Shown in pieces: positions 1-64,000 of a stretch of DNA of 64,000 bases. Under the pieces are notes generated by a model. It was not told where the DNA came from, did not search any database, and was given only the letters and a program-made list of their open reading frames with translations. A program made the translations under genes and the position numbers. This DNA is from Robiginitalea sp. (GTDB lineage: Bacteria; Bacteroidota; Bacteroidia; Flavobacteriales; Flavobacteriaceae): contig JAHECA010000003.1 in assembly GCA_024642005.1 (NCBI GenBank), positions 62,001 to 126,000 of the forward strand. The letters run 5' to 3'. The first letter of the stretch is position 1; each line of letters begins with the position of its first letter.

Positions 1-1284
1 GAGGGAATATTCCCCGCTGTCGGCGTTGTATTTATAGGAAGAGCCGGGGGTGCTGTAATTGGTGAAACTGAAATAGAATTCCTTTTCCTCTTTTTTGCCG
101 CCAAAGCCGCCAACGCTGCCCACCCCGGGAAGGGCAACCTCCCGCACCAGCTTTCCGTCGTAGTCGTATTGCAGCACCTTGGAAATGGCATCTACCATGT
201 ATTCGGCAAAGAAATAGCCGCCTCCCGTATTGGGGCTGAGCACGTGTTCGGTCTCCGGGAGGAAATCGACCCAGTTGTCGGGAACCGGGTTAGCGGCATC
301 CACCCATACGATCTTTTTGTTGGGGGCCCCCAGGTTGGTAACCAGGTATAACTTGCTCCCCACATTATCGATTACATAAGTGTCGGAATCTTCGTGGTCG
401 AGAAGGGTAATCAGCGGGCTGTTTTCCACCGTGAGGTCTTTTATGAAAAGCTTGTTGCCTGAGGTGGTGTTGCGAGCCGAAATAAGGAGGTACCGCTCGT
501 CTTCCGTCACCTGGGTGCTGATATACCGGTGTTTTTCTTCCGGGGTGCCGCCGAAGATCAGCTTGTCATCGGACTGCGGTTCCCCCAGGGTGTGGAAATA
601 GACCTTGTGCTGGTCGGTTTTGGCCGAAAGCTCACTCCCATCGGGTTTGTCGTAGCTCGAATAGTAGAAGCCCTCATTGCCTTTCCAGGAAATGCCGCTG
701 AATTTGACGTCTGTCAGGGTGTCTTCCACTATGGCCTTGCTCACGGCATCCATCACGATTACCTTGCGCCAGTCGCTGCCCCCTTCCGAAATGGAATAGG
801 CAGCCAGGCTGCCGTCTTTGGTAAAGCTCAGGCCTGCCAGGGAGGTGGTGCCGTCTTTCGAGAACGTATTGGGGTCGAGAAATACTTCCTCTGGGGCGTC
901 GTCGCCCGCCCTGCGGTAGACCACATACTGGTCCTGGAGACCGTTGTTCTTGTAGAAATACGTGTAGTCGCCCTCCTTGAAGGGGGTGCCCAGTTTTTCG
1001 TAATTCCACAGCTTTTCCAGACGCTGTGCCAGGGCCTGCCGGAAGGGGATCTTTTCCAGGTATCCGAACGTTACGGCATTCTGCCGCTTGACCCAGTCGC
1101 CCGTCTCAGCGCTGCGGTCGTCTTCCAGCCAGCGGTACGGATCTGGCACGGTTGTTCCGAAGAAGGCATCCACGGTGTCTGCCTTGGCGGTTTCTGGGTA
1201 GGTTATGGTCATCAGGGCTGGGGTTTGTTCTTGGCAGGCGGTGAGCCCGAGGCTCAGCCACACGGCGGTCAGTAAGCGTTTCAT
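1..1284 (-). CDS. Prolyl oligopeptidase family (S9A) lipoprotein, 5' part, cut by window edge
   Basis: Serine peptidase that cleaves short peptides after proline, probably anchored in the envelope. The reading frame is open from the ATG at 1284 to base 1, giving 428 codons without a stop. The N terminus MKRLLTAVWLSLGLTACQEQ is a lipoprotein signal with lipobox LTAC and Cys17. After it comes the typical start of the family (DPYRWLEDD near residue 50), then seven-bladed propeller sequence with repeats such as LAGLSFTKDGSLAAYSIS. The catalytic Ser-Asp-His domain would lie beyond the window edge and cannot be checked. It lies downstream of asd on the same strand with an 87-nt gap. The family call is firm; the exact substrate is not. 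Confidence 0.9.
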   Translation of the reverse strand, partial: MKRLLTAVWLSLGLTACQEQTPALMTITYPETAKADTVDAFFGTTVPDPYRWLEDDRSAETGDWVKRQNAVTFGYLEKIPFRQALAQRLEKLWNYEKLGTPFKEGDYTYFYKNNGLQDQYVVYRRAGDDAPEEVFLDPNTFSKDGTTSLAGLSFTKDGSLAAYSISEGGSDWRKVIVMDAVSKAIVEDTLTDVKFSGISWKGNEGFYYSSYDKPDGSELSAKTDQHKVYFHTLGEPQSDDKLIFGGTPEEKHRYISTQVTEDERYLLISARNTTSGNKLFIKDLTVENSPLITLLDHEDSDTYVIDNVGSKLYLVTNLGAPNKKIVWVDAANPVPDNWVDFLPETEHVLSPNTGGGYFFAEYMVDAISKVLQYDYDGKLVREVALPGVGSVGGFGGKKEEKEFYFSFTNYSTPGSSYKYNADSGEYSL

Positions 1285-1371
1285 GCTGTGGAGTTGAAGT
1301 GCCCTAAAAATACCATAAAAAACGGCCGGAGTGAGGAAGCTACGGCCGTTTTAACAGTAATTTGGCCGGTT

Positions 1372-2361
1372 TCAGACCAGGGCTTCGGCCAGCAGGTATT
1401 CAGCAATCTGAATGGCATTGGTCGCGGCTCCTTTGCGCAGGTTGTCGGCCACAATCCAAAGGTTGAGCGTATTTGCCTGACTCTCGTCCCGCCTGATCCG
1501 CCCCACGAAGACTTCGTCCTTGTCGTGGGCCAGAATGGGCATGGGATAGGTGTTGCTGGCCGGCTCGTCCTGTACCACCACACCGGGTGTTTTGCTCAAA
1601 ATCTGCCGAACCTCACTCAGGTCGAAATCGGTGTGGAACTCAACGTTAACCGACTCGGAATGCCCGCCCGAGGTGGGCACGCGCACGGCGGTGGCACTCA
1701 CCGAAAAGGTGCGGTCGTCCAATATTTTCTGGGGTTCGCGCGCCAGTTTCATCTCTTCTTTGGTATACCCGTTTTCCAGAAAGACATCGCAGTGCGGCAA
1801 CACATTGCGGTGGATCGGGTACGGATAGGCCCGTTCTCCCTCGCGGCCGGCAACCTCGTTCTCGAGCTGTTGCACGGCTTTGATCCCGGTGCCCGAAACA
1901 GACTGGTAGGTCGAGACCACCACCCGCTTCATGCGATACCGCTTATGAAGGGGGGCCAGCACCATTACCAGCTGTATGGTGGAGCAATTCGGATTGGCGA
2001 TAATCTTGTCGTCGGGGCCCAATACCCCGGCATTGATTTCAGGAACCACCAGCTTTTTGTCGGGGTCCATGCGCCAGGCCGACGAATTGTCAATAACGGT
2101 GGTACCCGCTGCGGCAAATTTAGGGGCCCATTCCAGGGAGGTGCCTCCGCCAGCCGAAAAAATGGCAATGTCGGGCCGGGACGCAACGGCAGCTTCCAGG
2201 CCAATAACGCGGTGTTCGCGCCCCCGGAAGGAAATCGTTTTGCCGACTGAACGTTCCGAAGCCACCACCAGCAATTCATCCATGGGGAACTGCCGTTCTT
2301 CCAACACCCGCAACATCACTTCCCCGACCATGCCGGTTGCCCCGACTACTGCTACTTTCAT
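1372..2361 (-). CDS. asd: Aspartate-semialdehyde dehydrogenase
   Basis: Reduces aspartyl-4-phosphate to aspartate semialdehyde with NADPH, the branch point to lysine/diaminopimelate, threonine and methionine. The 329-aa protein starts with the nucleotide-binding loop GATGMVG (residues 7-13). The active-site Cys is C126 in ANPNCSTIQ and the catalytic His is H234 in SGGHSESVNV. Length is normal for the short bacterial type. A TACCTTTG box lies about 20 nt upstream of the start, and a terminator separates it from mscL, so it probably has its own promoter. Confidence 0.96.
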   Translation of the reverse strand: MKVAVVGATGMVGEVMLRVLEERQFPMDELLVVASERSVGKTISFRGREHRVIGLEAAVASRPDIAIFSAGGGTSLEWAPKFAAAGTTVIDNSSAWRMDPDKKLVVPEINAGVLGPDDKIIANPNCSTIQLVMVLAPLHKRYRMKRVVVSTYQSVSGTGIKAVQQLENEVAGREGERAYPYPIHRNVLPHCDVFLENGYTKEEMKLAREPQKILDDRTFSVSATAVRVPTSGGHSESVNVEFHTDFDLSEVRQILSKTPGVVVQDEPASNTYPMPILAHDKDEVFVGRIRRDESQANTLNLWIVADNLRKGAATNAIQIAEYLLAEALV

Positions 2362-2380
2362 GGTATTCCATTTAGACGGT

Positions 2381-2388
2381 CAAAGGTA
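2381..2388 (-). promoter_or_regulatory. Putative -7 promoter box of asd
   Basis: The minus strand reads TACCTTTG, matching the Bacteroidetes TAnnTTTG box, and would give a leader of about 14 nt before the asd ATG. No TTG is seen at the expected -33 spacing, so the call rests on the -7 box and position. Confidence 0.45.
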
Positions 2389-2475
2389 CGTCAGGCAACC
2401 CATGCAGGCAAGGCCAGTCGCCCCTGCGTTTTAAAAATCAAACACATTGTTATAAATAAAACAACTCTTGATCAA

Positions 2476-2512
2476 AAAAAGAACCGCCAGGGCTTCCCCC
2501 AGCGGTTTTTGT
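2476..2512 (-). terminator. Intrinsic terminator after mscL
   Basis: On the minus strand AACCGC and GCGGTT arms flank a G/C-rich loop and are followed by TTCTTTTTTT. It lies between the mscL stop and the asd promoter. A shorter T run on the other side means it might also act on plus-strand transcripts. Confidence 0.7.
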
Positions 2513-2561
2513 GAAACAAAAAAGTGGTGTAGCGGTCCCCGCCCCAGGCGGGGTAGTGTTG

Positions 2562-2972
2562 TTATTTGTTTTTCAACAGGTCGCGAATTTCGGCCAGTAA
2601 TTCTTCCTGAGTGGGCCCCTTGGGCGCTTCGGGGGCAGGCTCTGCTTTCTTGCGGACCTTGCCGTAGGCTTTTACGATCATAAACAGGACGAAGCCCACG
2701 ATCACCAGGTTAATCAGGGTATTGACCCAGGCCCCGTATCGAATGGCGCTTTCAGGCGTGGTTACCTTCCCGTCAGCATCAAGAACGGCAGCCGAGAGCA
2801 CCACCTTCATATCTGAAAAGTCAACCCCCCCGGTAAAGAAGCCCACAATGGGCATCATAATATCGTTGACAAAGCCATTTACGACCAGTCCGACAGCCCC
2901 GGCCAGCAAAACGGCCACGGCCAGGTCTATCACATTGCCGGTCATGATGAAATTTCGAAATTCTTTTAGCAT
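2562..2972 (-). CDS. mscL: Large-conductance mechanosensitive channel MscL
   Basis: Homopentameric inner-membrane channel that opens under high membrane tension to release solutes on hypo-osmotic shock. The 136-aa protein starts MLKEFRNFIMTGNVIDLAVA, the typical MscL N-terminal amphipathic helix leading into TM1. TM1 is followed by a periplasmic loop, TM2 (NTLINLVIVGFVLFMIVKAY) and a charged C-terminal helix ending EIRDLLKNK. The frame is open further upstream, to 3503, but that part is antisense to alr and lacks family similarity; the ATG at 2972 is chosen because the conserved MscL sequence starts there. A palindrome lies in the short gap to alr. Confidence 0.95.
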   Translation of the reverse strand: MLKEFRNFIMTGNVIDLAVAVLLAGAVGLVVNGFVNDIMMPIVGFFTGGVDFSDMKVVLSAAVLDADGKVTTPESAIRYGAWVNTLINLVIVGFVLFMIVKAYGKVRKKAEPAPEAPKGPTQEELLAEIRDLLKNK

Positions 2973-2994
2973 GGTTTGTGTGTTTACATGGTTA

Positions 2995-3015
2995 ATTACC
3001 TTAACACAAGGTAAT
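2995..3015. promoter_or_regulatory. Palindrome in the alr-mscL gap
   Basis: ATTACCTT and AAGGTAAT form a perfect 8-bp inverted repeat around a 5-nt spacer, 23 nt before the mscL start. There is no T run after it, so it is not a typical terminator. On the minus strand it contains TACCTTGT, close to a -7 box, so it could be an operator overlapping a promoter, or an mRNA hairpin. Confidence 0.4.
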
Positions 3016-3043
3016 AAAATTTCCGGGGCCGTGCTTATACCCT

Positions 3044-4153
3044 TCAGGTATCGATGATTTCGCGGCTCACCCGCTGCGAAACCCCGGCCAGCAATTCGTA
3101 TGAAATGGTTCCGGCGCCCCCGGCGAAGTCCTCTGCCGAATTCCCGGGCCCGAAGAACAGTACCTCGTCCCCTTCCCGGCATGCCAGGCCTGTTACGTCG
3201 ACAAGGGTCATGTCCATGCATACGTTCCCAAGGATAGGGGCCGCCTTGCCGCCTATAAACACCCTGCCCTTGCCACGCCCATACTGCCGGCCAATGCCGT
3301 CGGCATGCCCAATGGGAAGGGTTGCCGTGGTGATCGGCCGGGTAGCCAGGAACCCCTTGTTGTACCCGACCCAGTCGCCCGGCTGTACCTCGTGCATCTG
3401 AGAGATATGGGTTTTCAGGCAGGCCACCGGGCGCAAAATCTTGTCGATGGCCGGATCGTTGGAATACCCGTATAAACCGATCCCGCTGCGCACCATGTCC
3501 CACTGTGCAGCGGCGTAATTCAAGATTCCGGAGGTGTTGAGCAGGTGGCGCATGGGCCGTCCGGGCAGGTGTTTCTCCGATTCTGCCGCCAGCTCCCTGA
3601 AGCGGTGGATCTGCCCCTCGGTAAAGGCCCGTTCCCCCAGGTCGTCTGAGGCGGCCAGGTGCGAAAACAGGGAGCGCACCTCCAGGGACGCATCCGCTTT
3701 CAATTGCTCCCCCAGCCAGGGGAGGTCTTTGCCGACGAACCCCAATCGGTTTAAACCGGTGTTGAATTTCAGGTGTACCGGATAGGACTTTTGCCCATGG
3801 GCTCTGGCCGCTTCCAAAAAGGCGCTGAAGATATGTCGGCTGTACAGGTTCGGCTCGAGGCAGTGGGCCAGGAGCTCGTTAATTCCCGAGGGCTGTGGGT
3901 GCAGCACCAGAATGGGCAGGCCGATGCCGTTTTCGCGCAGGTGGATGCCCTCGTCGGTGAATGCCACCCCAAGGTAGTCGGCTCCCAGGGCTTCCAGTTT
4001 CCGGGCTATGGCAACGGCATCGCTCCCGTATGCAAAGGCTTTTACTACCCCCAGGAAACGCGTGCCCGGGAGCAGGCGCGATTTGAGATAGGCATAATTG
4101 TGGGCAAGTGCGCCCAGGTCTATCTGTAAGACAGTATCACGGTTCGGACGCAT
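3044..4153 (-). CDS. alr: Alanine racemase (PLP-dependent)
   Basis: Interconverts L- and D-alanine for peptidoglycan synthesis. The 369-aa protein has the PLP-binding lysine K38 in VVKAFAYG (family consensus KAxAYG). The second catalytic base is Y264 in WVGYNKGF. The beta-barrel domain includes PIGHADG and [13 protein letters not shown], both standard. Its ATG lies inside the end of tdk (17-nt overlap), so the two are probably cotranscribed and translationally coupled. Length and motifs are normal; nothing suggests a broad-spectrum racemase. Confidence 0.95.
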
Positions 4154-4790
4154 TCCGGATCTTTTTTGAGGGCAGCACCTCGGGGTCTTTCACTTCCAGC
4201 CTGCGCACCTTTTCAGAGACCATGGCCTTATAAAAGGCAGCCCGGCTCAGCGGTTCGTATTCGTCTGTTTCGCCCAGCAGTACCAGCCGGTCGTTGCTCG
4301 ATTTCCGAAAGCTGTAATGTGCCAGGTTGCCCGTTCGGGTGCAGATGGCGTGCACTTTGGTTACGTATTCGGCCGTGGCCATAAGGGCCGGCATGGGCCC
4401 AAACGGGTTGCCCTTGAAGTCCATGTCGAGTCCGGCCACTACCACGCGGATGCCCCGGTTGGCAAGGTCGTTGCATACCGTTACAATCTCGTCGTCGAAG
4501 AATTGGGCTTCGTCTATGCCCACCACTTCACAATCGTCGGCCAGCAGGCGGATATTGGCCGCCGCCGGCACCGGGGTAGACCTGATTTCGTTTTCGTCGT
4601 GCGAAACCACCTTCTCTTCGTGGTAGCGGGTATCTACGATGGGCTTAAAAATCTCCACCTTCTGTTTGGCGAACTGGGCCCGCTTCAACCGGCGGATCAA
4701 CTCCTCGGTTTTTCCCGAAAACATGGAACCGCAAATCACTTCGATCCAACCGAATTGTTCTTTTGGGTTAACAGTGTTTTCGAGAAACAT
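4137..4790 (-). CDS. tdk: Thymidine kinase (type II)
   Basis: Phosphorylates thymidine to dTMP for nucleoside salvage. The 217-aa protein has the P-loop GSMFSGKT at residues 21-28 and the catalytic Glu in DEAQFF near residue 115. The C-terminal lasso region ([15 protein letters not shown]) keeps only one cysteine where many type II kinases have CxxC zinc ligands. The zinc site is therefore probably incomplete or differently built. It is first in a tdk-alr overlap pair. The region upstream (4791-4899) is shared with a divergent gene on plus. Confidence 0.95.
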
Positions 4791-4899
4791 TTCGTAATTT
4801 TAGACTATTGTTTGCGGAGCTCCACGCTGCGCGGAATCCGGCGATATAAAAGTATTAAAAAAGACAATCCTTCTCCGGGAGGCTGTTGCACAAAAAGCT

Positions 4900-5589
4900 A
4901 TGAAGCGAAAAATAAAGGATGAGCTGGTGAGATTGTCTACCGATATCATTACCAGCCGGGAGTTGAAAAACCTACCCGAACTGTACGAAAGAGCACGGGC
5001 GCTCTACGAGAAGCTGGCGGTCTTGAAATTCATAGAGGAAAAGCTGAAAGACGTCGAAGTGGACGTGAGCAAAAGCGAGTTGGGCGCCAAATTCGAGACC
5101 ATTGCCTCTGCGGTGCTCAACGAGAACAAGATGGTGCCCGAAACCAACCCGCACGAAGAAGACATTATGATCCCGGGCATGGATACCATAAAGCACATGG
5201 TTTCCGAAATGCCCGGCGGCGAAGAGCTGGAAGAAGTCTTGAGGCGGCTGCTCGACAAAAGTGAGTTTGTAAAGAGCGAAAAAGATATCCTGAACCCTGA
5301 AGTGCCGCGCGAAGGCATTAAACCGGCAGCGGCCAAGTCGCTGAACGAAACCCTTACGGCACGCGGTATCTCCATAGGCCTGAACGACCGCCTGGCCTTT
5401 GTGAAGCACCTGTTTGATGGCAATACCGAAGCGTTCAACCACATTCTGGGCGAACTCAACCGGATCGACTCCGAGGAAGGGTCGTTGAAATTCATCGAAC
5501 GCGAAGTAAAACCGGAATTCAATGACTGGGCCGGAAAGGAAGAATACGAGGCACGTTTCATGTTGCTGATCGAGCGGAGGTTTTCCTGA
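4900..5589 (+). CDS. Conserved flavobacterial protein of unknown function
   Basis: A soluble protein of 229 aa with no signal peptide or membrane segment. It is acidic and helical, with a charged N-terminal third (ARALYEKLAVLKFIEEKLKD) that may form a coiled coil. The C-terminal part has the pattern ISIGLNDRLAFVKHLFDG followed by EAFNHILGELN, which I recall as conserved in homologues annotated only as hypothetical. No catalytic motif is visible. It is transcribed divergently from tdk and is followed by a terminator, so it looks monocistronic. Function not recognised. Confidence 0.85.
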   Translation: MKRKIKDELVRLSTDIITSRELKNLPELYERARALYEKLAVLKFIEEKLKDVEVDVSKSELGAKFETIASAVLNENKMVPETNPHEEDIMIPGMDTIKHMVSEMPGGEELEEVLRRLLDKSEFVKSEKDILNPEVPREGIKPAAAKSLNETLTARGISIGLNDRLAFVKHLFDGNTEAFNHILGELNRIDSEEGSLKFIEREVKPEFNDWAGKEEYEARFMLLIERRFS

Positions 5590-5611
5590 GAACACGCGAA
5601 CAAACCATCAG

Positions 5612-5647
5612 GGGCCGAATTCGGGATGCCGGTTTCGGCCTTTTCTA
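5612..5647 (+). terminator. Intrinsic terminator before rsmI
   Basis: GGCCGAA and TTCGGCC form a 7-bp stem followed by TTTTCT. It lies 22 nt after the upstream stop codon and 14 nt before the rsmI ATG, so it ends the upstream transcript and leaves very little room for a separate rsmI promoter. Confidence 0.65.
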
Positions 5648-5660
5648 TTAGGCATTTAGC

Positions 5661-6338
5661 ATGGAAAAAGGGACACTCTACATCGTGCCGACCCCCATTG
5701 GCAACCTGGGAGACATAACCCTGAGGGCCCTGGAGGTGCTCAAGGGCGTAGACCTGATCCTGGCCGAAGATACCCGTACCAGTGGCAAGTTGCTGGGCCA
5801 TTATGGCATAAGCACGCCCCGGCGGTCGTACCACATGCACAACGAACACCGGGTGGCTGGCGGCATCATCGAAGAGCTTGCCCGGGGGGCCAGCATGGCC
5901 CTCATTTCAGATGCAGGGACGCCGGGTGTATCCGATCCCGGTTTCCTGTTGGTTCGGGCGGGCCTGGAAGCGGGCATCCGGGTAGAATGCCTGCCTGGGG
6001 CAACGGCCCTGGTTCCGGCCCTGGTGGCCAGTGGCTTCCCTTCAGAGCGCTTTGTTTTTGAAGGGTTTTTGCCGCTAAAGAAAGGCCGTCAGACCCGCCT
6101 GCAGGAGCTGGCGGAAGAACGCCGCACCATGATCTTCTACGAGTCGCCCCACAAGCTGCTAAAAACCCTGGAGCACTTTGCGGGGGCCTTCGGGGGTGAC
6201 CGGCCTGTCTCGGTCAGCCGGGAACTAACGAAATTGTACGAGGAAACCCTGCGGGGTACCCTTGCGGAGGTACTGGCACATTTCCGCAACCACCCCCCGA
6301 AAGGGGAGTTTGTGCTGGTTGTGGCAGGCCGGGGGTGA
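5661..6338 (+). CDS. rsmI: 16S rRNA (cytidine1402-2'-O)-methyltransferase
   Basis: SAM-dependent methylation of the ribose of C1402 in the decoding centre of 16S rRNA. The 225-aa protein opens with IVPTPIGNLGDITLRALEVL, the family signature, then EDTRTSGKLL and the SAM-site motif ISDAGTPGVSDPGF. A YESPHKLLKTL segment near residue 155 and SRELTKLYEE follow in the usual order. It lacks the C-terminal extension of the E. coli protein, as I recall for homologues in this phylum. Confidence 0.95.
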   Translation: MEKGTLYIVPTPIGNLGDITLRALEVLKGVDLILAEDTRTSGKLLGHYGISTPRRSYHMHNEHRVAGGIIEELARGASMALISDAGTPGVSDPGFLLVRAGLEAGIRVECLPGATALVPALVASGFPSERFVFEGFLPLKKGRQTRLQELAEERRTMIFYESPHKLLKTLEHFAGAFGGDRPVSVSRELTKLYEETLRGTLAEVLAHFRNHPPKGEFVLVVAGRG

Positions 6339-6401
6339 AAGCCCGTGCCGGCCGCATATCAAAAAAACGTACCTTTCCCTGGCACCAGTCAGCCGCCGAC
6401 C

Positions 6402-7460
6402 ATGAGAAAACGCTGCCTTTTCCCGCTAGTACTGTTAGCCGGCCTCACGGCCTTTTCTCAACCAGCAGGGGAGCCAATTCCCCTGGTAAGCGAAATTTCA
6501 CTGGCAGGGCAGTTGCCGGGCACCGTCGGTAAATACTGGCTCCAGGCCGGATCAGACATGTTCGGGAGGCCCATTGTGGTGCCCGTTTTACTGGCCAAGG
6601 GCAGCCTGCCGGGCCCGGTACTGGGCCTAACGGCTGCCATTCACGGAAACGAGCTCAACGGCATACCCCTAATCCAGGAACTTTTCGCCTCACTTGACCC
6701 AACACAACTGCACGGGTCGGTGGTAGCCATCCCGGGGATGAACCCCCTGGGCATGCAGAACGATACCCGCCTGTTCCTTGACGGGGAGGACCTTAACCGG
6801 GTGTTCCCGGGTAAGTCCGACGGCAATAATTCCCAGCAAATGGCCTATGCCCTGGGCAGCAAATTCCTGCCTGGGCTCGATTACCACCTCGACCTGCATA
6901 CGGCCAGTTTTGGCCGCATAAACACCCTGTATGCCCGGGCCGACCTGGAAAGCGAACCCCTCGCGCGCATGGCCCGCTCCCTGGGGGCCGACATCATTTT
7001 GCACAGCAAAGGGGAAGCCACGGCAGGGGCCCGTTCCGACGGCACGCTAAGGGCCATGGCGGCCTCGATGGGGGTACATTCCCTGACCCTGGAAATGGGC
7101 AACCCCCAGGTATACGACCGCGACATGATCGCCCGGGGCCTGCAGGGAGTGCGCAACCTGCTGATTACTCTCGGGCTGCTCGAGGGCACCCCCGTGACCC
7201 TGGGGGAAGCCCTGGAATGCGAGCGATCGTATTGGGTGTATACCGACGCGGGGGGCTTGCTGGAAGTTTTGCCAGGGCTCGGGCAAGTATTGCATAAGGG
7301 CGACCTCATAGGGGTGCTGAAAGACCCGTTCGGGAAGGTTTTGGCCAGGTACAGTGCTCCGGAAGACGGGGTGGTTATCGGCCTCAGCACCAACCCGGCA
7401 GCCATTTCGGGGAGCCGTATTTTGCACCTGGGAATCTTGCGTAAAGCGGGGCGCCCATGA
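6402..7460 (+). CDS. Succinylglutamate desuccinylase/aspartoacylase family zinc deacylase, exported
   Basis: A 352-aa predicted zinc-dependent amide hydrolase of the M14-like AstE/AspA family. The N terminus MRKRCLFPLVLLAGLTAFSQ is a signal peptide. Zinc ligands are seen in IHGNE (His and Glu near residue 86) and in HLDLHTASFG (His). A Glu in LTLEMG could be the catalytic base. A C-terminal beta-rich part follows. The frame is open from 6345, but the ATG at 6402 is chosen because the signal peptide starts there. Its stop overlaps the start of the DUF819 gene by 4 nt (ATGA). The true substrate is unknown. Confidence 0.88.
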   Translation: MRKRCLFPLVLLAGLTAFSQPAGEPIPLVSEISLAGQLPGTVGKYWLQAGSDMFGRPIVVPVLLAKGSLPGPVLGLTAAIHGNELNGIPLIQELFASLDPTQLHGSVVAIPGMNPLGMQNDTRLFLDGEDLNRVFPGKSDGNNSQQMAYALGSKFLPGLDYHLDLHTASFGRINTLYARADLESEPLARMARSLGADIILHSKGEATAGARSDGTLRAMAASMGVHSLTLEMGNPQVYDRDMIARGLQGVRNLLITLGLLEGTPVTLGEALECERSYWVYTDAGGLLEVLPGLGQVLHKGDLIGVLKDPFGKVLARYSAPEDGVVIGLSTNPAAISGSRILHLGILRKAGRP

Positions 7461-8581
7461 CCCCCTGGCTGCTCACCGGCATTACCGTTTTACTGGTTCG
7501 CTGGCTCGACAACCTCGACAATCCCTTGCTGCGCAGGCTTTTTAACTGGATCCCTGCCATCCTGCTGGCGTATGTGATTCCTGCAGCGGTTTCTGCGGCG
7601 GCAGGCTGGGACTTTTCAGGCGATGCCATTCATGGCTGGAGCCGCAACCTGTTTATTCCCCTCGCCATCGTAACGGTAATGAGCAGCCTGTCGGTCAGGC
7701 AATTGAAAGCAGTGGGCTGGCGCCCTATCCTGCTCTTCGCCTCGGGCTCTGCCTGGATTGCCCTTTTCCCTGTTCTGTTTCTGGGCGCCATGCAGGCTGC
7801 GGGAGTTGCCGGGGAGCTATTTTCCGACCCGGGCTACTGGTTGGGTGTACCGCCCATTGTCGGAAGCTGGATTGGGGGGAGTACCAGCCAGCTGGTCTTG
7901 AAGGAGCTGTCTGCCTGCCCCGAACCCGTCTTCCTCAGTGTGCTGGTGCTCGATACCCTGTTGGTAAATCTTTGGACTATTTTGATGTTTCAGGGGATTC
8001 GCCGCTCCGAAATCCTGAACCGAAAACTGGGCATCCGCGATTCGGAAAGCCCGTCTGACCTGACGCTACCTGCGGCAAGCGCCACGGGGAAATGGCAGAC
8101 CCTGTTAGCGATTGCAGCCGTAGTGTTGCTTTCGCAGCTGCTCTCCGACCGGTTTGCCCTGCAGGTGATAGCGCTATCGGGAGCCGGTTTGCTGCTCGGC
8201 AACCGCATTCGGGATTGGGACCACGCAGGAGCCCTGCGTTTGGGGGGGCTGCTCATCCTGCTGGTGATGGCCGTGCTGGGGCTCAGGCTCCGGCTCGAAA
8301 GCCTGTCATTTGACGGCGCCTTCCTCGGTTTTCTGTTGCTATGGCTGATCAGTCATTTTGTGCTGATGCTCTGGGTGGCGCGGCGCCTGAACCTGCATGC
8401 CGCCTGGGTTCCTATTGCCAGTATGGCAAACGTGGGCGGCATCGCCACGGCCCCGGCAGTCACCTCGGCCTTCCGGCCTCAATGGATGCCTCACGCCATT
8501 CTGCTTGCCATTCTGAGCATGGCCAGCGGCACTTTCTGGGGGATGCTGACCCTCTGGCTGCTCCGGGCCCTGGGGGTTTAG
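7457..8581 (+). CDS. DUF819 family multi-spanning membrane protein
   Basis: An integral membrane protein of 374 aa with about ten hydrophobic segments. Conserved features include PIVGSWIGGSTSQLVLKEL near residue 135 and a C-terminal SMANVGGIATAPAVTSAF, which resemble the two glycine-rich re-entrant regions of ion-coupled transporters; that comparison is inference. It is translationally coupled to the upstream exported deacylase. A plausible idea is that the deacylase frees an acid or amino acid in the periplasm and this protein takes it up. No substrate is known from the sequence. Confidence 0.88.
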   Translation: MTPWLLTGITVLLVRWLDNLDNPLLRRLFNWIPAILLAYVIPAAVSAAAGWDFSGDAIHGWSRNLFIPLAIVTVMSSLSVRQLKAVGWRPILLFASGSAWIALFPVLFLGAMQAAGVAGELFSDPGYWLGVPPIVGSWIGGSTSQLVLKELSACPEPVFLSVLVLDTLLVNLWTILMFQGIRRSEILNRKLGIRDSESPSDLTLPAASATGKWQTLLAIAAVVLLSQLLSDRFALQVIALSGAGLLLGNRIRDWDHAGALRLGGLLILLVMAVLGLRLRLESLSFDGAFLGFLLLWLISHFVLMLWVARRLNLHAAWVPIASMANVGGIATAPAVTSAFRPQWMPHAILLAILSMASGTFWGMLTLWLLRALGV

Positions 8582-9174
8582 GGCGCCCTGTGTTTGCCGG
8601 GGACCCACCCCACCTGATCCAGGAACTTCTCCCCGCTCGCTACCGCCCCGGGTTCTATCTGAGTGGCCATGGAGTCGTTCCAGCGGTTCAGGTAGCCAAA
8701 CAAGGCGATTACGCCCATCATTTCGACGATTTCCCCCTCGTTCCAAAAGGAGCGCAGGCGTTGGCCCAGGGCCTCGTCCACCGCGTTGGGGATAACAGAT
8801 GCAGCCAGCGCAAAATCGAGGGCCGCCCGTTCGGCTTCCGAGAAAGCCGGATGGGTGCGGTATTCCCACACATGCTCGAGCTGTTCGGCGGCAGCGCCAT
8901 AGCGCTCGGCAGCGCGTATGGCATGGGCCTGGCAGTAACGGCATCCGGCCGCATTGCTGCTAACCCATGCGATGAGCCGTTTCAGGGCCGAGGTTACCCG
9001 GCCCTCATTGGCCATTACAGCCTTGTTCAGATTGATGAAGGCCTGTGAGATGGCCGGCCGGTGCTGCATGGTCAGCACTGAATTCGGGCAGAACCCGAGG
9101 GTTTCATTGAAGAAGGCGGCGAGCTGCGCGGTTTGCTGGTCTGCGGCCGGATCGAGCGGGGTTATTAGCGGCAT
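8578..9174 (-). CDS. AhpD-like / carboxymuconolactone decarboxylase family protein
   Basis: An all-helical redox protein of 198 aa. The active-site motif is CRYCQAH near residues 78-84, matching the CxxC...H signature of AhpD-type peroxidases. It also carries the family pattern LNKAVMAN before the motif and VALDFALAAS-like sequence after it. It is convergent with the DUF819 gene (4-nt overlap of the ends) and divergent from osmC. The pairing with OsmC suggests a peroxide or organic-hydroperoxide defence role; the physiological electron donor is unknown. Confidence 0.88.
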   Translation of the reverse strand: MPLITPLDPAADQQTAQLAAFFNETLGFCPNSVLTMQHRPAISQAFINLNKAVMANEGRVTSALKRLIAWVSSNAAGCRYCQAHAIRAAERYGAAAEQLEHVWEYRTHPAFSEAERAALDFALAASVIPNAVDEALGQRLRSFWNEGEIVEMMGVIALFGYLNRWNDSMATQIEPGAVASGEKFLDQVGWVPGKHRAP

Positions 9175-9191
9175 AAACGTGGTATTTGTTG

Positions 9192-9199
9192 TACTTTTG
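9192..9199 (+). promoter_or_regulatory. Putative -7 promoter box of osmC
   Basis: TACTTTTG lies 22 nt before the osmC ATG, matching TAnnTTTG. No TTG is seen at the usual -33 spacing. Confidence 0.45.
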
Positions 9200-9221
9200 A
9201 GGTCTTAAGAAACAAAAAAAT

Positions 9222-9650
9222 ATGGCATCCACAAATCATATTTCTGCCCAATGGCTGGGCGGGATGGCCTTTGAAAGCACGAACCCATCTGGCAAGACCC
9301 TGCGCATTGACGCCAGCCCCGAAGACGGGGGCGAGGGGGACGGATTGCGCCCCAAGGCATTAATGCTCAGCTCGTTGGCTGGTTGCTCCGGGCTTGATGT
9401 AGTTTCCCTTATACCCAAAATGAAGCTCGAGGTCCGTGATTTCCGCATGGACATTGCAGCCGAACTGAGCCAGGAACACCCGAAAACCTATATCTCGGTA
9501 CGTCTGGAATACCACTTCTACGGGCCGAGCCTCGACCATAAAAAGCTCGAACGGGCCGTGCAGCTTTCTGTTGAAAAGTACTGCGGGGTTATCGAGATGT
9601 TCCGCAGTTTTGCGGCAGTTGACCACGAAGTTATTTTCCACGACGAATAG
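9222..9650 (+). CDS. OsmC/Ohr family protein
   Basis: A predicted thiol-dependent peroxidase of 142 aa. Both characteristic cysteines are present: one in LSSLAGCSGLDVVSLIPKM near residue 53 and one in VEKYCGVIEMF near residue 122. The segment between them is the standard alpha/beta OsmC fold. It is divergent from an AhpD-like gene, which strengthens a role in hydroperoxide removal. It resembles the OsmC/YhfA branch more than Ohr, judged from the sequence around the first cysteine. Confidence 0.92.
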   Translation: MASTNHISAQWLGGMAFESTNPSGKTLRIDASPEDGGEGDGLRPKALMLSSLAGCSGLDVVSLIPKMKLEVRDFRMDIAAELSQEHPKTYISVRLEYHFYGPSLDHKKLERAVQLSVEKYCGVIEMFRSFAAVDHEVIFHDE

Positions 9651-9693
9651 CAGGCTTGCCTGGCTGCTGCAAGAAAGTTGCAGCACCTTTCTC

Positions 9694-9701
9694 TAACTTT
9701 G
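9694..9701 (+). promoter_or_regulatory. Putative -7 promoter box of recJ
   Basis: TAACTTTG lies 16 nt upstream of the recJ ATG, in the region after the osmC stop. The spacing suggests a short leader. No consensus -33 TTG is seen. Confidence 0.4.
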
Positions 9702-9717
9702 ACTGAACAGACCCGAG

Positions 9718-11412
9718 ATGCGCTGGATCGTCAAACCCGAACCCGATAGTGATCAAACCACCGCTCTGGCCGCAGAACTGGGGGTAGATATGCTTGTTGC
9801 CTCACTGCTGGTGCAACGCGACATAAGCAGTTTCGACGAGGCCCGGCTTTTTTTCAGGCCATCCCTGGAACATCTGCACGACCCGTTTCTGATGCGCGAT
9901 ATGGATGCGGCGGTCCAGCGCATCGAGCGGGCCCTTGCCAGGGAAGAACGCATCCTGGTCTATGGCGACTACGATGTAGACGGCACCACGGCAGTGGCCC
10001 TGATGGCCGGGTACCTTCGGGAGGAAGGGGCGGAAGTTGCCAGTTATATACCCGACCGGTACACGGAAGGATACGGCCTGTCGTACCAGGGGATCGATTT
10101 TGCCCACGACAATGGCATCGGCCTGATTATCGCCCTCGACTGCGGGGTTAAGGCCCTGCAGCAGGCAGCATACGCCCGTGAAAAGGGTATAGACCTGATT
10201 GTATGCGACCACCACCGTCCGGGTCCTGTCCTGCCCGAGGCAGTAGCGGTCCTCGACCCGAAGCGCGACGACTGCCCGTACCCCTATAAGGAACTCTGCG
10301 GCTGCGGGGTGGGGTTTAAACTGTTGCAAGCCCTGCAGGCCCGCAAAGGGTTGGGGGTAGAAACCCTGCTGCCTTATCTCGACCTGGTTGCCACAGCCAT
10401 TGGCGCAGACATTGTGCCCATAACGGGAGAAAACCGTGTCTTGGCCCATTTTGGGCTGCAGGTAATCAATGATGCGCCGCGACCCGGCCTTCGGGCCTTG
10501 ATGAAAGGAGTTGAGCGCGACCGGTTCGAGGTCTCAGACCTGGTTTTTCAGCTGGCCCCCCGCATTAATGCGGCTGGACGCATGCAACACGGGGAAGAAG
10601 CCGTGCAGCTGCTCACCGAGACAGACTTTGGCAGGGCCCTGGCTCAGGCAGCCCGGATTGAAGCCCTGAATACAGAGCGGAGAGATACCGAACAGGCCAT
10701 TACCGAAGAAGCGCTGGCAATGATCCGCGACTCGGATGAGGCAGGTCGCATGAGTACGGTGGTCTACAAGGAAAATTGGCACAAGGGTGTTATCGGCATT
10801 GTCGCCTCCCGGCTTATCGAGACCTACTACCGGCCAACCCTGGTCTTTACCCGGAGCGGCGACAAACTCGCCGCATCGGCTCGTTCTGTGCGGGGATTTG
10901 ACCTGTACGACGCCCTGGAGGCCTGCTCAGACTGCCTGGTGCAGTTTGGCGGCCACACCTACGCGGCCGGGCTTACCCTCGAGGAAGCGCGTTATGAAGA
11001 ATTCAAAGCGCGGTTCGAAGAACAAGTGGTGCGGACCATTGACCCTGACCTGCTCATCCCTGAGATTCGCATTGATCAGACCATCCGCCTTGGGCAGATC
11101 GATGCCCGGCTGGTGCGCATCCTGAAACAATTTGCCCCATTTGGCCCTGGCAACCAGACTCCCGCCTTCCTGGCCGGGCCGCTTCGCGATACTGGATATG
11201 CGCGTGCCGTGGGCAGTACAGGGGCACACCTGAAACTCTCTGTAACACAAGACGGGGCCGGCCCCTTCGGGGGAATCGGCTTTGGCCTGGGAGACAAGCT
11301 AACCGACATCAGGGAAAGGCGCCCTTTCCACGCGGTACTTTCGGTAGAGGAAAACACCTGGCAGGGTAAGACCAGCATCCAGCTCAAGGTGCGCGACCTG
11401 AAAAGCGATTAA
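9718..11412 (+). CDS. recJ: Single-stranded-DNA-specific 5'-3' exonuclease RecJ
   Basis: Degrades single-stranded DNA from 5' ends in recombination and mismatch repair. The 564-aa protein has the DHH-family metal motifs VYGDYDVDGTTAVALM (near residue 80) and VCDHHRPGP (near 163). The DHHA1 domain shows VQFGGHTYAAGLTL near 405. The C-terminal OB-like domain includes APFGPGNQTPAF. Length is standard. It is convergent with the LpxH-type gene; only 22 nt separate the stops and no terminator hairpin is obvious there. Confidence 0.96.
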   Translation: MRWIVKPEPDSDQTTALAAELGVDMLVASLLVQRDISSFDEARLFFRPSLEHLHDPFLMRDMDAAVQRIERALAREERILVYGDYDVDGTTAVALMAGYLREEGAEVASYIPDRYTEGYGLSYQGIDFAHDNGIGLIIALDCGVKALQQAAYAREKGIDLIVCDHHRPGPVLPEAVAVLDPKRDDCPYPYKELCGCGVGFKLLQALQARKGLGVETLLPYLDLVATAIGADIVPITGENRVLAHFGLQVINDAPRPGLRALMKGVERDRFEVSDLVFQLAPRINAAGRMQHGEEAVQLLTETDFGRALAQAARIEALNTERRDTEQAITEEALAMIRDSDEAGRMSTVVYKENWHKGVIGIVASRLIETYYRPTLVFTRSGDKLAASARSVRGFDLYDALEACSDCLVQFGGHTYAAGLTLEEARYEEFKARFEEQVVRTIDPDLLIPEIRIDQTIRLGQIDARLVRILKQFAPFGPGNQTPAFLAGPLRDTGYARAVGSTGAHLKLSVTQDGAGPFGGIGFGLGDKLTDIRERRPFHAVLSVEENTWQGKTSIQLKVRDLKSD

Positions 11413-11434
11413 AGGGTGCCGGGGTCTGGCCTGC

Positions 11435-12217
11435 TTATTTTTTAAAATATTCCAGGTGCATGGTCTTGCCATCAAAGACGCCATAGCTGAAATACTTGAT
11501 CCAGTCGCCAAGGTTAATGTAGTCGGAGTGGGGCCCCAGCTTTATTTCCAGGGGAAGGTGCCGGTGTCCGAACACGAAGAAGTCGTAGTGTTTTTCAGAG
11601 AGCTTTCGTTTGGCGTATTGCACCAGCCACTCGTTTTCCTCCCCCAAAAAACGCGTTTGTTCGTCCCCTGAAATCAATCGGTTTTTCACCGAAAAGTATT
11701 GCCCGAGGCGTACGCCCAGGTCGGGGTGCAGCCAGCGGAACAGCCATTTGGCAAGCGGATTGGTAAACACCTTTTTCATACGCTTGAACCCTTTGTCGCC
11801 GGGCCCCAGGCCATCGCCGTGCCCGATCAGAAAACGGCGCCCTCCCAGGTTGAACTCCTGGGGGCTGTGAAATACGGGGATGCCCAGTTCTTCCTCGAAA
11901 TACCCGTTCATCCACAGGTCGTGGTTCCCTACGAAATAATAAACGGGTACGCCCCGATCGGCCAGGCGGGCCAGTGTGCCCAGTGTGCGCGTAAATCCTT
12001 TCGGGACCACCTTTTGGTATTCGAACCAGAAATCGAAGAGGTCACCCACCAGGAATAATGCGGCTGCTTCCTCCTCGATGCTGTCCAGCCATTGTACGAA
12101 GGCCTGTTCCCTCGGGAAGCTCGCTTCCTGGCTGGGGGCTCCCAGGTGGTTGTCGCTGGCGAAGAATATCTTCTTGCCGTTTGGTATCTCGAGATGCCTG
12201 TTGTCTTGGATTACCAT
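11435..12217 (-). CDS. lpxH: UDP-2,3-diacylglucosamine hydrolase-type metallophosphoesterase
   Basis: Probable lipid A pathway enzyme that releases UMP from UDP-2,3-diacylglucosamine. The 260-aa protein has all calcineurin-like motifs in order: ASDNHLG, VGDLFDFWFEY, VGNHDLWM, IGHGDGLGPGDKG and FGHRHLPLE. The ASDNHLGAP start, DFWFEY and the long insert after GDKGFKRMKKVF are features I associate with the Bacteroidetes LpxH branch. It sits 21 nt after a QueD-family gene on the same strand and probably shares its promoter. The symbol assumes lipid A specificity, which motifs alone do not prove. Confidence 0.88.
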   Translation of the reverse strand: MVIQDNRHLEIPNGKKIFFASDNHLGAPSQEASFPREQAFVQWLDSIEEEAAALFLVGDLFDFWFEYQKVVPKGFTRTLGTLARLADRGVPVYYFVGNHDLWMNGYFEEELGIPVFHSPQEFNLGGRRFLIGHGDGLGPGDKGFKRMKKVFTNPLAKWLFRWLHPDLGVRLGQYFSVKNRLISGDEQTRFLGEENEWLVQYAKRKLSEKHYDFFVFGHRHLPLEIKLGPHSDYINLGDWIKYFSYGVFDGKTMHLEYFKK

Positions 12218-12238
12218 GGGTGCGGCCCGGCGGGCAGG

Positions 12239-12691
12239 TCAGGGATTATCGCTGGCGAACCATTCGGCATAGGCGGTTGCGGTTTCCCGAAGCCGCAGCG
12301 AATGCAGGTTGACGCCTTTCGGCAGACGGGCCCGGATGCGCGCGGCAAAATCGATCACCATATTCTCGCTCGTGGGCTGGTAGTCTGCAAGGATTACCTT
12401 GTGGCCGTCCTTTTCCAGCATTTCGGCCAGGGCCACATGGGGGGTATTCTTGTTGAAGACCGTGGCATGGTCGAAACGGTCGACGACCTCCTCCTTGACA
12501 ATGGCCTTCAGGTCGCCGAAATCGAGCACCATGCCCAGTTTGACTTCCCCGGGCCCGGAGATCGGAGTGCCGATGACCGTAACAGCCAGTTGATAGCTGT
12601 GGCCGTGTACGTTGCGGCATTTGCCGTCGTACCCGAAAAGGGCATGCCCGGTCTCGAATGTGAATTCCTTGGTGATGCGGATGCGCTCCAT
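12239..12691 (-). CDS. queD: 6-carboxytetrahydropterin synthase / 6-pyruvoyl-tetrahydropterin synthase family
   Basis: A 150-aa enzyme converting dihydroneopterin triphosphate to 6-carboxy-tetrahydropterin, an early step to queuosine. Zinc ligands are His16 in FETGHALFG and the two His in CRNVHGHSY (residues 27-33). The Cys of the C-xxx-HGH pattern marks the QueD type. A downstream catalytic Asp-His pair is seen in DRFDHATVFN. It has a TACTTTTG box 18 nt upstream and is likely the first gene of a queD-lpxH pair. Confidence 0.9.
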   Translation of the reverse strand: MERIRITKEFTFETGHALFGYDGKCRNVHGHSYQLAVTVIGTPISGPGEVKLGMVLDFGDLKAIVKEEVVDRFDHATVFNKNTPHVALAEMLEKDGHKVILADYQPTSENMVIDFAARIRARLPKGVNLHSLRLRETATAYAEWFASDNP

Positions 12692-12708
12692 GCTCGCTTA
12701 TCTTGATG

Positions 12709-12716
12709 CAAAAGTA
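12709..12716 (-). promoter_or_regulatory. Putative -7 promoter box of queD
   Basis: Minus strand TACTTTTG lies 17 nt upstream of the queD start. The spacing to the start codon suits the short leaders proposed for neighbouring genes. No TTG at -33. Confidence 0.42.
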
Positions 12717-12893
12717 GAAATAATGTGGGAGGAATCGGGGGATGAATTGCATTTGCATGCTTTTTGAGAAGAGGATAGATTGCCTGCCGGCTTGCTTCTG
12801 CAAAGCTTATTTCAGGGGGGTGGCCGCAAGCGAATCGCGCCATGCCCTGCCAGCGGGAAGAGGATCCTGCAAATGCCGCCGCTTCAGGACCCG

Positions 12894-12924
12894 TTGAGGA
12901 ATTGCCCGGGGATACGTACCTTGC
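12894..12924 (+). promoter_or_regulatory. Putative promoter of the ABC exporter gene
   Basis: TTG at 12894-12896, a 20-nt spacer, then TACCTTGC at 12917-12924, one base off TAnnTTTG. It would start transcription only a few nt before the GTG start at 12937, implying a very short or absent leader. Confidence 0.4.
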
Positions 12925-12936
12925 AGGTAAAAGACC

Positions 12937-14772
12937 GTGCACGCACCCAGGCCTAAATCCATCCGCGACACCGAACGCATTTCCCTGAGCGATTCCTTTC
13001 GGGGATGGCATTCCATTCCACGGTTTTTCAGGGAGATATACCGCGACGGCCCTGGCCTCTTTGCCCTGAATGTTCTGGCGCGCCTCTTCAAGGGATTCAG
13101 CCCGGTTGTCCTGTTGTGGATCGGAAAGCTCATCATCGACGAAATAGTACGCCTCCTTCAAACCAAGTCGGGTGACCTCGAACAGCTATGGACCTACGTG
13201 GCGGCTGAGCTGGGGGTGGCCCTGCTCACCGACCTGCTCGGCAGGGGGGTAAACTTAACCGACGGGCTCCTGGGCGACCTCTATTCCAATGCCTCCTCTG
13301 AGCGCATTATCCGCAAGGCGCGGGACCTCACCATGGAACAGCTCGAAAACCCCACCTTTTATGACAAGCTGGAGCGGGCCCGGATGCAGACCAACAGCCG
13401 GGTATCCTTAATGAGCAATGTGCTGGCCCAGGCCGAGGGCCTCTTGTCCATAGGGTCGCTTATAGCGGGGCTTATCTACTTTGAACCCTGGCTCATCCTG
13501 CTGCTGGCCCTGAGTATCGTGCCGTCGTTTATCAATGAACTGAAATTTTCGTCAGATCGCTATTCCCTGGCCCGGAGCTGGACCAGCGAGCGCCGCGAAC
13601 TGGATTACCTCCGCTATATCGGGGCCAACAACCGGACTGCCCAGGAAGTTAAGCTTTTCGGCCTTACCGATTTTATTGCGAACCGCTTCCGGGAACTTGC
13701 CCACCGGTACTACCTGCTCACCCGGCGGCTGTCCCTTAGGCAAAGCCTTTTTGGGGGATTGTTCAACCTGTTGGGGGTGCTGTCGTATTACGGGGCTTAT
13801 GTGCTGATTATCTACCGGACGCTGAGTGGGGTTTTATCGCTGGGTGATCTCACCTTCCTGTCCGGTTCGTTCAACCGGTTGCAGAGCAGCCTGCAGGCTT
13901 TTTTTTCGCGCTTTACGCGCATCTCTGAAAGCGCCCTTTACCTGAAGGATTATTTCGATTTCATCGACCTGGATACGGAGCGGCCGAGGGTGAAATACCT
14001 GCCCCTGCCCGATGCAATCCGGGAGGGCTTCGAATTCCAGGATGTGCATTTTACCTATCCCGATCGCGAAACGCCTGTGCTGAAAGGAATCAGCTTTAGC
14101 CTGAGGGCCGGAGAGAAAATGGCTTTTGTAGGCCAGAACGGCGCAGGCAAGACCACCCTGATCAAACTCATCCTTCGGTTTTATGAGCCCACCCATGGGC
14201 GGATTCTGCTCGATGGCACTGATATTGCCCGTTTTGAACCTGACGCCTACCGGAGTCGGTTCGGGGTTATTTTCCAGGATTTTTTCCGGTATGAGTTTAC
14301 CCTGCGCGAGAATATTGCAGTCGGGAATATTGACAACCTGACCGATGAAGATCGTATCGTGGATGCTGCCCACAAGAGCCTGGCCGACCAGGTAATTCGG
14401 GAAATGACCGCCGGGCTCGACCAGCAGCTCGGCCGCCGCTTTTACCGGGGGCAGGAACTCAGCGGCGGGCAGTGGCAAAAAGTGGCCCTGGCACGGGCCT
14501 ATATGAAGGATGCCGATGTCATGATCCTCGACGAACCCACGGCTTCTCTGGATGCGCGGGCCGAATACGAAGTTTTCAAGCGGTTCATAGGGCTTACCCG
14601 GGGCCGGACCAGCATCATTATTTCACACCGCTTCAGCACGGTGCGCATGGCCGACCGCATCCTGGTGCTGGAAGATGGGCAGATTGTTTCCCTGGGCACC
14701 CATGAGGAACTTATGGAAGAAGGCGGGTTGTATGCCGAGTTGTTCAACCTTCAGGCGGCTGGGTATCAATAG
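12937..14772 (+). CDS. ABC exporter, fused membrane and ATPase domains
   Basis: A half-transporter of 611 aa that would act as a homodimer in the inner membrane. The first ~340 residues are the six-helix membrane domain. The ATPase domain has Walker A GQNGAGKTTL, a Q-loop (IFQDFFRYE), the signature LSGGQWQK, Walker B VMILDEPTASLDA and the H-loop ISHRFSTV. The substrate is unknown; lipid, peptide or drug are all possible. GTG at 12937 is used because no closer in-frame ATG would retain the N-terminal region, and the first Met after it is deep in the domain. No partner gene is adjacent. Confidence 0.92.
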   Translation: MHAPRPKSIRDTERISLSDSFRGWHSIPRFFREIYRDGPGLFALNVLARLFKGFSPVVLLWIGKLIIDEIVRLLQTKSGDLEQLWTYVAAELGVALLTDLLGRGVNLTDGLLGDLYSNASSERIIRKARDLTMEQLENPTFYDKLERARMQTNSRVSLMSNVLAQAEGLLSIGSLIAGLIYFEPWLILLLALSIVPSFINELKFSSDRYSLARSWTSERRELDYLRYIGANNRTAQEVKLFGLTDFIANRFRELAHRYYLLTRRLSLRQSLFGGLFNLLGVLSYYGAYVLIIYRTLSGVLSLGDLTFLSGSFNRLQSSLQAFFSRFTRISESALYLKDYFDFIDLDTERPRVKYLPLPDAIREGFEFQDVHFTYPDRETPVLKGISFSLRAGEKMAFVGQNGAGKTTLIKLILRFYEPTHGRILLDGTDIARFEPDAYRSRFGVIFQDFFRYEFTLRENIAVGNIDNLTDEDRIVDAAHKSLADQVIREMTAGLDQQLGRRFYRGQELSGGQWQKVALARAYMKDADVMILDEPTASLDARAEYEVFKRFIGLTRGRTSIIISHRFSTVRMADRILVLEDGQIVSLGTHEELMEEGGLYAELFNLQAAGYQ

Positions 14773-14925
14773 GAATTTGAAAGCCTGTTAGGGCAAAAGC
14801 GGGCGTTCCCTGTAAAGTTTCGGGGCCCCACCCTTCTCAATCCCATGTGTTCTGGCAGCTAAAGAGCGTTTGGGTTATGTAGGCCCCAACACCCGAAGGT
14901 TAGGAAAAGGGGGCATCGATTTCAC

Positions 14926-14954
14926 TTGTAAGGCCTTGAATTTTATTACCTTTG
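14926..14954 (+). promoter_or_regulatory. Promoter of the outer-membrane protein pair
   Basis: TTG at 14926-14928, an 18-nt spacer, then TACCTTTG at 14947-14954. This is a full Bacteroidetes-type promoter. It lies at the end of a 225-nt gap that holds no gene or repeat that I can see, and 43 nt before the ATG of the first gene. Confidence 0.6.
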
Positions 14955-14997
14955 AAAGACACCGCCACAAAGAGCAAGATGTGCCGGCTACGCACCT

Positions 14998-15738
14998 ATG
15001 TCGCCATATTTCAAGAACTTGGAATATTTTCGAGCCTGCAGCTTAAAACCGATCAGAACAAATTCCCTAAGAAGTCGGTGGGTTGCCGTAGTTTTTATCG
15101 GCATGCTCTGTGCCTGCCCCGGGTCGCACGTATTGGCTCAGGATAATTCCGGCGACACCCTGACAACCCCGTTCAAAAAGGGAAGGTGGCTCAGCGGCCT
15201 CGGCGGGCATTTCAGCTCAAATACGCTGAGACTGGAATCGGAGGAGGGGCTTATTTCCTCGAATTCCTATGGATTGGAGATCTTCACAGGCACATTTGTC
15301 AGAGATCGCTGGTTTCTCGGGTTTAATGTGCTGGCCGGCAGCAGTGAAGGTGCCGGACTTGTCGAACGGAGATCTGAGACTTTGCTTATCGGGCCATCGG
15401 TGAGCCATTACTTTATGAAGGAACCTTACGGCTCACTGTACGTTAGTCTCTTGCCGGGTTATATCCGAATAAGGGAAGAGGGTTCCGTGACGAATGAAAC
15501 CGATAGTTACGTGCAATTGGCCGAAGGCCCCGGTTTCTCTGCCCGTATCCGCCTGGGGTATGCCTATGTTATTTCGCGGCGGATCGTGCTGGATGTCGGG
15601 GTGGGCACCAACCTGTCGTGGCTGGACCTGAACTACCAGTCCGAGATTGAGGCGATAAACCGGAAGGAGTCCATATTTTCCAATGCCACTTTCTTTTCCT
15701 TTGGGTTTAATGTAATGTTGGATGAATTCTTTTTCTGA
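14998..15738 (+). CDS. Predicted outer-membrane beta-barrel protein, small
   Basis: A 246-aa exported protein of unknown function. A long N-terminal region ends in a signal peptide core (VAVVFIGMLCACPG) with a likely cleavage site after SHVLA. The mature part alternates hydrophobic and polar residues with glycine and aromatic residues (RWFLGFNVLAG, GSLYVSLLPGYIRI, ARIRLGYAYVIS), typical of an 8-10-strand barrel. It ends in DEFFF, with a C-terminal Phe as in outer-membrane proteins. Its TGA overlaps the ATG of the next barrel gene by 1 nt, so the two are coupled. Confidence 0.75.
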   Translation: MSPYFKNLEYFRACSLKPIRTNSLRSRWVAVVFIGMLCACPGSHVLAQDNSGDTLTTPFKKGRWLSGLGGHFSSNTLRLESEEGLISSNSYGLEIFTGTFVRDRWFLGFNVLAGSSEGAGLVERRSETLLIGPSVSHYFMKEPYGSLYVSLLPGYIRIREEGSVTNETDSYVQLAEGPGFSARIRLGYAYVISRRIVLDVGVGTNLSWLDLNYQSEIEAINRKESIFSNATFFSFGFNVMLDEFFF

Positions 15739-16844
15739 TGCGGCGCTATCTCCTCTCCATACTGCTTCTGCTCTTCACGTACCAGGCTCTGGCACAGCGC
15801 GACGATCAGGCCATCATTCGCAGCGATACCCTGAACAGAAAGAGCAACCTAAAATTAATCGGGATTCCGGTGATTTTCAGCACCCCTGAAACCGGGCTGG
15901 GCTATGGAGGGGGCGGGCAGCTTTTCCTGACCTCTGAAAAGAACGTCTTCAAGGCCCGCAAATCGAACATCCTGTTTACCGGCATCTATACGACCAATTC
16001 ACAGGTCGTTATCCAGGCCCTCCCGCAAGTCTATTTCGGGGCAGGCGATTACTACCTCGACGGCATCTATGAATTTCGGATTTACCCCAACAAATTCTGG
16101 GGCATCGGCAATAACACCCCCGAATCGGACGAGGAGGCCTATAATATGACCAGCCACAAGTTCAGGGTAGATTTCCTCAAGCGCCTCCCCCCCTCCCTGA
16201 ATTTCGGGTTGCGCTTCAATTTTGAGAACCACGAGGTCACGGAAGTCGCCGAAGGCGGCCTGCTTGGCTCAGGCGAGATCTTTGGCAGCGACCGGGCGGT
16301 AATTGTGGGACTTGGGGCCATTTTTACGCTTGACACTAGAGATCAGGTTGAAGACCCCCATGAGGGCTTCTACGTGAATTTCAACGCCCAGTTCTCAAGT
16401 GAAAATTTTGGAGCCACCCACGGTTTCAACAGGTTTATTACCGATATGCGGGCGTATCACCCGCTTGGCAAAAATAGCCTGATCGCCGGACGGCTTTACC
16501 TGGAGAACAATTATGGTGACGTTCCTTTTCAGGTCAAATCGCAATTTGGGGGAGGCGACATGGCCAGGGGTTACTTCAAGGGCCGGTTTATCGATGACCA
16601 GATGTACGTGCTTACTGCCGAATACCGGTGGCGGTTCCTGCCCCGGTTTAGCCTTGCGGCATTCGGCCTGATGGGGGAGGTGTCGGAAATCAATCAGGAT
16701 TTTTTCAATAAGCCCCATTTCAGTGCAGGAGGGGGCATTCGGTTTAAAGTCCTCAAAGACCAGAATACCCTGGTGCGCTTAGATGTCGGGGTCGGAGAAC
16801 AGGGCAACAGCGGCTTCTATTTCGGGGTGAACCAGGCCTTTTGA
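15738..16844 (+). CDS. BamA/TamA-type outer-membrane barrel (surface antigen D15 family), without POTRA domains
   Basis: A protein of 368 aa with a clear signal peptide (MRRYLLSILLLLFTYQALAQ). The rest is barrel sequence starting GIPVIFSTPETGLGYGGGGQ, the entry motif of the D15/Bac_surface_Ag family, and including FTLDTRDQVEDPHEGFYVNF and GGGDMARGYFKGRF. The last residue is Phe. There is no room for POTRA domains, so it is not BamA itself; it may be a transport barrel or a phospholipid/lipoprotein export component. It is coupled to the preceding small barrel gene. Confidence 0.88.
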   Translation: MRRYLLSILLLLFTYQALAQRDDQAIIRSDTLNRKSNLKLIGIPVIFSTPETGLGYGGGGQLFLTSEKNVFKARKSNILFTGIYTTNSQVVIQALPQVYFGAGDYYLDGIYEFRIYPNKFWGIGNNTPESDEEAYNMTSHKFRVDFLKRLPPSLNFGLRFNFENHEVTEVAEGGLLGSGEIFGSDRAVIVGLGAIFTLDTRDQVEDPHEGFYVNFNAQFSSENFGATHGFNRFITDMRAYHPLGKNSLIAGRLYLENNYGDVPFQVKSQFGGGDMARGYFKGRFIDDQMYVLTAEYRWRFLPRFSLAAFGLMGEVSEINQDFFNKPHFSAGGGIRFKVLKDQNTLVRLDVGVGEQGNSGFYFGVNQAF

Positions 16845-16891
16845 TCGGATGCCAGACAGTTGGCAGGGCAAGTGTTAAAGGACCTCCCGCC

Positions 16892-17665
16892 TCACAGCTT
16901 TTCCTTGAATTTGCGGAGGGTTTCCTGGGTAGTTTGTGAAAGTGCCAGTTTTCCCGTCATCGCTGCCCTGGCCGGGAGGAGGGTTTCCCAGTGGTCGGTG
17001 CCTTCCCAAAGGGCCTTTTTCATTAGGGCCAGACCTTCTGCCGGGTAGGTCGCCAGTTGGGAGGCAAAAAATTCAGCTTCCTTATCCAGGTCGCTTCGCG
17101 ACTCAAAGACCCTGGCAAAAATCCCATGTTCCTTTGCCCAATAGGCACTTTTCCACTCCAGGGGTGAGAGCGACAATTCTGCAAGGCCTGCAACGCCCGC
17201 TTTGCGCGCCACGGCCGGGGCGATTACCAGGGGGGCAATGCCGATGCTGAGCTCCGAAAGGCGGATGGAAGCGGCTTCAGCAGCCAGGGCGTAGTCGCAA
17301 GCCGAAATCAGCCCCACGCCACCCCCTACGGCTTTGCCATGTACCTTGCCCACAATGGGCTTCGGACAGCGGCGCATGGTATTGAGCAGGCGGGCAAAAC
17401 CATTGAAGAAGGCCGTACTGGATTCCGGGGTGTCAACCTGCAGCAATTCGTCAAAAGAGGCACCGGCGCAGAAAGCCCGGTCGCCTTCAGACTGTATGAG
17501 TATTACGCTTACCCCGGGGTTTGCCCCCAGGCTTTCCAGTTCGTGGCAAAGCCTGTCCAGCAAGGTCGAGTTCAGGGAATTGCTGGCCGGATGGCCGAAT
17601 TCCAGGACGGCCAGCGAGCCGGAGTGCCGGGTATACAGGCTTCCTTCCATGCGGGTTGTAGCCAT
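16892..17665 (-). CDS. Enoyl-CoA hydratase/isomerase (crotonase) family protein
   Basis: A 257-aa acyl-CoA enzyme. The oxyanion-hole segments are AFCAGASFDEL and VHGKAVGGGVGLISACDYA. One catalytic Glu is retained in LSELSIGIAP, but the position of the first Glu (GGGxEL in classical hydratases) is Gly in GGGVGL. The latter pattern is seen in several crotonases annotated as methylglutaconyl-CoA hydratase, so a leucine-degradation role is possible but not proven. It is last in a three-gene minus-strand run after MATE (15-nt gap). Confidence 0.85.
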   Translation of the reverse strand: MATTRMEGSLYTRHSGSLAVLEFGHPASNSLNSTLLDRLCHELESLGANPGVSVILIQSEGDRAFCAGASFDELLQVDTPESSTAFFNGFARLLNTMRRCPKPIVGKVHGKAVGGGVGLISACDYALAAEAASIRLSELSIGIAPLVIAPAVARKAGVAGLAELSLSPLEWKSAYWAKEHGIFARVFESRSDLDKEAEFFASQLATYPAEGLALMKKALWEGTDHWETLLPARAAMTGKLALSQTTQETLRKFKEKL

Positions 17666-17680
17666 GGTTTTTAATCAAAG

Positions 17681-19015
17681 TTAGCCCTTTTGCAAGAGGG
17701 GGTGAAATTTTTGACGGAACTTCCACACCAGCACCCCGCCGCGAACCGCCATCCATACCGCAAGGGCCGCCCAGATGCCGTAAAGTCCCCATCCGAGGGC
17801 TTTCCCGAGGTATAGCATGGGCAGAAAGCCGAGAAAGGTAGCGGCGAGCAGCGTATTCCGGAGCATCCGCATTTTTCCCATCCCTTTGAAGAGCCCGTCG
17901 TATATAAAAGCCACCGCGCCAATGGGGAGCACCCCAATGACTGCCACAAAGAGCCGGTTGAAGGTTTCCTGAACTGCCGGATCGTTTGAAAAAGCGCGAC
18001 CCACGGGCTGGTAAAACAGCAGGCCGCTCACCATAAGGATGGCGCTAACCGTCAGGCCGTACCGCATCGTTTTCCGGGCAAGGGCCCAAAGGCTATCGTA
18101 ATCTTGCGCGCCCAGGAAGAGTCCGCCCAGGATCTTGCCGGCGATGGCGTAGCCATCGATAAAGAACGCGGCAAAGAGCCAGAGGTTAATGGCGATGGTG
18201 TGGGCGCCTATTTCCCGGTCGCCCAGGGCAGTGGCTTCCCGCACAGCGAAGAGTAAGGCGATGTTCAGGCACACCGCCCTAACGAAAAGGTTCAGGGCCA
18301 TGCCCGCCAGCCGTTTCAGTTCGGGGTGCAGGGGCAGGGTGGGCGCCAGGCCAATTGGGGTCTTCTTTACGAGCAGGAACAGGGCCATCAGGGCCATGAC
18401 CCCTTGTGAGATCAGGCTGGCCCAGGCAGCCCCCTCCAGGTGCATGGCGGGAAGCCATCCCTCCAGGCCATAAACCAGCAACAGGTCGAGGCCAATATTC
18501 AGCAAGACACCCGTAAGGGCAATGGTCATGGGCCACAGGGTATTCTGCAGGCCCTGAAATACCCCCATGATGGTAAAGACCAGCAGGGTAAGGGGGAAGC
18601 CCCAGGCCCTTATGCCGTAATAGCTCACACAGAACTCCAATATGGTTCCCGATGCGTTCAGGAAGCGGAAAATGGCTTCCGAGAAGGGCAGCGTTCCGAC
18701 TAAGATGAACAGGCTCAGCAGCACATTCAAAAAAATGGCCTGTGCAGGGAGCGATTTAATTTCATTTAGCTTGCCTGACCCCTCGTATTGCAAGACGATT
18801 GCGGAGATTGCATGACTGGTCTGCGTAAGAATCCAGACCAGCATAGTCAGGAAAGACCCGACGATGCCGGCGGCAGCCAGGGATTCCAGCCCACTTTCCG
18901 GAATATTGCCCACAATGGCCGTATCTGAAATGCTGAGAACGGGTTCGGCAATCCCGGCAAAAATGGCTGGGATGGCCAGGCGGTTGATGTTTTTTCGGCT
19001 TAGCAGCGGGTTCAC
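17681..19015 (-). CDS. MATE family efflux transporter (DinF branch)
   Basis: Cation-coupled multidrug exporter, inner membrane. The 444-aa protein has twelve predicted segments in two similar halves. Family features are IFAGIAEPVLSISDTAIVG at the N terminus, and TQTSHAISAIVLQYEGSGK in the region after TM2, which points to DinF rather than NorM. Its ATG overlaps the stop of the GNAT gene by 4 nt. The substrate is not predictable. Confidence 0.9.
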   Translation of the reverse strand: MNPLLSRKNINRLAIPAIFAGIAEPVLSISDTAIVGNIPESGLESLAAAGIVGSFLTMLVWILTQTSHAISAIVLQYEGSGKLNEIKSLPAQAIFLNVLLSLFILVGTLPFSEAIFRFLNASGTILEFCVSYYGIRAWGFPLTLLVFTIMGVFQGLQNTLWPMTIALTGVLLNIGLDLLLVYGLEGWLPAMHLEGAAWASLISQGVMALMALFLLVKKTPIGLAPTLPLHPELKRLAGMALNLFVRAVCLNIALLFAVREATALGDREIGAHTIAINLWLFAAFFIDGYAIAGKILGGLFLGAQDYDSLWALARKTMRYGLTVSAILMVSGLLFYQPVGRAFSNDPAVQETFNRLFVAVIGVLPIGAVAFIYDGLFKGMGKMRMLRNTLLAATFLGFLPMLYLGKALGWGLYGIWAALAVWMAVRGGVLVWKFRQKFHPLLQKG

Positions 19016-19524
19016 TTAGACGGAGGTAAGGCGAGTTCGTAACAATAAAAGGGGTAGGCACTTTGATTCGGGAAATAAACCGCCCCCAGGCGCTTGTAAC
19101 CCCTTTTCTCATAAAACCGCTGGTTGCCCGCATTCCGGCTGAAGGTATCGAGGCGGATGGCCCCTGCCCCCTCTGAGCGGGCACGCGCTTCCGCAAAATC
19201 CATCAACATGGCCCCCAGGCCCTGTCGCTGGAGTTCAGGGCGTACAGCCAGCCTGTGGACATAGCGCGCCCCCTGATCGGGGGTTTCCCAGGAAACGGTT
19301 TGGTATTCGCTGTCCATGTGTTCTGAAAGAACCAGGCAGCCTGCCGGCTCGGAACCCGAGTCTAAGACCCAGAGTTCGCCCCGTGCCACGTCGTTCATAA
19401 ATGCAGCTTCTGTCGGGTAGGCCTCATTCCACTGAAAGATGCCCCTTGCGCGCATGGCTGCACCACACGCCAGGGCCATCTTCAGAATCTCCCCTACATC
19501 CATTACTTTTGCCCGACGGATCAT
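19012..19524 (-). CDS. GNAT family N-acetyltransferase
   Basis: Acetyl-CoA-dependent transferase of 170 aa. Motif A with the acetyl-CoA loop is LAVRPELQRQGLGAMLMDFA, followed by motif B FYEKRGYKRLG. First gene of a GNAT-MATE-crotonase set joined by a 4-nt overlap and a short gap. The association of an acetyltransferase with a MATE exporter may mean linked detoxification, but the acceptor is unknown. Confidence 0.9.
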   Translation of the reverse strand: MIRRAKVMDVGEILKMALACGAAMRARGIFQWNEAYPTEAAFMNDVARGELWVLDSGSEPAGCLVLSEHMDSEYQTVSWETPDQGARYVHRLAVRPELQRQGLGAMLMDFAEARARSEGAGAIRLDTFSRNAGNQRFYEKRGYKRLGAVYFPNQSAYPFYCYELALPPSK

Positions 19525-19575
19525 TTCACTGTCACTTTTTGTGTAAATTTAGCTATTAATCACACCAGCCACTCC

Positions 19576-20373
19576 ATGAAAAACATTCTAGTTCCGGTAG
19601 GAAATCCCGAAAGTGCACAGGAAACGCTTCAATACGCCGTACAGTTCGCGGCGGCTTTCGGAGCCCAGGTTTACGTAATGGAAGTGCTCAATATCGGCGC
19701 TGTTTCTGAAGACATGGGCCGGTTGCGCGAAAAGTCGCTCGAGAGCAGCCAGGATCGGATGCGCGAACTGATCGCAAAAATCGACCAGTCAGGGGTAACC
19801 ATCAAAATCGCCACGGTTACGGGAGACCTCATAGACGGCCTGAAAGATCTGGAAAAGGAATTGCGGATCGACCTGATCATCATTGCCCCCAGAAGCGTGG
19901 AAATCGACGAGGAGCTCTATCTGGGCAAGACCTCCGGGCGGATCATCAAGCGAACCGACATCCCGACGCTGATTGTGCCAAAGGGAAGCAAATTTGCGCC
20001 TTACAAGAGCATCCTTACGGCCTTTAGGTCTGGGGTGTTGAAAAGAAAGAAAATATTGACGCCTCTGGTGGCCATCCAGGAAAAATTCGGGGCAAAGGTG
20101 AGCCTGCTTATGGTGAAAACACCCAACTACACCCCCGACGACCTGCGCATCAACACCGCCCTGATGGATATCGCTTCCCAGGTAACCCTGACGGAACAAA
20201 CCAGCACCTATCTGGGGACCCTGGAGCACCTGCAGTCGCACCTTCCCGACCTGTTGTGTGTGTTCCGCCGCAGGCGTGGGTTTTTCAACGCCATTTGGGA
20301 AAAGAATACGATCCGCAAATCGGAATTCTCGGCCCGGATTCCTGTTTTGGTGCTGAGCGTGAAGAAAGACTAG
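19576..20373 (+). CDS. Universal stress protein, tandem UspA domains
   Basis: A cytoplasmic stress-related protein of 265 aa. The N-terminal UspA domain starts MKNILVPVGNPESAQETLQYA and ends with LIVPKGSK. The second half is a more diverged UspA-like domain ending IPVLVLSVKKD. The first domain lacks a clear G-2x-G-9x-G(S/T) ATP signature, so ATP binding is uncertain. Divergent from the GNAT gene. No operon partner. Confidence 0.88.
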   Translation: MKNILVPVGNPESAQETLQYAVQFAAAFGAQVYVMEVLNIGAVSEDMGRLREKSLESSQDRMRELIAKIDQSGVTIKIATVTGDLIDGLKDLEKELRIDLIIIAPRSVEIDEELYLGKTSGRIIKRTDIPTLIVPKGSKFAPYKSILTAFRSGVLKRKKILTPLVAIQEKFGAKVSLLMVKTPNYTPDDLRINTALMDIASQVTLTEQTSTYLGTLEHLQSHLPDLLCVFRRRRGFFNAIWEKNTIRKSEFSARIPVLVLSVKKD

Positions 20374-20405
20374 CTGCAGCCCGGAAGCTGAATAGGAAGC
20401 ATGGC

Positions 20406-21188
20406 CTATATCGATAGGGCTATAACCACTGCAAGCAGCAAGGAACGCGTAAATCGAGGGGTGTCTTCCGGGAAATAGACTACTGAGTTCCATCGGCTGG
20501 CCCAGGCGACCGGCTTCCCGCCTTCGATAAACTCATAATAGGTGAATTCCTGCCCGCTGCTGCTGGGCTCAGCAACGTTAATCTGGACAGGCCCTCGCAT
20601 GGTGATAATGCGCGACCCATTCGAGAAATAGGCGTCCAGTTCCCTGCGAATGGCCCCGGTTGTGTTTTTTCTTTTCACATAGAAACTCCAGATCTCGTCT
20701 GGTTGTTGGGAATGGCTGATTTCGGCCTCCCTGATCTCCAGGTCTGTAGGATCACCAATGTACGTTTCGCTCTCGACCTGAAGTATTTCAGGCACATGGA
20801 GTAGCTCCCCCAAAGTAATAAAGCCTCCCCCGTCTTCTACCCAGGTACCCGTAGTCCAGTATTTTTTGCCTTCGATCTTGAACTTCGCTAAAGTGGAATC
20901 CTGTAATTCGACCCGAAATGGCATTTTCATCATAAGCAACTTCTGCCCATCGACCTTCACCTTGTTCGAGGAAGAAGTGATGCCCTCCTTAAAGGTCGCA
21001 GAGGCAGATGAATCGAGGGTAATCTTCCCTTTGCCAAACCATACGGTCCTGGGCCAACCAATTGTAACGGAATCGAAGGACCTGTCGGGAATTATTGGAG
21101 AAGGGTTTGCAGCTGGCTGGGCATAGAGAGGCGTAACCCCCAGGCATAAAAGTACGATCAGGGCGATATTTCCGAAAGGGTGTGGCAT
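20406..21188 (-). CDS. Secreted protein of unknown function
   Basis: A 260-aa protein with a signal peptide (IALIVLLCLGVTPLYAQ) and no recognisable domain. The middle is beta-rich with a Trp in WPRTVWFGKGKI and WFYV-like elements (EIWSFYVKRKN). The last ten residues (SLLLAVVIALSI) are hydrophobic, so the C terminus may be membrane-inserted or lipid-anchored by a sorting-like tail. It lies between a universal stress gene and the 220-bp repeats. Its reading frame and signal peptide make it a real gene; its function is not recognised. Confidence 0.7.
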   Translation of the reverse strand: MPHPFGNIALIVLLCLGVTPLYAQPAANPSPIIPDRSFDSVTIGWPRTVWFGKGKITLDSSASATFKEGITSSSNKVKVDGQKLLMMKMPFRVELQDSTLAKFKIEGKKYWTTGTWVEDGGGFITLGELLHVPEILQVESETYIGDPTDLEIREAEISHSQQPDEIWSFYVKRKNTTGAIRRELDAYFSNGSRIITMRGPVQINVAEPSSSGQEFTYYEFIEGGKPVAWASRWNSVVYFPEDTPRFTRSLLLAVVIALSI

Positions 21189-21272
21189 GCTGGGGCGATA
21201 CAGGCTGCTTTTCAGAAAGATACAATACTTATAGGCTGGGGCCTTCTTTTGGTTTAAAAATAATTGCTTACT

Positions 21273-21780
21273 GGTGCGGTGGCCGTGATTGCCGGAGTAG
21301 CTCCGCTGCTCCGGACAATCTCCCGTCCTGCAAATGCAATATTCAGGAATTGCCGTGCTATCGCCTGGGCGCTATAAAACAGGAAAGCCGCTCAAGTAAA
21401 CTTGCCAGGCAGGCAGACCGGAGTAGCTTCGCTGCTCCAGGGCCGAGCGGCCAAAATAGCTCCGGTGGAGGTATTTTAGCGAGGAGCCAGACGGTGCGGT
21501 AGCCGTGATTGCCGGAGTAGCTCCGCTGCTCCGGACAATCTCCCGTCCTGCAAATGCAATATTCAGGAATTGCCGTGCTATCGCCTGGGCGCTATAAAAC
21601 AGGAAAGCCGCTCAAGTAAACTTGCCAGGCAGGCAGACCGGAGTAGCTTCGCTGCTCCAGGGCCGAGCGGCCAAAATAGCTCCGGTGGAGGTATTTTAGC
21701 GAGGAGCCAGACGGTGCGGTAGCCGTGATTGCCGGAGTAGCTCCGCTGCTCCGGACAATCTCCCGTCCTGCAAATGCAAT
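21273..21780. repeat. 220-bp tandem repeat, 2.3 copies
   Basis: Copies start at 21273, 21493 and 21713; the first two are full, the third stops after 68 nt. Copies 1 and 2 differ by one base (g/a at the ninth position). The unit holds stem-loops: CCGGAGTAGC...GCTGCTCCGG twice in variants, GGCCGAGCGGCC, and AAAATA-CTCC...GGAG-TATTTT. Within the unit is CCGCTCAAG...CTTG, which resembles the hairpin at 21826-21860 by the tRNA. No coding sequence of note is seen. The 84 bases between the preceding gene and copy 1 show nothing else. Confidence 0.9.
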
Positions 21781-21791
21781 TTACATCGCTT

Positions 21792-21814
21792 CTGCCATGC
21801 CTTGCGGCATGGAC
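21792..21814. other. Small inverted repeat after the truncated repeat copy
   Basis: GCCATGCC and GGCATGG form a hairpin round TTGC, directly after the third, truncated repeat copy. Around it, GCAATTTACATCGC at 21776-21789 recurs inverted as GCAATGTAAATTGC at 21875-21888 (one mismatch), enclosing the terminator hairpin. Role unknown. Confidence 0.5.
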
Positions 21815-21825
21815 GCCTTAGAAAA

Positions 21826-21860
21826 CAAAAAACCGCTCAAGCGAGGCTTGGCGGTTTTTC
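21826..21860 (-). terminator. Intrinsic terminator of tRNA-Ala
   Basis: CCGC(T)CAAG and CTTGGCGG form a stem with A-rich and T-rich flanks on both sides, so on the minus strand it ends in a T run about 40 nt after tRNA-Ala. It can also act on plus transcripts. Between it and the tRNA lies only the inverted repeat noted above. Confidence 0.65.
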
Positions 21861-21898
21861 TTATTTCTAATTCGCGCAATGTAAATTGCGCTTGATCT

Positions 21899-21973
<75 letters not shown>

Positions 21974-21987
21974 GTTGAACTAGACGG

Positions 21988-22016
21988 CAAAAATACGTTT
22001 TTTATCCAAATCTCAA
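21988..22016 (-). promoter_or_regulatory. Promoter of tRNA-Ala
   Basis: On the minus strand TTG (22016-22014), an 18-nt spacer, then TATTTTTG (21995-21988). It would start transcription about 8 nt before the mature tRNA 5' end. Confidence 0.6.
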
Positions 22017-22084
22017 AAGCAGTTCCCTTTTTTTTGGATGGGCCAGAGGTCGTATCTTTAAAGGACACATTTAACGCGAAAGAG

Positions 22085-22795
22085 ATGGAAGAGCTAAGAG
22101 ACAAAGTGGCCTATATAACTGGGGGCAGCATGGGGATAGGATACGGCATTGCCCGGGTTTTGCTCCGTCAGGGTATGCGTGTGGCCATAAGCGGTCGCGA
22201 CGAAAAACGGATTGGCAAGGCGGCGGAATCCCTGGACCGGGAGCGCGCCATGCCCCTGGTTTCTGATGTAACCCGACTCGAAGACGAGGAGGAAGCCGTG
22301 AAGTCCATCCTGAACCGCTGGGGACGGCTCGACGTGGTGGTAGCCAACGCCGGGGTGGGTCATTTTGCACCGGTAGACGAGCTTTCGGAAAGCCAATGGC
22401 ACCAAATGATCGACACCAACCTGACGGGCGTCTTTCACACCCTGAAAGCGGCTTTGCCGGCTTTAAAAGAGTCCAGGGGCTATTACATTACGGTAGCCAG
22501 CCTAGCCGGGGCTAATTTTTTCGCATCAGGCGCCGGTTATAATGCCACTAAGTTTGGCGTGGTGGGCTTTACACAGGCCGTGATGCTTGACCTGCGCCCC
22601 TACGACATTAAGGTTTCCACGATTATGCCAGGCTCGGTGGCCACCCAATTTAACCAGCATCAGCCTTCGGAAAAGGACGCCTGGAAAATCCAGCCCGAAG
22701 ATATCGGCGCCTTGGTGCTCGATTTGTTGCAAATGAACCCCCGCACCCTGCCGAGTAAAATCGAGGTGAGGCCTTCCCGGCCCGATCGCAAATAA
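22085..22795 (+). CDS. Short-chain dehydrogenase/reductase
   Basis: An NAD(P)-dependent oxidoreductase of 236 aa with unknown substrate. The cofactor loop is YITGGSMGIGYGIA (TGxxxGxG), NAG motif is VVANAGVG, and the active site YxxxK is in GAGYNATKFGVVG, preceded by the catalytic Ser position in VASLAG. The open frame extends back to a TTG at 22034, but that codon overlaps a TTG-N16-TATCTTTA promoter-like element, so the ATG at 22085 is preferred. Confidence 0.9.
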   Translation: MEELRDKVAYITGGSMGIGYGIARVLLRQGMRVAISGRDEKRIGKAAESLDRERAMPLVSDVTRLEDEEEAVKSILNRWGRLDVVVANAGVGHFAPVDELSESQWHQMIDTNLTGVFHTLKAALPALKESRGYYITVASLAGANFFASGAGYNATKFGVVGFTQAVMLDLRPYDIKVSTIMPGSVATQFNQHQPSEKDAWKIQPEDIGALVLDLLQMNPRTLPSKIEVRPSRPDRK

Positions 22796-22798
22796 AGA

Positions 22799-25531
22799 CT
22801 AGTTCTTTACAGAACGGAAGGGAGTTTGAACATCGAATAGTTCTCTGATAAGCGCGACAAGTTGCGCCTCGAAAAGGGCGAATTGCTCCGGGCCGAGGAG
22901 CTCGTCATGGTTGCGCCCATCGAGCTTCAGGCCGAACCACATGCGGCCTTCCCTCAGGTTTTTAAAAGAGATGACCCCTGCATGCAGTGCTCTGTCGTTT
23001 ATTTGGCGGGAAAAAAGCCAGGCGTAACACAATACCTGAAGTGCTTTGGCGCGTTCGGGAAGCAGGCGCAGGCTTTCCCAATCGGGTATCCGCAGGTGGC
23101 TTGCATTCACGAGCCCGGTCTTGTAATCGAGTATCCGCAATTCCCCGTCCACCTCTTCTATCCGGTCTACAGTGCCCTTGATAAAGACCGGAAAGCCGAG
23201 CCCGGGCACTTCAATTGGGAATCTAAGTTTCTCCTCAACCCCCAGGATTCGGATGGAATGCTGTCGGGAGGCCTCAATCTCCCGGTCCAGAAAGCGGGTT
23301 ACGTACTGGTTCAGTACCTGGAGCGCTATCAGGTTTTTACCTCTGACCTTGTTGCCTTTCAGGTAGTGCATCTCAAAGGCACTTTTCACCAGAAACGGGG
23401 CCTCTTTTTTCGCTCTGACCAGGATTTCCTGCGTTAACTCCTGCCCCACCAGGGGGGAGTAGAGGTCTTCCAGGGCCTGGTGCAGCACGGTGCCGAAGGT
23501 GTTGGCGGCAACCGTTTCCTCCAGTTCGTCCGAATCGGGAATGCCCAGCACGTTTTTACGATAAAATTCCAGGGGGTCCTGGATGTAACGGGCCAGGGCG
23601 GTAGGTGAAAAGCCGCTTTCGGCCAGTTCCCTGAGGCGCGAAAGCAGGGCCTGGTCTTTGGGAATCTCGCGAGCGGGATACTGGCCCGGGCCTACCTCAG
23701 GAGCAGCTATATGGTTCTCGATGCAGGGTTCGAGCAAAGGATCGGTGCGGAGCTGGCTCACAAAGCGGCTTGGTTCCCGGCCCTCGAGGGCATCCGGCTC
23801 GGTGTTGTAGCAGATGTAGATATTGCGGGCACGCTGTAAGAGCCTGTAGAAATGGTAAGCGTATACGGCGTCTTTCTCCTTATAGGTGGGCAGGCCGAAC
23901 TCCCGCTTCACATCGAAGGGAATAAAGGAGTTATTCGATTTGCCTGAAGGCAGAATCCCCTCGTTTACCGAAGTGATGATCACGGTTTCAAAGTCGAGGT
24001 TCCTGCTTTCGAGCATCCCCATTATTTGCAGGCCTTCCAGGGGCTCACCTTCAAAATCGAGTTTTTCGTCTGCCAGCAATTGCCGGAACAGGGCCTGCAG
24101 GCCGCGGAGGTTGCTGACGAAGGGATAGGCTGCACATAAGCCTTCCAACTGGATGAACAGCCTGTCGAACCGGAAGAGGTGCTCCAGGGCCAGCCGGTCG
24201 TTTTCGCTCAGGTAGGCTTCACGCAAGGCCTCGATCAGGCCTCTGAAATGCTGTACGTGCTCCAGTGGACCCATCGTTTCCGCCGGGAAGAGCTTCTTAT
24301 ATACCGGTTCGGGCATCCCGATTTTATCCCAGTCGGCGCGGCCTGCGAAAATCGCATTATCCCGGATAAGACCGGCGCGTGCCTTCCCGGCCAGAAATCC
24401 TTCCTTCCGGTACCACGGATTCAAAAAGGGATGGTCCAGCACCTTAAGCACACCCCTGACACTATAGCCGGAAGGGCTTTTGTGCTGGCGCAGGTCTATC
24501 AGCAAGAGGAACAATTGAGCCAGAGGGCTGGCGTGTAGGGGGTACCCCATGGTAATGTTGGCCGAACCAACTCCTTCAGGCAAACTGTGCAGCACCGGGC
24601 TGAGCAGCGATTCATCTCCCAGCACCAGTGCGGTGCGGCCCAGTGCGCCGGGATTTTCCAGGGCCAGGTCGGCCAGCAATGTGCCGCAGTACTTGGCCTG
24701 AGCAACCGCTTTTGGCAGGCCAATCAGGCGAATGGTTTTATCTGGAGCGAAATGGGTGTCCATGCCCTGCAAGACTCCTTTGAGTTCGGGCCAATTGGCA
24801 AGGTGGCGCCTCAGGAATAGACCTGCATCGTGTGCAGTGTTTTCGACATAGTATGGATCGGCGTCCCAGTAGATGCGGCCGCTCCCTTGCTGCAGAAATG
24901 TTCGGATTATTTGGGATTCTGCCGTGTTTAGGGCGTTGAAACCGGCAAAGACAAAATGCCTTCCGGCCTGGCTCCTGCTGAATTCCTCCAGGCGCTCGGC
25001 GGCCAGCCGGTAAAGCATCCCCTGGTAGCCCATGCCATCGGCGAGCAGCTTGGTCCGGTAGCGTGAATAAATGGGGAGTAAGGCTTTCCAGAAGGCAATG
25101 CGACGCTCAATCATCGGGGTGGTTTGCCCATCGGGTGACCAATTGCGGATCTCCTTCAGGCTGGCCAGTGTCTGGAAGAGGGCGGGCGCATCGACCAGAT
25201 AACGGTCGAGCTCATTAAAGTCTTGCAATAGCAATGCCCCCCATTTGATAAAATCGTCAAAAGGCTCCTTTTCGAGCCCTTCCTGGTCGAGGTATGCTTC
25301 GTAGAGGCTAAACAGTAAATACGGCTCCTGAGCGTACTTCAGCCCGGATAGGCGCTCGATAAAATCTTCAATACTCCAAATCTCAGGCGAAAGCATGGCC
25401 CGTTTGGCGCGATGGGCCATCAGGTTTCTGAGAAAGAACCCTGCCCGTTTGCTGGGTAACACAAAGACATGCGATGCCGGATCGGTTTCCCAATCGAGCC
25501 TATCGAGAACGGAATCCAGGAAGGAAGACAT
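22799..25531 (-). CDS. AddB-like PD-(D/E)XK nuclease with degenerate helicase domain
   Basis: Probable second subunit of an AddAB-type double-strand-break end-resection complex. The 910-aa protein starts with a helicase-like domain whose Walker A has lost the consensus (VLPSKRAGFFLR), as in the inactivated AddB helicase. It contains VIITSVNEGILPSGKSNNSF, a conserved AddB-type motif. The C-terminal nuclease has GTVDRIEEVDGELRILDYKTG with the D and K of PD-(D/E)XK. I see no clear four-Cys cluster for the Fe-S site of B. subtilis AddB. The AddA-like partner lies 2.7 kb away, separated by ompA and kbl. Confidence 0.82.
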   Translation of the reverse strand: MSSFLDSVLDRLDWETDPASHVFVLPSKRAGFFLRNLMAHRAKRAMLSPEIWSIEDFIERLSGLKYAQEPYLLFSLYEAYLDQEGLEKEPFDDFIKWGALLLQDFNELDRYLVDAPALFQTLASLKEIRNWSPDGQTTPMIERRIAFWKALLPIYSRYRTKLLADGMGYQGMLYRLAAERLEEFSRSQAGRHFVFAGFNALNTAESQIIRTFLQQGSGRIYWDADPYYVENTAHDAGLFLRRHLANWPELKGVLQGMDTHFAPDKTIRLIGLPKAVAQAKYCGTLLADLALENPGALGRTALVLGDESLLSPVLHSLPEGVGSANITMGYPLHASPLAQLFLLLIDLRQHKSPSGYSVRGVLKVLDHPFLNPWYRKEGFLAGKARAGLIRDNAIFAGRADWDKIGMPEPVYKKLFPAETMGPLEHVQHFRGLIEALREAYLSENDRLALEHLFRFDRLFIQLEGLCAAYPFVSNLRGLQALFRQLLADEKLDFEGEPLEGLQIMGMLESRNLDFETVIITSVNEGILPSGKSNNSFIPFDVKREFGLPTYKEKDAVYAYHFYRLLQRARNIYICYNTEPDALEGREPSRFVSQLRTDPLLEPCIENHIAAPEVGPGQYPAREIPKDQALLSRLRELAESGFSPTALARYIQDPLEFYRKNVLGIPDSDELEETVAANTFGTVLHQALEDLYSPLVGQELTQEILVRAKKEAPFLVKSAFEMHYLKGNKVRGKNLIALQVLNQYVTRFLDREIEASRQHSIRILGVEEKLRFPIEVPGLGFPVFIKGTVDRIEEVDGELRILDYKTGLVNASHLRIPDWESLRLLPERAKALQVLCYAWLFSRQINDRALHAGVISFKNLREGRMWFGLKLDGRNHDELLGPEQFALFEAQLVALIRELFDVQTPFRSVKN

Positions 25532-25544
25532 CGGCTAAAAATAA

Positions 25545-25574
25545 AAAAGCCCCGGCAATACTGCCAGGGCTTTT
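25545..25574. terminator. Intrinsic terminator between addB-like gene and ompA
   Basis: AAAAGCCC(C)GGCA and TGCC(A)GGGCTTTT form a long stem with A and T runs on both sides. On the minus strand it ends the ompA transcript before the addB-like gene. Confidence 0.75.
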
Positions 25575-25596
25575 GTTAGATATTCCAGATCAGAAC

Positions 25597-26976
25597 CTAG
25601 TTGTTGGGAGTTTCTCCGTGGATCTCAACCCTACGGTTGGTTCTTCTTCCCTCGCGGGTATTGTTGTTAGCAATCGGACGATCTTCACCGTATCCTACTG
25701 CTGTCATCCGATTTGACGGGATGCCTTTTCCGATCAGGTAGTTCATCACAGACTGGGCTCTTTCTTGAGAAAGGGCTTGGTTGCGCTCTGCACTACCGGT
25801 GCTGTCGGTGTGACCTTCGATGCGGAAGCGAACGTTCGGATAATCGTCGAGGATATCGGCGATGTTATTCAGAACTGCTCCAGATTCATCCTTGATGGTA
25901 GATTTGCCAGTATCGAACAGGATGGTTTTGGCATAATCCAGCAGCGCTTTGCGCACAGACTCGGTTACTTCCGGGCAGCCCATGTTGGCAACTGTACCTA
26001 CCAGGTCAGGACACTGGTCGTCTTTGTCAAGAACGCCATCACCGTCTCTGTCAGGCCAGGGGCATCCGTTGTTTTCGGCAGGACCAGCCTCGTTCGGGCA
26101 CTGATCGTCCTTGTCGGCAACACCGTCGCCATCGGCATCGGGGCAACCAGCCAGGGCAGCCAGGCCAGGCTCATTCGGGCAGGCATCGTCCTTGTCGGCA
26201 ATACCGTCTCCGTCTGAATCAGGACAGCCGTTCAATTCTTTCGGACCAGCTTGGTTCGGGCAGCTGTCTTTGGAATCTTCGATACCATCGCCATCTGTGT
26301 CGGGGCAGCCATTGAAGGCTTCCAGACCGGCAACTTCCGGGCAGGCATCGTCGCGGTCGTAAATACCATCACCATCGGTATCAGCTCCACCAAAACGGAT
26401 AGAGAGACCGGCCAGGTGCTGGAAGTGCGTCATGCCGTAATCTTCGAAAGCGTGCTTGTACTGAGTTTGAACTGTCAGGCCGAAGAAGTCGTTGAACCAG
26501 TAGCTCAGACCAATACCTCCGTTAACGGTTCCGGCGCCAATTTCGTCCACCCAGGTGTAACCACCGCCGATTTCAACGAAAGGCTGCAGTTTGGTGCCGT
26601 CGAGGATGTTGTACTTCAGGGTACCATCTACTCCGTAGTAAGAAAGGGCTTCGGTAGTGGTGTCACCCAATTTGGAAATACGGTTCAGAGTCCCGCGTAC
26701 ACCAAAAGAAAATCCATCACCTATATATCTCGAAACATGAACATACGAAATAGAAGGCAGGATATTCCAGTGGTCAGTAACGTTGAAATACTCGCTGAAG
26801 ATTGAGCCAGTTTCGTAGTTCGGCAAGTGCGTCGCTGGATCTGAATTGGTCGGGAATACATCAACAGCGTTGATACCTATTCCTATTTGCCAGGGATTGT
26901 TCTCATCCTGGGCTTGAATGTTGTTAAACCCTAAAAGGAGCAGGCCAACAACAAATAGTCTGCTAAGCTGTTTCAT
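25597..26976 (-). CDS. OmpA family outer-membrane protein with thrombospondin type 3 repeats
   Basis: Major envelope protein linking the outer membrane to peptidoglycan. 459 aa: signal peptide [20 protein letters not shown] ending QA-Q, an eight-strand barrel to about residue 195, then five calcium-binding DTDGDGI/D-type thrombospondin type 3 repeats (DDACPE, DSCPNQ, DDACPNE, DDQCPNE, DDQCPD), and a C-terminal OmpA domain with the peptidoglycan-binding motif [19 protein letters not shown] and RRVEIHGE. The ATG at 26976 is preferred to the in-frame TTG two codons upstream. It has a strong promoter and own terminator, so it is monocistronic. Confidence 0.95.
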
Positions 26977-27010
26977 GTTCAAAAATTTAAGTTTAAGTGT
27001 TTATCAGAAG

Positions 27011-27040
27011 CAAATGTAAGTTGTTAAGAATTATTAACAA
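27011..27040 (-). promoter_or_regulatory. Promoter of ompA with A-rich upstream tract
   Basis: On the minus strand TTG (27040-27038), 19 nt, TACATTTG (27018-27011), an exact consensus. Ten A residues on the minus strand (27060-27051) lie just upstream of the -33 box and may act as an UP-like element. Leader about 30 nt. Confidence 0.7.
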
Positions 27041-27086
27041 AATCAATTTCTTTTTTTTTTGCATCATTTTGAGCCGGGTAAAAGGC

Positions 27087-28280
27087 TTAGATAACCCCGA
27101 GTTCCCGGCCTACTTCGCGGAATGCGCCCAGGGCTTTATCAAGGTGTTCAGGCTGGTGGGCGGCCGAGAGTTGCACCCGTATCCTGGCCTTCCCCTGTGG
27201 CACTACCGGATAGAAGAATCCAATCACGTAAATCCCCTTCTCCAAAAGGCGGGCTGCCATCTTCTGGGCGAGCTTGGCATCGTACAGCATTACGGGCACA
27301 ATGGCCGAATCTCCATCAACTATGTCGAACCCGGCTTCTTTAATTCCTTTTTTGAAATAGGCGGTATTGGCGTCGAGCTTTTTCTTGAGTGACCTATCGC
27401 GCCCCAGGATATCAAAAACCTTGATCGAGGCGCCGACAATGGCAGGCGCCAGGCTGTTCGAGAACAGGTAGGGCCGCGAGCGCTGCCGCAACATTTCAAT
27501 GATTTCCTTCTTGCCGGTTGTGTAACCGCCCATGGCCCCTCCCAGGGCCTTGCCCAGGGTTCCCGTGATGATGTCTACCCGGCCCAGGACCCCTTTTTCT
27601 TCAATGGTCCCTATGCCCGTTTCGCCTATAAACCCTGCAGCGTGGCACTCGTCGATCATGACCAGGGCATCGTGGGCCTCGGCCAAATCGCAGATCTGGT
27701 CGAGGGGGGCAACCAGGCCGTCCATGGAAAAAACCCCGTCGGTTACGATGAGCTTAAAGCGGGAACCATCTGCCTGGGCCTGCTTCAGCTGGGTTTCCAG
27801 GTCCTGCATGTCGCCATTGGCGTATCGGTAGCGCTTCGCCTTGCACAACCGCACCCCGTCAATAATGGAGGCGTGGTTAAGCGCGTCTGAAATGATGGCG
27901 TCTTCGGGCCCCAGCAAGGGTTCAAATACCCCTCCGTTGGCATCAAAGGCAGCCGCGTACAAAATGGTGTCTTCGGTTCCGTAAAACCGGGCAATGGTGT
28001 GCTCCAGCTCTTTATGGATGTCTTGGGTGCCGCAGATAAAGCGCACTGACGACATGCCAAAGCCATGGCTGTCCAGGGTGTCTTTAGCCGCCTGTATTAC
28101 TTCGGGATGGGAAGACAGGCCCAGGTAATTGTTTGCGCAGAAGTTGAGTACCTGCTGCCCAGTCGAAATTTGGATGACCGGCCCCTGTGGCGAGGTAATG
28201 ATCCGCTCTTCCTTGAACAACCCGGCTTCGCGGATGGCTTGCAATTCGTTTTCCAGATAAGACTTAATGGCTCCGTACAT
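27087..28280 (-). CDS. kbl: Glycine C-acetyltransferase (2-amino-3-ketobutyrate CoA ligase)
   Basis: PLP enzyme that converts 2-amino-3-ketobutyrate and CoA to glycine and acetyl-CoA in threonine breakdown. The 397-aa protein has the alpha-oxoamine synthase motifs [40 protein letters not shown] and the PLP lysine in [14 protein letters not shown]. It follows the AddA-like gene with a 4-nt gap. The usual partner, threonine dehydrogenase, is not in the window. Confidence 0.94.
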
Positions 28281-28284
28281 AGTT

Positions 28285-31200
28285 TTAGATACATTCAGGG
28301 GTTATAACATCATCCGATATGTAGACCAGGATGGATTGCTTCACTGCAAAACCCATAGCCGAGAGGGTGTTTGCATACTGTTGCAATTGGTTGCGGTCTT
28401 CCGTTTTTGGCTTCCCGGTCTTGTAATCGATCAGGGCCGCTTCTCCCCCGCAGATTACCAGCCGGTCGGGCCTCAAAAGTAGGCCATTTTTGGCAAAAAT
28501 GTCCTTCTCGTTGTAGACCTGCCATCCGGGGGTGTAATAGGGGCTCAGCAGGGGGTGTTCCACCAGCCGTCGACACAGGTTTTCAAAGCCGTTGCGCTGT
28601 GAAACCGACAAGAGCCCCTCGGCCAAAAGCTGCCCTGCTGCGGCCCCTATATCGGCAGCGCTATGGATCAGGCTGAGGCCGTAGTGCAGAAAGGTGCCGT
28701 ATTGCCGGGCGGCTTCCTGGCGGGTGTCCCAGAGGGCGCTGGCCCGCGTCACAATATGCATCGGGAGGCGGTCCTGGGCAGTATACCCGAACGCCACCTT
28801 TTTTCGGACCGGCCTTTCCCGGGTTTCGGGGGAAGGTTTGAGACTTCCGAAGCGGTAGTGTCTTTCCCCTTCTTTCCAAAGCCCCTTTTCGCGCAAAAAG
28901 GCGGCGTACAGGCCCGCATAACTAGTGGGGGAATCACCTTTGCGCGGGGCTTCCTCCCGGCTGATCACGAAAAGGGCCTCCACGGCCCGGGTATGGGCCA
29001 CATACAGGACATTAAAGGCATCCAGCTCGAGCTTTTCCCGATCGTTCCTGAAGATTTCGGCTTCCCCGGGGCCATAGTCCTCTACCTCTTTTTTCTTGTT
29101 TACCTGCAGGAATGGGAATCCGCAATAGTCTTCTGCCTCCACGGGAACCCACAGTTTGGCCTGAAGCTCGTGGTGGATTGGCGTGTGGGCAAAGGGAAAA
29201 ATAACCACAGGGAATTCCAGCCCTTTTGCCTTGTGGATGGTCATTAGCCGCACTGCCGGCAGGTCGTCCGGCGCTGAGAGACTTAGCTTATCCTGCTTCT
29301 GTTCCCAGTAATCGAGGAATGTCCCGATGGTGCCATCGCTGGAAAGGCCAACTTCCAGGGCCTGGTCTAACAGGAAAATCAGATAGGCGTCAGATTCGGC
29401 TTTCAGGTCGAATTGCCGTATGGCGAATTCCAGGATGTCGTATACCGGGCTTCGGGATATCAGGGAGGCAGTAAACCTGTAGGTTTCGGACAGGAGTTTC
29501 TCCAACCCGTACAGGTGGCCTGCGATCCAGCTGTGCGCGTCAGGACCTGCAGGGGCCAGGTACTCGAGAATCCCGAAACGATGGTTAAGGTCGTCGGGCA
29601 GGTTCAGGTGCCTGAGCAACGATATCAGAAAGCGCACTGCGGGGTGATTTTTCAGTAAAAGGGTTTCCGATGAAACCACGGGAATGCCGGCCTTCATCAG
29701 GTAGTCAGATACCAGAACCCCTTCCCGCCGCGTACGGGTAAGTATGCACAGGGCGTCGTGGGAATACCCGGCTGTTTCAAGTTCCCTGACCAGCTCCAGG
29801 CACCGCTCCAGATAGGCCGTTTCTGTATCGTCTGTTATGGCGGGTAAAAATTCGAGACTCACCAGCCCCGATTCGCGGGAGTCGGGTTCCTGCCGGTTTC
29901 CTTTCTGGAAAAGGGTGCGGTACACTTCACTCCCCAGGTGCCTGCTCGCAAAGCTGAAAAAGGCGTTGTTGAATTCGATGACGGTTTCCCGGCTCCTGAA
30001 ATTGACCGGCAGGTCGTTAATGACCGGGGGGAAAACGAAGGGCCCCGGCCCGTCCAGTAAGTCCAGCAGTTGCTCGGCGTTCCCGCCGCGCCACCGGTAG
30101 ATGGCCTGCTTGGCGTCGCCCACCAGGATCACCGAGCCCCGTCTGCCTTGCTGGTCTTCACTTTCCAGGGCATTTCCCACAAGCGGGATCAGGTTCTGCC
30201 ACTGCAGTCCGGAAGTGTCCTGGAACTCGTCGATGAAATAGTGCCGGTACTTTTCGCCCAGGCGTTCGTAAATGTAGGGGACGGGTTGGGAGGCCAGTTC
30301 GCGGGCAATGATGGAGTTAAAGCGGGCGAGTGGCAGCAGGCTGTCTTCGCGCTGGATGCGCTCCAGCTCCCCTTCCAGCAGGCCGAGCACCGTGAAGGGC
30401 ACCAGGTTCGTGCCCGCATTAACCAGGAAGTTCCTCCTGTTTACCAGCCCGCGAATTTGCGTGAAACCCCTGCTGAATTCGGGCAAAAGGGCGTCCAGGA
30501 GTTGTTTTTTGGCTTCCGGGGTTTTGGCCGAATACAGGCTCTCTTCCCCAAAGCGCTGTTTCCAGGCGGCCTCGAAATTCTGATCGAACTGGCCCCCGGC
30601 CAACTTCTGCAGAAAATCAGGGAAGGATCCGCGTTTAAAATCGAGCCGTTCCAGGCCTTCATTTTCGATGCGTCGCAGCAAAACCCCGGCTAGGCGCCCA
30701 AGGTCCTTTTCACAATGGCGCAGCTGTTGCTGCAACCGCCCCCTCAGGTCTTTGAAATCGGCCATTCCTTTGCCCTTGAACCCGGCCAGGAAGGGGAACT
30801 GGTTCTCGTCGAACAGCAATTTTCCGGTCTCCAGCAAATCCCTGCTGATATCCCAGCTCCTGTCTTCGGCCGATTTTTCCAGCGCAAAGTCGATGAGTAC
30901 GCGGGTGAGCTCCTGCTCCTCCCCGGCCTTCTGAATCAGGGCGTCCACGGCCCGTTGCAACAGGCTGTCGGTATCGAGCACCACTTCGAAATGGGGAGGG
31001 AGGTCCAGGTCCTGTGCAAAAGTGCGCAGAATCCGGTGATTGAATTTGTCGATGGTCGAAACATCGAAAAACGCATAGTTGTGGAGGATTTCCTGCAATA
31101 CCCGGGCCGAGCGGGTCCGCAGCGACATAAAGTCTGTTTCGGTTGCCTGCTGGACAGCGCAGAACAGGTGTGAGCGACTCGATTCGTCTGGGGTCCTGGC

Positions 31201-31410
31201 GAATTCAGTGAGTTTGGAAAGGATGCGCTGCTTGAGCTCGGCAACCGCCTTGTTGGTAAAGGTAATGGCCAGAATCTCCCGGAAGGCCTGCCCGGCCCCG
31301 GGAGTAAGCAGCAAGATGAGGTATTCCCGGGTCAGGGTGTAGGTCTTCCCGGAGCCTGCCGAGGCATCGTAAATCCGAAAAGGGCTTTCTGCCGCGTTCA
31401 TCCCTTGCAA
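28285..31410 (-). CDS. AddA-like UvrD-family helicase with C-terminal nuclease
   Basis: A protein of 1041 aa predicted to unwind and degrade double-stranded DNA ends. The superfamily 1 motifs are complete: Walker A ASAGSGKT (residues 16-23), [33 protein letters not shown], the UvrD motif [16 protein letters not shown] and [15 protein letters not shown]. The last ~150 residues hold a PD-(D/E)XK nuclease with RPDRLV and [11 protein letters not shown]. The helicase-plus-nuclease architecture fits AddA. kbl follows in the same transcription unit. Confidence 0.88.
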
Positions 31411-31470
31411 AGTACGGAATCTCCACAGGTTCTTAACAAATAATTAGAGGTCAGTGATTGTTAAAATCCG

Positions 31471-31478
31471 TAGTTTTG
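31471..31478 (+). promoter_or_regulatory. Putative -7 promoter box of sod
   Basis: TAGTTTTG lies 35 nt before the sod ATG, matching TAnnTTTG. The -33 position reads GGT instead of TTG. Confidence 0.4.
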
Positions 31479-31513
31479 AAGAACTGCAATAGTAACCTTA
31501 AACCTGAATTCAC

Positions 31514-32122
31514 ATGTCTTTTCAACTGCCGAATCTACCCTATGCATACGATGCCCTGGAGCCGCACATCGATGCCCGCACCATGGAGATACACTATACC
31601 AAACACCACAATGGGTACCTCACCAAATTGAACGCAGCCATCGAAGGAACCGACCTGGCCGGCAAGTCGATTGAGGCCATCCTGAAGGGGATGGACATGA
31701 ATAATGCCGCCCTGAGAAACAACGGTGGCGGGTATTACAACCACTGCCTTTTCTGGGAAGCCATGTCTCCCAAGGGGGGCGGGGAACCTGCCGGCGACCT
31801 GGCAGCAGCCATTTCAGGCAAATTCGGATCGTTTGCCGGGTTCCGGGACGCCTTCAGCAATGCGGCCGCCAGCCGTTTCGGGTCTGGATGGGCCTGGTTG
31901 TGCGTTCACCCCGGGGGCAAGGTGGAAATCTGTTCAACGGCTAACCAGGACAATACGCTGATGCCCGGCATCGGCTGCGGGGGCCACCCCATCCTGGGTC
32001 TCGACGTATGGGAACACGCCTATTACCTGCACTACCAAAACCGGAGGCCCGATTACATCGACGCCTTCTACAATGTCATAAACTGGGGGCAGGTAGCGGC
32101 CGAATATGAGGCTCACAAATAG
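31514..32122 (+). CDS. Superoxide dismutase, Fe/Mn type
   Basis: Dismutates superoxide in the cytoplasm. 202 aa. Metal ligands are H27 (MEIHYTKHH), H76 (YYNHCLFW), D163 and H167 (LDVWEHAYY), all present. A second-sphere GGG/YNH stretch (NNGGGYYNH) and the absence of a Gln in the usual Fe-type position near residue 70 lean toward the Mn or cambialistic type, but this is not certain. Monocistronic, with a strong terminator and divergent from addA-like gene. Confidence 0.95.
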
Positions 32123-32140
32123 GCTTCGAAAACCAGCAAT

Positions 32141-32174
32141 AAAATGCCCCGGTCTGTTGGCCGGGGTTTTTTTA
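32141..32174 (+). terminator. Intrinsic terminator of sod
   Basis: GCCCCGG and CCGGGG arms around a short loop followed by seven T residues, 19 nt after the sod stop codon. Confidence 0.8.
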
Positions 32175-32187
32175 TGTCTGGTATTCA

Positions 32188-32261
32188 ATAGAAAAGGGCA
32201 GAGAAACCTCCGCCCTTTTCATCCCAAATCTTACCATAAACTTAACCTACTTATGCTATGG
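32188..32261 (-). ncRNA. Small RNA-like unit 1 (core plus terminator)
   Basis: Predicted RNA of about 74 nt on the minus strand. It begins with a 39-nt core (32261-32223) starting CCATAGCATAAG and ending AAGATTTGGG. The core runs into a terminator hairpin GGGC-GAG/CTC-GCCC with flanking A and T runs (32192-32219). A full promoter precedes it. The core differs from units 2 and 3 by one base. I see no plausible protein; the in-frame ATG in the core reads through the hairpin. Function unknown. Confidence 0.55.
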
Positions 32262-32266
32262 CACGA

Positions 32267-32296
32267 CCAAAGTACTGGGTTTAAGAGAAATGACAA
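32267..32296 (-). promoter_or_regulatory. Promoter of small RNA unit 1
   Basis: Minus strand TTG (32296-32294), 19 nt, TACTTTGG (32274-32267), ending 5 nt before the conserved core. Confidence 0.6.
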
Positions 32297-32372
32297 AGGA
32301 TTTTTAACACTTTTTCGGAAAGGGGGCTTGAGAGCAGTCTGAATTGCCTGCTCATTCAGGGCGGAAGGCAGC

Positions 32373-32445
32373 AAATAAAAAGGCAAGGTTTGCACCTTGC
32401 CTTTTCCCCAAATCTTACCATGAACTTAACCTACTTATGCTATGG
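32373..32445 (-). ncRNA. Small RNA-like unit 2 (core plus terminator)
   Basis: Predicted RNA of about 73 nt. The same 39-nt core (32445-32407) is followed by an unrelated terminator hairpin AAGGCAAGG/CCTTGCCTT with a 6-nt loop and a T run (32377-32405). Promoter upstream with exactly the same geometry as unit 1. The stretch 32297-32372 between units 1 and 2 shows nothing else. Confidence 0.55.
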
Positions 32446-32450
32446 TCTTC

Positions 32451-32480
32451 CAAAAGTACAGGGGCACTTGAAAAGGGCAA
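32451..32480 (-). promoter_or_regulatory. Promoter of small RNA unit 2
   Basis: Minus strand TTG (32480-32478), 19 nt, TACTTTTG (32458-32451): an exact consensus, with a 5-nt gap to the core. Confidence 0.65.
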
Positions 32481-32588
32481 AAGCATTTGGATAAACGTCG
32501 CTTAATTCCGTTGAAATACGCGGTTGGGCAGAACTTCCTACAAAATGAAGGGATGGGAGGTTGTAAGGGGGGGGTGGCAATGGTGGTG

Positions 32589-32663
32589 AAAATAAAAAAG
32601 GTGGAGAAACTCCACCTTTTTTGCCCCAAATCTTACCATGAACTTAACCTACTTATGCTATGG
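32589..32663 (-). ncRNA. Small RNA-like unit 3 (core plus terminator)
   Basis: Predicted RNA of about 75 nt. Core at 32663-32625, identical to unit 2, followed by GGTGGAG/CTCCACC hairpin with a 3-nt loop and TTTTTTATTTT (32594-32622). Its -7 box is TACTTTAG (32677-32670), but no TTG lies at -33, so it may be weaker. The stretch 32481-32588 between units 2 and 3 shows nothing else. Confidence 0.5.
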
Positions 32664-32669
32664 CGAAAA

Positions 32670-32677
32670 CTAAAGTA
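32670..32677 (-). promoter_or_regulatory. Putative -7 box of small RNA unit 3
   Basis: Minus strand TACTTTAG, one base off TAnnTTTG, 6 nt before the core. The expected -33 position reads CGA. Confidence 0.4.
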
Positions 32678-32769
32678 GCAGGGTTCCCGGCCGAAGTCGG
32701 ATAAATCCGATGAAAAGCACAAATTGTCGACAAAGCGCATCTTTGTCGTGTCGTTCATCGATATTTTGC

Positions 32770-34668
32770 TCAATAGGCCCTTTCGTTCCGGCCCTCGTAA
32801 AAATTGACGAATGCCCGGTTTACCACCCGAATGCCCCCGGGGGTCGGGTAGTTACCGGTAAAGTACCAGTCACCCAAATTTTTAGGGCAGGCCTGGTGCA
32901 GGTTTTCAATGGTCTGATACAGGATAACCACTTCAGATCGGATATCTGGCGGGGCCAGCAATTCGGCAATTTTTCGGGAGATTTCATCGGCCGTAAATGG
33001 CGCGTAGAAGGCTTTCACATGGTTTACATCCGGCGCTTCTGGTTTGGCGAGCTGCGCCTTGCATTTTTCGTATATCTCGTCGACAAGGTCGGTGGTGCCC
33101 CGCTCCCTGTGCAGGGCCAGGGCGGCACGGAATGCGATAAAATCTTCCAGCTTCGCCATGTCGATGCCGTAACAGTCGGGATATCTGATCTGCGGAGCCG
33201 ATGAAATGACGATGATCTTTTTGGGGTGCAAACGATCCAGGATGCGCAGGATGCTCTTTTTAAGGGTTGTGCCCCGTACAATGCTGTCGTCGATAATGGC
33301 CAGGTAGTCCCCCGGGCTTACCGATCCATAGGAGATGTCGTAAACGTGGGCCACCAGATCGTCGCGGCTGCTGTCTTGGGTAATAAAGGTGCGCAGCTTT
33401 GCGTCTTTAATGGCAACCTTCTCGATGCGGGGGCGCACTTCCAGGATTTTTTGCAGCTCTTCCGGGTCAGGATGACTGCCCAGGGCGAGTATCTGTTCCC
33501 CTTTTTTGGCGTTCAGGTAATTCTGTGCCTCCCGAAGCATCCCCAGGAAGGAGGTCTCGGCGGTATTCGGGATATAGGAAAAAACGGTGTCCTTGATGTT
33601 GTGGTCTATCGCTTCCAGTATCTGGGGAAACAGCAGGCGTCCCAATTCTTTCCTTTCCTGGTAGATTTCCTGGTCGTTCCCGCGCGAAAAATAGATCCGC
33701 TCGAACGAGCAGGCCTGGCGCTCTCCCGGTTTCTGAATTTTCCGGATACGCATTTCCCCGTCGTTCTTGATAATGATTGCATGGCCGGGGGGCAACTCCT
33801 GCACCGAATCAAAGGTGGTGTTGAAAACGGTTTGGATGGCGGGCCTTTCCGAAGCCACCACCACAACTTCTTCATCTTTGTAATAATAGGCCGGCCTGAT
33901 GCCGTTCGGGTCTCGCAGCACAAAAGCATCGCCATGGCCGAGCATGCCCGCCATGGCGTATCCGCCGTCCCAGTTTTTGGACGATTGCCTCAGGATTTTG
34001 GTCACGTTCAGGCGTTCGGCTATCAGGGGCGAGGCCTCGCGCTTGTTGAACCCTTCCTTTTTGATGTCTTTGTAGAGCTTGGCCACGGCGTCGTCCAGAA
34101 AGTGCCCGATTTTCTCCATTACGGTAATGGTGTCGGCCATTTCCTTGGGGTGTTGGCCAATTTGCACCAGATTGTCAAACAATTCCTTTACGTTGGTCAT
34201 GTTGAAGTTCCCGGCCACGATCAGGTTGCGGTGCATCCAGTTGTTCTGCCTGAGAAAGGGGTGGACGTTTTCAATGCTGTTTTTCCCAAAGGTGCCGTAA
34301 CGCACATGGCCGAGGAGCAGTTCACCCACATAGGGGATGTTGCGCTTTTGCCAGGCCACGTTGCCCGCCTGCTCGGGGTGTTCCTTCAGTGCCGCATTGA
34401 TACGGTCGTTAATGCGGTCGAAAATATCCTGAATGGGCTGCGATTCGATGGAGCGCACCCGGCTCATGTAGCGTTCGCCGGGCTGCATATCGAGTTTGAT
34501 GCTGGCGAAACCGGCCCCGTCCTGCCCCCGGTTGTGCTGTTTCTCCATCATCAGGTACATCTTGTTTACCCCGTAGAAGGCCGAGCCGTACTTTTGCTGG
34601 TAGTATTCCAGGGGTTTCAGAAGTCGAATCAGGGAGATTCCGCATTCGTGTTTGATAGCATCGCTCAT
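32770..34668 (-). CDS. purF: Amidophosphoribosyltransferase, long Bacteroidetes type
   Basis: First committed step of purine synthesis: PRPP plus glutamine to phosphoribosylamine. 632 aa, longer than the usual ~470-500. The N-terminal nucleophile would be C9 (MSDAIKHECGISLIRL), so an 8-residue propeptide would have to be removed, or the protein is not processed. Glutaminase motifs include GHVRYGTFG and RDPNGIRPAYY. The PRPP loop is IIDDSIVRGTT near residue 464. The extra length is in inserts in the glutaminase part (near 180-230) and at the C terminus. purN is nearby but not in the same run. Confidence 0.9.
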   Translation of the reverse strand: MSDAIKHECGISLIRLLKPLEYYQQKYGSAFYGVNKMYLMMEKQHNRGQDGAGFASIKLDMQPGERYMSRVRSIESQPIQDIFDRINDRINAALKEHPEQAGNVAWQKRNIPYVGELLLGHVRYGTFGKNSIENVHPFLRQNNWMHRNLIVAGNFNMTNVKELFDNLVQIGQHPKEMADTITVMEKIGHFLDDAVAKLYKDIKKEGFNKREASPLIAERLNVTKILRQSSKNWDGGYAMAGMLGHGDAFVLRDPNGIRPAYYYKDEEVVVVASERPAIQTVFNTTFDSVQELPPGHAIIIKNDGEMRIRKIQKPGERQACSFERIYFSRGNDQEIYQERKELGRLLFPQILEAIDHNIKDTVFSYIPNTAETSFLGMLREAQNYLNAKKGEQILALGSHPDPEELQKILEVRPRIEKVAIKDAKLRTFITQDSSRDDLVAHVYDISYGSVSPGDYLAIIDDSIVRGTTLKKSILRILDRLHPKKIIVISSAPQIRYPDCYGIDMAKLEDFIAFRAALALHRERGTTDLVDEIYEKCKAQLAKPEAPDVNHVKAFYAPFTADEISRKIAELLAPPDIRSEVVILYQTIENLHQACPKNLGDWYFTGNYPTPGGIRVVNRAFVNFYEGRNERAY

Positions 34669-34680
34669 ACCGGCAAAATT

Positions 34681-34703
34681 AAAAAAAGCCCTTTAGGCGG
34701 GCA
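34681..34703 (-). terminator. Weak terminator between the PfkB kinase gene and purF
   Basis: Minus strand GCCC...GGGC 4-bp stem followed by seven T residues, next to the stop codon of the kinase gene. The stem is short, so the call is weak. Confidence 0.35.
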
Positions 34704-35630
34704 TTATTTCATTTCAATGTCGAACTGGGTCAACTCTCTGAATTGCGCCAGCCGCGCATTAATTTCCAGCTCTTTCAGATCGAGCAACCGCTCGGTGCCG
34801 AATCGTTCCACGCAAAAGGAGGCAAGGTTCGACCCGTGGATGACGGCATTTTTCAGGTTGCTGAAAGAGATATTTTCGGTTTCTGCAAGATACCCCGAAA
34901 AACCACCGGCGAAGGAATCGCCTGCCCCGGTAGGGTCAAAGATATCTTCCAGGGGAAGGGCCGGGGCAAAAAAGATGCGGTCTTCGTGGAAGAGCAGGGC
35001 TCCGTTTTCCCCTTTTTTGATCACCACATAATCGGGGCCCATGGCGCTGATCATGGAGGCTGCCTTCACCAGGGAGTACTGCCCGCTAAGCTGCCGGGCT
35101 TCCTCGTCATTGATCACGATTACGTCAATTTCCCTGATTACTTCCAACAAGGAGTCCCAGGTGTGGTTCATCCAGTAATTCATGGTGTCGAGCACAATAA
35201 GTTTGGGCCGTTTCTCCATTTGCCTGATTACGTCCAGCTGTATTTCAGGGTGCAGGTTGCCGAGCATCAGCAGGTCGGCATCGAGGTAGGCCCTGGGCAC
35301 CACCGGCTTGAAATCGGCCAGCACATTCAATTCGGTGGCCAGGGTATCGCGGCGGTTCAGGTCGTTGTGGTAGCGTCCTTTCCAGAAGAAGGTTTTTGCG
35401 CCCCCCACCACTTCGAGGCCCGAAATATCAATGCCTTTATCCCGGAATAATTCGAGGTATGCGGCCGGAAAGTCGTCGCCCACCACAGAAACGATGGCGG
35501 CGTCAGTTTTAAAATAGGAAGCGGCCAGGCCAATAAAAGTGGCTGCCCCGCCCAGAATCTTGTCGGTTTTTCCAAAAGGGGTTTCGATAGCGTCGAAGGC
35601 GACCGTGCCAACAATCAATAATTTCCCCAT
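34704..35630 (-). CDS. PfkB family sugar/nucleoside kinase
   Basis: ATP-dependent kinase of 308 aa. The ribokinase-fold motifs are KILGGAATFIGLAASYF near residue 25 and the catalytic DPTGAGDSFAGGF near 240, with the anion hole and Asp base in it. Its start GTVAFDAIETPFGKTDKI is typical of a branch annotated only as sugar kinase. The substrate is not predictable. It is downstream of the RNase H gene and upstream of purF, with its own -7 box. Confidence 0.92.
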   Translation of the reverse strand: MGKLLIVGTVAFDAIETPFGKTDKILGGAATFIGLAASYFKTDAAIVSVVGDDFPAAYLELFRDKGIDISGLEVVGGAKTFFWKGRYHNDLNRRDTLATELNVLADFKPVVPRAYLDADLLMLGNLHPEIQLDVIRQMEKRPKLIVLDTMNYWMNHTWDSLLEVIREIDVIVINDEEARQLSGQYSLVKAASMISAMGPDYVVIKKGENGALLFHEDRIFFAPALPLEDIFDPTGAGDSFAGGFSGYLAETENISFSNLKNAVIHGSNLASFCVERFGTERLLDLKELEINARLAQFRELTQFDIEMK

Positions 35631-35649
35631 GGGGTCCTGAAATTTGCTG

Positions 35650-35657
35650 CAAATATA
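35650..35657 (-). promoter_or_regulatory. Putative -7 promoter box of PfkB kinase gene
   Basis: Minus strand TATATTTG, 19 nt before the ATG. No TTG at -33. Confidence 0.42.
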
Positions 35658-35704
35658 CGTTTTTGTACGACGTCAGCCGGGGTGCGTTTTTAGCAATCTG
35701 CCAC

Positions 35705-36340
35705 TTATTTGCGGCCGAAGTCTGCCGGGATCTCGCCCCATGCTTTGGTCTCCCATTTTACAACCCGCGTGGCATATGTATGCTCGTGAAGCCATGCTTC
35801 CGCCCTGCCAATCATTTCGAAAAGCGGTTTGTTCGCCTCTGTTTCGGCCAGTTTGGTGTTGCAGTGCTTTTTCCTGACCCAGCCGATGGCGATGCGCGAA
35901 TCGGAATAGATAAACCGATCACTCTTGTTCTTTTTTAAAAAGGCCAGACCGTGCACAATGGCCAGGAATTCCCCTATGTTGTTGGTGCCCTCTTCAAAAG
36001 GACCCTGGTGAAACAGCCGCTTGCCTGTTCGGGTGTCGACGCCCTGGTATTCCATTTTCCCCGGGTTGCCGCTGGAGGCGGCGTCTACTGCAATGGAGTT
36101 GTAATTGGGGGTGCCGATTTTCGCCAGAGCCCCCGGGCTCATTTCACGGCCTTTTTTCTTGACAGCCACGGCGGCAAAATAGCTCGACCCGAAGGCTTTT
36201 TCGGCCGCCTCGGCGGCAGGGAACCCCATATACTGGGCTCCCGGAAAACCTTCTATCTGCCTTTTACAGGCATCCCAACCTTTGTAGACTCCGGGTTTCT
36301 TGCCTTTCCAGACCACGTAGAACCGGTTTTTTTCAGCCAT
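35705..36340 (-). CDS. rnhA: Ribonuclease HI with N-terminal viroplasmin (hybrid-binding) domain
   Basis: Degrades RNA in RNA-DNA hybrids. 211 aa. The N-terminal hybrid-binding domain is VVWKGKKPGVYKGWDACKRQ and continues AQYMGFPAAEAAEKAF. The RNase H domain keeps its acidic residues in AVDAASSGNPG, NNIGEFLAIVHGL and FIYSDSRIAIGWV. Its start overlaps the end of purN by 8 nt, so the two are cotranscribed. Confidence 0.93.
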   Translation of the reverse strand: MAEKNRFYVVWKGKKPGVYKGWDACKRQIEGFPGAQYMGFPAAEAAEKAFGSSYFAAVAVKKKGREMSPGALAKIGTPNYNSIAVDAASSGNPGKMEYQGVDTRTGKRLFHQGPFEEGTNNIGEFLAIVHGLAFLKKNKSDRFIYSDSRIAIGWVRKKHCNTKLAETEANKPLFEMIGRAEAWLHEHTYATRVVKWETKAWGEIPADFGRK

Positions 36341-36923
36341 TTTCAGGAAATAAAAGGGAGGCGATTACAGGCGGGAAGTGTTCGTATTCGAGGGCGTGGA
36401 TCATGGCTGCCACATCTTCCGGGCTTTCGGTGCCTTCCAGGGCCACCCGGGCCTGGAATATGACGGCCCCCTCATCGTAGGCTTCGTTCACGTAATGGAT
36501 GGTAATGCCCGACTCCTTTTCGCCTGCCGCCACCACGGCCTGGTGCACGCGCATGCCGTACATGCCTTTTCCGCCATACCCGGGCAGAAGGGCAGGATGT
36601 ATATTGATGATTTGCCCGGGGAAAGTGGCTACAACGTGTTCGGGTACCTTCCAGAGAAAACCGGCCAAAACCAGTAAGTCGGGCTTTAAGCTTAACAGCA
36701 GGAGCCGCAGCCCGTCCGGGTCTTCAAAAGCCACTCTGTTAAAGCAGTAAAGCGGCAGCCCGAGCCGCTGGCAGCGTTCGATAACCCCCGCTTTCGGGTT
36801 GTTGCAAAACACTCCCCGAATGCAAACCCGTGAATCTGCCTGGAAATACCTAACGATATTTTCCACATTAGACCCTGAACCTGAGGCAAATAGTATTAGA
36901 TTTTTAGCAGTTTTCTGCCGCAT
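36333..36923 (-). CDS. purN: Phosphoribosylglycinamide formyltransferase
   Basis: Transfers a formyl group from 10-formyl-tetrahydrofolate to GAR in purine synthesis. 196 aa. N-terminal LILFASGSGSNVENIVRYF, the substrate loop, and the catalytic triad region NIHPALLPGYGGKGMYGMRVH and HYVNEAYDEGAVIFQ are standard. A TACTTTTG box lies 23 nt upstream. It is divergent from acpP, the usual arrangement in flavobacteria. Confidence 0.95.
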   Translation of the reverse strand: MRQKTAKNLILFASGSGSNVENIVRYFQADSRVCIRGVFCNNPKAGVIERCQRLGLPLYCFNRVAFEDPDGLRLLLLSLKPDLLVLAGFLWKVPEHVVATFPGQIINIHPALLPGYGGKGMYGMRVHQAVVAAGEKESGITIHYVNEAYDEGAVIFQARVALEGTESPEDVAAMIHALEYEHFPPVIASLLFPENG

Positions 36924-36945
36924 GGGAGGCTGAGTGATAGGTAGA

Positions 36946-36953
36946 CAAAAGTA
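36946..36953 (-). promoter_or_regulatory. Putative -7 promoter box of purN
   Basis: Minus strand TACTTTTG, an exact -7 match. Back to back with the acpP promoter. No TTG at -33. Confidence 0.45.
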
Positions 36954-37001
36954 CTAATGAAGCGATAGAAATGGGTAATTTATGGTACATTTTAACGGGA
37001 A

Positions 37002-37034
37002 TTGATGGTTTTAATCTAAAGTTTTTTATTTTTG
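37002..37034 (+). promoter_or_regulatory. Promoter of acpP
   Basis: TTG at 37002-37004, a 22-nt spacer, then TATTTTTG at 37027-37034. Leader about 24 nt, AT-rich (AATTTAAATTTAAAACC), as expected for a highly expressed gene. Confidence 0.6.
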
Positions 37035-37063
37035 CCAACAATTTAAATTTAAAACCAAACAAT

Positions 37064-37297
37064 ATGTCGGACATTGCATCACGTGTTAAAGCCATCATTG
37101 TTGATAAGCTGGGTGTAGACGAAAATGAGGTGGTTCCTGAAGCGAGCTTTACAAACGACCTTGGAGCAGATTCCCTTGATACTGTTGAACTGATCATGGA
37201 ATTTGAGAAGGAATTTGACATTCAAATCCCGGACGATCAAGCAGAAAATATTGCAACTGTTGGCCAAGCGATAAGCTATATCGAGGAGGCCAAGTAA
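37064..37297 (+). CDS. acpP: Acyl carrier protein
   Basis: Carries growing acyl chains on a 4'-phosphopantetheine arm. 77 aa, acidic, with the attachment serine S37 in the DSLDTVEL motif. The open frame extends upstream to 36971, but the conserved N terminus [13 protein letters not shown] starts at 37064. A terminator lies between it and fabF, so acpP can be expressed at a higher level than the rest of the cluster. Confidence 0.98.
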
Positions 37298-37324
37298 TTA
37301 CATGCTGTCCTAATACCAGAAAGT

Positions 37325-37371
37325 AAATTATCCATGCGGTAAACAGGCTGCATGGATAATTTTTTTTAATT
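37325..37371 (+). terminator. Intrinsic terminator between acpP and fabF
   Basis: AATTATCCATGC and GCATGGATAATT form a 12-bp stem with a 12-nt loop and eight T residues. Likely partial read-through feeds fabF. Confidence 0.75.
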
Positions 37372-37410
37372 TACGCTTGGGAATTTTCAGCTTCCTAATA
37401 GAATCGTTGC

Positions 37411-38661
37411 ATGCAGTTAAAACGAGTTGTTGTTACGGGACTTGGTGCCCTGACTCCCATAGGAAATACGGTTGAAGCATACTGGGAAGGCCTGAAAAAT
37501 GGCAAGAGCGGCTGTGCGCCCATCACGTATTTCGACACGGAGAAATTCAAGACCAAATTCGCCTGTGAGCTCAAGGGGTTCGATCCGCTGGCTTTTTTCG
37601 ACCGGAAAGAGGTACGCAAACTGGACCGCTTTGCCCAGTACGCCCTGGTGTCTTCCGACGAGGCGATTGCCGATGCGGGCCTGGAGCTTGAGCATCTCGA
37701 CAAATTTCGCGTGGGCGTAATATGGGGAGCCGGAATCGGGGGGTTGGAGACCTTCCAGCAGGAAGTTCTGAGTTATGCCGAAGGAGACGGGACCCCGCGG
37801 TTTAACCCCTTCTTTATCCCCAAGATGATAGCCGATATCGCCCCGGGGAATATCTCGATCAAGCACGGGTTCATGGGCCCCAACTACACTACGGTTTCTG
37901 CCTGCGCCAGTTCGGCCAATGCCATTATCGATGCCTTGAATTACATCCGCCTGGGCTATTGCGACGTGGTTGTAACCGGCGGGAGCGAGGCGGCCGTGAC
38001 CATTGCGGGCATGGGAGGTTTTAACGCCATGCATGCCCTGTCTACCCGCAACGAAAGCCCCGAAACGGCATCGCGTCCGTTCGATGCCACCCGCGACGGC
38101 TTCGTGTTGGGAGAGGGGGCGGGAGCCCTTATATTAGAGGAGTACGAGCACGCCAAGGCACGTGGCGCCAAAATATATGCCGAAGTGGCCGGAGGAGGCC
38201 TTTCGAGCGACGCCTACCACATGACGGCCCCCCATCCGGATGGGATCGGAGTGGTGCGTGTAATGGAAAACTGCCTTAAAGACGCAGGGGTAACTCCCGA
38301 TGAGGTAGATGCCATTAATACGCACGGAACATCCACGCCACTGGGCGATGTGGCAGAACTCAAGGCCATTTCGCACGTTTTTGGCGACCACGCACACGAT
38401 ATCAACATCAATTCGACCAAATCCATGACCGGCCACCTGTTGGGGGCAGCCGGCGCCATCGAAGCCATCGCTTCCATCCTGGCGATGCAACACAGTATGG
38501 TGCCGCCGACCATCAACCATTCAGTAGTGGATGAAAACATCGATCCGAGACTCAATCTGACACTCAACAAAGCACAAAAACGGGATGTGCGGGTGGCGAT
38601 GAGCAACACCTTCGGATTCGGGGGGCACAATGCCTGCGTCCTATTCAAGAAGATAAGTTAA
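37411..38661 (+). CDS. fabF: Beta-ketoacyl-ACP synthase II
   Basis: Condenses acyl-ACP with malonyl-ACP in fatty-acid elongation. 416 aa. The catalytic Cys is C165 in TVSACASSANAI, and the two His are in INTHGTSTPLGD and KSMTGHLLGAAG. Length and motifs are standard for FabF. Eight nt before rnc, so part of the acpP-fabF-rnc cluster. Confidence 0.97.
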   Translation: MQLKRVVVTGLGALTPIGNTVEAYWEGLKNGKSGCAPITYFDTEKFKTKFACELKGFDPLAFFDRKEVRKLDRFAQYALVSSDEAIADAGLELEHLDKFRVGVIWGAGIGGLETFQQEVLSYAEGDGTPRFNPFFIPKMIADIAPGNISIKHGFMGPNYTTVSACASSANAIIDALNYIRLGYCDVVVTGGSEAAVTIAGMGGFNAMHALSTRNESPETASRPFDATRDGFVLGEGAGALILEEYEHAKARGAKIYAEVAGGGLSSDAYHMTAPHPDGIGVVRVMENCLKDAGVTPDEVDAINTHGTSTPLGDVAELKAISHVFGDHAHDININSTKSMTGHLLGAAGAIEAIASILAMQHSMVPPTINHSVVDENIDPRLNLTLNKAQKRDVRVAMSNTFGFGGHNACVLFKKIS

Positions 38662-38668
38662 ATCCCGT

Positions 38669-39403
38669 ATGACATTCCCCGGAAATATATTCACTTCCCA
38701 TTCCAAAGAGGATGGGGATTTTTTTTCGGGAATCTCAAAGATCCTGGGGTTTAAGCCCAGGAAGCTGGAAATCTACAAGCGGGCCTTCCTGCACCGCTCT
38801 GCCAATCAGAAAGACAAGAAGGGAAACCCCATGAATTATGAGCGCCTGGAATTCCTGGGAGACTCCATGCTGGGGACCATTATCTCGAAACACCTTTACA
38901 AAGAGGTGCCGGGAGGGGATGAGGGTTACCTCACTAAGATGCGATCGAAGATTGTGAGCCGAAAACACCTGAACGAATTGGGTAAAGACCTGGATTTGCT
39001 GCACTTTGTGGAAAGCCGGATTCCCAAATCGCATTTCGGGGAGAATATTTACGGGAATGTATTCGAAGCCCTCGTTGGGGCAATCTACCTGGACAGGGGC
39101 TATGAATATTGCGAAAAATTCATCAATAGCCGGGTTATTGAGCCCTATGTCGACATCGAGCAACTCGAAGGCCAGGTTATCAGTTATAAGAGCCTGGTGA
39201 TCGAGTGGTGCCAGAAACAGAAAAAGGAATTCCATTTTGAAGTGTACGAAGATACCGGCAACGACCCGGTGAAGCATTTCGCGGTGAAACTCCGTATCGA
39301 AGGGCGCATCCTGGCCAAGGCACGGGCCACCTCCAAAAAAAAGGCCGAGGAAAAAGCCTCCAAAAGGGCCTTTTTCGCGTTGCAGAACAAAATGAAAAAC
39401 TGA
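38669..39403 (+). CDS. rnc: Ribonuclease III
   Basis: Cleaves double-stranded RNA in rRNA and mRNA processing. 244 aa. The catalytic signature is YERLEFLGDSMLGTIIS (residues 51-67), with a second acidic site in VFEALVGAIYLDRGYE. The C-terminal dsRBD is present, ending KARATSKKKAEEKASKRAF. Downstream of fabF as in many flavobacteria. Confidence 0.96.
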   Translation: MTFPGNIFTSHSKEDGDFFSGISKILGFKPRKLEIYKRAFLHRSANQKDKKGNPMNYERLEFLGDSMLGTIISKHLYKEVPGGDEGYLTKMRSKIVSRKHLNELGKDLDLLHFVESRIPKSHFGENIYGNVFEALVGAIYLDRGYEYCEKFINSRVIEPYVDIEQLEGQVISYKSLVIEWCQKQKKEFHFEVYEDTGNDPVKHFAVKLRIEGRILAKARATSKKKAEEKASKRAFFALQNKMKN

Positions 39404-39513
39404 AAAGGCCCTGAAACCTTTTCGCTGCTAAGGTCTCCCGTCGCAATGAGGGGGTCGGGCAGGCTAGGTGGATTCGGGCAGAACCTGTATATTTACCATT
39501 CGTTTAAACCGAA

Positions 39514-39975
39514 ATGGGCGCCATACACCATATTTGGGAAGAACTGTTAGACGAGGCTTCCTTCGAATTGTTTGCCATTCACTGCCAATCTGAAGACCAT
39601 TGCCTGGCGTATGCCCTCAATGAGATGTGTGGCATTAGCCTCTGCAGGGACCGGGAAGACCTGGCGTTGGACGCGTCTACCTGTTTTGCCATTTTCCACT
39701 GCAAAGACGAAGTTGCCTTTCAGGAGTGGACCCTTTTCCGCAATGCCGGCTGGAGCCTTGAAGCAGGGGCCCAGGCGGGCCTTTTCCCCGGGCAGCCATC
39801 CGAAGTGCGCCGCTACCTGATCCCCGAGAAAAAGGAGGTTGACTATTTCCTTAAAGTGGAAGGCGGGGACGACCCCGACGGGCTGCTCGCCAAATTGCTT
39901 TCGATTCCGAGGCTGATTACTGCGTACCGACTCGATGCCGCCGGATTGAAATCCAAACTCAATCTAATTTACTAA
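39514..39975 (+). CDS. IPExxxVDY family protein
   Basis: A 153-aa cytoplasmic protein of unknown function found in Bacteroidetes next to rnc and pyk. The name-giving motif is IPEKKEVDYFLKVEG near residue 112, and the sequence ends TAYRLDAAGLKSKLNLIY. No catalytic motif is visible. It precedes pyk by 6 nt, so they are probably cotranscribed; 110 nt separate it from rnc. Confidence 0.92.
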   Translation: MGAIHHIWEELLDEASFELFAIHCQSEDHCLAYALNEMCGISLCRDREDLALDASTCFAIFHCKDEVAFQEWTLFRNAGWSLEAGAQAGLFPGQPSEVRRYLIPEKKEVDYFLKVEGGDDPDGLLAKLLSIPRLITAYRLDAAGLKSKLNLIY

Positions 39976-39981
39976 ACCCCT

Positions 39982-41424
39982 ATGCCAAGCCAGAAAAAGA
40001 CAAAAATAGTAGCCACTTTAGGACCTGCTACGAGCGAGCGCGAAGTGCTCCGCAAGATGATCGAAGCAGGCGTCGACGTCTTCAGGGTGAATTTCTCCCA
40101 TGCCGATTATCAGGACGTGGCTGCCCGAATACAGACCATTCGCGACCTCAACGAAGAGATGGGCGTTTACACCGCCATTCTGGCCGACCTGCAGGGCCCC
40201 AAGTTGCGGGTGGGCGTCATGTCGGGAGAAGTAGTGGTGGCCCCTGGGGATGAAATTATGTTCAAAACGGGCAAACCCTTTGAGGGCACCGCCGAGGCCG
40301 TTTACATGAACTACAAGAATTTCCCGAAGGACGTGAACCCGGGCGAGCGGATATTGCTTGACGACGGGAAGCTGATCTTTGAAATCCTGGAAACCAATGG
40401 CAAAGACCAGGTAAAGGCTCTGGTGGTACAGGGCGGCCCACTGAAATCGAAGAAAGGGGTTAACCTGCCCAACACGAATATCTCCCTTCCGGCCCTGACC
40501 GAGAAAGACATCAAAGATGCCATTTTTGCCATTTCCCAGAAGGTAGACTGGATTGCGCTTTCCTTTGTGCGGCACAGCCAGGACCTGATAGACCTGCAGC
40601 AACTCATCGAAAAGCACGCCGAACACAAAATTCCGATCGTGGCCAAGATCGAAAAACCGGAGGCCGTAGAAAACATCGACAAGATTGTGGCTTATTGCGA
40701 CGGCTTGATGGTAGCCCGGGGCGACCTCGGGGTGGAGGTGCCGGCCGAAGAAGTACCGCTCATCCAGAAGCAGCTGGTGCTCAGGGCCAAAAAAGCCCGT
40801 ATCCCGGTAATCATCGCCACCCAGATGATGGAGACCATGATTACCAGCCTCACGCCGACGCGGGCCGAAGTGAACGATGTGGCCAATTCCGTCATGGACG
40901 GGGCAGATGCGGTAATGCTCTCTGGAGAGACCTCCGTGGGGAATTACCCGGTACAGGTCATCAGGCGGATGACCAGCATCCTCAAAGCGGTGGAAAGTTC
41001 CGAACTGATTAAGGTACCCCACGACCCGCCTACCATTCGAACCAAACGATACATCACCAAGTCGGTGTGTTACCACGCAGCCATCATGGCCAACGAAATC
41101 AAGGCAAAAGCCATTTCGACCCTCACGAACAGCGGCTATACGGCATTCCAGATTTCGGCCTGGCGGCCCAGTGCCCATATTTTGGTGTTTACCTCCAACC
41201 GGACCATCCTCACACAGCTGAACCTGCTATGGGGGGTAAAGGCTTTTTACTACGACCGCTTTGTCTCTACCGACGAGACCATAGATGACGTGAACCAGAT
41301 CGCCTGCCGGAAGGGATTCCTGGAAGCCGGCGACATGCTTATTAGCCTGGCGGCTATGCCCATCAAAGACAAAGGTATGGTAAACACGTTGCGGGTTACC
41401 CAGATCGAGGAGAACTGCACCTAA
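39982..41424 (+). CDS. pyk: Pyruvate kinase
   Basis: Last step of glycolysis, making pyruvate and ATP from phosphoenolpyruvate. 480 aa. The N-terminal KIVATLGPATS, metal- and substrate-binding KIEKPEAVENIDKI, MVARGDLGVEVP and IATQMMETMI motifs are complete. The C-terminal allosteric domain is shorter than in E. coli PykF. No separate promoter is obvious between it and the IPExxxVDY gene. Confidence 0.97.
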   Translation: MPSQKKTKIVATLGPATSEREVLRKMIEAGVDVFRVNFSHADYQDVAARIQTIRDLNEEMGVYTAILADLQGPKLRVGVMSGEVVVAPGDEIMFKTGKPFEGTAEAVYMNYKNFPKDVNPGERILLDDGKLIFEILETNGKDQVKALVVQGGPLKSKKGVNLPNTNISLPALTEKDIKDAIFAISQKVDWIALSFVRHSQDLIDLQQLIEKHAEHKIPIVAKIEKPEAVENIDKIVAYCDGLMVARGDLGVEVPAEEVPLIQKQLVLRAKKARIPVIIATQMMETMITSLTPTRAEVNDVANSVMDGADAVMLSGETSVGNYPVQVIRRMTSILKAVESSELIKVPHDPPTIRTKRYITKSVCYHAAIMANEIKAKAISTLTNSGYTAFQISAWRPSAHILVFTSNRTILTQLNLLWGVKAFYYDRFVSTDETIDDVNQIACRKGFLEAGDMLISLAAMPIKDKGMVNTLRVTQIEENCT

Positions 41425-41442
41425 CCCATGGCGTTTTGCCAC

Positions 41443-42552
41443 CTAAAAGCCAAACCGCAGCTGCACCGACACGGTTTCAGGACCGGGGCTGCTATCGGTT
41501 TGGCCAGAAGCGCCAGTGTTGAGGTTCGACAGGGAAATCCCCAACAGGCGCACCGAGTTCTGGAGCGGCTCCTGGTAGAGCAGCTCTTTGGCGGTTTCCA
41601 GGAGCAGGTCTGCTGAGCGGATAAATAACGGCAGTGTTTTGCTGCGGGTATGCAGGCTGAAATCGCTGTAGCGGATCTTCAGGGTCACGGTTCTCCCGGC
41701 CCGCTGCCTGGGGGCCAGGCGGCGCTCCAGTTCGGCGGCGATCCCCGCCAATTTTTCAAGCATAAATACCTCGCTGCTCAGGTTTTCCCCAAAGGTGTGT
41801 TCGGCCCCGACCGATTTGGCGATGCGACTGGGCTGCACCGGGCTGTGGTGCCTGCCCCGAACAACCTCGTAAAAATGGGAGCCGCTCTTGCCGAACTCGG
41901 CCCGGAGGAACTCCTCTGATTTCCCTTTCAGGTCGGCCCCGGTAAAAATACCCAGCCGGTTCATCTTTTCGGCCGTGACCCTGCCTACCCCGTAAAACTT
42001 GCGAATGTCGAGGTTGAGCAGAAATGCCTCCACCGCTTCGGGGGGGACGGTTTTCTGCCCGTTTGGCTTGTTTACGTCGCTGGCTATCTTGGCCACGAAT
42101 TTGTTGATCGAAATACCCGCCGAAGCAGTGAGCCCGGTCTGGTCATAGATGCGCTGCCTGATATCGCGGGCGATCAGGGTGGCAGAGGGCATGCCCTTCT
42201 TGTTCTCGGTTACGTCGAGGTAGGCCTCGTCGAGGGAAAGGGGCTCTACCAGGTCGGTATATTCCCTGAAAATGGCCCGAATCTGGTGCGACAGCTCGCT
42301 GTACCTTTCAAACCGGGGTTTCACAAACAGGAGTTCCGGGCACTTCTGCCGGGCCAGGGCGCCAGTCATTGCCGAGCGCACCCCGAATTTACGCGCCTCA
42401 TAGCTGGCGGCTGCCACCACACCCCTCTTGCCGGCCCCGCCCACGGCAAGGGGCTTACCCCTCAGCTCCGGGTTGTCGAGCTGCTCCACGGAGGCGAAAA
42501 ACGCATCCATGTCTACATGGATGATCTTGCGTAGGATTCCATCGGTCGGCAT
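41443..42552 (-). CDS. dinB: DNA polymerase IV
   Basis: Error-prone Y-family translesion polymerase. 369 aa from the ATG at 42552; an in-frame TTG two codons upstream is less likely. Catalytic acidic residues are in HVDMDAFFASVEQ and LSLDEAYLDVT. A GxGKVTAEKM-like helix-hairpin-helix is seen (YGVGRVTAEKMNRLG). The C terminus QLRFGF is a plausible beta-clamp binding motif. Convergent with pyk (18-nt gap). Confidence 0.94.
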   Translation of the reverse strand: MPTDGILRKIIHVDMDAFFASVEQLDNPELRGKPLAVGGAGKRGVVAAASYEARKFGVRSAMTGALARQKCPELLFVKPRFERYSELSHQIRAIFREYTDLVEPLSLDEAYLDVTENKKGMPSATLIARDIRQRIYDQTGLTASAGISINKFVAKIASDVNKPNGQKTVPPEAVEAFLLNLDIRKFYGVGRVTAEKMNRLGIFTGADLKGKSEEFLRAEFGKSGSHFYEVVRGRHHSPVQPSRIAKSVGAEHTFGENLSSEVFMLEKLAGIAAELERRLAPRQRAGRTVTLKIRYSDFSLHTRSKTLPLFIRSADLLLETAKELLYQEPLQNSVRLLGISLSNLNTGASGQTDSSPGPETVSVQLRFGF

Positions 42553-42628
42553 ACGCAAATTTAGGTATATTTAAGCGCCCGGTTCCCGCTGTTCCCCAGC
42601 TTAGGGACCTTTATGCTACAATAGCGAC

Positions 42629-43102
42629 ATGATAGAAATCGAGCGTAAATTTCTGGTAAACGACTCCTCGTACCGCGAGGCTGCCAGTACCCAGACCGAA
42701 ATCATGCAGGGCTTCCTGAACACCGACCCGGTGCGCACCGTGCGCGTACGCCGCATGGGGAAGGAGGCCTGGATTACCGTAAAGGGGAAATCGCATTCCG
42801 GCGGCACCACCCGCAGGGAATGGGAGTATCCCATTCCGGTAAAGGATGCCGAGGAGCTTTTCAAACTCTGCAAACCCGGGGTGATCCGCAAAAGGCGCTA
42901 CCATGTTCCTGTGGGAGACCACCTGTTCGAGGTAGACGAATTCCTGGATGAAAACGAAGGGTTGGTGCTGGCCGAGGTAGAGTTGAAAAACCTGAAAGAG
43001 CCGTTTGAGAAGCCGGCCTGGCTGGGCAAAGAAGTGACCGGGCAGCCGGCCTATTACAATTCACAACTCAGCTTAAAACCCTACAAGCAATGGGAAACCT
43101 GA
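42629..43102 (+). CDS. CYTH domain protein (triphosphate tunnel metalloenzyme family)
   Basis: A predicted triphosphatase or nucleotide-binding protein of 157 aa. It has the ExExK motif EIERKFLV at the N terminus, the RTVRVRRMG basic strand, and the acidic FEVDEFLDENEGLVLAEVEL strands that coordinate metal. Real substrate (inorganic triphosphate, thiamine triphosphate or other) is unknown. The stop lies 13 nt into the next gene. Confidence 0.92.
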   Translation: MIEIERKFLVNDSSYREAASTQTEIMQGFLNTDPVRTVRVRRMGKEAWITVKGKSHSGGTTRREWEYPIPVKDAEELFKLCKPGVIRKRRYHVPVGDHLFEVDEFLDENEGLVLAEVELKNLKEPFEKPAWLGKEVTGQPAYYNSQLSLKPYKQWET

Positions 43103-43602
43103 TACTACGGCACCTGCCGGGGCTGTTCCTGGCGCTTGCCCTGGGTTGCGGCCAGACGGCTAAAACCGAAGCGGTAACCGATGGCGCAACGCCCGTTGTG
43201 TCGCCCCCGCCTGAGACCAAGGCCGAAGTCAGCCAGCGCCTCAAGGCCGAAGGGTATGAGCTGTTCGACTACGTAGACGGGCAAACCGGGGATACCATTT
43301 TGATGCAGCAGTATTTTATCGCCTTCCTCAAAAGCGGGCCGGTTCGCTCGCAAAGCAAGGCGGAGGCCGACAGTTTACAGGCCTTGCACCTGGCCCATCT
43401 GGGGCGGATGTATGAAGAGGGATATGCCGATATTTCGGGGCCTTTCGGGGACGATGGCGAAATCAGGGGGATAACCATTTACAACGTGCCTACCCGCGCC
43501 ATGGCAGATAGCCTTGCCAACCTGGATCCCTCGGTCAGGGCAGGCAGGCTCGTCATCGAAGTGCATCCCTGGTGGGCGGCCAAAGGCTTTCCGCTGCGCT
43601 GA
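43090..43602 (+). CDS. YCII-like domain lipoprotein
   Basis: An exported protein of 170 aa. The N terminus has a lipoprotein signal with lipobox ending LALGCGQT and a Lys/Glu/Pro-rich linker. The rest matches the YCII fold: QYFIAFLKSGP, then HLAHLGRMYEEGYADISGPFG, a central DDGEIRGITIYNV and a closing DPSVRAGRLVIEVHPWW. YCII proteins are mostly cytoplasmic, so a lipid-anchored one is unusual. It overlaps the CYTH gene by 13 nt and is probably coupled to it. Confidence 0.8.
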   Translation: MGNLILRHLPGLFLALALGCGQTAKTEAVTDGATPVVSPPPETKAEVSQRLKAEGYELFDYVDGQTGDTILMQQYFIAFLKSGPVRSQSKAEADSLQALHLAHLGRMYEEGYADISGPFGDDGEIRGITIYNVPTRAMADSLANLDPSVRAGRLVIEVHPWWAAKGFPLR

Positions 43603-43605
43603 AGT

Positions 43606-44625
43606 TTAGCGCACGCTTTTAAATTGCCTCAAAAAGCGGATGTCGTTCTCACTCAACAGGCGGATATCCGGAATTTGGTAGAGCAGCAGGGCAATTCGGT
43701 CGATTCCCATACCGAAAGCAAAGCCGGAATATTCCTTGGAATCGATCCCGCAATTGTCGAGCACGTTGGGGTCTACCATGCCGCAGCCCATGATCTCAAG
43801 CCAGCCGGTGCCTTTGGTCATCCGGTAATCGGTCTCGGTTTCCAGGCCCCAGTACACATCTACCTCGGCGCTTGGCTCGGTAAAAGGGAAATAGGATGGG
43901 CGCAGGCGGATGCGCGATTTCCCGAACAGGGCGGTGGTAAAGTATTGCAGGGTTTGCTTAAGGTCTGCAAATGAGACCCCCTTGTCAATGTAGAGTCCTT
44001 CCACCTGATGGAAAAAGCAATGGGAGCGGGCCGAGATGGCTTCGTTCCGGTACACGCGCCCGGGGGATATGGTGCGGATGGGTGGCTTGTGGTCCTCCAT
44101 ATAGCGGACCTGCACCGAAGAGGTATGGGTACGCAGCAAAATGTCCGGGTCGGTTTGAATGAAGAAGGTGTCCTGCATGTCGCGGGCCGGGTGGTATTCG
44201 GGCAGGTTAAGTGCCGTGAAGTTATGCCAGTCGTCTTCAATTTCGGGTCCCTCCGATACCGTAAAGCCAATGCGGGAGAATATGTCGATAATCCGGTCTT
44301 TGACCAGGGATATCGGGTGGCGCGAGCCCAGTTCGAGTGGCTCCCCGGGACGGGTGAGGTCGCCCAGGCGAGAGGCCGAAGCTTTCCCCGACTGCATGGC
44401 GGCCTTCAGGGTTTCCAGCTTTTCAGACGCAGCATTCTTGAGTTCATTAACCGTCTGGCCGAACGCCTTCTTTTCGGCGGGCGGAACTTCCTTCAGAGCC
44501 GCGAAATACGAGGCGAGGAGGCCTTTTTTGCCCAGGTATTTGATCCGGAAGGCCTCCAGGGCCTCTTCGGAATCGGTCTGAAAGGCCCGAACTTCATCCA
44601 GGTCTTGTTTCAGTTGGTCAATCAT
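43606..44625 (-). CDS. pheS: Phenylalanyl-tRNA synthetase alpha subunit
   Basis: Alpha subunit of the tetrameric enzyme that charges tRNA-Phe. 339 aa. N-terminal coiled coil, then class II motifs: GPEIEDDWHNFTALNLPEYH and HPARDMQDTFF, motif 2 (VYRNEAISARSHCFFHQVEG), and motif 3 GFAFGMGIDRIALLLY near the C terminus. The pheT partner is not in the window. A TACCTTTG box lies about 52 nt upstream. Confidence 0.96.
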   Translation of the reverse strand: MIDQLKQDLDEVRAFQTDSEEALEAFRIKYLGKKGLLASYFAALKEVPPAEKKAFGQTVNELKNAASEKLETLKAAMQSGKASASRLGDLTRPGEPLELGSRHPISLVKDRIIDIFSRIGFTVSEGPEIEDDWHNFTALNLPEYHPARDMQDTFFIQTDPDILLRTHTSSVQVRYMEDHKPPIRTISPGRVYRNEAISARSHCFFHQVEGLYIDKGVSFADLKQTLQYFTTALFGKSRIRLRPSYFPFTEPSAEVDVYWGLETETDYRMTKGTGWLEIMGCGMVDPNVLDNCGIDSKEYSGFAFGMGIDRIALLLYQIPDIRLLSENDIRFLRQFKSVR

Positions 44626-44676
44626 GTGCTTTCATTTGGCATTACCGCCTACCTGCGGCAGCGGTGCCGGTGTCGG

Positions 44677-44684
44677 CAAAGGTA
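44677..44684 (-). promoter_or_regulatory. Putative -7 promoter box of pheS
   Basis: Minus strand TACCTTTG, with a 51-nt distance to the ATG. No TTG at -33. The gap 44626-44756 shows no other feature. Confidence 0.45.
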
Positions 44685-44756
44685 CATAATTCTCCGGAGC
44701 GAAAGCTGCCCTTCACAACTCCCTTCAAGAGGCCGCACACTCCTGCAGGCAGTACT

Positions 44757-46622
44757 TCAGGCCTCGTCTTTGACATGTTCGCGCGCCCACTGCACGCAGG
44801 CTTCAAACGAGGGGAAGATACACCGCTCAGGCACAAGGCCCGGAATGATGTCTATGCTTTCCATGAGGTACCGGGGTTGTTCCTGCACATTCACAAAAAG
44901 GATGGTTACGCCTTTGGCTCGTAATTGCTGCAATACCTCCTCCATGGCAAACAACCCCGACTGGTCCAGATAGGGCATGCGCCCCAGCCTGATGATGACA
45001 GCTCGGGCAGAGGCGGGAATTTGCCCGGCAAGTTGCAGGAAATCCTGGGCCGAACCGAAAAAAAGGGGCCCTTTGATATGTTTAATGAACACTTCTTCCT
45101 TCAGGTGGGCCGGGAAGTTGGCTTCGTCGGGCCAGGCTTTTTCCTGGAGCAGGGGGATTATCTCAGAGGTCTTGACCATGAGGTCGCCGATCTTCTTCAT
45201 AAACATCAGAGAGGCGATTATCAGGCCAATGCCCACGGCATATACCAGGTTCCAGAACGCCGAAAGCACCAGGACAACCATCATAACTACCACCTCAGAG
45301 CTGAGCTTTACCGGACCGAAGTTGATGTCTTTGGGCAGGGATGGGATGGTTTTGAGCCCCCGGTAGTCCATAACACTGATGCCGACGGTGATCAAGATAC
45401 CCGCCAGCACCGCAGCCGGGATACGGGAGGCTATAGGCCCCAGGGCCAGTAAAATTATCAGGAGCAGCAGACCGGCCACCATACCCGACAGCCGGGTCTT
45501 TCCCCCTGAATTGATGTTCACCACCGTGCGGATGGTGGCACCTGCCCCTGGAATCCCCCCGAATAAGGCGGCAATACTGTTGCCAATACCCTGGCCGACC
45601 AATTCCTTGTTGGGCAAATGCCGTGTTTTGGTCATGTTGTCGGCCACTACCGAGGTCAGCAGGGAATCGATACACCCCAACAACGCCAAAGACAAGGCGG
45701 TCAAAATGTAGGGAGTTATCCGGCCGGGTTGAAAGCCCGTAAAGATATCGAGATTCGGCAGCGGGAATCCTTCCGGAATGCGCTCAATGGGCCGGTAATT
45801 TAACCCGAGGGCAAAGGCTGCCACGGAAACGACAACAAGGGCTACCAGGGTGCTTGGAATGGCCCGGGTAATGCGTTTGAAACCGTAGATTACCACTACG
45901 GTGGCCAGGCATAGGAGCAACTCCAGCCAGTTTACCTGCCCCAGGGCCCTGCCGAGCACGCGAAAGGTGCCTGTTACCCCTGCGGCCTCGCTGGCCGCCA
46001 GGTTGCGCGATTCGCCCGCGATGGCTTCGGGGGTGATCTCGTGCGACCGGTCAATGGTTTCCTGGAAGTCTTCCAAAACCAGGATGCCTTCGTCTGCCTC
46101 ATCTCGCAGGATTTTCTCCAGGAGCACCTCTTCGGCCCGGGTTTTGAACTCGCTCGTATAGGCCTCGTCTTCTTTGGGGTAATACCCCAGGGCGGGAAGC
46201 ATTTGCGTGATCAGGATAATTACCCCGATGGCCGTCATAAAGCCCGAAACAACCGGGTATGGAATATAGCGAATGTAACGGCCCAGCCCCAGTACCCCGA
46301 TGCCAATCTGGAACAGCCCGGTGAGCAGGAAAATGGTAAGGATGGCCGGCAGGGCCCGCTCGACACTACCTTCGTTAAACGCCAGCAGGGTGCTGACCAC
46401 GACCATGCTCACGGCCGTCATAGGGGCAGTCGGCCCCGAAATCTGGGTAGGGGTGCCGCCAAACAGGGCTGCAAAAAAACTCAGGAAGATAGCTCCGTAA
46501 AGCCCGGCACTAGGCCCCAGACCCGAACTAACGCCAAAGGCCAGGGCCAGGGGGAGGGCTACGATCCCGGCGGTGATTCCTCCCAGGAGATCGCCCCGCA
46601 GGTGGGCAAAAAAACGATTCAT
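44757..46622 (-). CDS. SulP family anion transporter with STAS domain
   Basis: Probable bicarbonate or sulfate transporter, inner membrane. 621 aa. The N terminus HLRGDLLGGITAGIVALPLA is a SulP entry, followed by 10-14 membrane segments and the GGIPGAGATIRTVVNINSGG motif. The C-terminal STAS domain (about 500-600) has KGPLFFGSAQDFLQL and LGRMPYLDQSGLFAMEEVL. It has an unusual acidic insert of ~65 residues (LLEKILRDEADEG to LAASEAAG) between membrane segments, absent from the neighbouring SulP. A terminator separates it from the carbonic anhydrase gene upstream. Confidence 0.92.
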   Translation of the reverse strand: MNRFFAHLRGDLLGGITAGIVALPLALAFGVSSGLGPSAGLYGAIFLSFFAALFGGTPTQISGPTAPMTAVSMVVVSTLLAFNEGSVERALPAILTIFLLTGLFQIGIGVLGLGRYIRYIPYPVVSGFMTAIGVIILITQMLPALGYYPKEDEAYTSEFKTRAEEVLLEKILRDEADEGILVLEDFQETIDRSHEITPEAIAGESRNLAASEAAGVTGTFRVLGRALGQVNWLELLLCLATVVVIYGFKRITRAIPSTLVALVVVSVAAFALGLNYRPIERIPEGFPLPNLDIFTGFQPGRITPYILTALSLALLGCIDSLLTSVVADNMTKTRHLPNKELVGQGIGNSIAALFGGIPGAGATIRTVVNINSGGKTRLSGMVAGLLLLIILLALGPIASRIPAAVLAGILITVGISVMDYRGLKTIPSLPKDINFGPVKLSSEVVVMMVVLVLSAFWNLVYAVGIGLIIASLMFMKKIGDLMVKTSEIIPLLQEKAWPDEANFPAHLKEEVFIKHIKGPLFFGSAQDFLQLAGQIPASARAVIIRLGRMPYLDQSGLFAMEEVLQQLRAKGVTILFVNVQEQPRYLMESIDIIPGLVPERCIFPSFEACVQWAREHVKDEA

Positions 46623-46673
46623 GACGGTGGTTTGCTACACCCTACAAGGTATGACAAACCGGACAGATCAAAA

Positions 46674-46712
46674 AGTAAAAGCCGGCTGGATATGCCCGGC
46701 CGGCTTTTATTT
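46674..46712 (-). terminator. Intrinsic terminator after the carbonic anhydrase gene
   Basis: AAAAGCCGGC and GCCGGCTTTT form a 10-bp stem, followed on the minus strand by TTTTACTTTTT, between the carbonic anhydrase stop and the STAS SulP gene. Confidence 0.75.
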
Positions 46713-46733
46713 ATCGGTATGCCCACACCGGGG

Positions 46734-47366
46734 TTATTCGTCAAAGAAAACCACCTCCCCGGTACTCACGTCGTACATGCCGCCGACGATGGCAATTTCC
46801 CCCTCCTTTTCCATGTCGCTGAGGATTTTACTCTGGGAACGGACATTTTCAAGTGCCAGGTGCACGTTCATTTCGGCTACGGCATCGACAAATGAGTCGT
46901 TTCGGGAATTGCGGAGCGATTCGTCCTTGGGTTCCTTGACCGCTGACACTGCCGGTTCGATCTTGTAGATCAGGGAAGTCAGGTGGCCCAGGCGGGCATG
47001 GTCACAAGCCCCTTTTACAGCCCCGCAATTGGTGTGCCCGAGCACGACCAACAACTTGCTTCCCGCCAGCTTACAGGCAAACTCCATGCTGCCCAAAATA
47101 TCCTGATTGATAAAATTGCCGGCGATGCGGATGCTGAAAATGTCGCCCAGCCCCTGGTCGAAAACCAGTTCGGCTGAGACCCGGGAATCGATGCAGCTCA
47201 GGATGGTGGCGAAAGGGAACTGACCCTCGGCTGTTTCGTTGACCTGCTCCAGCAGGTTCCGGTTCGCTTTCAGGTTATTCTGGAATCGCAGGTTTCCCTC
47301 CTTCAGGTATTCCAAGGCCCTTTGAGGGGTTAGCGTAGCCTGTTTTTCTTTAGTGTGTGCTTTCAT
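46734..47366 (-). CDS. Beta-class carbonic anhydrase
   Basis: Zinc enzyme interconverting CO2 and bicarbonate. 210 aa. Zinc ligands C58, H111 and C114 and the D60-R62 dyad are visible in SCIDSRVS and LGHTNCGAVKGA. Overlaps the upstream SulP gene by 4 nt (ATGA), a clear functional pairing for bicarbonate supply. Confidence 0.95.
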   Translation of the reverse strand: MKAHTKEKQATLTPQRALEYLKEGNLRFQNNLKANRNLLEQVNETAEGQFPFATILSCIDSRVSAELVFDQGLGDIFSIRIAGNFINQDILGSMEFACKLAGSKLLVVLGHTNCGAVKGACDHARLGHLTSLIYKIEPAVSAVKEPKDESLRNSRNDSFVDAVAEMNVHLALENVRSQSKILSDMEKEGEIAIVGGMYDVSTGEVVFFDE

Positions 47367-48964
47367 GACTTTATGGGATTGATGTGTTCTGTCTTAGGGT
47401 GATTCTTGAAAAACTCGCTGTAGCTGGGCGGGTTCTCAATCTGCCCGCGCTCAGACAGCAAAAGGATATCTATCTGTCTGGACTCGGCCTTATGGGTGAA
47501 ATCGTCCAGAATCTCGATAATATCGTTGTCAAGGTAACGCGTTTTCCGAACATCCAGTTCAAGATAGGTTTTTTCGGGCAATCGTTCCAGCTCTTTCAGG
47601 ATGGCGCCCTTGTTGATGAAGGTCACTTCCTCAGCGAGGGTCATCTTGATGCGGTGCCGGCCGTTGCTTTTGTCTTCGATGTGAAGGAAATGGGAATTCT
47701 GGTAGCTTTTGATCAGGATTACGATAATCCCAACCGTAAGGCCCAACAGGATGCCGGTCAGCAGGTCGGTGAAGACAATGCCAACTACCGTGACCACATA
47801 CGGAACCGCCTGTTTCCAACCCTTTTTGTACATCTCCCTGAACAGGGAGGGTTTGGCCAGCTTATAGCCGACCAGGAATAAAATGGCGGCCAAGACCGAA
47901 AGGGGAATCATATTGAGCAGGCGCGGGATTAGGATCACGGAGATGAGTAGCAGGAACCCGTGAACTATGGCGGAAAGTTTGGACCGCCCCCCCGACTGCA
48001 CATTGGCCGAACTGCGCACGATTACCTGGGTGATAGGCAGCCCGCCAACCAGGCCCGAGAACATGTTGCCCGCCCCCTGAGCGAGTAATTCGCGGTTGGT
48101 AGGGGTAATGCGTTTTTCGGGGTCGAGTTTGTCTGTGGCCTCTACACAGAGCAGCGTTTCCAGGCTGGCCACCAGGGCGATGGTAAAGGCAGTGACCCAG
48201 ATTTCAGGCCGGGTAATAGCCGCGAAATTCGGAAAGCTGAACTGGCCAAGGAACGAATTGATATCGCCTGGAACAGGTACGTTTACCAGGTGTTCATCCG
48301 AGATGGACAACAGGGCGTGATCGCGGGTAAACAGGTAGTAGACAATACCTGCCACCACTGCCACCAGTGGCCCCTGCACAATCTGGAAGATTTTTGATTT
48401 CCCGGTAAGGACCCTGTCCCAGAGGATGAGGATAACCAGGCCGGTCACGGCAATCAGGGTGGCACCCGGCGAAATGTTGTTGAGTGTGTTGAACAGTTCC
48501 GAAAACGTGTTTTCCCCGTCGATCTGGAAAAAGGCAAAGTCGCCTTCGGGGTCCTGGTCATACCCGAAAAAATGGGGTATTTGCTTCAGGATGATGATGA
48601 TCCCGATGCCGGTAAGCATGCCTTTGATGACCGAAGAAGGGAAATAGTAGCCGATAATTCCGGCCTTGAGCAGGCCGAAAAGGAGCTGGATGGCACCACC
48701 GAGCACCACGGCCACCAGAAAATTTTCCCAGCCCAGGGCACCTATGGCACTTAGGACAATGGCAGCGAGACCGGCTGCCGGGCCGCTCACCCCGATGTGG
48801 GAACCACTGAGAAACCCGACGACAATGCCCCCTATGATTCCCGCGATAAGACCCGAGAAAAGGTTGGGCGCCCCGCTGGCCAGGGCAATACCTAAACAAA
48901 GGGGAAGTGCCACGAAGAATACGACGATGCTGGCAGGGATATCCTGCCTGAAATTTTTAAACAT
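47363..48964 (-). CDS. SulP family anion transporter, carbonic anhydrase-linked
   Basis: Probable sodium-dependent bicarbonate transporter, inner membrane. 533 aa. It opens with MFKNFRQDIPASIVVFFVAL, followed by about 11-12 membrane segments. Conserved GLVGGLPITQVIVRSSANVQ is the SulP motif in the second half. The C terminus is a shorter, STAS-like domain (LELDVRKTRYLDNDIIEILDDF). The 4-nt overlap with the beta-carbonic anhydrase gene is the main evidence for bicarbonate rather than sulfate. An 18-nt palindrome lies just upstream. Confidence 0.92.
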   Translation of the reverse strand: MFKNFRQDIPASIVVFFVALPLCLGIALASGAPNLFSGLIAGIIGGIVVGFLSGSHIGVSGPAAGLAAIVLSAIGALGWENFLVAVVLGGAIQLLFGLLKAGIIGYYFPSSVIKGMLTGIGIIIILKQIPHFFGYDQDPEGDFAFFQIDGENTFSELFNTLNNISPGATLIAVTGLVILILWDRVLTGKSKIFQIVQGPLVAVVAGIVYYLFTRDHALLSISDEHLVNVPVPGDINSFLGQFSFPNFAAITRPEIWVTAFTIALVASLETLLCVEATDKLDPEKRITPTNRELLAQGAGNMFSGLVGGLPITQVIVRSSANVQSGGRSKLSAIVHGFLLLISVILIPRLLNMIPLSVLAAILFLVGYKLAKPSLFREMYKKGWKQAVPYVVTVVGIVFTDLLTGILLGLTVGIIVILIKSYQNSHFLHIEDKSNGRHRIKMTLAEEVTFINKGAILKELERLPEKTYLELDVRKTRYLDNDIIEILDDFTHKAESRQIDILLLSERGQIENPPSYSEFFKNHPKTEHINPIKS

Positions 48965-48980
48965 ATGGTTAGTACTTTAC

Positions 48981-48998
48981 CGCACCCCGGGGGGTGCG
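48981..48998. promoter_or_regulatory. Palindrome upstream of the carbonic anhydrase-linked SulP gene
   Basis: CGCACCCC and GGGGTGCG form an 8-bp inverted repeat around GG, 16 nt before the SulP ATG. No T run follows. It may be an operator or an mRNA hairpin. Confidence 0.4.
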
Positions 48999-49040
48999 AA
49001 GGTTAGCAATTGCGCGAAGGAGGCCTTGAAAGGCGGGTGG

Positions 49041-49349
49041 TTATATTTGCTTCCCTTCGGGGGGCGGCAGCAATATTTCGCAAACGTGGTTGTGGTGTGC
49101 CCACGGGGGACTTTGGGGGCTTTCGCTCCTGTCAAATGACATAAAGGCCGCAAGGGGCTCCTGGCACGAAAAGAACATCTTTTCCTGCAGGGTGTCGAAG
49201 GAGCCGGGTTCCCCGGGTTCTTCCTCCCCGGAACTATTTAGGGAGAGCACAACGACCTCGTCCTGGAGATACAGCAGGGCCAGGGGCGAGGCCACCAGCG
49301 ATAGCGCCCAGAAGAGCAAAATACAGCTGTACATCCGTTTAACCTTCAT
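49041..49349 (-). CDS. Small exported protein of unknown function
   Basis: 102 aa from the ATG at 49349; the open frame reaches 49403, but the later ATG gives a clean hydrophobic segment (YSCILLFWALSLVASPLALLY). The rest is acidic (SSGEEEPGEPG) and ends with WAHHNHVCEILLPPPEGKQI, a His- and Cys-containing tail. Such tails may bind metal, but this is a guess. It lies between the end of the bat operon and the SulP gene, on the same strand. Not recognised. Confidence 0.6.
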   Translation of the reverse strand: MKVKRMYSCILLFWALSLVASPLALLYLQDEVVVLSLNSSGEEEPGEPGSFDTLQEKMFFSCQEPLAAFMSFDRSESPQSPPWAHHNHVCEILLPPPEGKQI

Positions 49350-49407
49350 AAAAGAGGAATTGGCCGCCGCGAGAGGGGAGCTCTCTTGCCGGCAGAATGG
49401 CAAGATA

Positions 49408-50178
49408 TTAAAAATCCTTCAATCGTCTGAGGGATTTCAGGGGCATCCAACCCGTCTGGCCGTCGGCCAGACCCACTTTTTGCCAGTTGTCAAGGGTGTC
49501 GAGCAACTGTACTTTGGTGCCCTCGTGCAGCAGGAAGGCTTCCTTGGATCGCTGGTTGGGCTCTGAGCGGGCCGCCACTTCCTCATCGAACACAATGGCT
49601 GGCTGGTCAGACTGGTATGCAAGGTATTGCAGATAGGCCATGGTTGTGCTTCCCAGGGAGAACAGCAGGGCAACAACCCCTCCGATCAGGGCAACGCGCT
49701 TCTGGTTGGGGCGGCGCAGGGCCAGGAACAGCACATAACCCGCCACGAAGAGCAACATGAAAGCAACGCCCAGATAGGCCCAGATATCCTGCCGGAAGTA
49801 GAAAACCAGTTTGTCGTACAGGCGTTTCAGGTCGGTCTGTGGCAGGGGCTGGATGGCATCCAGGGTCATGTTGCGCGCAAAGCTGAGATTGTTCTGAATT
49901 TCTGCATCGTTCGGGTCTAACAAAAGGGCCTTTTCATAATAATAGATGCTTGGCGCAATCTCCCCCAGCTTGTAATGGGCGTTGCCCAGGTTAAAGTACA
50001 GGGCAGCCGAATGCTTGTTGCCCGACAGGATTTCTTCGTATAGCGAAACCGCCTGCTGAAAATCACCTGCATTATAGGCCTCGGTGGCCTTCGCAAAAAG
50101 CCCGTTTGCCTGTGCGCCGGCGGGCAGGGCCGGAAGCAACCAGAGCAAGGCAAATAGAATGGGTCTGAAATGCTTCAT
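49408..50178 (-). CDS. batE: BatE: TPR and SH3-like domain membrane protein
   Basis: Last gene of the bat (aerotolerance) operon. 256 aa. Signal peptide, TPR repeats (SAALYFNLGNAHYKLGEIAP and around), one to two membrane segments in the middle (AYLGVAFMLLFVAGYVLFLAL, ALIGGVVALLFSLGSTT), and a C-terminal bacterial SH3-like domain (LLDTLDNWQKVGLADGQTGW). One nt separates it from batD. Confidence 0.85.
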   Translation of the reverse strand: MKHFRPILFALLWLLPALPAGAQANGLFAKATEAYNAGDFQQAVSLYEEILSGNKHSAALYFNLGNAHYKLGEIAPSIYYYEKALLLDPNDAEIQNNLSFARNMTLDAIQPLPQTDLKRLYDKLVFYFRQDIWAYLGVAFMLLFVAGYVLFLALRRPNQKRVALIGGVVALLFSLGSTTMAYLQYLAYQSDQPAIVFDEEVAARSEPNQRSKEAFLLHEGTKVQLLDTLDNWQKVGLADGQTGWMPLKSLRRLKDF

Positions 50179-50179
50179 G

Positions 50180-51958
50180 TTAGATTTCTTTATCCAGGGC
50201 GGTAATCACCTGGCTCGCCTTATCGTAATCCTGTTGCATCTGCACCCTTGAAAAGGGACTGTAACGGGCCATCTCACAGTTTACCAGCAGTTCGGTGAAC
50301 CCGCCGACCGAGGTCTCTGTGGCCCCCCGCTCGATTAAGAGTTCCTGAATCTTGTCTTTGCTGAATTCGCTGGTTTCCAGCTTAAGCTGCGCTTTCAGGT
50401 AATTGTGCAGGGCTTTTTCAAGGGCCACATAAAAGGCCTCCTTATCGCCCAGCTCTTTCCGGGCACGTGACAGGTATTTTTTAGCCAGTCGGTTGGCCCG
50501 CTTGATTTTCAATCCTTCCACGTCGCGCTCGCGCTTCTCCCGTTTCCTTCTGAATACAACGAACAGGGGGATAAGCGCCAGGGGCCCGAGGAGCCAGACA
50601 AGATGCCTACGGCTGCCAAAAAAAGGCTCAGAGGAAGTGGAGGTGAGGTCGGCATTGAGTTTGATAAAGTAAAACTGGTCGCCCGTGCGCACCACTGTTT
50701 TGGGCCCTTCGGGAGTTGCTTTGTCTGTGGCTGCGGCAGTTGGGCCTCCCTGAACGTTAATGGTGATTTCCCCTGAACGGAGGTGTTCGTAGCGCTCGGT
50801 TTCCGGGTTGAAATAGGAAAAACTGATTTCCGGGATGGGGTATTTGCCCTGGAAGGATGGAACGATGGTATACGATTCGCTCACGCTGCCCTGCATGCCA
50901 TTGAGCGTCGTACGGACGTCTTCGGTAAATTCCGGGTCATAGACCTCCAGGGAACTGGGGAGGGTGAGTTTGGGCAACTGGAAGAGCTTCAGGTTTCCCT
51001 TGCCGGCCACGCTCACGGTTGCCTGCAGCGACTCCGAGGCATTCAGGGCATCGCGGCTGGCTTCCACCTTAAAGTCGAAGCTACCCACGGCGCCGGTAAA
51101 ATCGGCCGGTCGGCCGGCTACGGGCAGGGGGCGCACCTGAATGGTGCGCTTGCCTGCCGAAACGGTTTTGTTGGTGTTGGCGTAAATGCGCTCCCCGAAG
51201 AAATTGCGCCTTTCGGTGGGGACTTCAAGGGAGACTTCCAGGGCCAGGGGCTCGATGTCGAGTTCCCCCTCTTTCTGGGGGTAAAGCACCACCCGTTTCA
51301 GCACCACATACCGGTAGGGCTGGCCTTCGAACATGCCGTTTTCAATGCTGTATTTGGAGAAGGGGATCTCCTGGCTCCAGAAATTGTTGTATTTGGGGTT
51401 GTCGAGGGGCCTGAAATTGGACACGCCCACCGAGGAGCTGAAGTAAAGCTTGTACACCACGCTGATGGGCTCGTTCAGGTAAGGGTCGGTTTTGGAGACC
51501 TCGGCGATCAGGTGCAGGTTCTGATCGGCGACGTCGTCGAGGGACGATGGCCCGCCCGGCTGGTCTACCGCCTCGGTAATGGTCACCTTTTTCGGGATGG
51601 TCTTATAGGTATTCCCGCTGATAACTATGGACGCCTGTCCGATGGTGTAGACCCCCTTTTCGAGCGGGGCCAGCACGTACCCATATGTTTTGGAAAAAGA
51701 GCGCACCCCGTTTACCCAGGAAGAGCTGATCGCCTGGGAAGGACCCATGAGCACGCGGAAGCCCTCGAAATCGGGCGGGATGAAATTATCGCCGTCCTGG
51801 TTCATGGTAAATTCGACCCTTAGGCGTTCGTTAACTCCAAGGCGTTCCTTGCTGACCTGCAATTCAAAGGAGACTTCCTCCCCGGTTCGCTGGGCGAGCA
51901 GGGCGACAGGTGCAAGGCAGAATGCCAATAAGATAATATGCCCGAAGAGCTGCTTCAT
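50180..51958 (-). CDS. batD: BatD: oxygen tolerance protein
   Basis: 592 aa. Signal peptide (MKQLFGHIILLAFCLAPVAL), then a long beta-rich BatD ectodomain starting EEVSFELQVSKERLGVNERL and including FEGFRVLMGPSQAISSSWVN. A C-terminal membrane segment (LVWLLGPLALIPLFVVFRRK) precedes a cytoplasmic tail of about 120 residues with ALEKALHNYLKAQL. It overlaps batC by 1 nt (TAATG). Confidence 0.93.
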   Translation of the reverse strand: MKQLFGHIILLAFCLAPVALLAQRTGEEVSFELQVSKERLGVNERLRVEFTMNQDGDNFIPPDFEGFRVLMGPSQAISSSWVNGVRSFSKTYGYVLAPLEKGVYTIGQASIVISGNTYKTIPKKVTITEAVDQPGGPSSLDDVADQNLHLIAEVSKTDPYLNEPISVVYKLYFSSSVGVSNFRPLDNPKYNNFWSQEIPFSKYSIENGMFEGQPYRYVVLKRVVLYPQKEGELDIEPLALEVSLEVPTERRNFFGERIYANTNKTVSAGKRTIQVRPLPVAGRPADFTGAVGSFDFKVEASRDALNASESLQATVSVAGKGNLKLFQLPKLTLPSSLEVYDPEFTEDVRTTLNGMQGSVSESYTIVPSFQGKYPIPEISFSYFNPETERYEHLRSGEITINVQGGPTAAATDKATPEGPKTVVRTGDQFYFIKLNADLTSTSSEPFFGSRRHLVWLLGPLALIPLFVVFRRKREKRERDVEGLKIKRANRLAKKYLSRARKELGDKEAFYVALEKALHNYLKAQLKLETSEFSKDKIQELLIERGATETSVGGFTELLVNCEMARYSPFSRVQMQQDYDKASQVITALDKEI

Positions 51959-52785
51959 TACCAGTCTTTTTCGGCTTTTACCTGGGCTCCCTTCACTTTT
52001 TGGGCGTCCAGTTTTTCTTTTACTTTCTTCTCTTCATTCTCCATGGCCTGAAGCAGGTTTTGGATCTGCTGGGGGGAGAGCTGGTTGGGGCGGGGTTGCT
52101 GGGGCTGGTCTTTTTGTTCAGGCTGCCGGTCCTGCTCCTGTTTCTTTTCCCCGTCACCTTCCTTATTCTCTTCCTTTTCGGAATCCCCGTCCTGTTGGTT
52201 TTCCTGATCTTCCTGCTGATCCTGGTCACCTCCCTGGTTCTGGTCCTGGTCCTGGTTCTGCTGGTCTTTCTGCTCCTGGTCTTGCTGGTCCTTCTCGTCG
52301 TCCTGGTCGTTCTTCTGCTGCTCCTGGTCTTTCTTCTGCATTTCCTTGGCCAGGGCCAGGTTGTACCGGGTCTCTTCGTCGGCGGGGTTATTCCGCAGGG
52401 CTTCCTTGTAGGCTTCAACAGCCTTCTGGTAGTCTTTCTGCTTCATATACACATTGCCCATGTTATGGTAGGCCTGGTGTTTCTGTGGCTTTTCGCCGGC
52501 CCGCTCCCCGGCTTCCTTGAACCGGCCGAAGGCCTCCCCGTAGCTCTCCTTGGTATAATAGGCATTGCCAAGGTTGTAGGGCGCTACAGGGTTTTCGACG
52601 CTTTTCGAGATGGCCCGGCGGAAATTCGCTTCGGCGTCTACAAAATCGTCATCGGCAAGCTCCCGGGTGGCTTCCCGGGTCAGGTTTTCAGAGGCCCTGA
52701 GAGATTTGGCATCGATTTTTTCGCCCTCCTGGGCCAGGGCCAGCAAGGGAAAAAAGCTGATAAGGAAAACCCAGAATCGTCTCAT
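51958..52785 (-). CDS. batC: BatC: TPR protein with low-complexity tail
   Basis: 275 aa from the ATG at 52785, chosen because it overlaps the stop of batB (ATGA) and begins with a signal peptide (MRRFWVFLISFFPLLALAQ). TPR repeats cover about 40-140 (NPVAPYNLGNAYYTKESYGE, AYHNMGNVYMKQKDYQKAVE). A Gln/Asp/Lys/Glu-rich stretch of about 75 residues follows (KDQEQQ, DQDQNQGGDQDQQED), then a C-terminal helix. BatC is known to bind partners through TPRs. Confidence 0.9.
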   Translation of the reverse strand: MRRFWVFLISFFPLLALAQEGEKIDAKSLRASENLTREATRELADDDFVDAEANFRRAISKSVENPVAPYNLGNAYYTKESYGEAFGRFKEAGERAGEKPQKHQAYHNMGNVYMKQKDYQKAVEAYKEALRNNPADEETRYNLALAKEMQKKDQEQQKNDQDDEKDQQDQEQKDQQNQDQDQNQGGDQDQQEDQENQQDGDSEKEENKEGDGEKKQEQDRQPEQKDQPQQPRPNQLSPQQIQNLLQAMENEEKKVKEKLDAQKVKGAQVKAEKDW

Positions 52786-53831
52786 CAGGCCGCTTGTTTT
52801 TCGTTGAACAAATCCAGTTTGCGCAGCCAGCTTGTTTTGCGCTCCAGTACGAATATATCGAGGAACAACAAGAGCAAAGCGCCGCCCAGGAACCACTGGA
52901 ACTGATCCTTGAATTCGGCAAACTGCTTGGCTTCAAATTCCATTTTATCCATTTGCTGGAGGGTTTCACTGATAAAGGCAACCGCATCGGCCGTGTTGGT
53001 CCCGTCGAGATACTCCCCATTGCCCTCGGAGGCGATCTCGGAAAGCACCTCCTCGTTGAGGCGGGTGATAACCACCTCGCCCTGGTTGTCTTTTTTAAGG
53101 CTTTCCAGCACCCCGTTGCGCTTTATCGGAATTGGCGCACCCTTGCTGGTGCCCACCCCGATGGTGTAAATGCGGATGCCTTGTTCAATGGCTTTTTCTA
53201 CGGCTTCTGCCATTCCTCCCTCTGAATGGTCTTCCCCGTCTGAAACGATGAACAGCACCCGGTTGGTCTGTTGCTCGTCATCGAAGTAGGTGGCGGCCAG
53301 GTCAATGGCCTGCCCGATGGCAGTCCCTTGCGAGGAGAGCATATCTGTATTCATGCTTTGCAGGAACATTTTGGCGGCACCGTAGTCGGTGGTAATGGGC
53401 AGCTGCGGATAAGCCTGGGCCGCATAGGCGATAATCCCAACGCGGTCGCTGGCCAGTTCGTTAATGATTTCGGACACCAGCCGCTTGGCCTTTTCGAGCC
53501 GGTTGGGCGCAATGTCTTCGGCCAGCATGCTCTTGGAAACGTCGACGGCAAAAACGATATCGACTCCTTCCCGCTTCACGGTTTCGAGCTTGGTGCCCAT
53601 TTTCGGATTTACCAGTCCCACCACAAGCAGGGTGAGGCCCCCCAGCAGCAACAGGAATTTGAGTTGGGGCTTGAAAAAGGAGCGGTCGGGTGCCAGGCGG
53701 CGCAGCAGGCGCGCCTCGGCAAACCTCCGTTGGGCACGACGCCTCCAGAGCTGGTGGATGAGGTATAACATCACCAGTACCGGAATTATTCCCAGCAGGT
53801 AGAAATACGCTTTTTCGTCCAGTTGAATCAT
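52785..53831 (-). CDS. batB: BatB: membrane-anchored von Willebrand factor A protein
   Basis: 348 aa. Two N-terminal membrane segments (LGIIPVLVMLYLI and FLLLLGGLTLLVVGL), a VWA domain with MIDAS DVSKSM near residue 97, TNRVLFIVSDGEDHSEG, and a C-terminal membrane segment. Probably a metal-dependent binding module working with BatA in the envelope. Confidence 0.94.
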   Translation of the reverse strand: MIQLDEKAYFYLLGIIPVLVMLYLIHQLWRRRAQRRFAEARLLRRLAPDRSFFKPQLKFLLLLGGLTLLVVGLVNPKMGTKLETVKREGVDIVFAVDVSKSMLAEDIAPNRLEKAKRLVSEIINELASDRVGIIAYAAQAYPQLPITTDYGAAKMFLQSMNTDMLSSQGTAIGQAIDLAATYFDDEQQTNRVLFIVSDGEDHSEGGMAEAVEKAIEQGIRIYTIGVGTSKGAPIPIKRNGVLESLKKDNQGEVVITRLNEEVLSEIASEGNGEYLDGTNTADAVAFISETLQQMDKMEFEAKQFAEFKDQFQWFLGGALLLLFLDIFVLERKTSWLRKLDLFNEKQAA

Positions 53832-53837
53832 ACTCTT

Positions 53838-54839
53838 TTAAATAAAACTGCGAAACAGGCTAAACCGCATGAGCCATTCCAGCAGAAGCAGTCCTCCGGC
53901 CAGCAGCACCCAGGGCCTGAAAAGTTCTTCGTACCGGTAGTACTTCAATTCTTCAACCTCCGTTTTTTCCAGTTTGTTGATTTCCTCGTAAATGGCCTCC
54001 AGTTCTTCATTGTCGGTGGCCCGAAAATAACGCCCTCCTGTTGCCTCGGCAATGGCCTTTAGCAGGTCTTCGTCAATTTCGACCTGCCGCATCCCATACC
54101 GGAACGAACCGTCGGGATTATAGCCGATGGGAGAGAGCGCATTGCCGTTGGTGCCCAGCCCGATCGTATAGGTTTTTATGCTGTATTCCAGGGCCAGGTC
54201 GGCGGCTGTTTGCGGTTCGATAAAGCCGGCGTTGTTTACCCCGTCTGTAAGCAAGATAATGACTTTGGAAACTGCCGCGCTTTCCTTGAGGCGGTTCACA
54301 GAGGTGGCCAGGCCCATCCCGATCGCCGTGCCGTCGGTAAGCTGCCCATAGGTAATTTCACGCAGGGCACCCAGCACAATGCCCTTGTCACTGGTAATCG
54401 GCGTTTTTGTATAGCTCTCCCCGGCGTAGGCAACCAGTCCGATGCGATCGTTGGGCCGTTTGTTGATAAACTCGGCTGCAACCTCTTTTAGGGCCGAAAG
54501 GCGGTTGGGCTTCAGATCGCGGGCCAGCATGCTCGACGAAACATCGATGGCCATAACGATATCGATCCCTTTTGTGGTTTTCGTGCGCGTAGAGACATCC
54601 TGGGTTTGGGGGCGCGCCATGGCAACGATCACAGCAGCCAGAGCCAGGAGCCTCAGGGCGGGCAATACGGGGTATGCCCTGGCCAGCAGGGAGGGCTTGC
54701 CAAAGCTGCCCAGGCTGGGCATGCGCAGGCTGGCCGATAGCTTCCTGCGCCTGAGCCAGTACCAAAGGATGGCCACCGGCAGCAGGAGCAGCAGCCAGAA
54801 AAACTCAGGATTGGCAAATTCGATATGGCTCCCGATCAT
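53838..54839 (-). CDS. batA: BatA: membrane-anchored von Willebrand factor A protein
   Basis: 333 aa from the ATG at 54839, which overlaps the stop of the upstream gene (ATGA). N-terminal membrane segments (WLLLLLPVAILWYW and LPALRLLALAAVIVA), then a VWA domain with MIDAS DVSSSM, LTDGVNNAG and a C-terminal membrane helix (PWVLLAGGLLLLEWLM). The frame is open to 54914 but that part has no family similarity. Confidence 0.94.
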   Translation of the reverse strand: MIGSHIEFANPEFFWLLLLLPVAILWYWLRRRKLSASLRMPSLGSFGKPSLLARAYPVLPALRLLALAAVIVAMARPQTQDVSTRTKTTKGIDIVMAIDVSSSMLARDLKPNRLSALKEVAAEFINKRPNDRIGLVAYAGESYTKTPITSDKGIVLGALREITYGQLTDGTAIGMGLATSVNRLKESAAVSKVIILLTDGVNNAGFIEPQTAADLALEYSIKTYTIGLGTNGNALSPIGYNPDGSFRYGMRQVEIDEDLLKAIAEATGGRYFRATDNEELEAIYEEINKLEKTEVEELKYYRYEELFRPWVLLAGGLLLLEWLMRFSLFRSFI

Positions 54840-56488
54840 ACGATGGTTTTTACTTCTAGAGTTTTCAGGATGCGGGCCACAATCTGCTCGGCATAGGCGT
54901 CGCCGCGTTCCCACGACAATACCACCTGTTGCAGAAACCCGTTGCCCCCGAAAAGCAGGATGTTGTATTCCCCTTCTATGGTTGCTCCCGAGTCTGGGGC
55001 CGTCAGGCGGGCAGTGCCGTACACCTTAATCCCCTTAACCCCGGAAACGGTGGAAAATTCTTCCTGCTTGGTTATAATGTTGCGGGCCCCCGCCTGTTCC
55101 AGCCGTTTGAGGACCTCTTCAATGCTCGCTTCGAAGTCAGGTTCTGTTTTCGGGTCGGCCAAGAGAGTGGAATTGACCATAACAGACAGGTTTGCCCGGG
55201 GGTTGTCGGAGGCGAATACCGCCATGCTCCGGATTTGGGCGCGGGCCTCTTCCGAAAGCTCTAACTCCCGTCGGTAGAGCACCTCCGGGGATTCGAGGAT
55301 TATGGGAGGGAAACCATAGGAACTCGCTACCCATTCACCCTCCAGCAGCGATTTGGTTGGGGTGCCCAGCACGCTGTCGTGCACCCGTTGGTAGCCGAAA
55401 ATGCCTACGGAGGCAATTCCGGCAATAAGCAGCAGGGCAGCCAGGCTTGCCGCCGCCATCCAGAGGCGCTTGCGCCGTTTTTTTGCCTGGAGGGCTTCCC
55501 GGTAGGCCTCCTGCTCCAGCAGTTCTTCTTCAGTGGGTTCCGGAAGGGTTTCGTGCGTTTTGACCACGATGAGCTCAACATCCTTTCGGTCTCGCTCTGC
55601 ATCGCCTGCCGGCGGCTTCGATTTGGCGAATTTCACCAAATCGGCCGTTTCCAGGATGCGGCGGAACTGTTTCAGGGTGTCGGCATCCAGTTTCAACTGG
55701 CCGGCATCGCGCAGCATTTCAAGTTTGATAATGAGCTCGGCCGTGGTGCTTTCCAGGGCACTTATGTGGACCTCTTCTTCCAGGTACGACCGCACGATTG
55801 CCGTAAGCTCGGTATAGTATTGCTTGTATTCGTCCTGGATCAGGTAGCGGGAATCTTCGAGCCGCTTCAACTCGCGCATGGCCCGCTCGAAAGGGGGCAG
55901 CAGGGCCTCTTCTTCCTGAGGGGTCAGGGGTTTTTTCCGCATGAAGAACCAATAATACGCCCCACCGGCCAGCAAAAGCAACACGGCGATCCATCCCAGC
56001 CAGGCCAGCGACCGCCCCCGTACCTCCATCAGGGGCTTGATATCGTACATTTTCTGTACCGTGGTGTCGACCGGTACGGTCGCCACAGACACCAACAGGG
56101 AATCGGTAAAGTAACCTTTCCCGTTTATCTCGATGTGCTGGGTGGGTAACAGGTACACCCCGCTGTCGAACTGGGTGAGGGCATAGGTCTTCAACAGGGT
56201 CATTCGCTCGTCGTGGCGGGTGGTGTCAGTTTGGAACGATTCCACGGTCTCCAGGGGCGAAAAGGTCTGACCCTCGGGGAAAATAACCTGGGCGGTGGTG
56301 TCTGCTTCGACTGTGATGGTGAAATTCACCTGCTCCCCGATACGGATCGAGAGGGTGTCGATAGAGGTGCTGATGCGGGGTTCTGACTGCCCCGTAGCGG
56401 ACAGGGCCCACAGCAGCATCCCTGTGGCCAGGAAGACCCTGAGGGCCCCGGGCGACACGATTCGCATAGAGGTGCTATTGAGGTGCAT
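54836..56488 (-). CDS. Bat operon membrane protein of unknown function
   Basis: 550 aa between the DUF58 gene and batA. Its start overlaps the DUF58 stop by 1 nt. Signal peptide (LRVFLATGMLLWALSATGQ), an N-terminal beta-rich region that resembles the start of BatD (IRIGEQVNFTITVEADTTAQ), a membrane segment at about 160-185, a long cytoplasmic helical section, a second membrane segment near 345-365, and a C-terminal domain with a conserved-looking ARLTAPDSGATIEGEYNI. Position makes a role in the Bat complex likely. The domain itself is not one I can name. Confidence 0.75.
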   Translation of the reverse strand: MHLNSTSMRIVSPGALRVFLATGMLLWALSATGQSEPRISTSIDTLSIRIGEQVNFTITVEADTTAQVIFPEGQTFSPLETVESFQTDTTRHDERMTLLKTYALTQFDSGVYLLPTQHIEINGKGYFTDSLLVSVATVPVDTTVQKMYDIKPLMEVRGRSLAWLGWIAVLLLLAGGAYYWFFMRKKPLTPQEEEALLPPFERAMRELKRLEDSRYLIQDEYKQYYTELTAIVRSYLEEEVHISALESTTAELIIKLEMLRDAGQLKLDADTLKQFRRILETADLVKFAKSKPPAGDAERDRKDVELIVVKTHETLPEPTEEELLEQEAYREALQAKKRRKRLWMAAASLAALLLIAGIASVGIFGYQRVHDSVLGTPTKSLLEGEWVASSYGFPPIILESPEVLYRRELELSEEARAQIRSMAVFASDNPRANLSVMVNSTLLADPKTEPDFEASIEEVLKRLEQAGARNIITKQEEFSTVSGVKGIKVYGTARLTAPDSGATIEGEYNILLFGGNGFLQQVVLSWERGDAYAEQIVARILKTLEVKTIV

Positions 56489-57354
56489 CAGCCGCGGCGT
56501 TTAAAATATCCCAATAATTTTTTCACATAGCTCTCGTCGACCCTGCAGTCGAGTATTCCGCACCCGGCCCGGGTAAAAGTGTCTCTGAAGTAATTGACCC
56601 GCTCCAGGTAGCTGGCCTCGTACTGTCGCCTGAGCCGGCCCGACTGGGTGTTGATCATGCGCACCTGGCCCGTTTCGGCATCGAGCATGGGCACCAGCCC
56701 CACGTTGGGCAATTCGGCCTCGCGGGGGTCGTAAATGCGAATCCCGGTAAGGTCGTGCTTGTTTCCCGTAATGCGCAGCGTCTGCTCGTAGGAGGCGGTC
56801 ATAAAGTCTGAGAGGACGAAAACAATGGCTTTTTTCTTGAGCACATTCGAGAGGAACTTGAGCGCAACCGAGAGGTCGGTCTTGCGGCTGGCAGGTTCGA
56901 ATTCGAGCAGTTCGCGGATAATGCGCAGGACGTGGCTCTTGCCTTTTTTGGGTGGGATGAAAAGCTCCACCTCATCCGAAAACAGGATGAGGCCCACCTT
57001 GTCGTTGTTCTGCATGGCCGAGAAAGCCAGGGTGGCTGAGATCTCGGTAAGCACCTCGCGCTTGAACTGGTCCACGGTTCCGAATTGCTCAGACCCGCTC
57101 ACATCGACCATAAGTACCATGGTGAGTTCCCGCTCCTCCTCGAACACTTTCACAAAGGGCTGGTTGTAGCGGGCGGTCACGTTCCAATCGATCGAGCGCA
57201 CATCGTCCCCGAACTGGTACTGCCTTACCTCGCTGAAGGTCATACCCCGCCCCTTGAAGGTGGAATGGTATTCCCCTCCAAAGATGTGATCAGACAGACG
57301 GCGCGTCTTGATCTCGATCTTCCGGACTTTCTTTAAGAGCTCTTTGGTATCCAT
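56488..57354 (-). CDS. DUF58 domain protein of the MoxR/Bat system
   Basis: 288 aa from the ATG at 57354 (an in-frame TTG lies upstream). The DUF58 signature EYHSTFKGRGMTFSEVRQYQ and DDVRSIDWNVTARYNQPFVK leads into a VWA-like fold with VDVSGSEQFG and VFVLSDFM. The protein is cytoplasmic, with no membrane segment. In this gene group DUF58 follows MoxR and precedes the Bat VWA genes. Confidence 0.92.
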   Translation of the reverse strand: MDTKELLKKVRKIEIKTRRLSDHIFGGEYHSTFKGRGMTFSEVRQYQFGDDVRSIDWNVTARYNQPFVKVFEEERELTMVLMVDVSGSEQFGTVDQFKREVLTEISATLAFSAMQNNDKVGLILFSDEVELFIPPKKGKSHVLRIIRELLEFEPASRKTDLSVALKFLSNVLKKKAIVFVLSDFMTASYEQTLRITGNKHDLTGIRIYDPREAELPNVGLVPMLDAETGQVRMINTQSGRLRRQYEASYLERVNYFRDTFTRAGCGILDCRVDESYVKKLLGYFKRRG

Positions 57355-57422
57355 GACCAATCAGGAGTGGCGGCTGGCGCAAGGCCGGGCCCCAAGGGGG
57401 AGACAGCCTCGTGGTGCCCTTG

Positions 57423-58424
57423 TCAGGGCACCTCGATTTCGTTTACAATGCGGTTGATGATCTCTTCCGAAGTAACATTTTCGGCTTCGGCCTCGTAGGT
57501 AATCCCGATGCGGTGTCGCAGCACATCGTGCACCACGGCCCGCACGTCCTCGGGGATTACATAGCCCCTGCGTTTTATGAAGGCGTAACATTTGGCTGCA
57601 ACAGCCATGTTGATACTGCCCCTGGGGGAAGCGCCGAAGCTGATCAGCGGCTTGAGATCGGCCAGCTGGTATTTTTCGGGGTAGCGGGTAGCGAACACAA
57701 TGTCGAGGATGTACTTCTCGATCTTTTCATCCATATAGACCTCCCGAACCGTTTTCTGGGCGCTCAGAATTTGCTTCAGGCTTACCACCTGGTTCACAGG
57801 CTGCAGGGAGCCCTTCAGGTTTTGCCGGATGATGAGTTGCTCTTCGGCCATTTTCGGGTAGTCGATCACGGTCTTGAGCATGAACCGGTCTACCTGTGCT
57901 TCTGGAAGGGGATAGGTGCCTTCCTGTTCTACCGGGTTCTGGGTGGCCATGACCAGAAAAGGTTCGTCGAGCTTGAAGGTTTCGTCGCCAATGGTGACCT
58001 GGTGTTCCTGCATCGCTTCCAGCAGGGCCGACTGCACCTTGGCGGGAGCCCGGTTGATTTCGTCGGCGAGGATGAAATTGGCAAATACAGGTCCTCTTTT
58101 GATGGAGAAGTCGTTTTCCTTGATGTTGTAGATCATGGTGCCAATTACGTCGGCGGGAAGGAGGTCTGGCGTAAACTGGATGCGGGAGAAGCTACCCTTG
58201 ACGGCATTGGCGAGGGTTTTGATCGCCAGCGTTTTGGCCAGGCCGGGAACGCCTTCCAGCAAAATATGCCCCTGTCCTAAAAGCCCAATCAGCAGGCGTT
58301 CGATCATGGCCCGCTGGCCGACGATCGCTTTGTCCATTTCGTGAATCAGCAGATCAATGAAAGCGCTTTCCTGGGCAATTTTCTCGTTCATAGCGCTGAT
58401 GTCCACCGCCTTGGTTTCTTCCAT
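57423..58424 (-). CDS. MoxR family AAA+ ATPase
   Basis: 333 aa; probable chaperone-like ATPase of the Bat system. Walker A GVPGLAKT near residue 58, Walker B ILADEINRAPAKVQSALLEA, sensor MATQNPVEQEGTYPLPEAQ and the arginine-rich C-terminal domain are all present. First gene of the moxR-DUF58-bat operon (58424 down to 49408). 68 nt separate it from DUF58. The upstream gap 58425-58584 is AT-rich but shows no clear promoter box. Confidence 0.94.
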   Translation of the reverse strand: MEETKAVDISAMNEKIAQESAFIDLLIHEMDKAIVGQRAMIERLLIGLLGQGHILLEGVPGLAKTLAIKTLANAVKGSFSRIQFTPDLLPADVIGTMIYNIKENDFSIKRGPVFANFILADEINRAPAKVQSALLEAMQEHQVTIGDETFKLDEPFLVMATQNPVEQEGTYPLPEAQVDRFMLKTVIDYPKMAEEQLIIRQNLKGSLQPVNQVVSLKQILSAQKTVREVYMDEKIEKYILDIVFATRYPEKYQLADLKPLISFGASPRGSINMAVAAKCYAFIKRRGYVIPEDVRAVVHDVLRHRIGITYEAEAENVTSEEIINRIVNEIEVP

Positions 58425-58584
58425 AAAAAGTAATTAGATTTAGTTTGGCAAAAGGCCTGTTTGGTTGCACCTCGCAAATTGAAAATTTATTCATTGGGAG
58501 CCTGTTAATGATTGGTTAAAAAAATCCGAAAACCCTAAGTTTTATGACGCTTTTAAGGGATTTTCTCACTACTTTCACAAGCCT

Positions 58585-59460
58585 ATGACACAGGCTTCAA
58601 ACTACACGCCAGTCATTGCCGGAACCATGACCTGGGGCAAGTGGGGAAAAGGCTTCTCCACGGCCGAAATGGTCGCCCTTATGAAGCAATGCCTGGAGCT
58701 CGGGATTACCACCTTCGACCATGCCGATATTTACGGCGGCTATACCAACGAAGCCGACTTCGGCAAGGCATTTTCCAAAAGCGGGATTGCCCGCGAATCA
58801 GTTGAGTTCATCAGCAAATGCGGCATACAGTACCCCTGTGAGGCCCGCCCGATGGCAGAAAAGCATTACCAGTACGACGCAGATTACATTGTGGGCTCTG
58901 CCGAGCAATCCCTGAAAAACCTGCATACCGACTACCTCGACTTGCTGTTGCTGCACCGCCCCAGCCCCCTGATGGACCCATCTGAAGTGGGGGAGGCCTT
59001 CAGCCGGCTGAAAGACTCGGGTAAGGTGCGCTCGTTTGGGGTGTCGAATTTCACGCCCTCTCAGACTGCCCTGATCGAAACGGCTGTACCTGTCGAGGCC
59101 AACCAGTTCGAATGTTCTATCACGGCCCGGCAGGCCCTGTATGACGGGGTGCTGGACGACTGCATCATCAATGGACGTACAGCCATGGCCTGGAGCCCCC
59201 TCGGCAGCTTTTTCCGGGAAGACGATGCCTGCAAGGCTCGGATTTCAGAGGTGATGGGCGGGATGTGCGAAAAGTACGGCGCCTCAGAAAGCCAGCTGTT
59301 GCTGGCCTGGTTGATGCGCCACCCGGCGGGCATCCACCCCGTGGTCGGCACCACCGATGCAGGGCGCCTGGCCGATGCGGTGGCCGCAACCCGGTTCACG
59401 ATGGAATTGGATGATTGGTTTGTGCTGCTGGTAGCGGCACAGGGGCACAAGGTGCCCTAA
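58585..59460 (+). CDS. Aldo/keto reductase
   Basis: NADPH-dependent carbonyl reductase of 291 aa. Barrel motifs: TFDHADIYGGYTNEADFG near residue 45 (catalytic Asp and Tyr), EFISKCGIQY (catalytic Lys), LLLLHRPSPLMDP (catalytic His) and SFGVSNFTPSQTAL. It resembles the YdhF-type oxidoreductases. First gene of a three-gene plus-strand operon (12 nt to the SDR gene). Confidence 0.92.
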   Translation: MTQASNYTPVIAGTMTWGKWGKGFSTAEMVALMKQCLELGITTFDHADIYGGYTNEADFGKAFSKSGIARESVEFISKCGIQYPCEARPMAEKHYQYDADYIVGSAEQSLKNLHTDYLDLLLLHRPSPLMDPSEVGEAFSRLKDSGKVRSFGVSNFTPSQTALIETAVPVEANQFECSITARQALYDGVLDDCIINGRTAMAWSPLGSFFREDDACKARISEVMGGMCEKYGASESQLLLAWLMRHPAGIHPVVGTTDAGRLADAVAATRFTMELDDWFVLLVAAQGHKVP

Positions 59461-59472
59461 AAAAGGAATACT

Positions 59473-60219
59473 ATGGATAAGACGGTTTTTATCACCGGAG
59501 CCACCAGCGGAATTGGCCGGGCTACCGCCTTGCTGCTGGCCGGCATGGGTTGCAGGATCGTAGCCTGCGGCCGCCGCGAAGAGCGGCTGCAAGACTTGAA
59601 ACAACAGTTGGGCGATCAGGTGCACACCCTGGTGTTTGACGTGCGCGACCGCGATTCGGTTCAAAAGGCGATCGCCTCATTGCCAGGGCCCTTCAGCCGG
59701 GTAGACGTGCTCGTTAACAATGCCGGGAACGCCCACGGCCTCGACCCGGTGCAGGTCGGGAGCCTGGACGACTGGGACGCCATGATCGACATCAATGTGA
59801 AGGGGCTGCTGTACGTCACCAAAGCCCTGCTGCCGACCTTGATGCAGAGCAAGCAGGGCCATATTGTAAACATCGGCTCCACGGCAGCCAAGGAAGTATA
59901 TCCGGCAGGGAATGTCTACTGCGCAAGCAAGCATGCGGTAGATGCCCTGACCACAGGCCTGCGCATAGACCTGAACGGCACCGGCATACGCGTTGGGGCC
60001 ATCCATCCGGGCATGGTGGAAACCGAATTCAGTCTGGTCCGCTTCAAGGGGGACGCCCCCAGGGCGTCTCGGGTTTACCAGGGGTTTGAGCCCCTGAAGC
60101 CGGAAGATATTGCCGGGCTGGTCTGGTTTGCCATCAGCCAGCCTCCCCACGTTAACATAGCCGACCTGGTGGTTATGCCCACCGCCCAGGCAAGCAGCAC
60201 CATCGTCCATAAAACATGA
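59473..60219 (+). CDS. Short-chain dehydrogenase/reductase
   Basis: 248 aa. Cofactor motif FITGATSGIGRATA, NAG motif VLVNNAGNAHGLDP, active-site Ser in INIGSTAAKEV-like segment (VNIGSTAAKEVYP), and YCASKHAVDAL for Tyr-xxx-Lys. The pattern resembles serine 3-dehydrogenase/YdfG-type enzymes acting on 3-hydroxy acids. The stop overlaps the next start by 4 nt (ATGA). Confidence 0.92.
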   Translation: MDKTVFITGATSGIGRATALLLAGMGCRIVACGRREERLQDLKQQLGDQVHTLVFDVRDRDSVQKAIASLPGPFSRVDVLVNNAGNAHGLDPVQVGSLDDWDAMIDINVKGLLYVTKALLPTLMQSKQGHIVNIGSTAAKEVYPAGNVYCASKHAVDALTTGLRIDLNGTGIRVGAIHPGMVETEFSLVRFKGDAPRASRVYQGFEPLKPEDIAGLVWFAISQPPHVNIADLVVMPTAQASSTIVHKT

Positions 60220-61352
60220 TCAACAAGCGCTTGCTGATCAAGAACCTGCTGGCTCACAATGACGAGAACAGCTTCTATGACAAAAAGCGCTTTGTCGACA
60301 TCGGGCCCAAAGAAGGGAAAGCCAAGTTCCTGAAGCACGTCTGCGCCCTGGCAAACAGCAACCCGGCCAACCGGTCGTACATTGTGGTGGGGGTCGAAGA
60401 CGCCGACAATGCCATACAGGGGGTCGACTTTTTTGACGACAGCAAGATCCAGAACCTGGTGAACGCCTACCTGGACAACCCGCCCGCCATCACCTATGAA
60501 AACGTGCATTTCCCGCACCTGCCCGAGGGCAAGGTGGTGGGGCTGGTCACCATCACTTCTTCCGGAAATGCCTGCAGCCTTAAAAAGAACATTTGGAAAT
60601 ACTACGGGGGAACGGCTTTCCTGCGGGAGGGCAGCGTAAGCAAACCCCTGCAGACCACCCCCCGGCTGCGCGACGTGAACTCACCTGTGGTGGCCGAGAT
60701 CGAGCGGCATGCGAAGAACAACATCGAACTGACCCTGGACGGCGTCATAGATTTCATACACCTGCGCCACAAAGACCTCTCCAGCAACTACAAGGTGTTC
60801 AAAGAACAGTTTGTGGTGTGCTGGGCGGGCAACCGGAAGGTTGTCAAGGAGCAGGAGTATTTTTCACGGGTAGACATCGAGCTGATCAACGAGCAGGTCA
60901 AGCTCTTCTTTTCGGCCCTGGACGAAGTGGCCATCCGCCACAACCCGGATTCCTTTGTAATCGAGGAGTACGTGCACCTGGGGCTGGGCGACCAGAAGCG
61001 CTATTACCCGCTCGAACAGGTGTCCATCGTCTTTGCCGATAACGGCACCTACCAGATCCAGAGCGAACTTCTTTTTTCACCCCCACAGTACGACCGCAAG
61101 ACCCTGCACCATGTCTTCAATGCAAACAGGGCCCTTTTACAGAAACTGCAGCAGAACATCCCGCTGCAGCAAGCCGAAGAGGATGACCTGCACCGCATGC
61201 CGGCATCTCTGCTCATCTGTTACCTGAATGGTTTTGAACAGGCTGGAGAGCTGCTGCAGGACGCCCGGCAATGGTTGCGGCAAAAGGACGAGAGGGCCTA
61301 TCTGGCCCTGAAAGAGGCCATGCGCATTTTGCGCAAGGTGCGTTACAGCTAG
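60216..61352 (+). CDS. AlbA_2/Schlafen-domain putative nucleotide-binding protein
   Basis: 378 aa. The N-terminal domain fits the AlbA_2 (SLFN AAA_4-like) fold: KRFVDIGPKEGKAKFLKHVC, then ANSNPANRSYIVVGVEDADN with the nucleotide-binding pattern, and the sheet ending KVVGLVTITSSGNACSL. The remaining ~230 residues are helical with no family I can name. It is translationally coupled to the SDR, and its stop overlaps the stop of amylosucrase on the other strand by 3 nt. Confidence 0.78.
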   Translation: MINKRLLIKNLLAHNDENSFYDKKRFVDIGPKEGKAKFLKHVCALANSNPANRSYIVVGVEDADNAIQGVDFFDDSKIQNLVNAYLDNPPAITYENVHFPHLPEGKVVGLVTITSSGNACSLKKNIWKYYGGTAFLREGSVSKPLQTTPRLRDVNSPVVAEIERHAKNNIELTLDGVIDFIHLRHKDLSSNYKVFKEQFVVCWAGNRKVVKEQEYFSRVDIELINEQVKLFFSALDEVAIRHNPDSFVIEEYVHLGLGDQKRYYPLEQVSIVFADNGTYQIQSELLFSPPQYDRKTLHHVFNANRALLQKLQQNIPLQQAEEDDLHRMPASLLICYLNGFEQAGELLQDARQWLRQKDERAYLALKEAMRILRKVRYS

Positions 61353-63280
61353 TGCAGTTGCAACCACATCAGGGCATACGGGGGCACTTCCAGCAGCCCG
61401 CTCTGCACTTTACCCCTCGAATGGTCGGTCAGGTTGTGGTACCCTCCTTCGGCCAGATAACCCAGGCGGGCCAGCCAGGAGGCATTGACTACCTGAACTT
61501 CGGCGTCGAAGTTCGCGATAACCATTACCCCGTCTGTCTCGGATCGCCTTTCAAAGAGGAGCAGGTGGTCATTTCCGGTCAGGTGCAGGTGGGTCTTCCC
61601 GGCAGCTCCCAAAACGGGCAGTTGCCGCCGAAGCCCGATCAGGCTGCGAATCTGCCCGAATACCTGCGCCCCCGGGCCCTTCCCCTTTTTGAGGGAGGCA
61701 ACCGCCTTCCAGTCGTGATATGGACGGTTTATCCAGCGGCTGTCGTCGGCCTTGTCGGCGTCTTTCAGATAGGAATAGTCGTTGAGGGCGGCCAGCTCAT
61801 CGCCTGCATAGATCAGGGGGATGCCTTCGGAAGCCAAAATGATGCCATGCATCAGCACGATCTTGCGCACTGCAGTATCCAGTGCGTCGGCCTGCCCTGT
61901 TTCCAGCGCTTTTTCAAGTCCGAGCAGGGAGGCGGCACTTCCCGTGATGCGCCCGTCCCCGGTTAGGGGGTTGAACATGAAGATCGCCCCTTTGGCCGGA
62001 GACCAGCCGAGGCGCTGACAGTAGTAGTCGAGCAGGAACCTGCGGTGTGCCCCGGGGTCCCACCCCAGCTGGCGGATGTGGTTGTCGTCGAATCCCAGGC
62101 CAATGTCGTCGTGGCAGCGAATGTAGTTGATCCAGCTTCCTTCCGGTGGCTTGGGGGGCAGGCTCAGCAAGCTTTTGTAGAGCAGGGAGGTTTTCTTGGT
62201 GGCGATGGCGTCCCACAGGCAGGCCATGAGGGTGGCATTGTAGGCGAGCTCGCATTCATTGCCTTCCAGGCGGCCTTCCCCAAAGTATTTGACGATTTCT
62301 AACGGGGCTACGATTGCCTCGGCCAGAATAATGACACCGGGAGCCACTACCTGCAGGCAAAGACGAAAAAGGGCGATAAGTTTGTGGGCTTCGGGCAGGT
62401 TCTGGGACGAGGTGCCTATTTTCTTCCACAGGAATGCCAGTGCGTCGAAGCGCACCACATCGACCCCCTGGTTGGCAAGGGCTGCCAGGTTGCCCAGCAT
62501 TTCCAGGAAAACCTCAGGGTTGCTGTAGTTGAGGTCCCACTGGTAGGTATTAAAAACCGTCATGACCCAGCGGTCCATTTCAGGGATGTAGCTAAAGTTG
62601 CCAGGGGCTGTCTCTGGGAAGATTTCGGGCAGGTGCGCTTCGAACAGGTCGGGAATCGTGCGGTCTGGGTAGGTGTAGTAGTACGCCTGGTATTTCGGGT
62701 CGCCCTGGCGGGCCTTTTCGGCCCATGAGAATTCGTCGGAGGTGTGGTTCACCACGAAGTCGAGCATCAGGCAGATCCCCTTTTCCCGGAATCGTTCGGT
62801 GAGTTGGAGAAAGTCTTCGGTTTTGCCGTATCTCGGGTCGATCTCGGTATAGCTGTTTACGGCATAGCCGCCGTCGTTCGGGCCCTTGGGGCGCCGGGTA
62901 AGCGGCATCAGGTGCAGGAAGTTAATCCCCAGGTCTTCCAGGTAGGGCAGCCGGGCCTCCAGGCCGCTGAGGGAAGCGCTGAACCGGTCTACATACAGCT
63001 GCATGCCCACCCATTTGCCTTCCTGGTACCAGTTGCCCGCACCCAACCGCTGCAGATCCTGCAATTGCAGTTCGCGGGGCCGGGCCCTGAACAGGGAAGC
63101 CAGGCGCTCCAGAAGGGAAGAGAAATCATTTTCCCTGCCCGGGTAGAGCTCTTGAAACAGTTGGTCGAGCAGGGTAAAGTTGGCTGCCAGCCGCTTTTCA
63201 AAAAGGGGTTCCAGGTCTGAAAGTCGCGGGTTGCTGAGCCGCTTCCCGCCCAGCCATTTATGTGCTGCGCTTTGGTTCAT
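61349..63280 (-). CDS. Amylosucrase (GH13 subfamily 4)
   Basis: 643 aa; makes alpha-glucan chains from sucrose and releases fructose. Order of features matches Neisseria amylosucrase: helical N domain, GKWVGMQLYVDRFSASLSGL, then the GH13 barrel. Catalytic nucleophile Asp in DVVRFDALAFLWKK, acid/base Glu in IILAEAIVAP, transition-state Asp in IRCHDDIGLGF, and DFVVNHTSDEFSW. A sucrose hydrolase of the same subfamily remains possible; activity on sucrose is supported by the coupled fructokinase gene (4-nt overlap). Confidence 0.9.
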   Translation of the reverse strand: MNQSAAHKWLGGKRLSNPRLSDLEPLFEKRLAANFTLLDQLFQELYPGRENDFSSLLERLASLFRARPRELQLQDLQRLGAGNWYQEGKWVGMQLYVDRFSASLSGLEARLPYLEDLGINFLHLMPLTRRPKGPNDGGYAVNSYTEIDPRYGKTEDFLQLTERFREKGICLMLDFVVNHTSDEFSWAEKARQGDPKYQAYYYTYPDRTIPDLFEAHLPEIFPETAPGNFSYIPEMDRWVMTVFNTYQWDLNYSNPEVFLEMLGNLAALANQGVDVVRFDALAFLWKKIGTSSQNLPEAHKLIALFRLCLQVVAPGVIILAEAIVAPLEIVKYFGEGRLEGNECELAYNATLMACLWDAIATKKTSLLYKSLLSLPPKPPEGSWINYIRCHDDIGLGFDDNHIRQLGWDPGAHRRFLLDYYCQRLGWSPAKGAIFMFNPLTGDGRITGSAASLLGLEKALETGQADALDTAVRKIVLMHGIILASEGIPLIYAGDELAALNDYSYLKDADKADDSRWINRPYHDWKAVASLKKGKGPGAQVFGQIRSLIGLRRQLPVLGAAGKTHLHLTGNDHLLLFERRSETDGVMVIANFDAEVQVVNASWLARLGYLAEGGYHNLTDHSRGKVQSGLLEVPPYALMWLQLH

Positions 63281-64000
63281 GAAAGAGCAAGCCTGAGTTG
63301 TTCGGGGTCGGGCAGCGATTCAATCGCGCCGAAGCGGGTGGTTGTAAGGGCACCAGCAGCGTTCGCGACGCGCACCATCCCGGCTAGTTTTTCGAAATCA
63401 TTTCGCAGGGCAGCCAGGTCGGATGCTTCGGCCAGTTGCTGGAGCAGGCAGCCGATAAAGGCATCGCCGGCCCCAGTGGTATCTACCGGCACGACCTTAA
63501 TGCTCGGGATGGTTTCGGCCCGGGTGCCGTTACTTAAGTAGGTGCCATCGCCGCCCAGGGTAATGACGATGACTTCGGCCCCAACCTTGTGCAACACCTC
63601 GCAGGCTCCCGACAGGTCGCGGCTGCCACTCAGCAGCTGCGCTTCTTCGAGGCTGAATTTACAGAGATTGGCCTTCTCGATGAAAGGCATGCACTTTTTG
63701 ATGAAGACTTCTTCTTTGCGTTTCCAGAGATCGTGCCGGTAGTTGGGGTCAAAGCTGATGAAGGCACGCTGGGTGAGCCCATCGAAAAAGTAATGCCCGT
63801 AGGCTTTTTCGAGGGGCCCGCCCAATAGGGCCGTGGCGGCGCCAAGGTGGATCATATTGCCCCGGAAGGCCTCCTTTACCGACGGCAGGTAATTCAATTC
63901 CCGGTCGGCACCCCGGCTGAAAACGAAATCGCGCTCCCCGTCTTCGGCTATGGACACGAAGGCCAGGGTCGTGAAGGTCTCCGAACGCTGCAGGTGGCGG
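63277..64000 (-). CDS. Fructokinase (PfkB family), 3' part, cut by window edge
   Basis: At least 241 codons; the frame stays open to base 64000. Upstream of the GTG at 63957 the frame reads ...TFTTLAFVSIAEDGERDF, the PfkB region before the sugar-binding site, so that GTG is internal. The C-terminal PfkB signature PVDTTGAGDAFIGCLLQQL has the catalytic Asp. It phosphorylates fructose left by amylosucrase, with which it overlaps by 4 nt. Fructokinase is inferred from sequence and context. Confidence 0.85.
   Translation of the reverse strand, partial: RHLQRSETFTTLAFVSIAEDGERDFVFSRGADRELNYLPSVKEAFRGNMIHLGAATALLGGPLEKAYGHYFFDGLTQRAFISFDPNYRHDLWKRKEEVFIKKCMPFIEKANLCKFSLEEAQLLSGSRDLSGACEVLHKVGAEVIVITLGGDGTYLSNGTRAETIPSIKVVPVDTTGAGDAFIGCLLQQLAEASDLAALRNDFEKLAGMVRVANAAGALTTTRFGAIESLPDPEQLRLALS

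What the first reader, a model, noticed from the sequence alone, without database searches (positions are those of the whole stretch)
32188..32677. Three tandem small-RNA-like units with an invariant 39-nt core and unrelated terminators
Seen in sequence: three direct copies on the minus strand. Each has a TAnnTTTG-like -7 box, a 5-6 nt gap, a 39-nt core (38/39 or 39/39 identical), then a hairpin with T run. Hairpins are GGGC-GAG, AAGGCAAGG and GGTGGAG, sharing nothing in sequence. Predicted lengths are 74, 73 and 75 nt, and units 1 and 2 have TTG at exactly 19 nt from the -7 box. Inference: this is a family of small RNAs whose conserved 5' half binds a target or protein, while the 3' half only terminates. 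It is convergent with sod and lies before purF. I cannot name a known family.
Basis: partly seen in the sequence, partly recalled or inferred. Interest (0 to 1): 0.8.

Follow-up and report, generated by a model that had tools for sequence, protein, structure and literature searches.

The report
Tandem small-RNA genes across Flavobacteriaceae
Three near-identical small-RNA genes sit in a row between two ordinary genes here, the same arrangement recurs in most sampled genomes of a large family of environmental bacteria, and the shared part looks built to pair with the start regions of other messages and perhaps with antagonist RNAs.

Summary
Observation confirmed: three minus-strand units (promoter-like box, 39-nt core, terminator) at 32192-32677. 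They are one locus of an sRNA family with no Rfam match at gathering score. A covariance model from it hits 318 of 397 sampled Flavobacteriaceae genomes, 197 of 237 genera, mostly in the order purF > units > sod. The core is not one unstructured block: it is a predicted 5' hairpin, with modest compensatory support, plus an unpaired linker, GAUUUGGGG, almost all that remains in the most diverged members. Arrays mostly follow three promoter/terminator classes in order with one core. Linker-complement sites lie upstream of starts 9 times in sense against 1 in antisense orientation; 4 of those 9 also match another part of the core over 9-10 nt, against 6 of 669 control start regions. Two genomes hold short terminator-bearing RNA-like genes antisense to the core: candidate antagonists. 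Best reading: trans-acting sibling sRNAs pairing with translation starts, analogous to Bacteroides FopS but without its RRM partner. Transcription and targets are untested; no target site recurred between genomes.

The parts
32594..32677 (-). Unit A (first in array): -7 box 32670-32677, RNA about 32664-32594, 5' hairpin 32664-32635, linker AAGATTTGGGG 32634-32624, terminator to 32594
   Evidence: class 'GGCAA'
32377..32481 (-). Unit B (middle): TTTG about 32478-32481 (by eye), -7 box 32451-32458, RNA about 32446-32377, 5' hairpin 32446-32417, linker 32416-32406, terminator to 32377
   Evidence: class 'GGAAA'
32192..32297 (-). Unit C (last): TTTG about 32294-32297 (by eye), -7 box 32267-32274, RNA about 32262-32192, 5' hairpin 32262-32233 (C->T at 32238), linker 32232-32222 (last base A), terminator to 32192
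   Evidence: class T23/'GAYGA' with a strongly conserved promoter region
   Evidence: ORF; synteny query
   Evidence: ORF; synteny query

Best explanation
The three units are tandem genes for about 70-nt trans-acting regulatory RNAs of one Flavobacteriaceae-wide family. Each RNA has a 5' hairpin beginning at or next to its first base, a single-stranded linker (AAGAUUUGGGG) and an intrinsic terminator. The linker nucleates pairing with CCCCAAAUC in the 5' region of target mRNAs. In a subset of targets the loop and 3' arm of the hairpin open and pair with a second stretch at or beside the start codon, which would block translation initiation. The three position classes carry different promoter regions but the same effector, so several signals could set the dose of one RNA. 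Short antisense RNAs in some genomes may titrate it. Shown by computation: gene anatomy, near-invariance of the linker, synteny, excess of paired sites; hairpin conservation with modest covariation. Inferred: transcription, direction of regulation, signals, antagonism.
For: Family and synteny: model hits in 318/397 family genomes. purF upstream on the same strand in 105/120 loci and sod downstream convergent in 92/120; where found, never in another arrangement. Diverged members L388/L389 still lie between purF and sod. Structure: folding z -3.7 to -4.3; hairpin outer stem 98.6% paired, both-sided changes at 4 of 7 pairs (7 cells). Linker ATTTGGG 109-110 of 110 rows at each column, kept in four members with rewritten hairpins. 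Strict terminators 328/332 against 5/332 shuffled. Pairing: 9 sense against 1 antisense linker-complement sites upstream of starts, binomial p 0.011. Second match >=9 nt in 4/9 of those against 6/669 control start regions, Fisher 2.9e-6. Downstream matches >=9 nt: 6 of 147 sites against 0.6 in shuffles and 1 in the upstream control. Duplex energy <=-36: 5 against 0.45 expected. Examples: L415 CTTAACCTA before ATG, L493 CTACTTATG, L406 ATGCTATGG, L503 AACCTACTTA.
Against: No expression data. No start-region site recurs at orthologous genes among the genomes compared. An earlier search with the hairpin-side complement AATCTTACCATGAAC gave 58 non-unit hits (24 for the reversed pattern), by eye only 1-3 at plausible start codons. 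The linker seed was chosen after seeing the alignment. Only 147 non-unit sites, from 203 hits with units included, were read: 45, 36, 30, 30 and 6 from five genomes. Two of the six long matches and two of the five strongest duplexes are tandem copies in L489. At least one of the nine start-region ORFs (L515) looks spurious. Most covariation (97 of 105 cells) is in the terminator; in the 64 closer units the hairpin pairs hardly vary, and pair 17-44 is unpaired in 19 rows. Flavobacteriaceae lack the RRM protein that binds FopS.
Confidence: 0.6

Rival explanations
1. The RNA is a protein-binding decoy or scaffold: an unknown RNA-binding protein recognises GAUUUGGGG between two hairpins, and pairing with mRNAs is incidental.
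For: A near-invariant unpaired motif between two hairpins whose sequences can change is what a protein site would look like; multiple copies suit titration.
Against: Linker-complement sites prefer the sense strand upstream of starts and carry extra complementarity to other core segments; antisense RNA-like genes with terminators exist.
Confidence: 0.18
2. The units are mainly a transcription-insulating element between convergent purF and sod, with terminators in series, and the core has no trans function.
For: Position between purF and sod; nearly every unit ends in a terminator-like hairpin.
Against: Terminators vary while 39 nt outside them hardly do, and units have their own promoter-like box; L316 is a copy with neither purF nor sod beside it.
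Confidence: 0.05
3. The units are direct homologues of Bacteroides FopS (Rfam RF04319), diverged beyond the model's cut-off.
For: Alignment of UUCAUGGUA(UU)AGAUUU; look-alikes in another family of the order (L372-L378); core-shuffle p 0.0037 (mono) and 0.0255 (dinucleotide).
Against: 18.9 bits against a gathering score of 56, one of 4227 families scanned; 5' hairpin here, single-stranded 5' end in FopS; part of the shared segment is the hairpin arm, which diverged members rewrite; no RRM_1 protein in 60/60 family genomes.
Confidence: 0.2
4. The units are a short repeat family, mobile or REP-like, that spread by duplication.
For: Copies are tandem and vary from 1 to 6 per locus; one hybrid unit suggests conversion between copies (L048); a few loci with units have neither neighbour (L089, L092, L130, L144).
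Against: Mostly fixed synteny and position classes; 0 hits in IMG/VR viral contigs for one 21-nt core pattern; no other copy in the own genome at <=3 mismatches.
Confidence: 0.03

Closest known systems
FopS / GibS sRNAs of Bacteroides thetaiotaomicron (Rfam RF04319; PMC11697453: passages and section 8 seen; GibS paper PMC7366714 seen only in a listing)
   Same: Bacteroidota; multicopy; about 70 nt; conserved 5' part plus terminator; pairing beside start codons; a short similar segment
   Different: 18.9 bits here against a cut-off of 56; FopS has a single-stranded 5' end, 14 members and the RRM partner RbpB; here a 5' hairpin, one tandem syntenic array and no RRM_1 protein
Sibling or multicopy sRNAs: LhrC family of Listeria, NgncR_162/163 of Neisseria (search listing and abstract starts only)
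   Same: Several near-identical sRNAs acting together
   Different: No Rfam match at gathering score to any family in the array or in 13 loci; different phyla; here three promoter classes with one core
Rfp18 and other Rfp RNAs of Flavobacterium psychrophilum (PMC9723704, passages seen) and the candidate sRNAs of F. columnare (PMC5395568, passages seen)
   Same: Flavobacterial sRNAs newly described by RNA-seq; the F. columnare ones are reported to have no Rfam match; Rfp18 affects protease mRNAs
   Different: Rfp18 is described as pairing through a third stem-loop; the sequences are not in the passages seen and supplements could not be opened, so identity with one of these RNAs is not excluded

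Membership tests
FopS (RF04319) | Rfam gathering score of 56 bits | tested here: not met
   18.9 bits for unit A; 0 of 60 genomes (own included) with a hit over cut-off
FopS (RF04319) | Single-stranded 5' stretch before the terminator | tested here: not met
   5' hairpin predicted in all three units, modest covariation support
FopS (RF04319) | Partner RRM protein RbpB | tested here: not met
   No RRM_1 in the own genome nor in any of 60 family genomes; 14 of 39 other-family genomes of the order have one. A non-RRM partner is not excluded
FopS (RF04319) | Several paralogous copies per genome | tested here: met
   3 here; 1-6 units per locus among 120 loci
FopS (RF04319) | Pairs near start codons of SusC-like mRNAs | tested here: inconclusive
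   Start-region pairing supported in general; the starts of 30 SusC-model matches in the own genome showed no clear site by eye, without a shuffled control
Tandem sibling sRNAs (as a kind) | Adjacent near-identical sRNA genes, each with promoter and terminator | tested here: met
   (promoter by consensus box only)
Tandem sibling sRNAs (as a kind) | Demonstrated transcripts | not testable with these tools
   No RNA data held
Rfp18 | Sequence identity | not testable with these tools
   Sequence not in the passages seen; supplements not available
Any Rfam 15 family | Match at gathering score | tested here: not met
   window: only a tRNA elsewhere; 13 loci, diverged members and order-level look-alikes: 0

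The most novel reading that the evidence does not exclude
A two-layer, RRM-independent riboregulatory circuit runs across Flavobacteriaceae. One ancient purF-sod array fires the same start-codon-pairing sRNA from three differently controlled promoters to set the output of surface, secretion and envelope genes. Independently arisen antisense RNAs, such as L516 in this genome and the tandem L489 genes in G041, act as lineage-specific sponges that switch it off.
Probability: 0.25. Interest if true: 0.86.

Novelty: new variant of a known kind. Interest (0 to 1): 0.72.

Why it matters
[quoted passage not shown] An sRNA detectable in 318 of 397 sampled genomes, with a largely fixed locus, one effector and several promoters, would be a core regulator missed by annotation. 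Its hairpin, linker seed and candidate antagonists make post-transcriptional control without the FopS partner protein RbpB directly testable.

Tried and rejected
Single-stranded 39-nt seed: not favoured, because folding predicts a 5' hairpin that diverged members keep with other letters. Coding reading of the core: by eye, frames run into the variable terminators. Mobile element: mostly fixed synteny, no viral hit. Anti-start search with the hairpin-side complement: little support. SusC-like starts of the own genome as targets: no clear site; the first attempt misoriented minus-strand loci and was redone, without a shuffled control. Orthologous conservation of linker sites: four cross-genome pairs of related proteins, none with start-region sites on both sides. 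Model hits outside the family: of nine genomes four were fetched (L368-L371; two re-fetched as L384, L385); no purF or sod beside them, sequences unlike members; the other five were not looked at. Extra own-genome near-match L195: between genes, no terminator; judged chance. Viral-contig scans: 0. Papers holding three core strings: 0. One search contains many coding false matches and its totals are not used. An earlier count gave 26 for the reversed-pattern control; the recount is 24.

Full report
Observation. The minus strand holds three units of -7 box, 39-nt core and terminator. Two cores are identical and the third has one C->T. The own genome holds the core only here at up to 3 mismatches. 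The array lies between the 3' end of purF, on the same strand, and convergent sod. Rfam gives no match in the array at gathering score; the only window match is a tRNA elsewhere.

Distribution. With up to 3 mismatches, 23 of 99 genomes hold the core: all 10 of the genus (own included), 13 of 50 others of the family, 0 of 39 outside the family. In those 120 loci purF lies upstream on the same strand in 105 (not found in 15) and sod downstream and convergent in 92 (not found in 28); no other orientation was seen. Many misses are at locus ends, but L089, L092, L130 and L144 show neither gene. These loci contain 332 units with full flanks. They were chosen by an exact 32-mer, so conservation inside it is biased; outside it the block also starts sharply at CC (332 of 332) and ends at GGG (331-332 of 332). 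The base before CC is A 166 times and G 166 times. A strict terminator hairpin follows 328 of 332 units against 5 of 332 shuffled; the looser test passes 332 of 332 but also 147 of 332 shuffled.

Family. A model (R1) built from 64 units, taken from 84 with distinct terminator stems, hits 318 of 397 sampled genomes of the family at E<=0.01, 197 of 237 genera; 79 genomes have no hit. The unnamed family is called Flavobacteriaceae from the titles of named records and recall. In a draw of 296 genomes of the phylum it hits 35: 26 in the family (E<=6.7e-9) and 9 outside (E 0.001-0.042). Four of the nine were fetched and have neither purF nor sod beside them; I count none as members. Of 116 loci checked, some from the same genome, 94 have both neighbours, 12 purF only, 1 sod only and 9 neither; six of the nine are those false hits and their re-fetches, and L316 and L387 are two of the others. 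L316 is a copy away from the locus.

Anatomy. Each unit folds into a 5' hairpin with loop GUAGG, an unpaired linker AAGAUUUGGGG and the terminator, z -3.7 to -4.3. In 64 closer units the hairpin pairs hardly vary, which says nothing either way. On 133 model matches (110 distinct rows) the outer stem is 98.6% paired with both-sided changes at 4 of 7 pairs (7 cells); the apical helix is 93.6% paired with one such cell, and one of its pairs is unpaired in 19 rows. All five whole-structure measures exceed 500 of 500 shuffles and all slid versions, but 97 of the 105 both-sided cells are in the terminator, and the alignment was fitted to the model. Four diverged members (L386-L389) have rewritten hairpins yet keep ATTTGGGG and a terminator; L388 and L389 lie between purF and sod, L386 has purF, L387 shows neither in its short stretch. 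The linker is therefore the most conserved element (columns ATTTGGG 109-110 of 110 rows; one degenerate unit in L046) and the hairpin is conserved chiefly as structure. Within nearer genera the hairpin sequence is also nearly invariant.

Classes. In arrays of more than one unit the first unit has GGCAA after the core in 84 of 94; middle units of longer arrays have GGAAA with C23 in 109 of 119; the last unit has T at core position 23 and GAYGA in 79 of 94. The T23 unit is last in 84 of 85 cases; the exception, L048, contains a hybrid unit. The last class has a strongly conserved promoter region (CACAATACCAGTA..TTTAGT). The core is the same while promoter regions differ.

Relation to FopS. Rfam FopS aligns weakly (18.9 of 56 bits) through UUCAUGGUA/AGAUUU. 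Order-level genomes carry look-alikes with UUUUUCAUAGUAAGAUUUUGGGUUAG plus terminator. Shuffle tests give p 0.0037 (mono) and 0.0255 (dinucleotide) for FopS against the core, 0.002 for the look-alike against the core and 0.0001 for the look-alike against FopS; the look-alikes were themselves found with the FopS model, and FopS is one of 4227 families. RRM_1 proteins are absent from 60 of 60 family genomes and present in 14 of 39 other genomes of the order. I treat FopS as an analogue and possible distant relative, not a family to file this under.

Targets. A first test with the complement of the hairpin side was essentially negative: 88 hits in 10 genomes, 30 of them units, 58 others (24 for the reversed pattern), by eye 1-3 at plausible starts. 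After seeing that the linker is the near-universal part, I searched its complement CCCCAAATC in five genomes: 203 hits, units included; the reversed pattern gave 45, but it is not composition-matched. I could read 147 distinct non-unit sites (45, 36, 30, 30 and 6 per genome). Non-coding sites within 90 nt upstream of an ORF start: 9 sense, 1 antisense. The longest further match of the next 60 nt to the rest of the core complement is >=9 in 6 sites against 0.6 in shuffles and 1 in the upstream control; two of the six are tandem copies in L489. Four of the nine start-region sites carry such a match against 6 of 669 control start regions, Fisher 2.9e-6; window lengths differ somewhat (17-83 against 72 nt), and two of the six controls (L063, L139) look homologous. 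Sites outside long open frames (24) pair more strongly than the other 123, p 0.003. Products behind the nine: a Rieske-type lipoprotein, GldM, an S13 peptidase-like lipoprotein, four secreted or membrane-like proteins judged by eye (no Pfam hit for them), a small hypothetical and one probably spurious ORF. The own-genome gene L523 has its ATGAAC start 17 nt from the first base of CCCCAAATC but was not counted among the nine. No site was shared at start regions between genomes, so individual targets are leads only.

Candidate antagonists. In G041 (L489), downstream of an HflX-like gene, two tandem stretches without an ORF of more than 50 aa, each ending in a terminator by eye, carry CCCCAAATC..CATGAACTTAATC and ACCTACTT, complementary to the core; duplex -39.9 and -37.8 kcal/mol; cofold gain with unit A of the window -30.7 against a shuffled mean of -10.9, sd 3.3, lowest -20.1 in 100. 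In the own genome L516 has a promoter-like box, CCCCAAATCTTACCGT and a terminator, with only short open frames over it; cofold gain -24.4, -19.4 and -17.7 with units A, B and C against a shuffled mean of -10.1, sd 3.2, lowest -20.0 in 100 with unit A, so only unit A lies beyond all shuffles. L396 (G248) carries a 16-nt exact antisense stretch, but inside an open frame of the other strand; L522 (own) a gapped one. None matches Rfam at gathering score. Whether these are transcribed, and sponges or targets, is inference.

Literature. Seen: passages and section 8 of the FopS paper, passages of the F. psychrophilum and F. columnare papers; the rest as search listings. No paper in the library holds three strings of the core. 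Searches on flavobacterial sRNAs and on purF with small RNA listed 4, 1 and 1 papers; the three opened do not describe this locus in the passages seen, the others were not opened.

Changes after checking: two statements were mended (number of G104 sites; a control wrongly called a unit) and the thin hairpin covariation is now stated; confidence in the best explanation went from 0.62 to 0.60 and in the protein-binding rival from 0.17 to 0.18 for that reason.

Noticed in passing
L489 (G041:C1:1454838-1456553), about 660-840 and 960-1140: Two tandem terminator-bearing stretches without long ORFs, antisense to the sRNA core, with a possible third relic downstream; candidate sponge array behind an hflX-like gene.
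   Followed up: partly
L516 (G000:C10:35263-36671), about 680-760: Own-genome short RNA-like gene with a TATTTTTG box, a near-perfect 16-nt antisense of the linker region and a terminator.
   Followed up: partly
L316 (G015:C32:73483-76552); model hits G014:C13, G016:C24:619872, G023:C1:980916, G033:C2:1751404: Additional copies of the sRNA apparently away from the purF-sod array in some genera; only L316 was checked for neighbours.
   Followed up: partly
L372-L378 (G060, G075): An order-level family carries several dispersed FopS-like sRNA genes (UUUUUCAUAGUAAGAUUUUGGGUUAG and variants, plus terminator); these two genomes lack RRM_1 too.
   Followed up: partly
L048 (Eudoraea adriatica), units near 7451 and 7655: A hybrid unit with a last-class promoter and T23 but a middle-class terminator, suggesting conversion or unequal crossing-over between tandem units.
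   Followed up: no
L391 (G248), minus strand, start codon at 1311 of the reversed locus: A start region AAATCTTCATGAACTTAA nearly matches the core complement without the CCCC part; gene resembles an MltG-type protein by eye.
   Followed up: no
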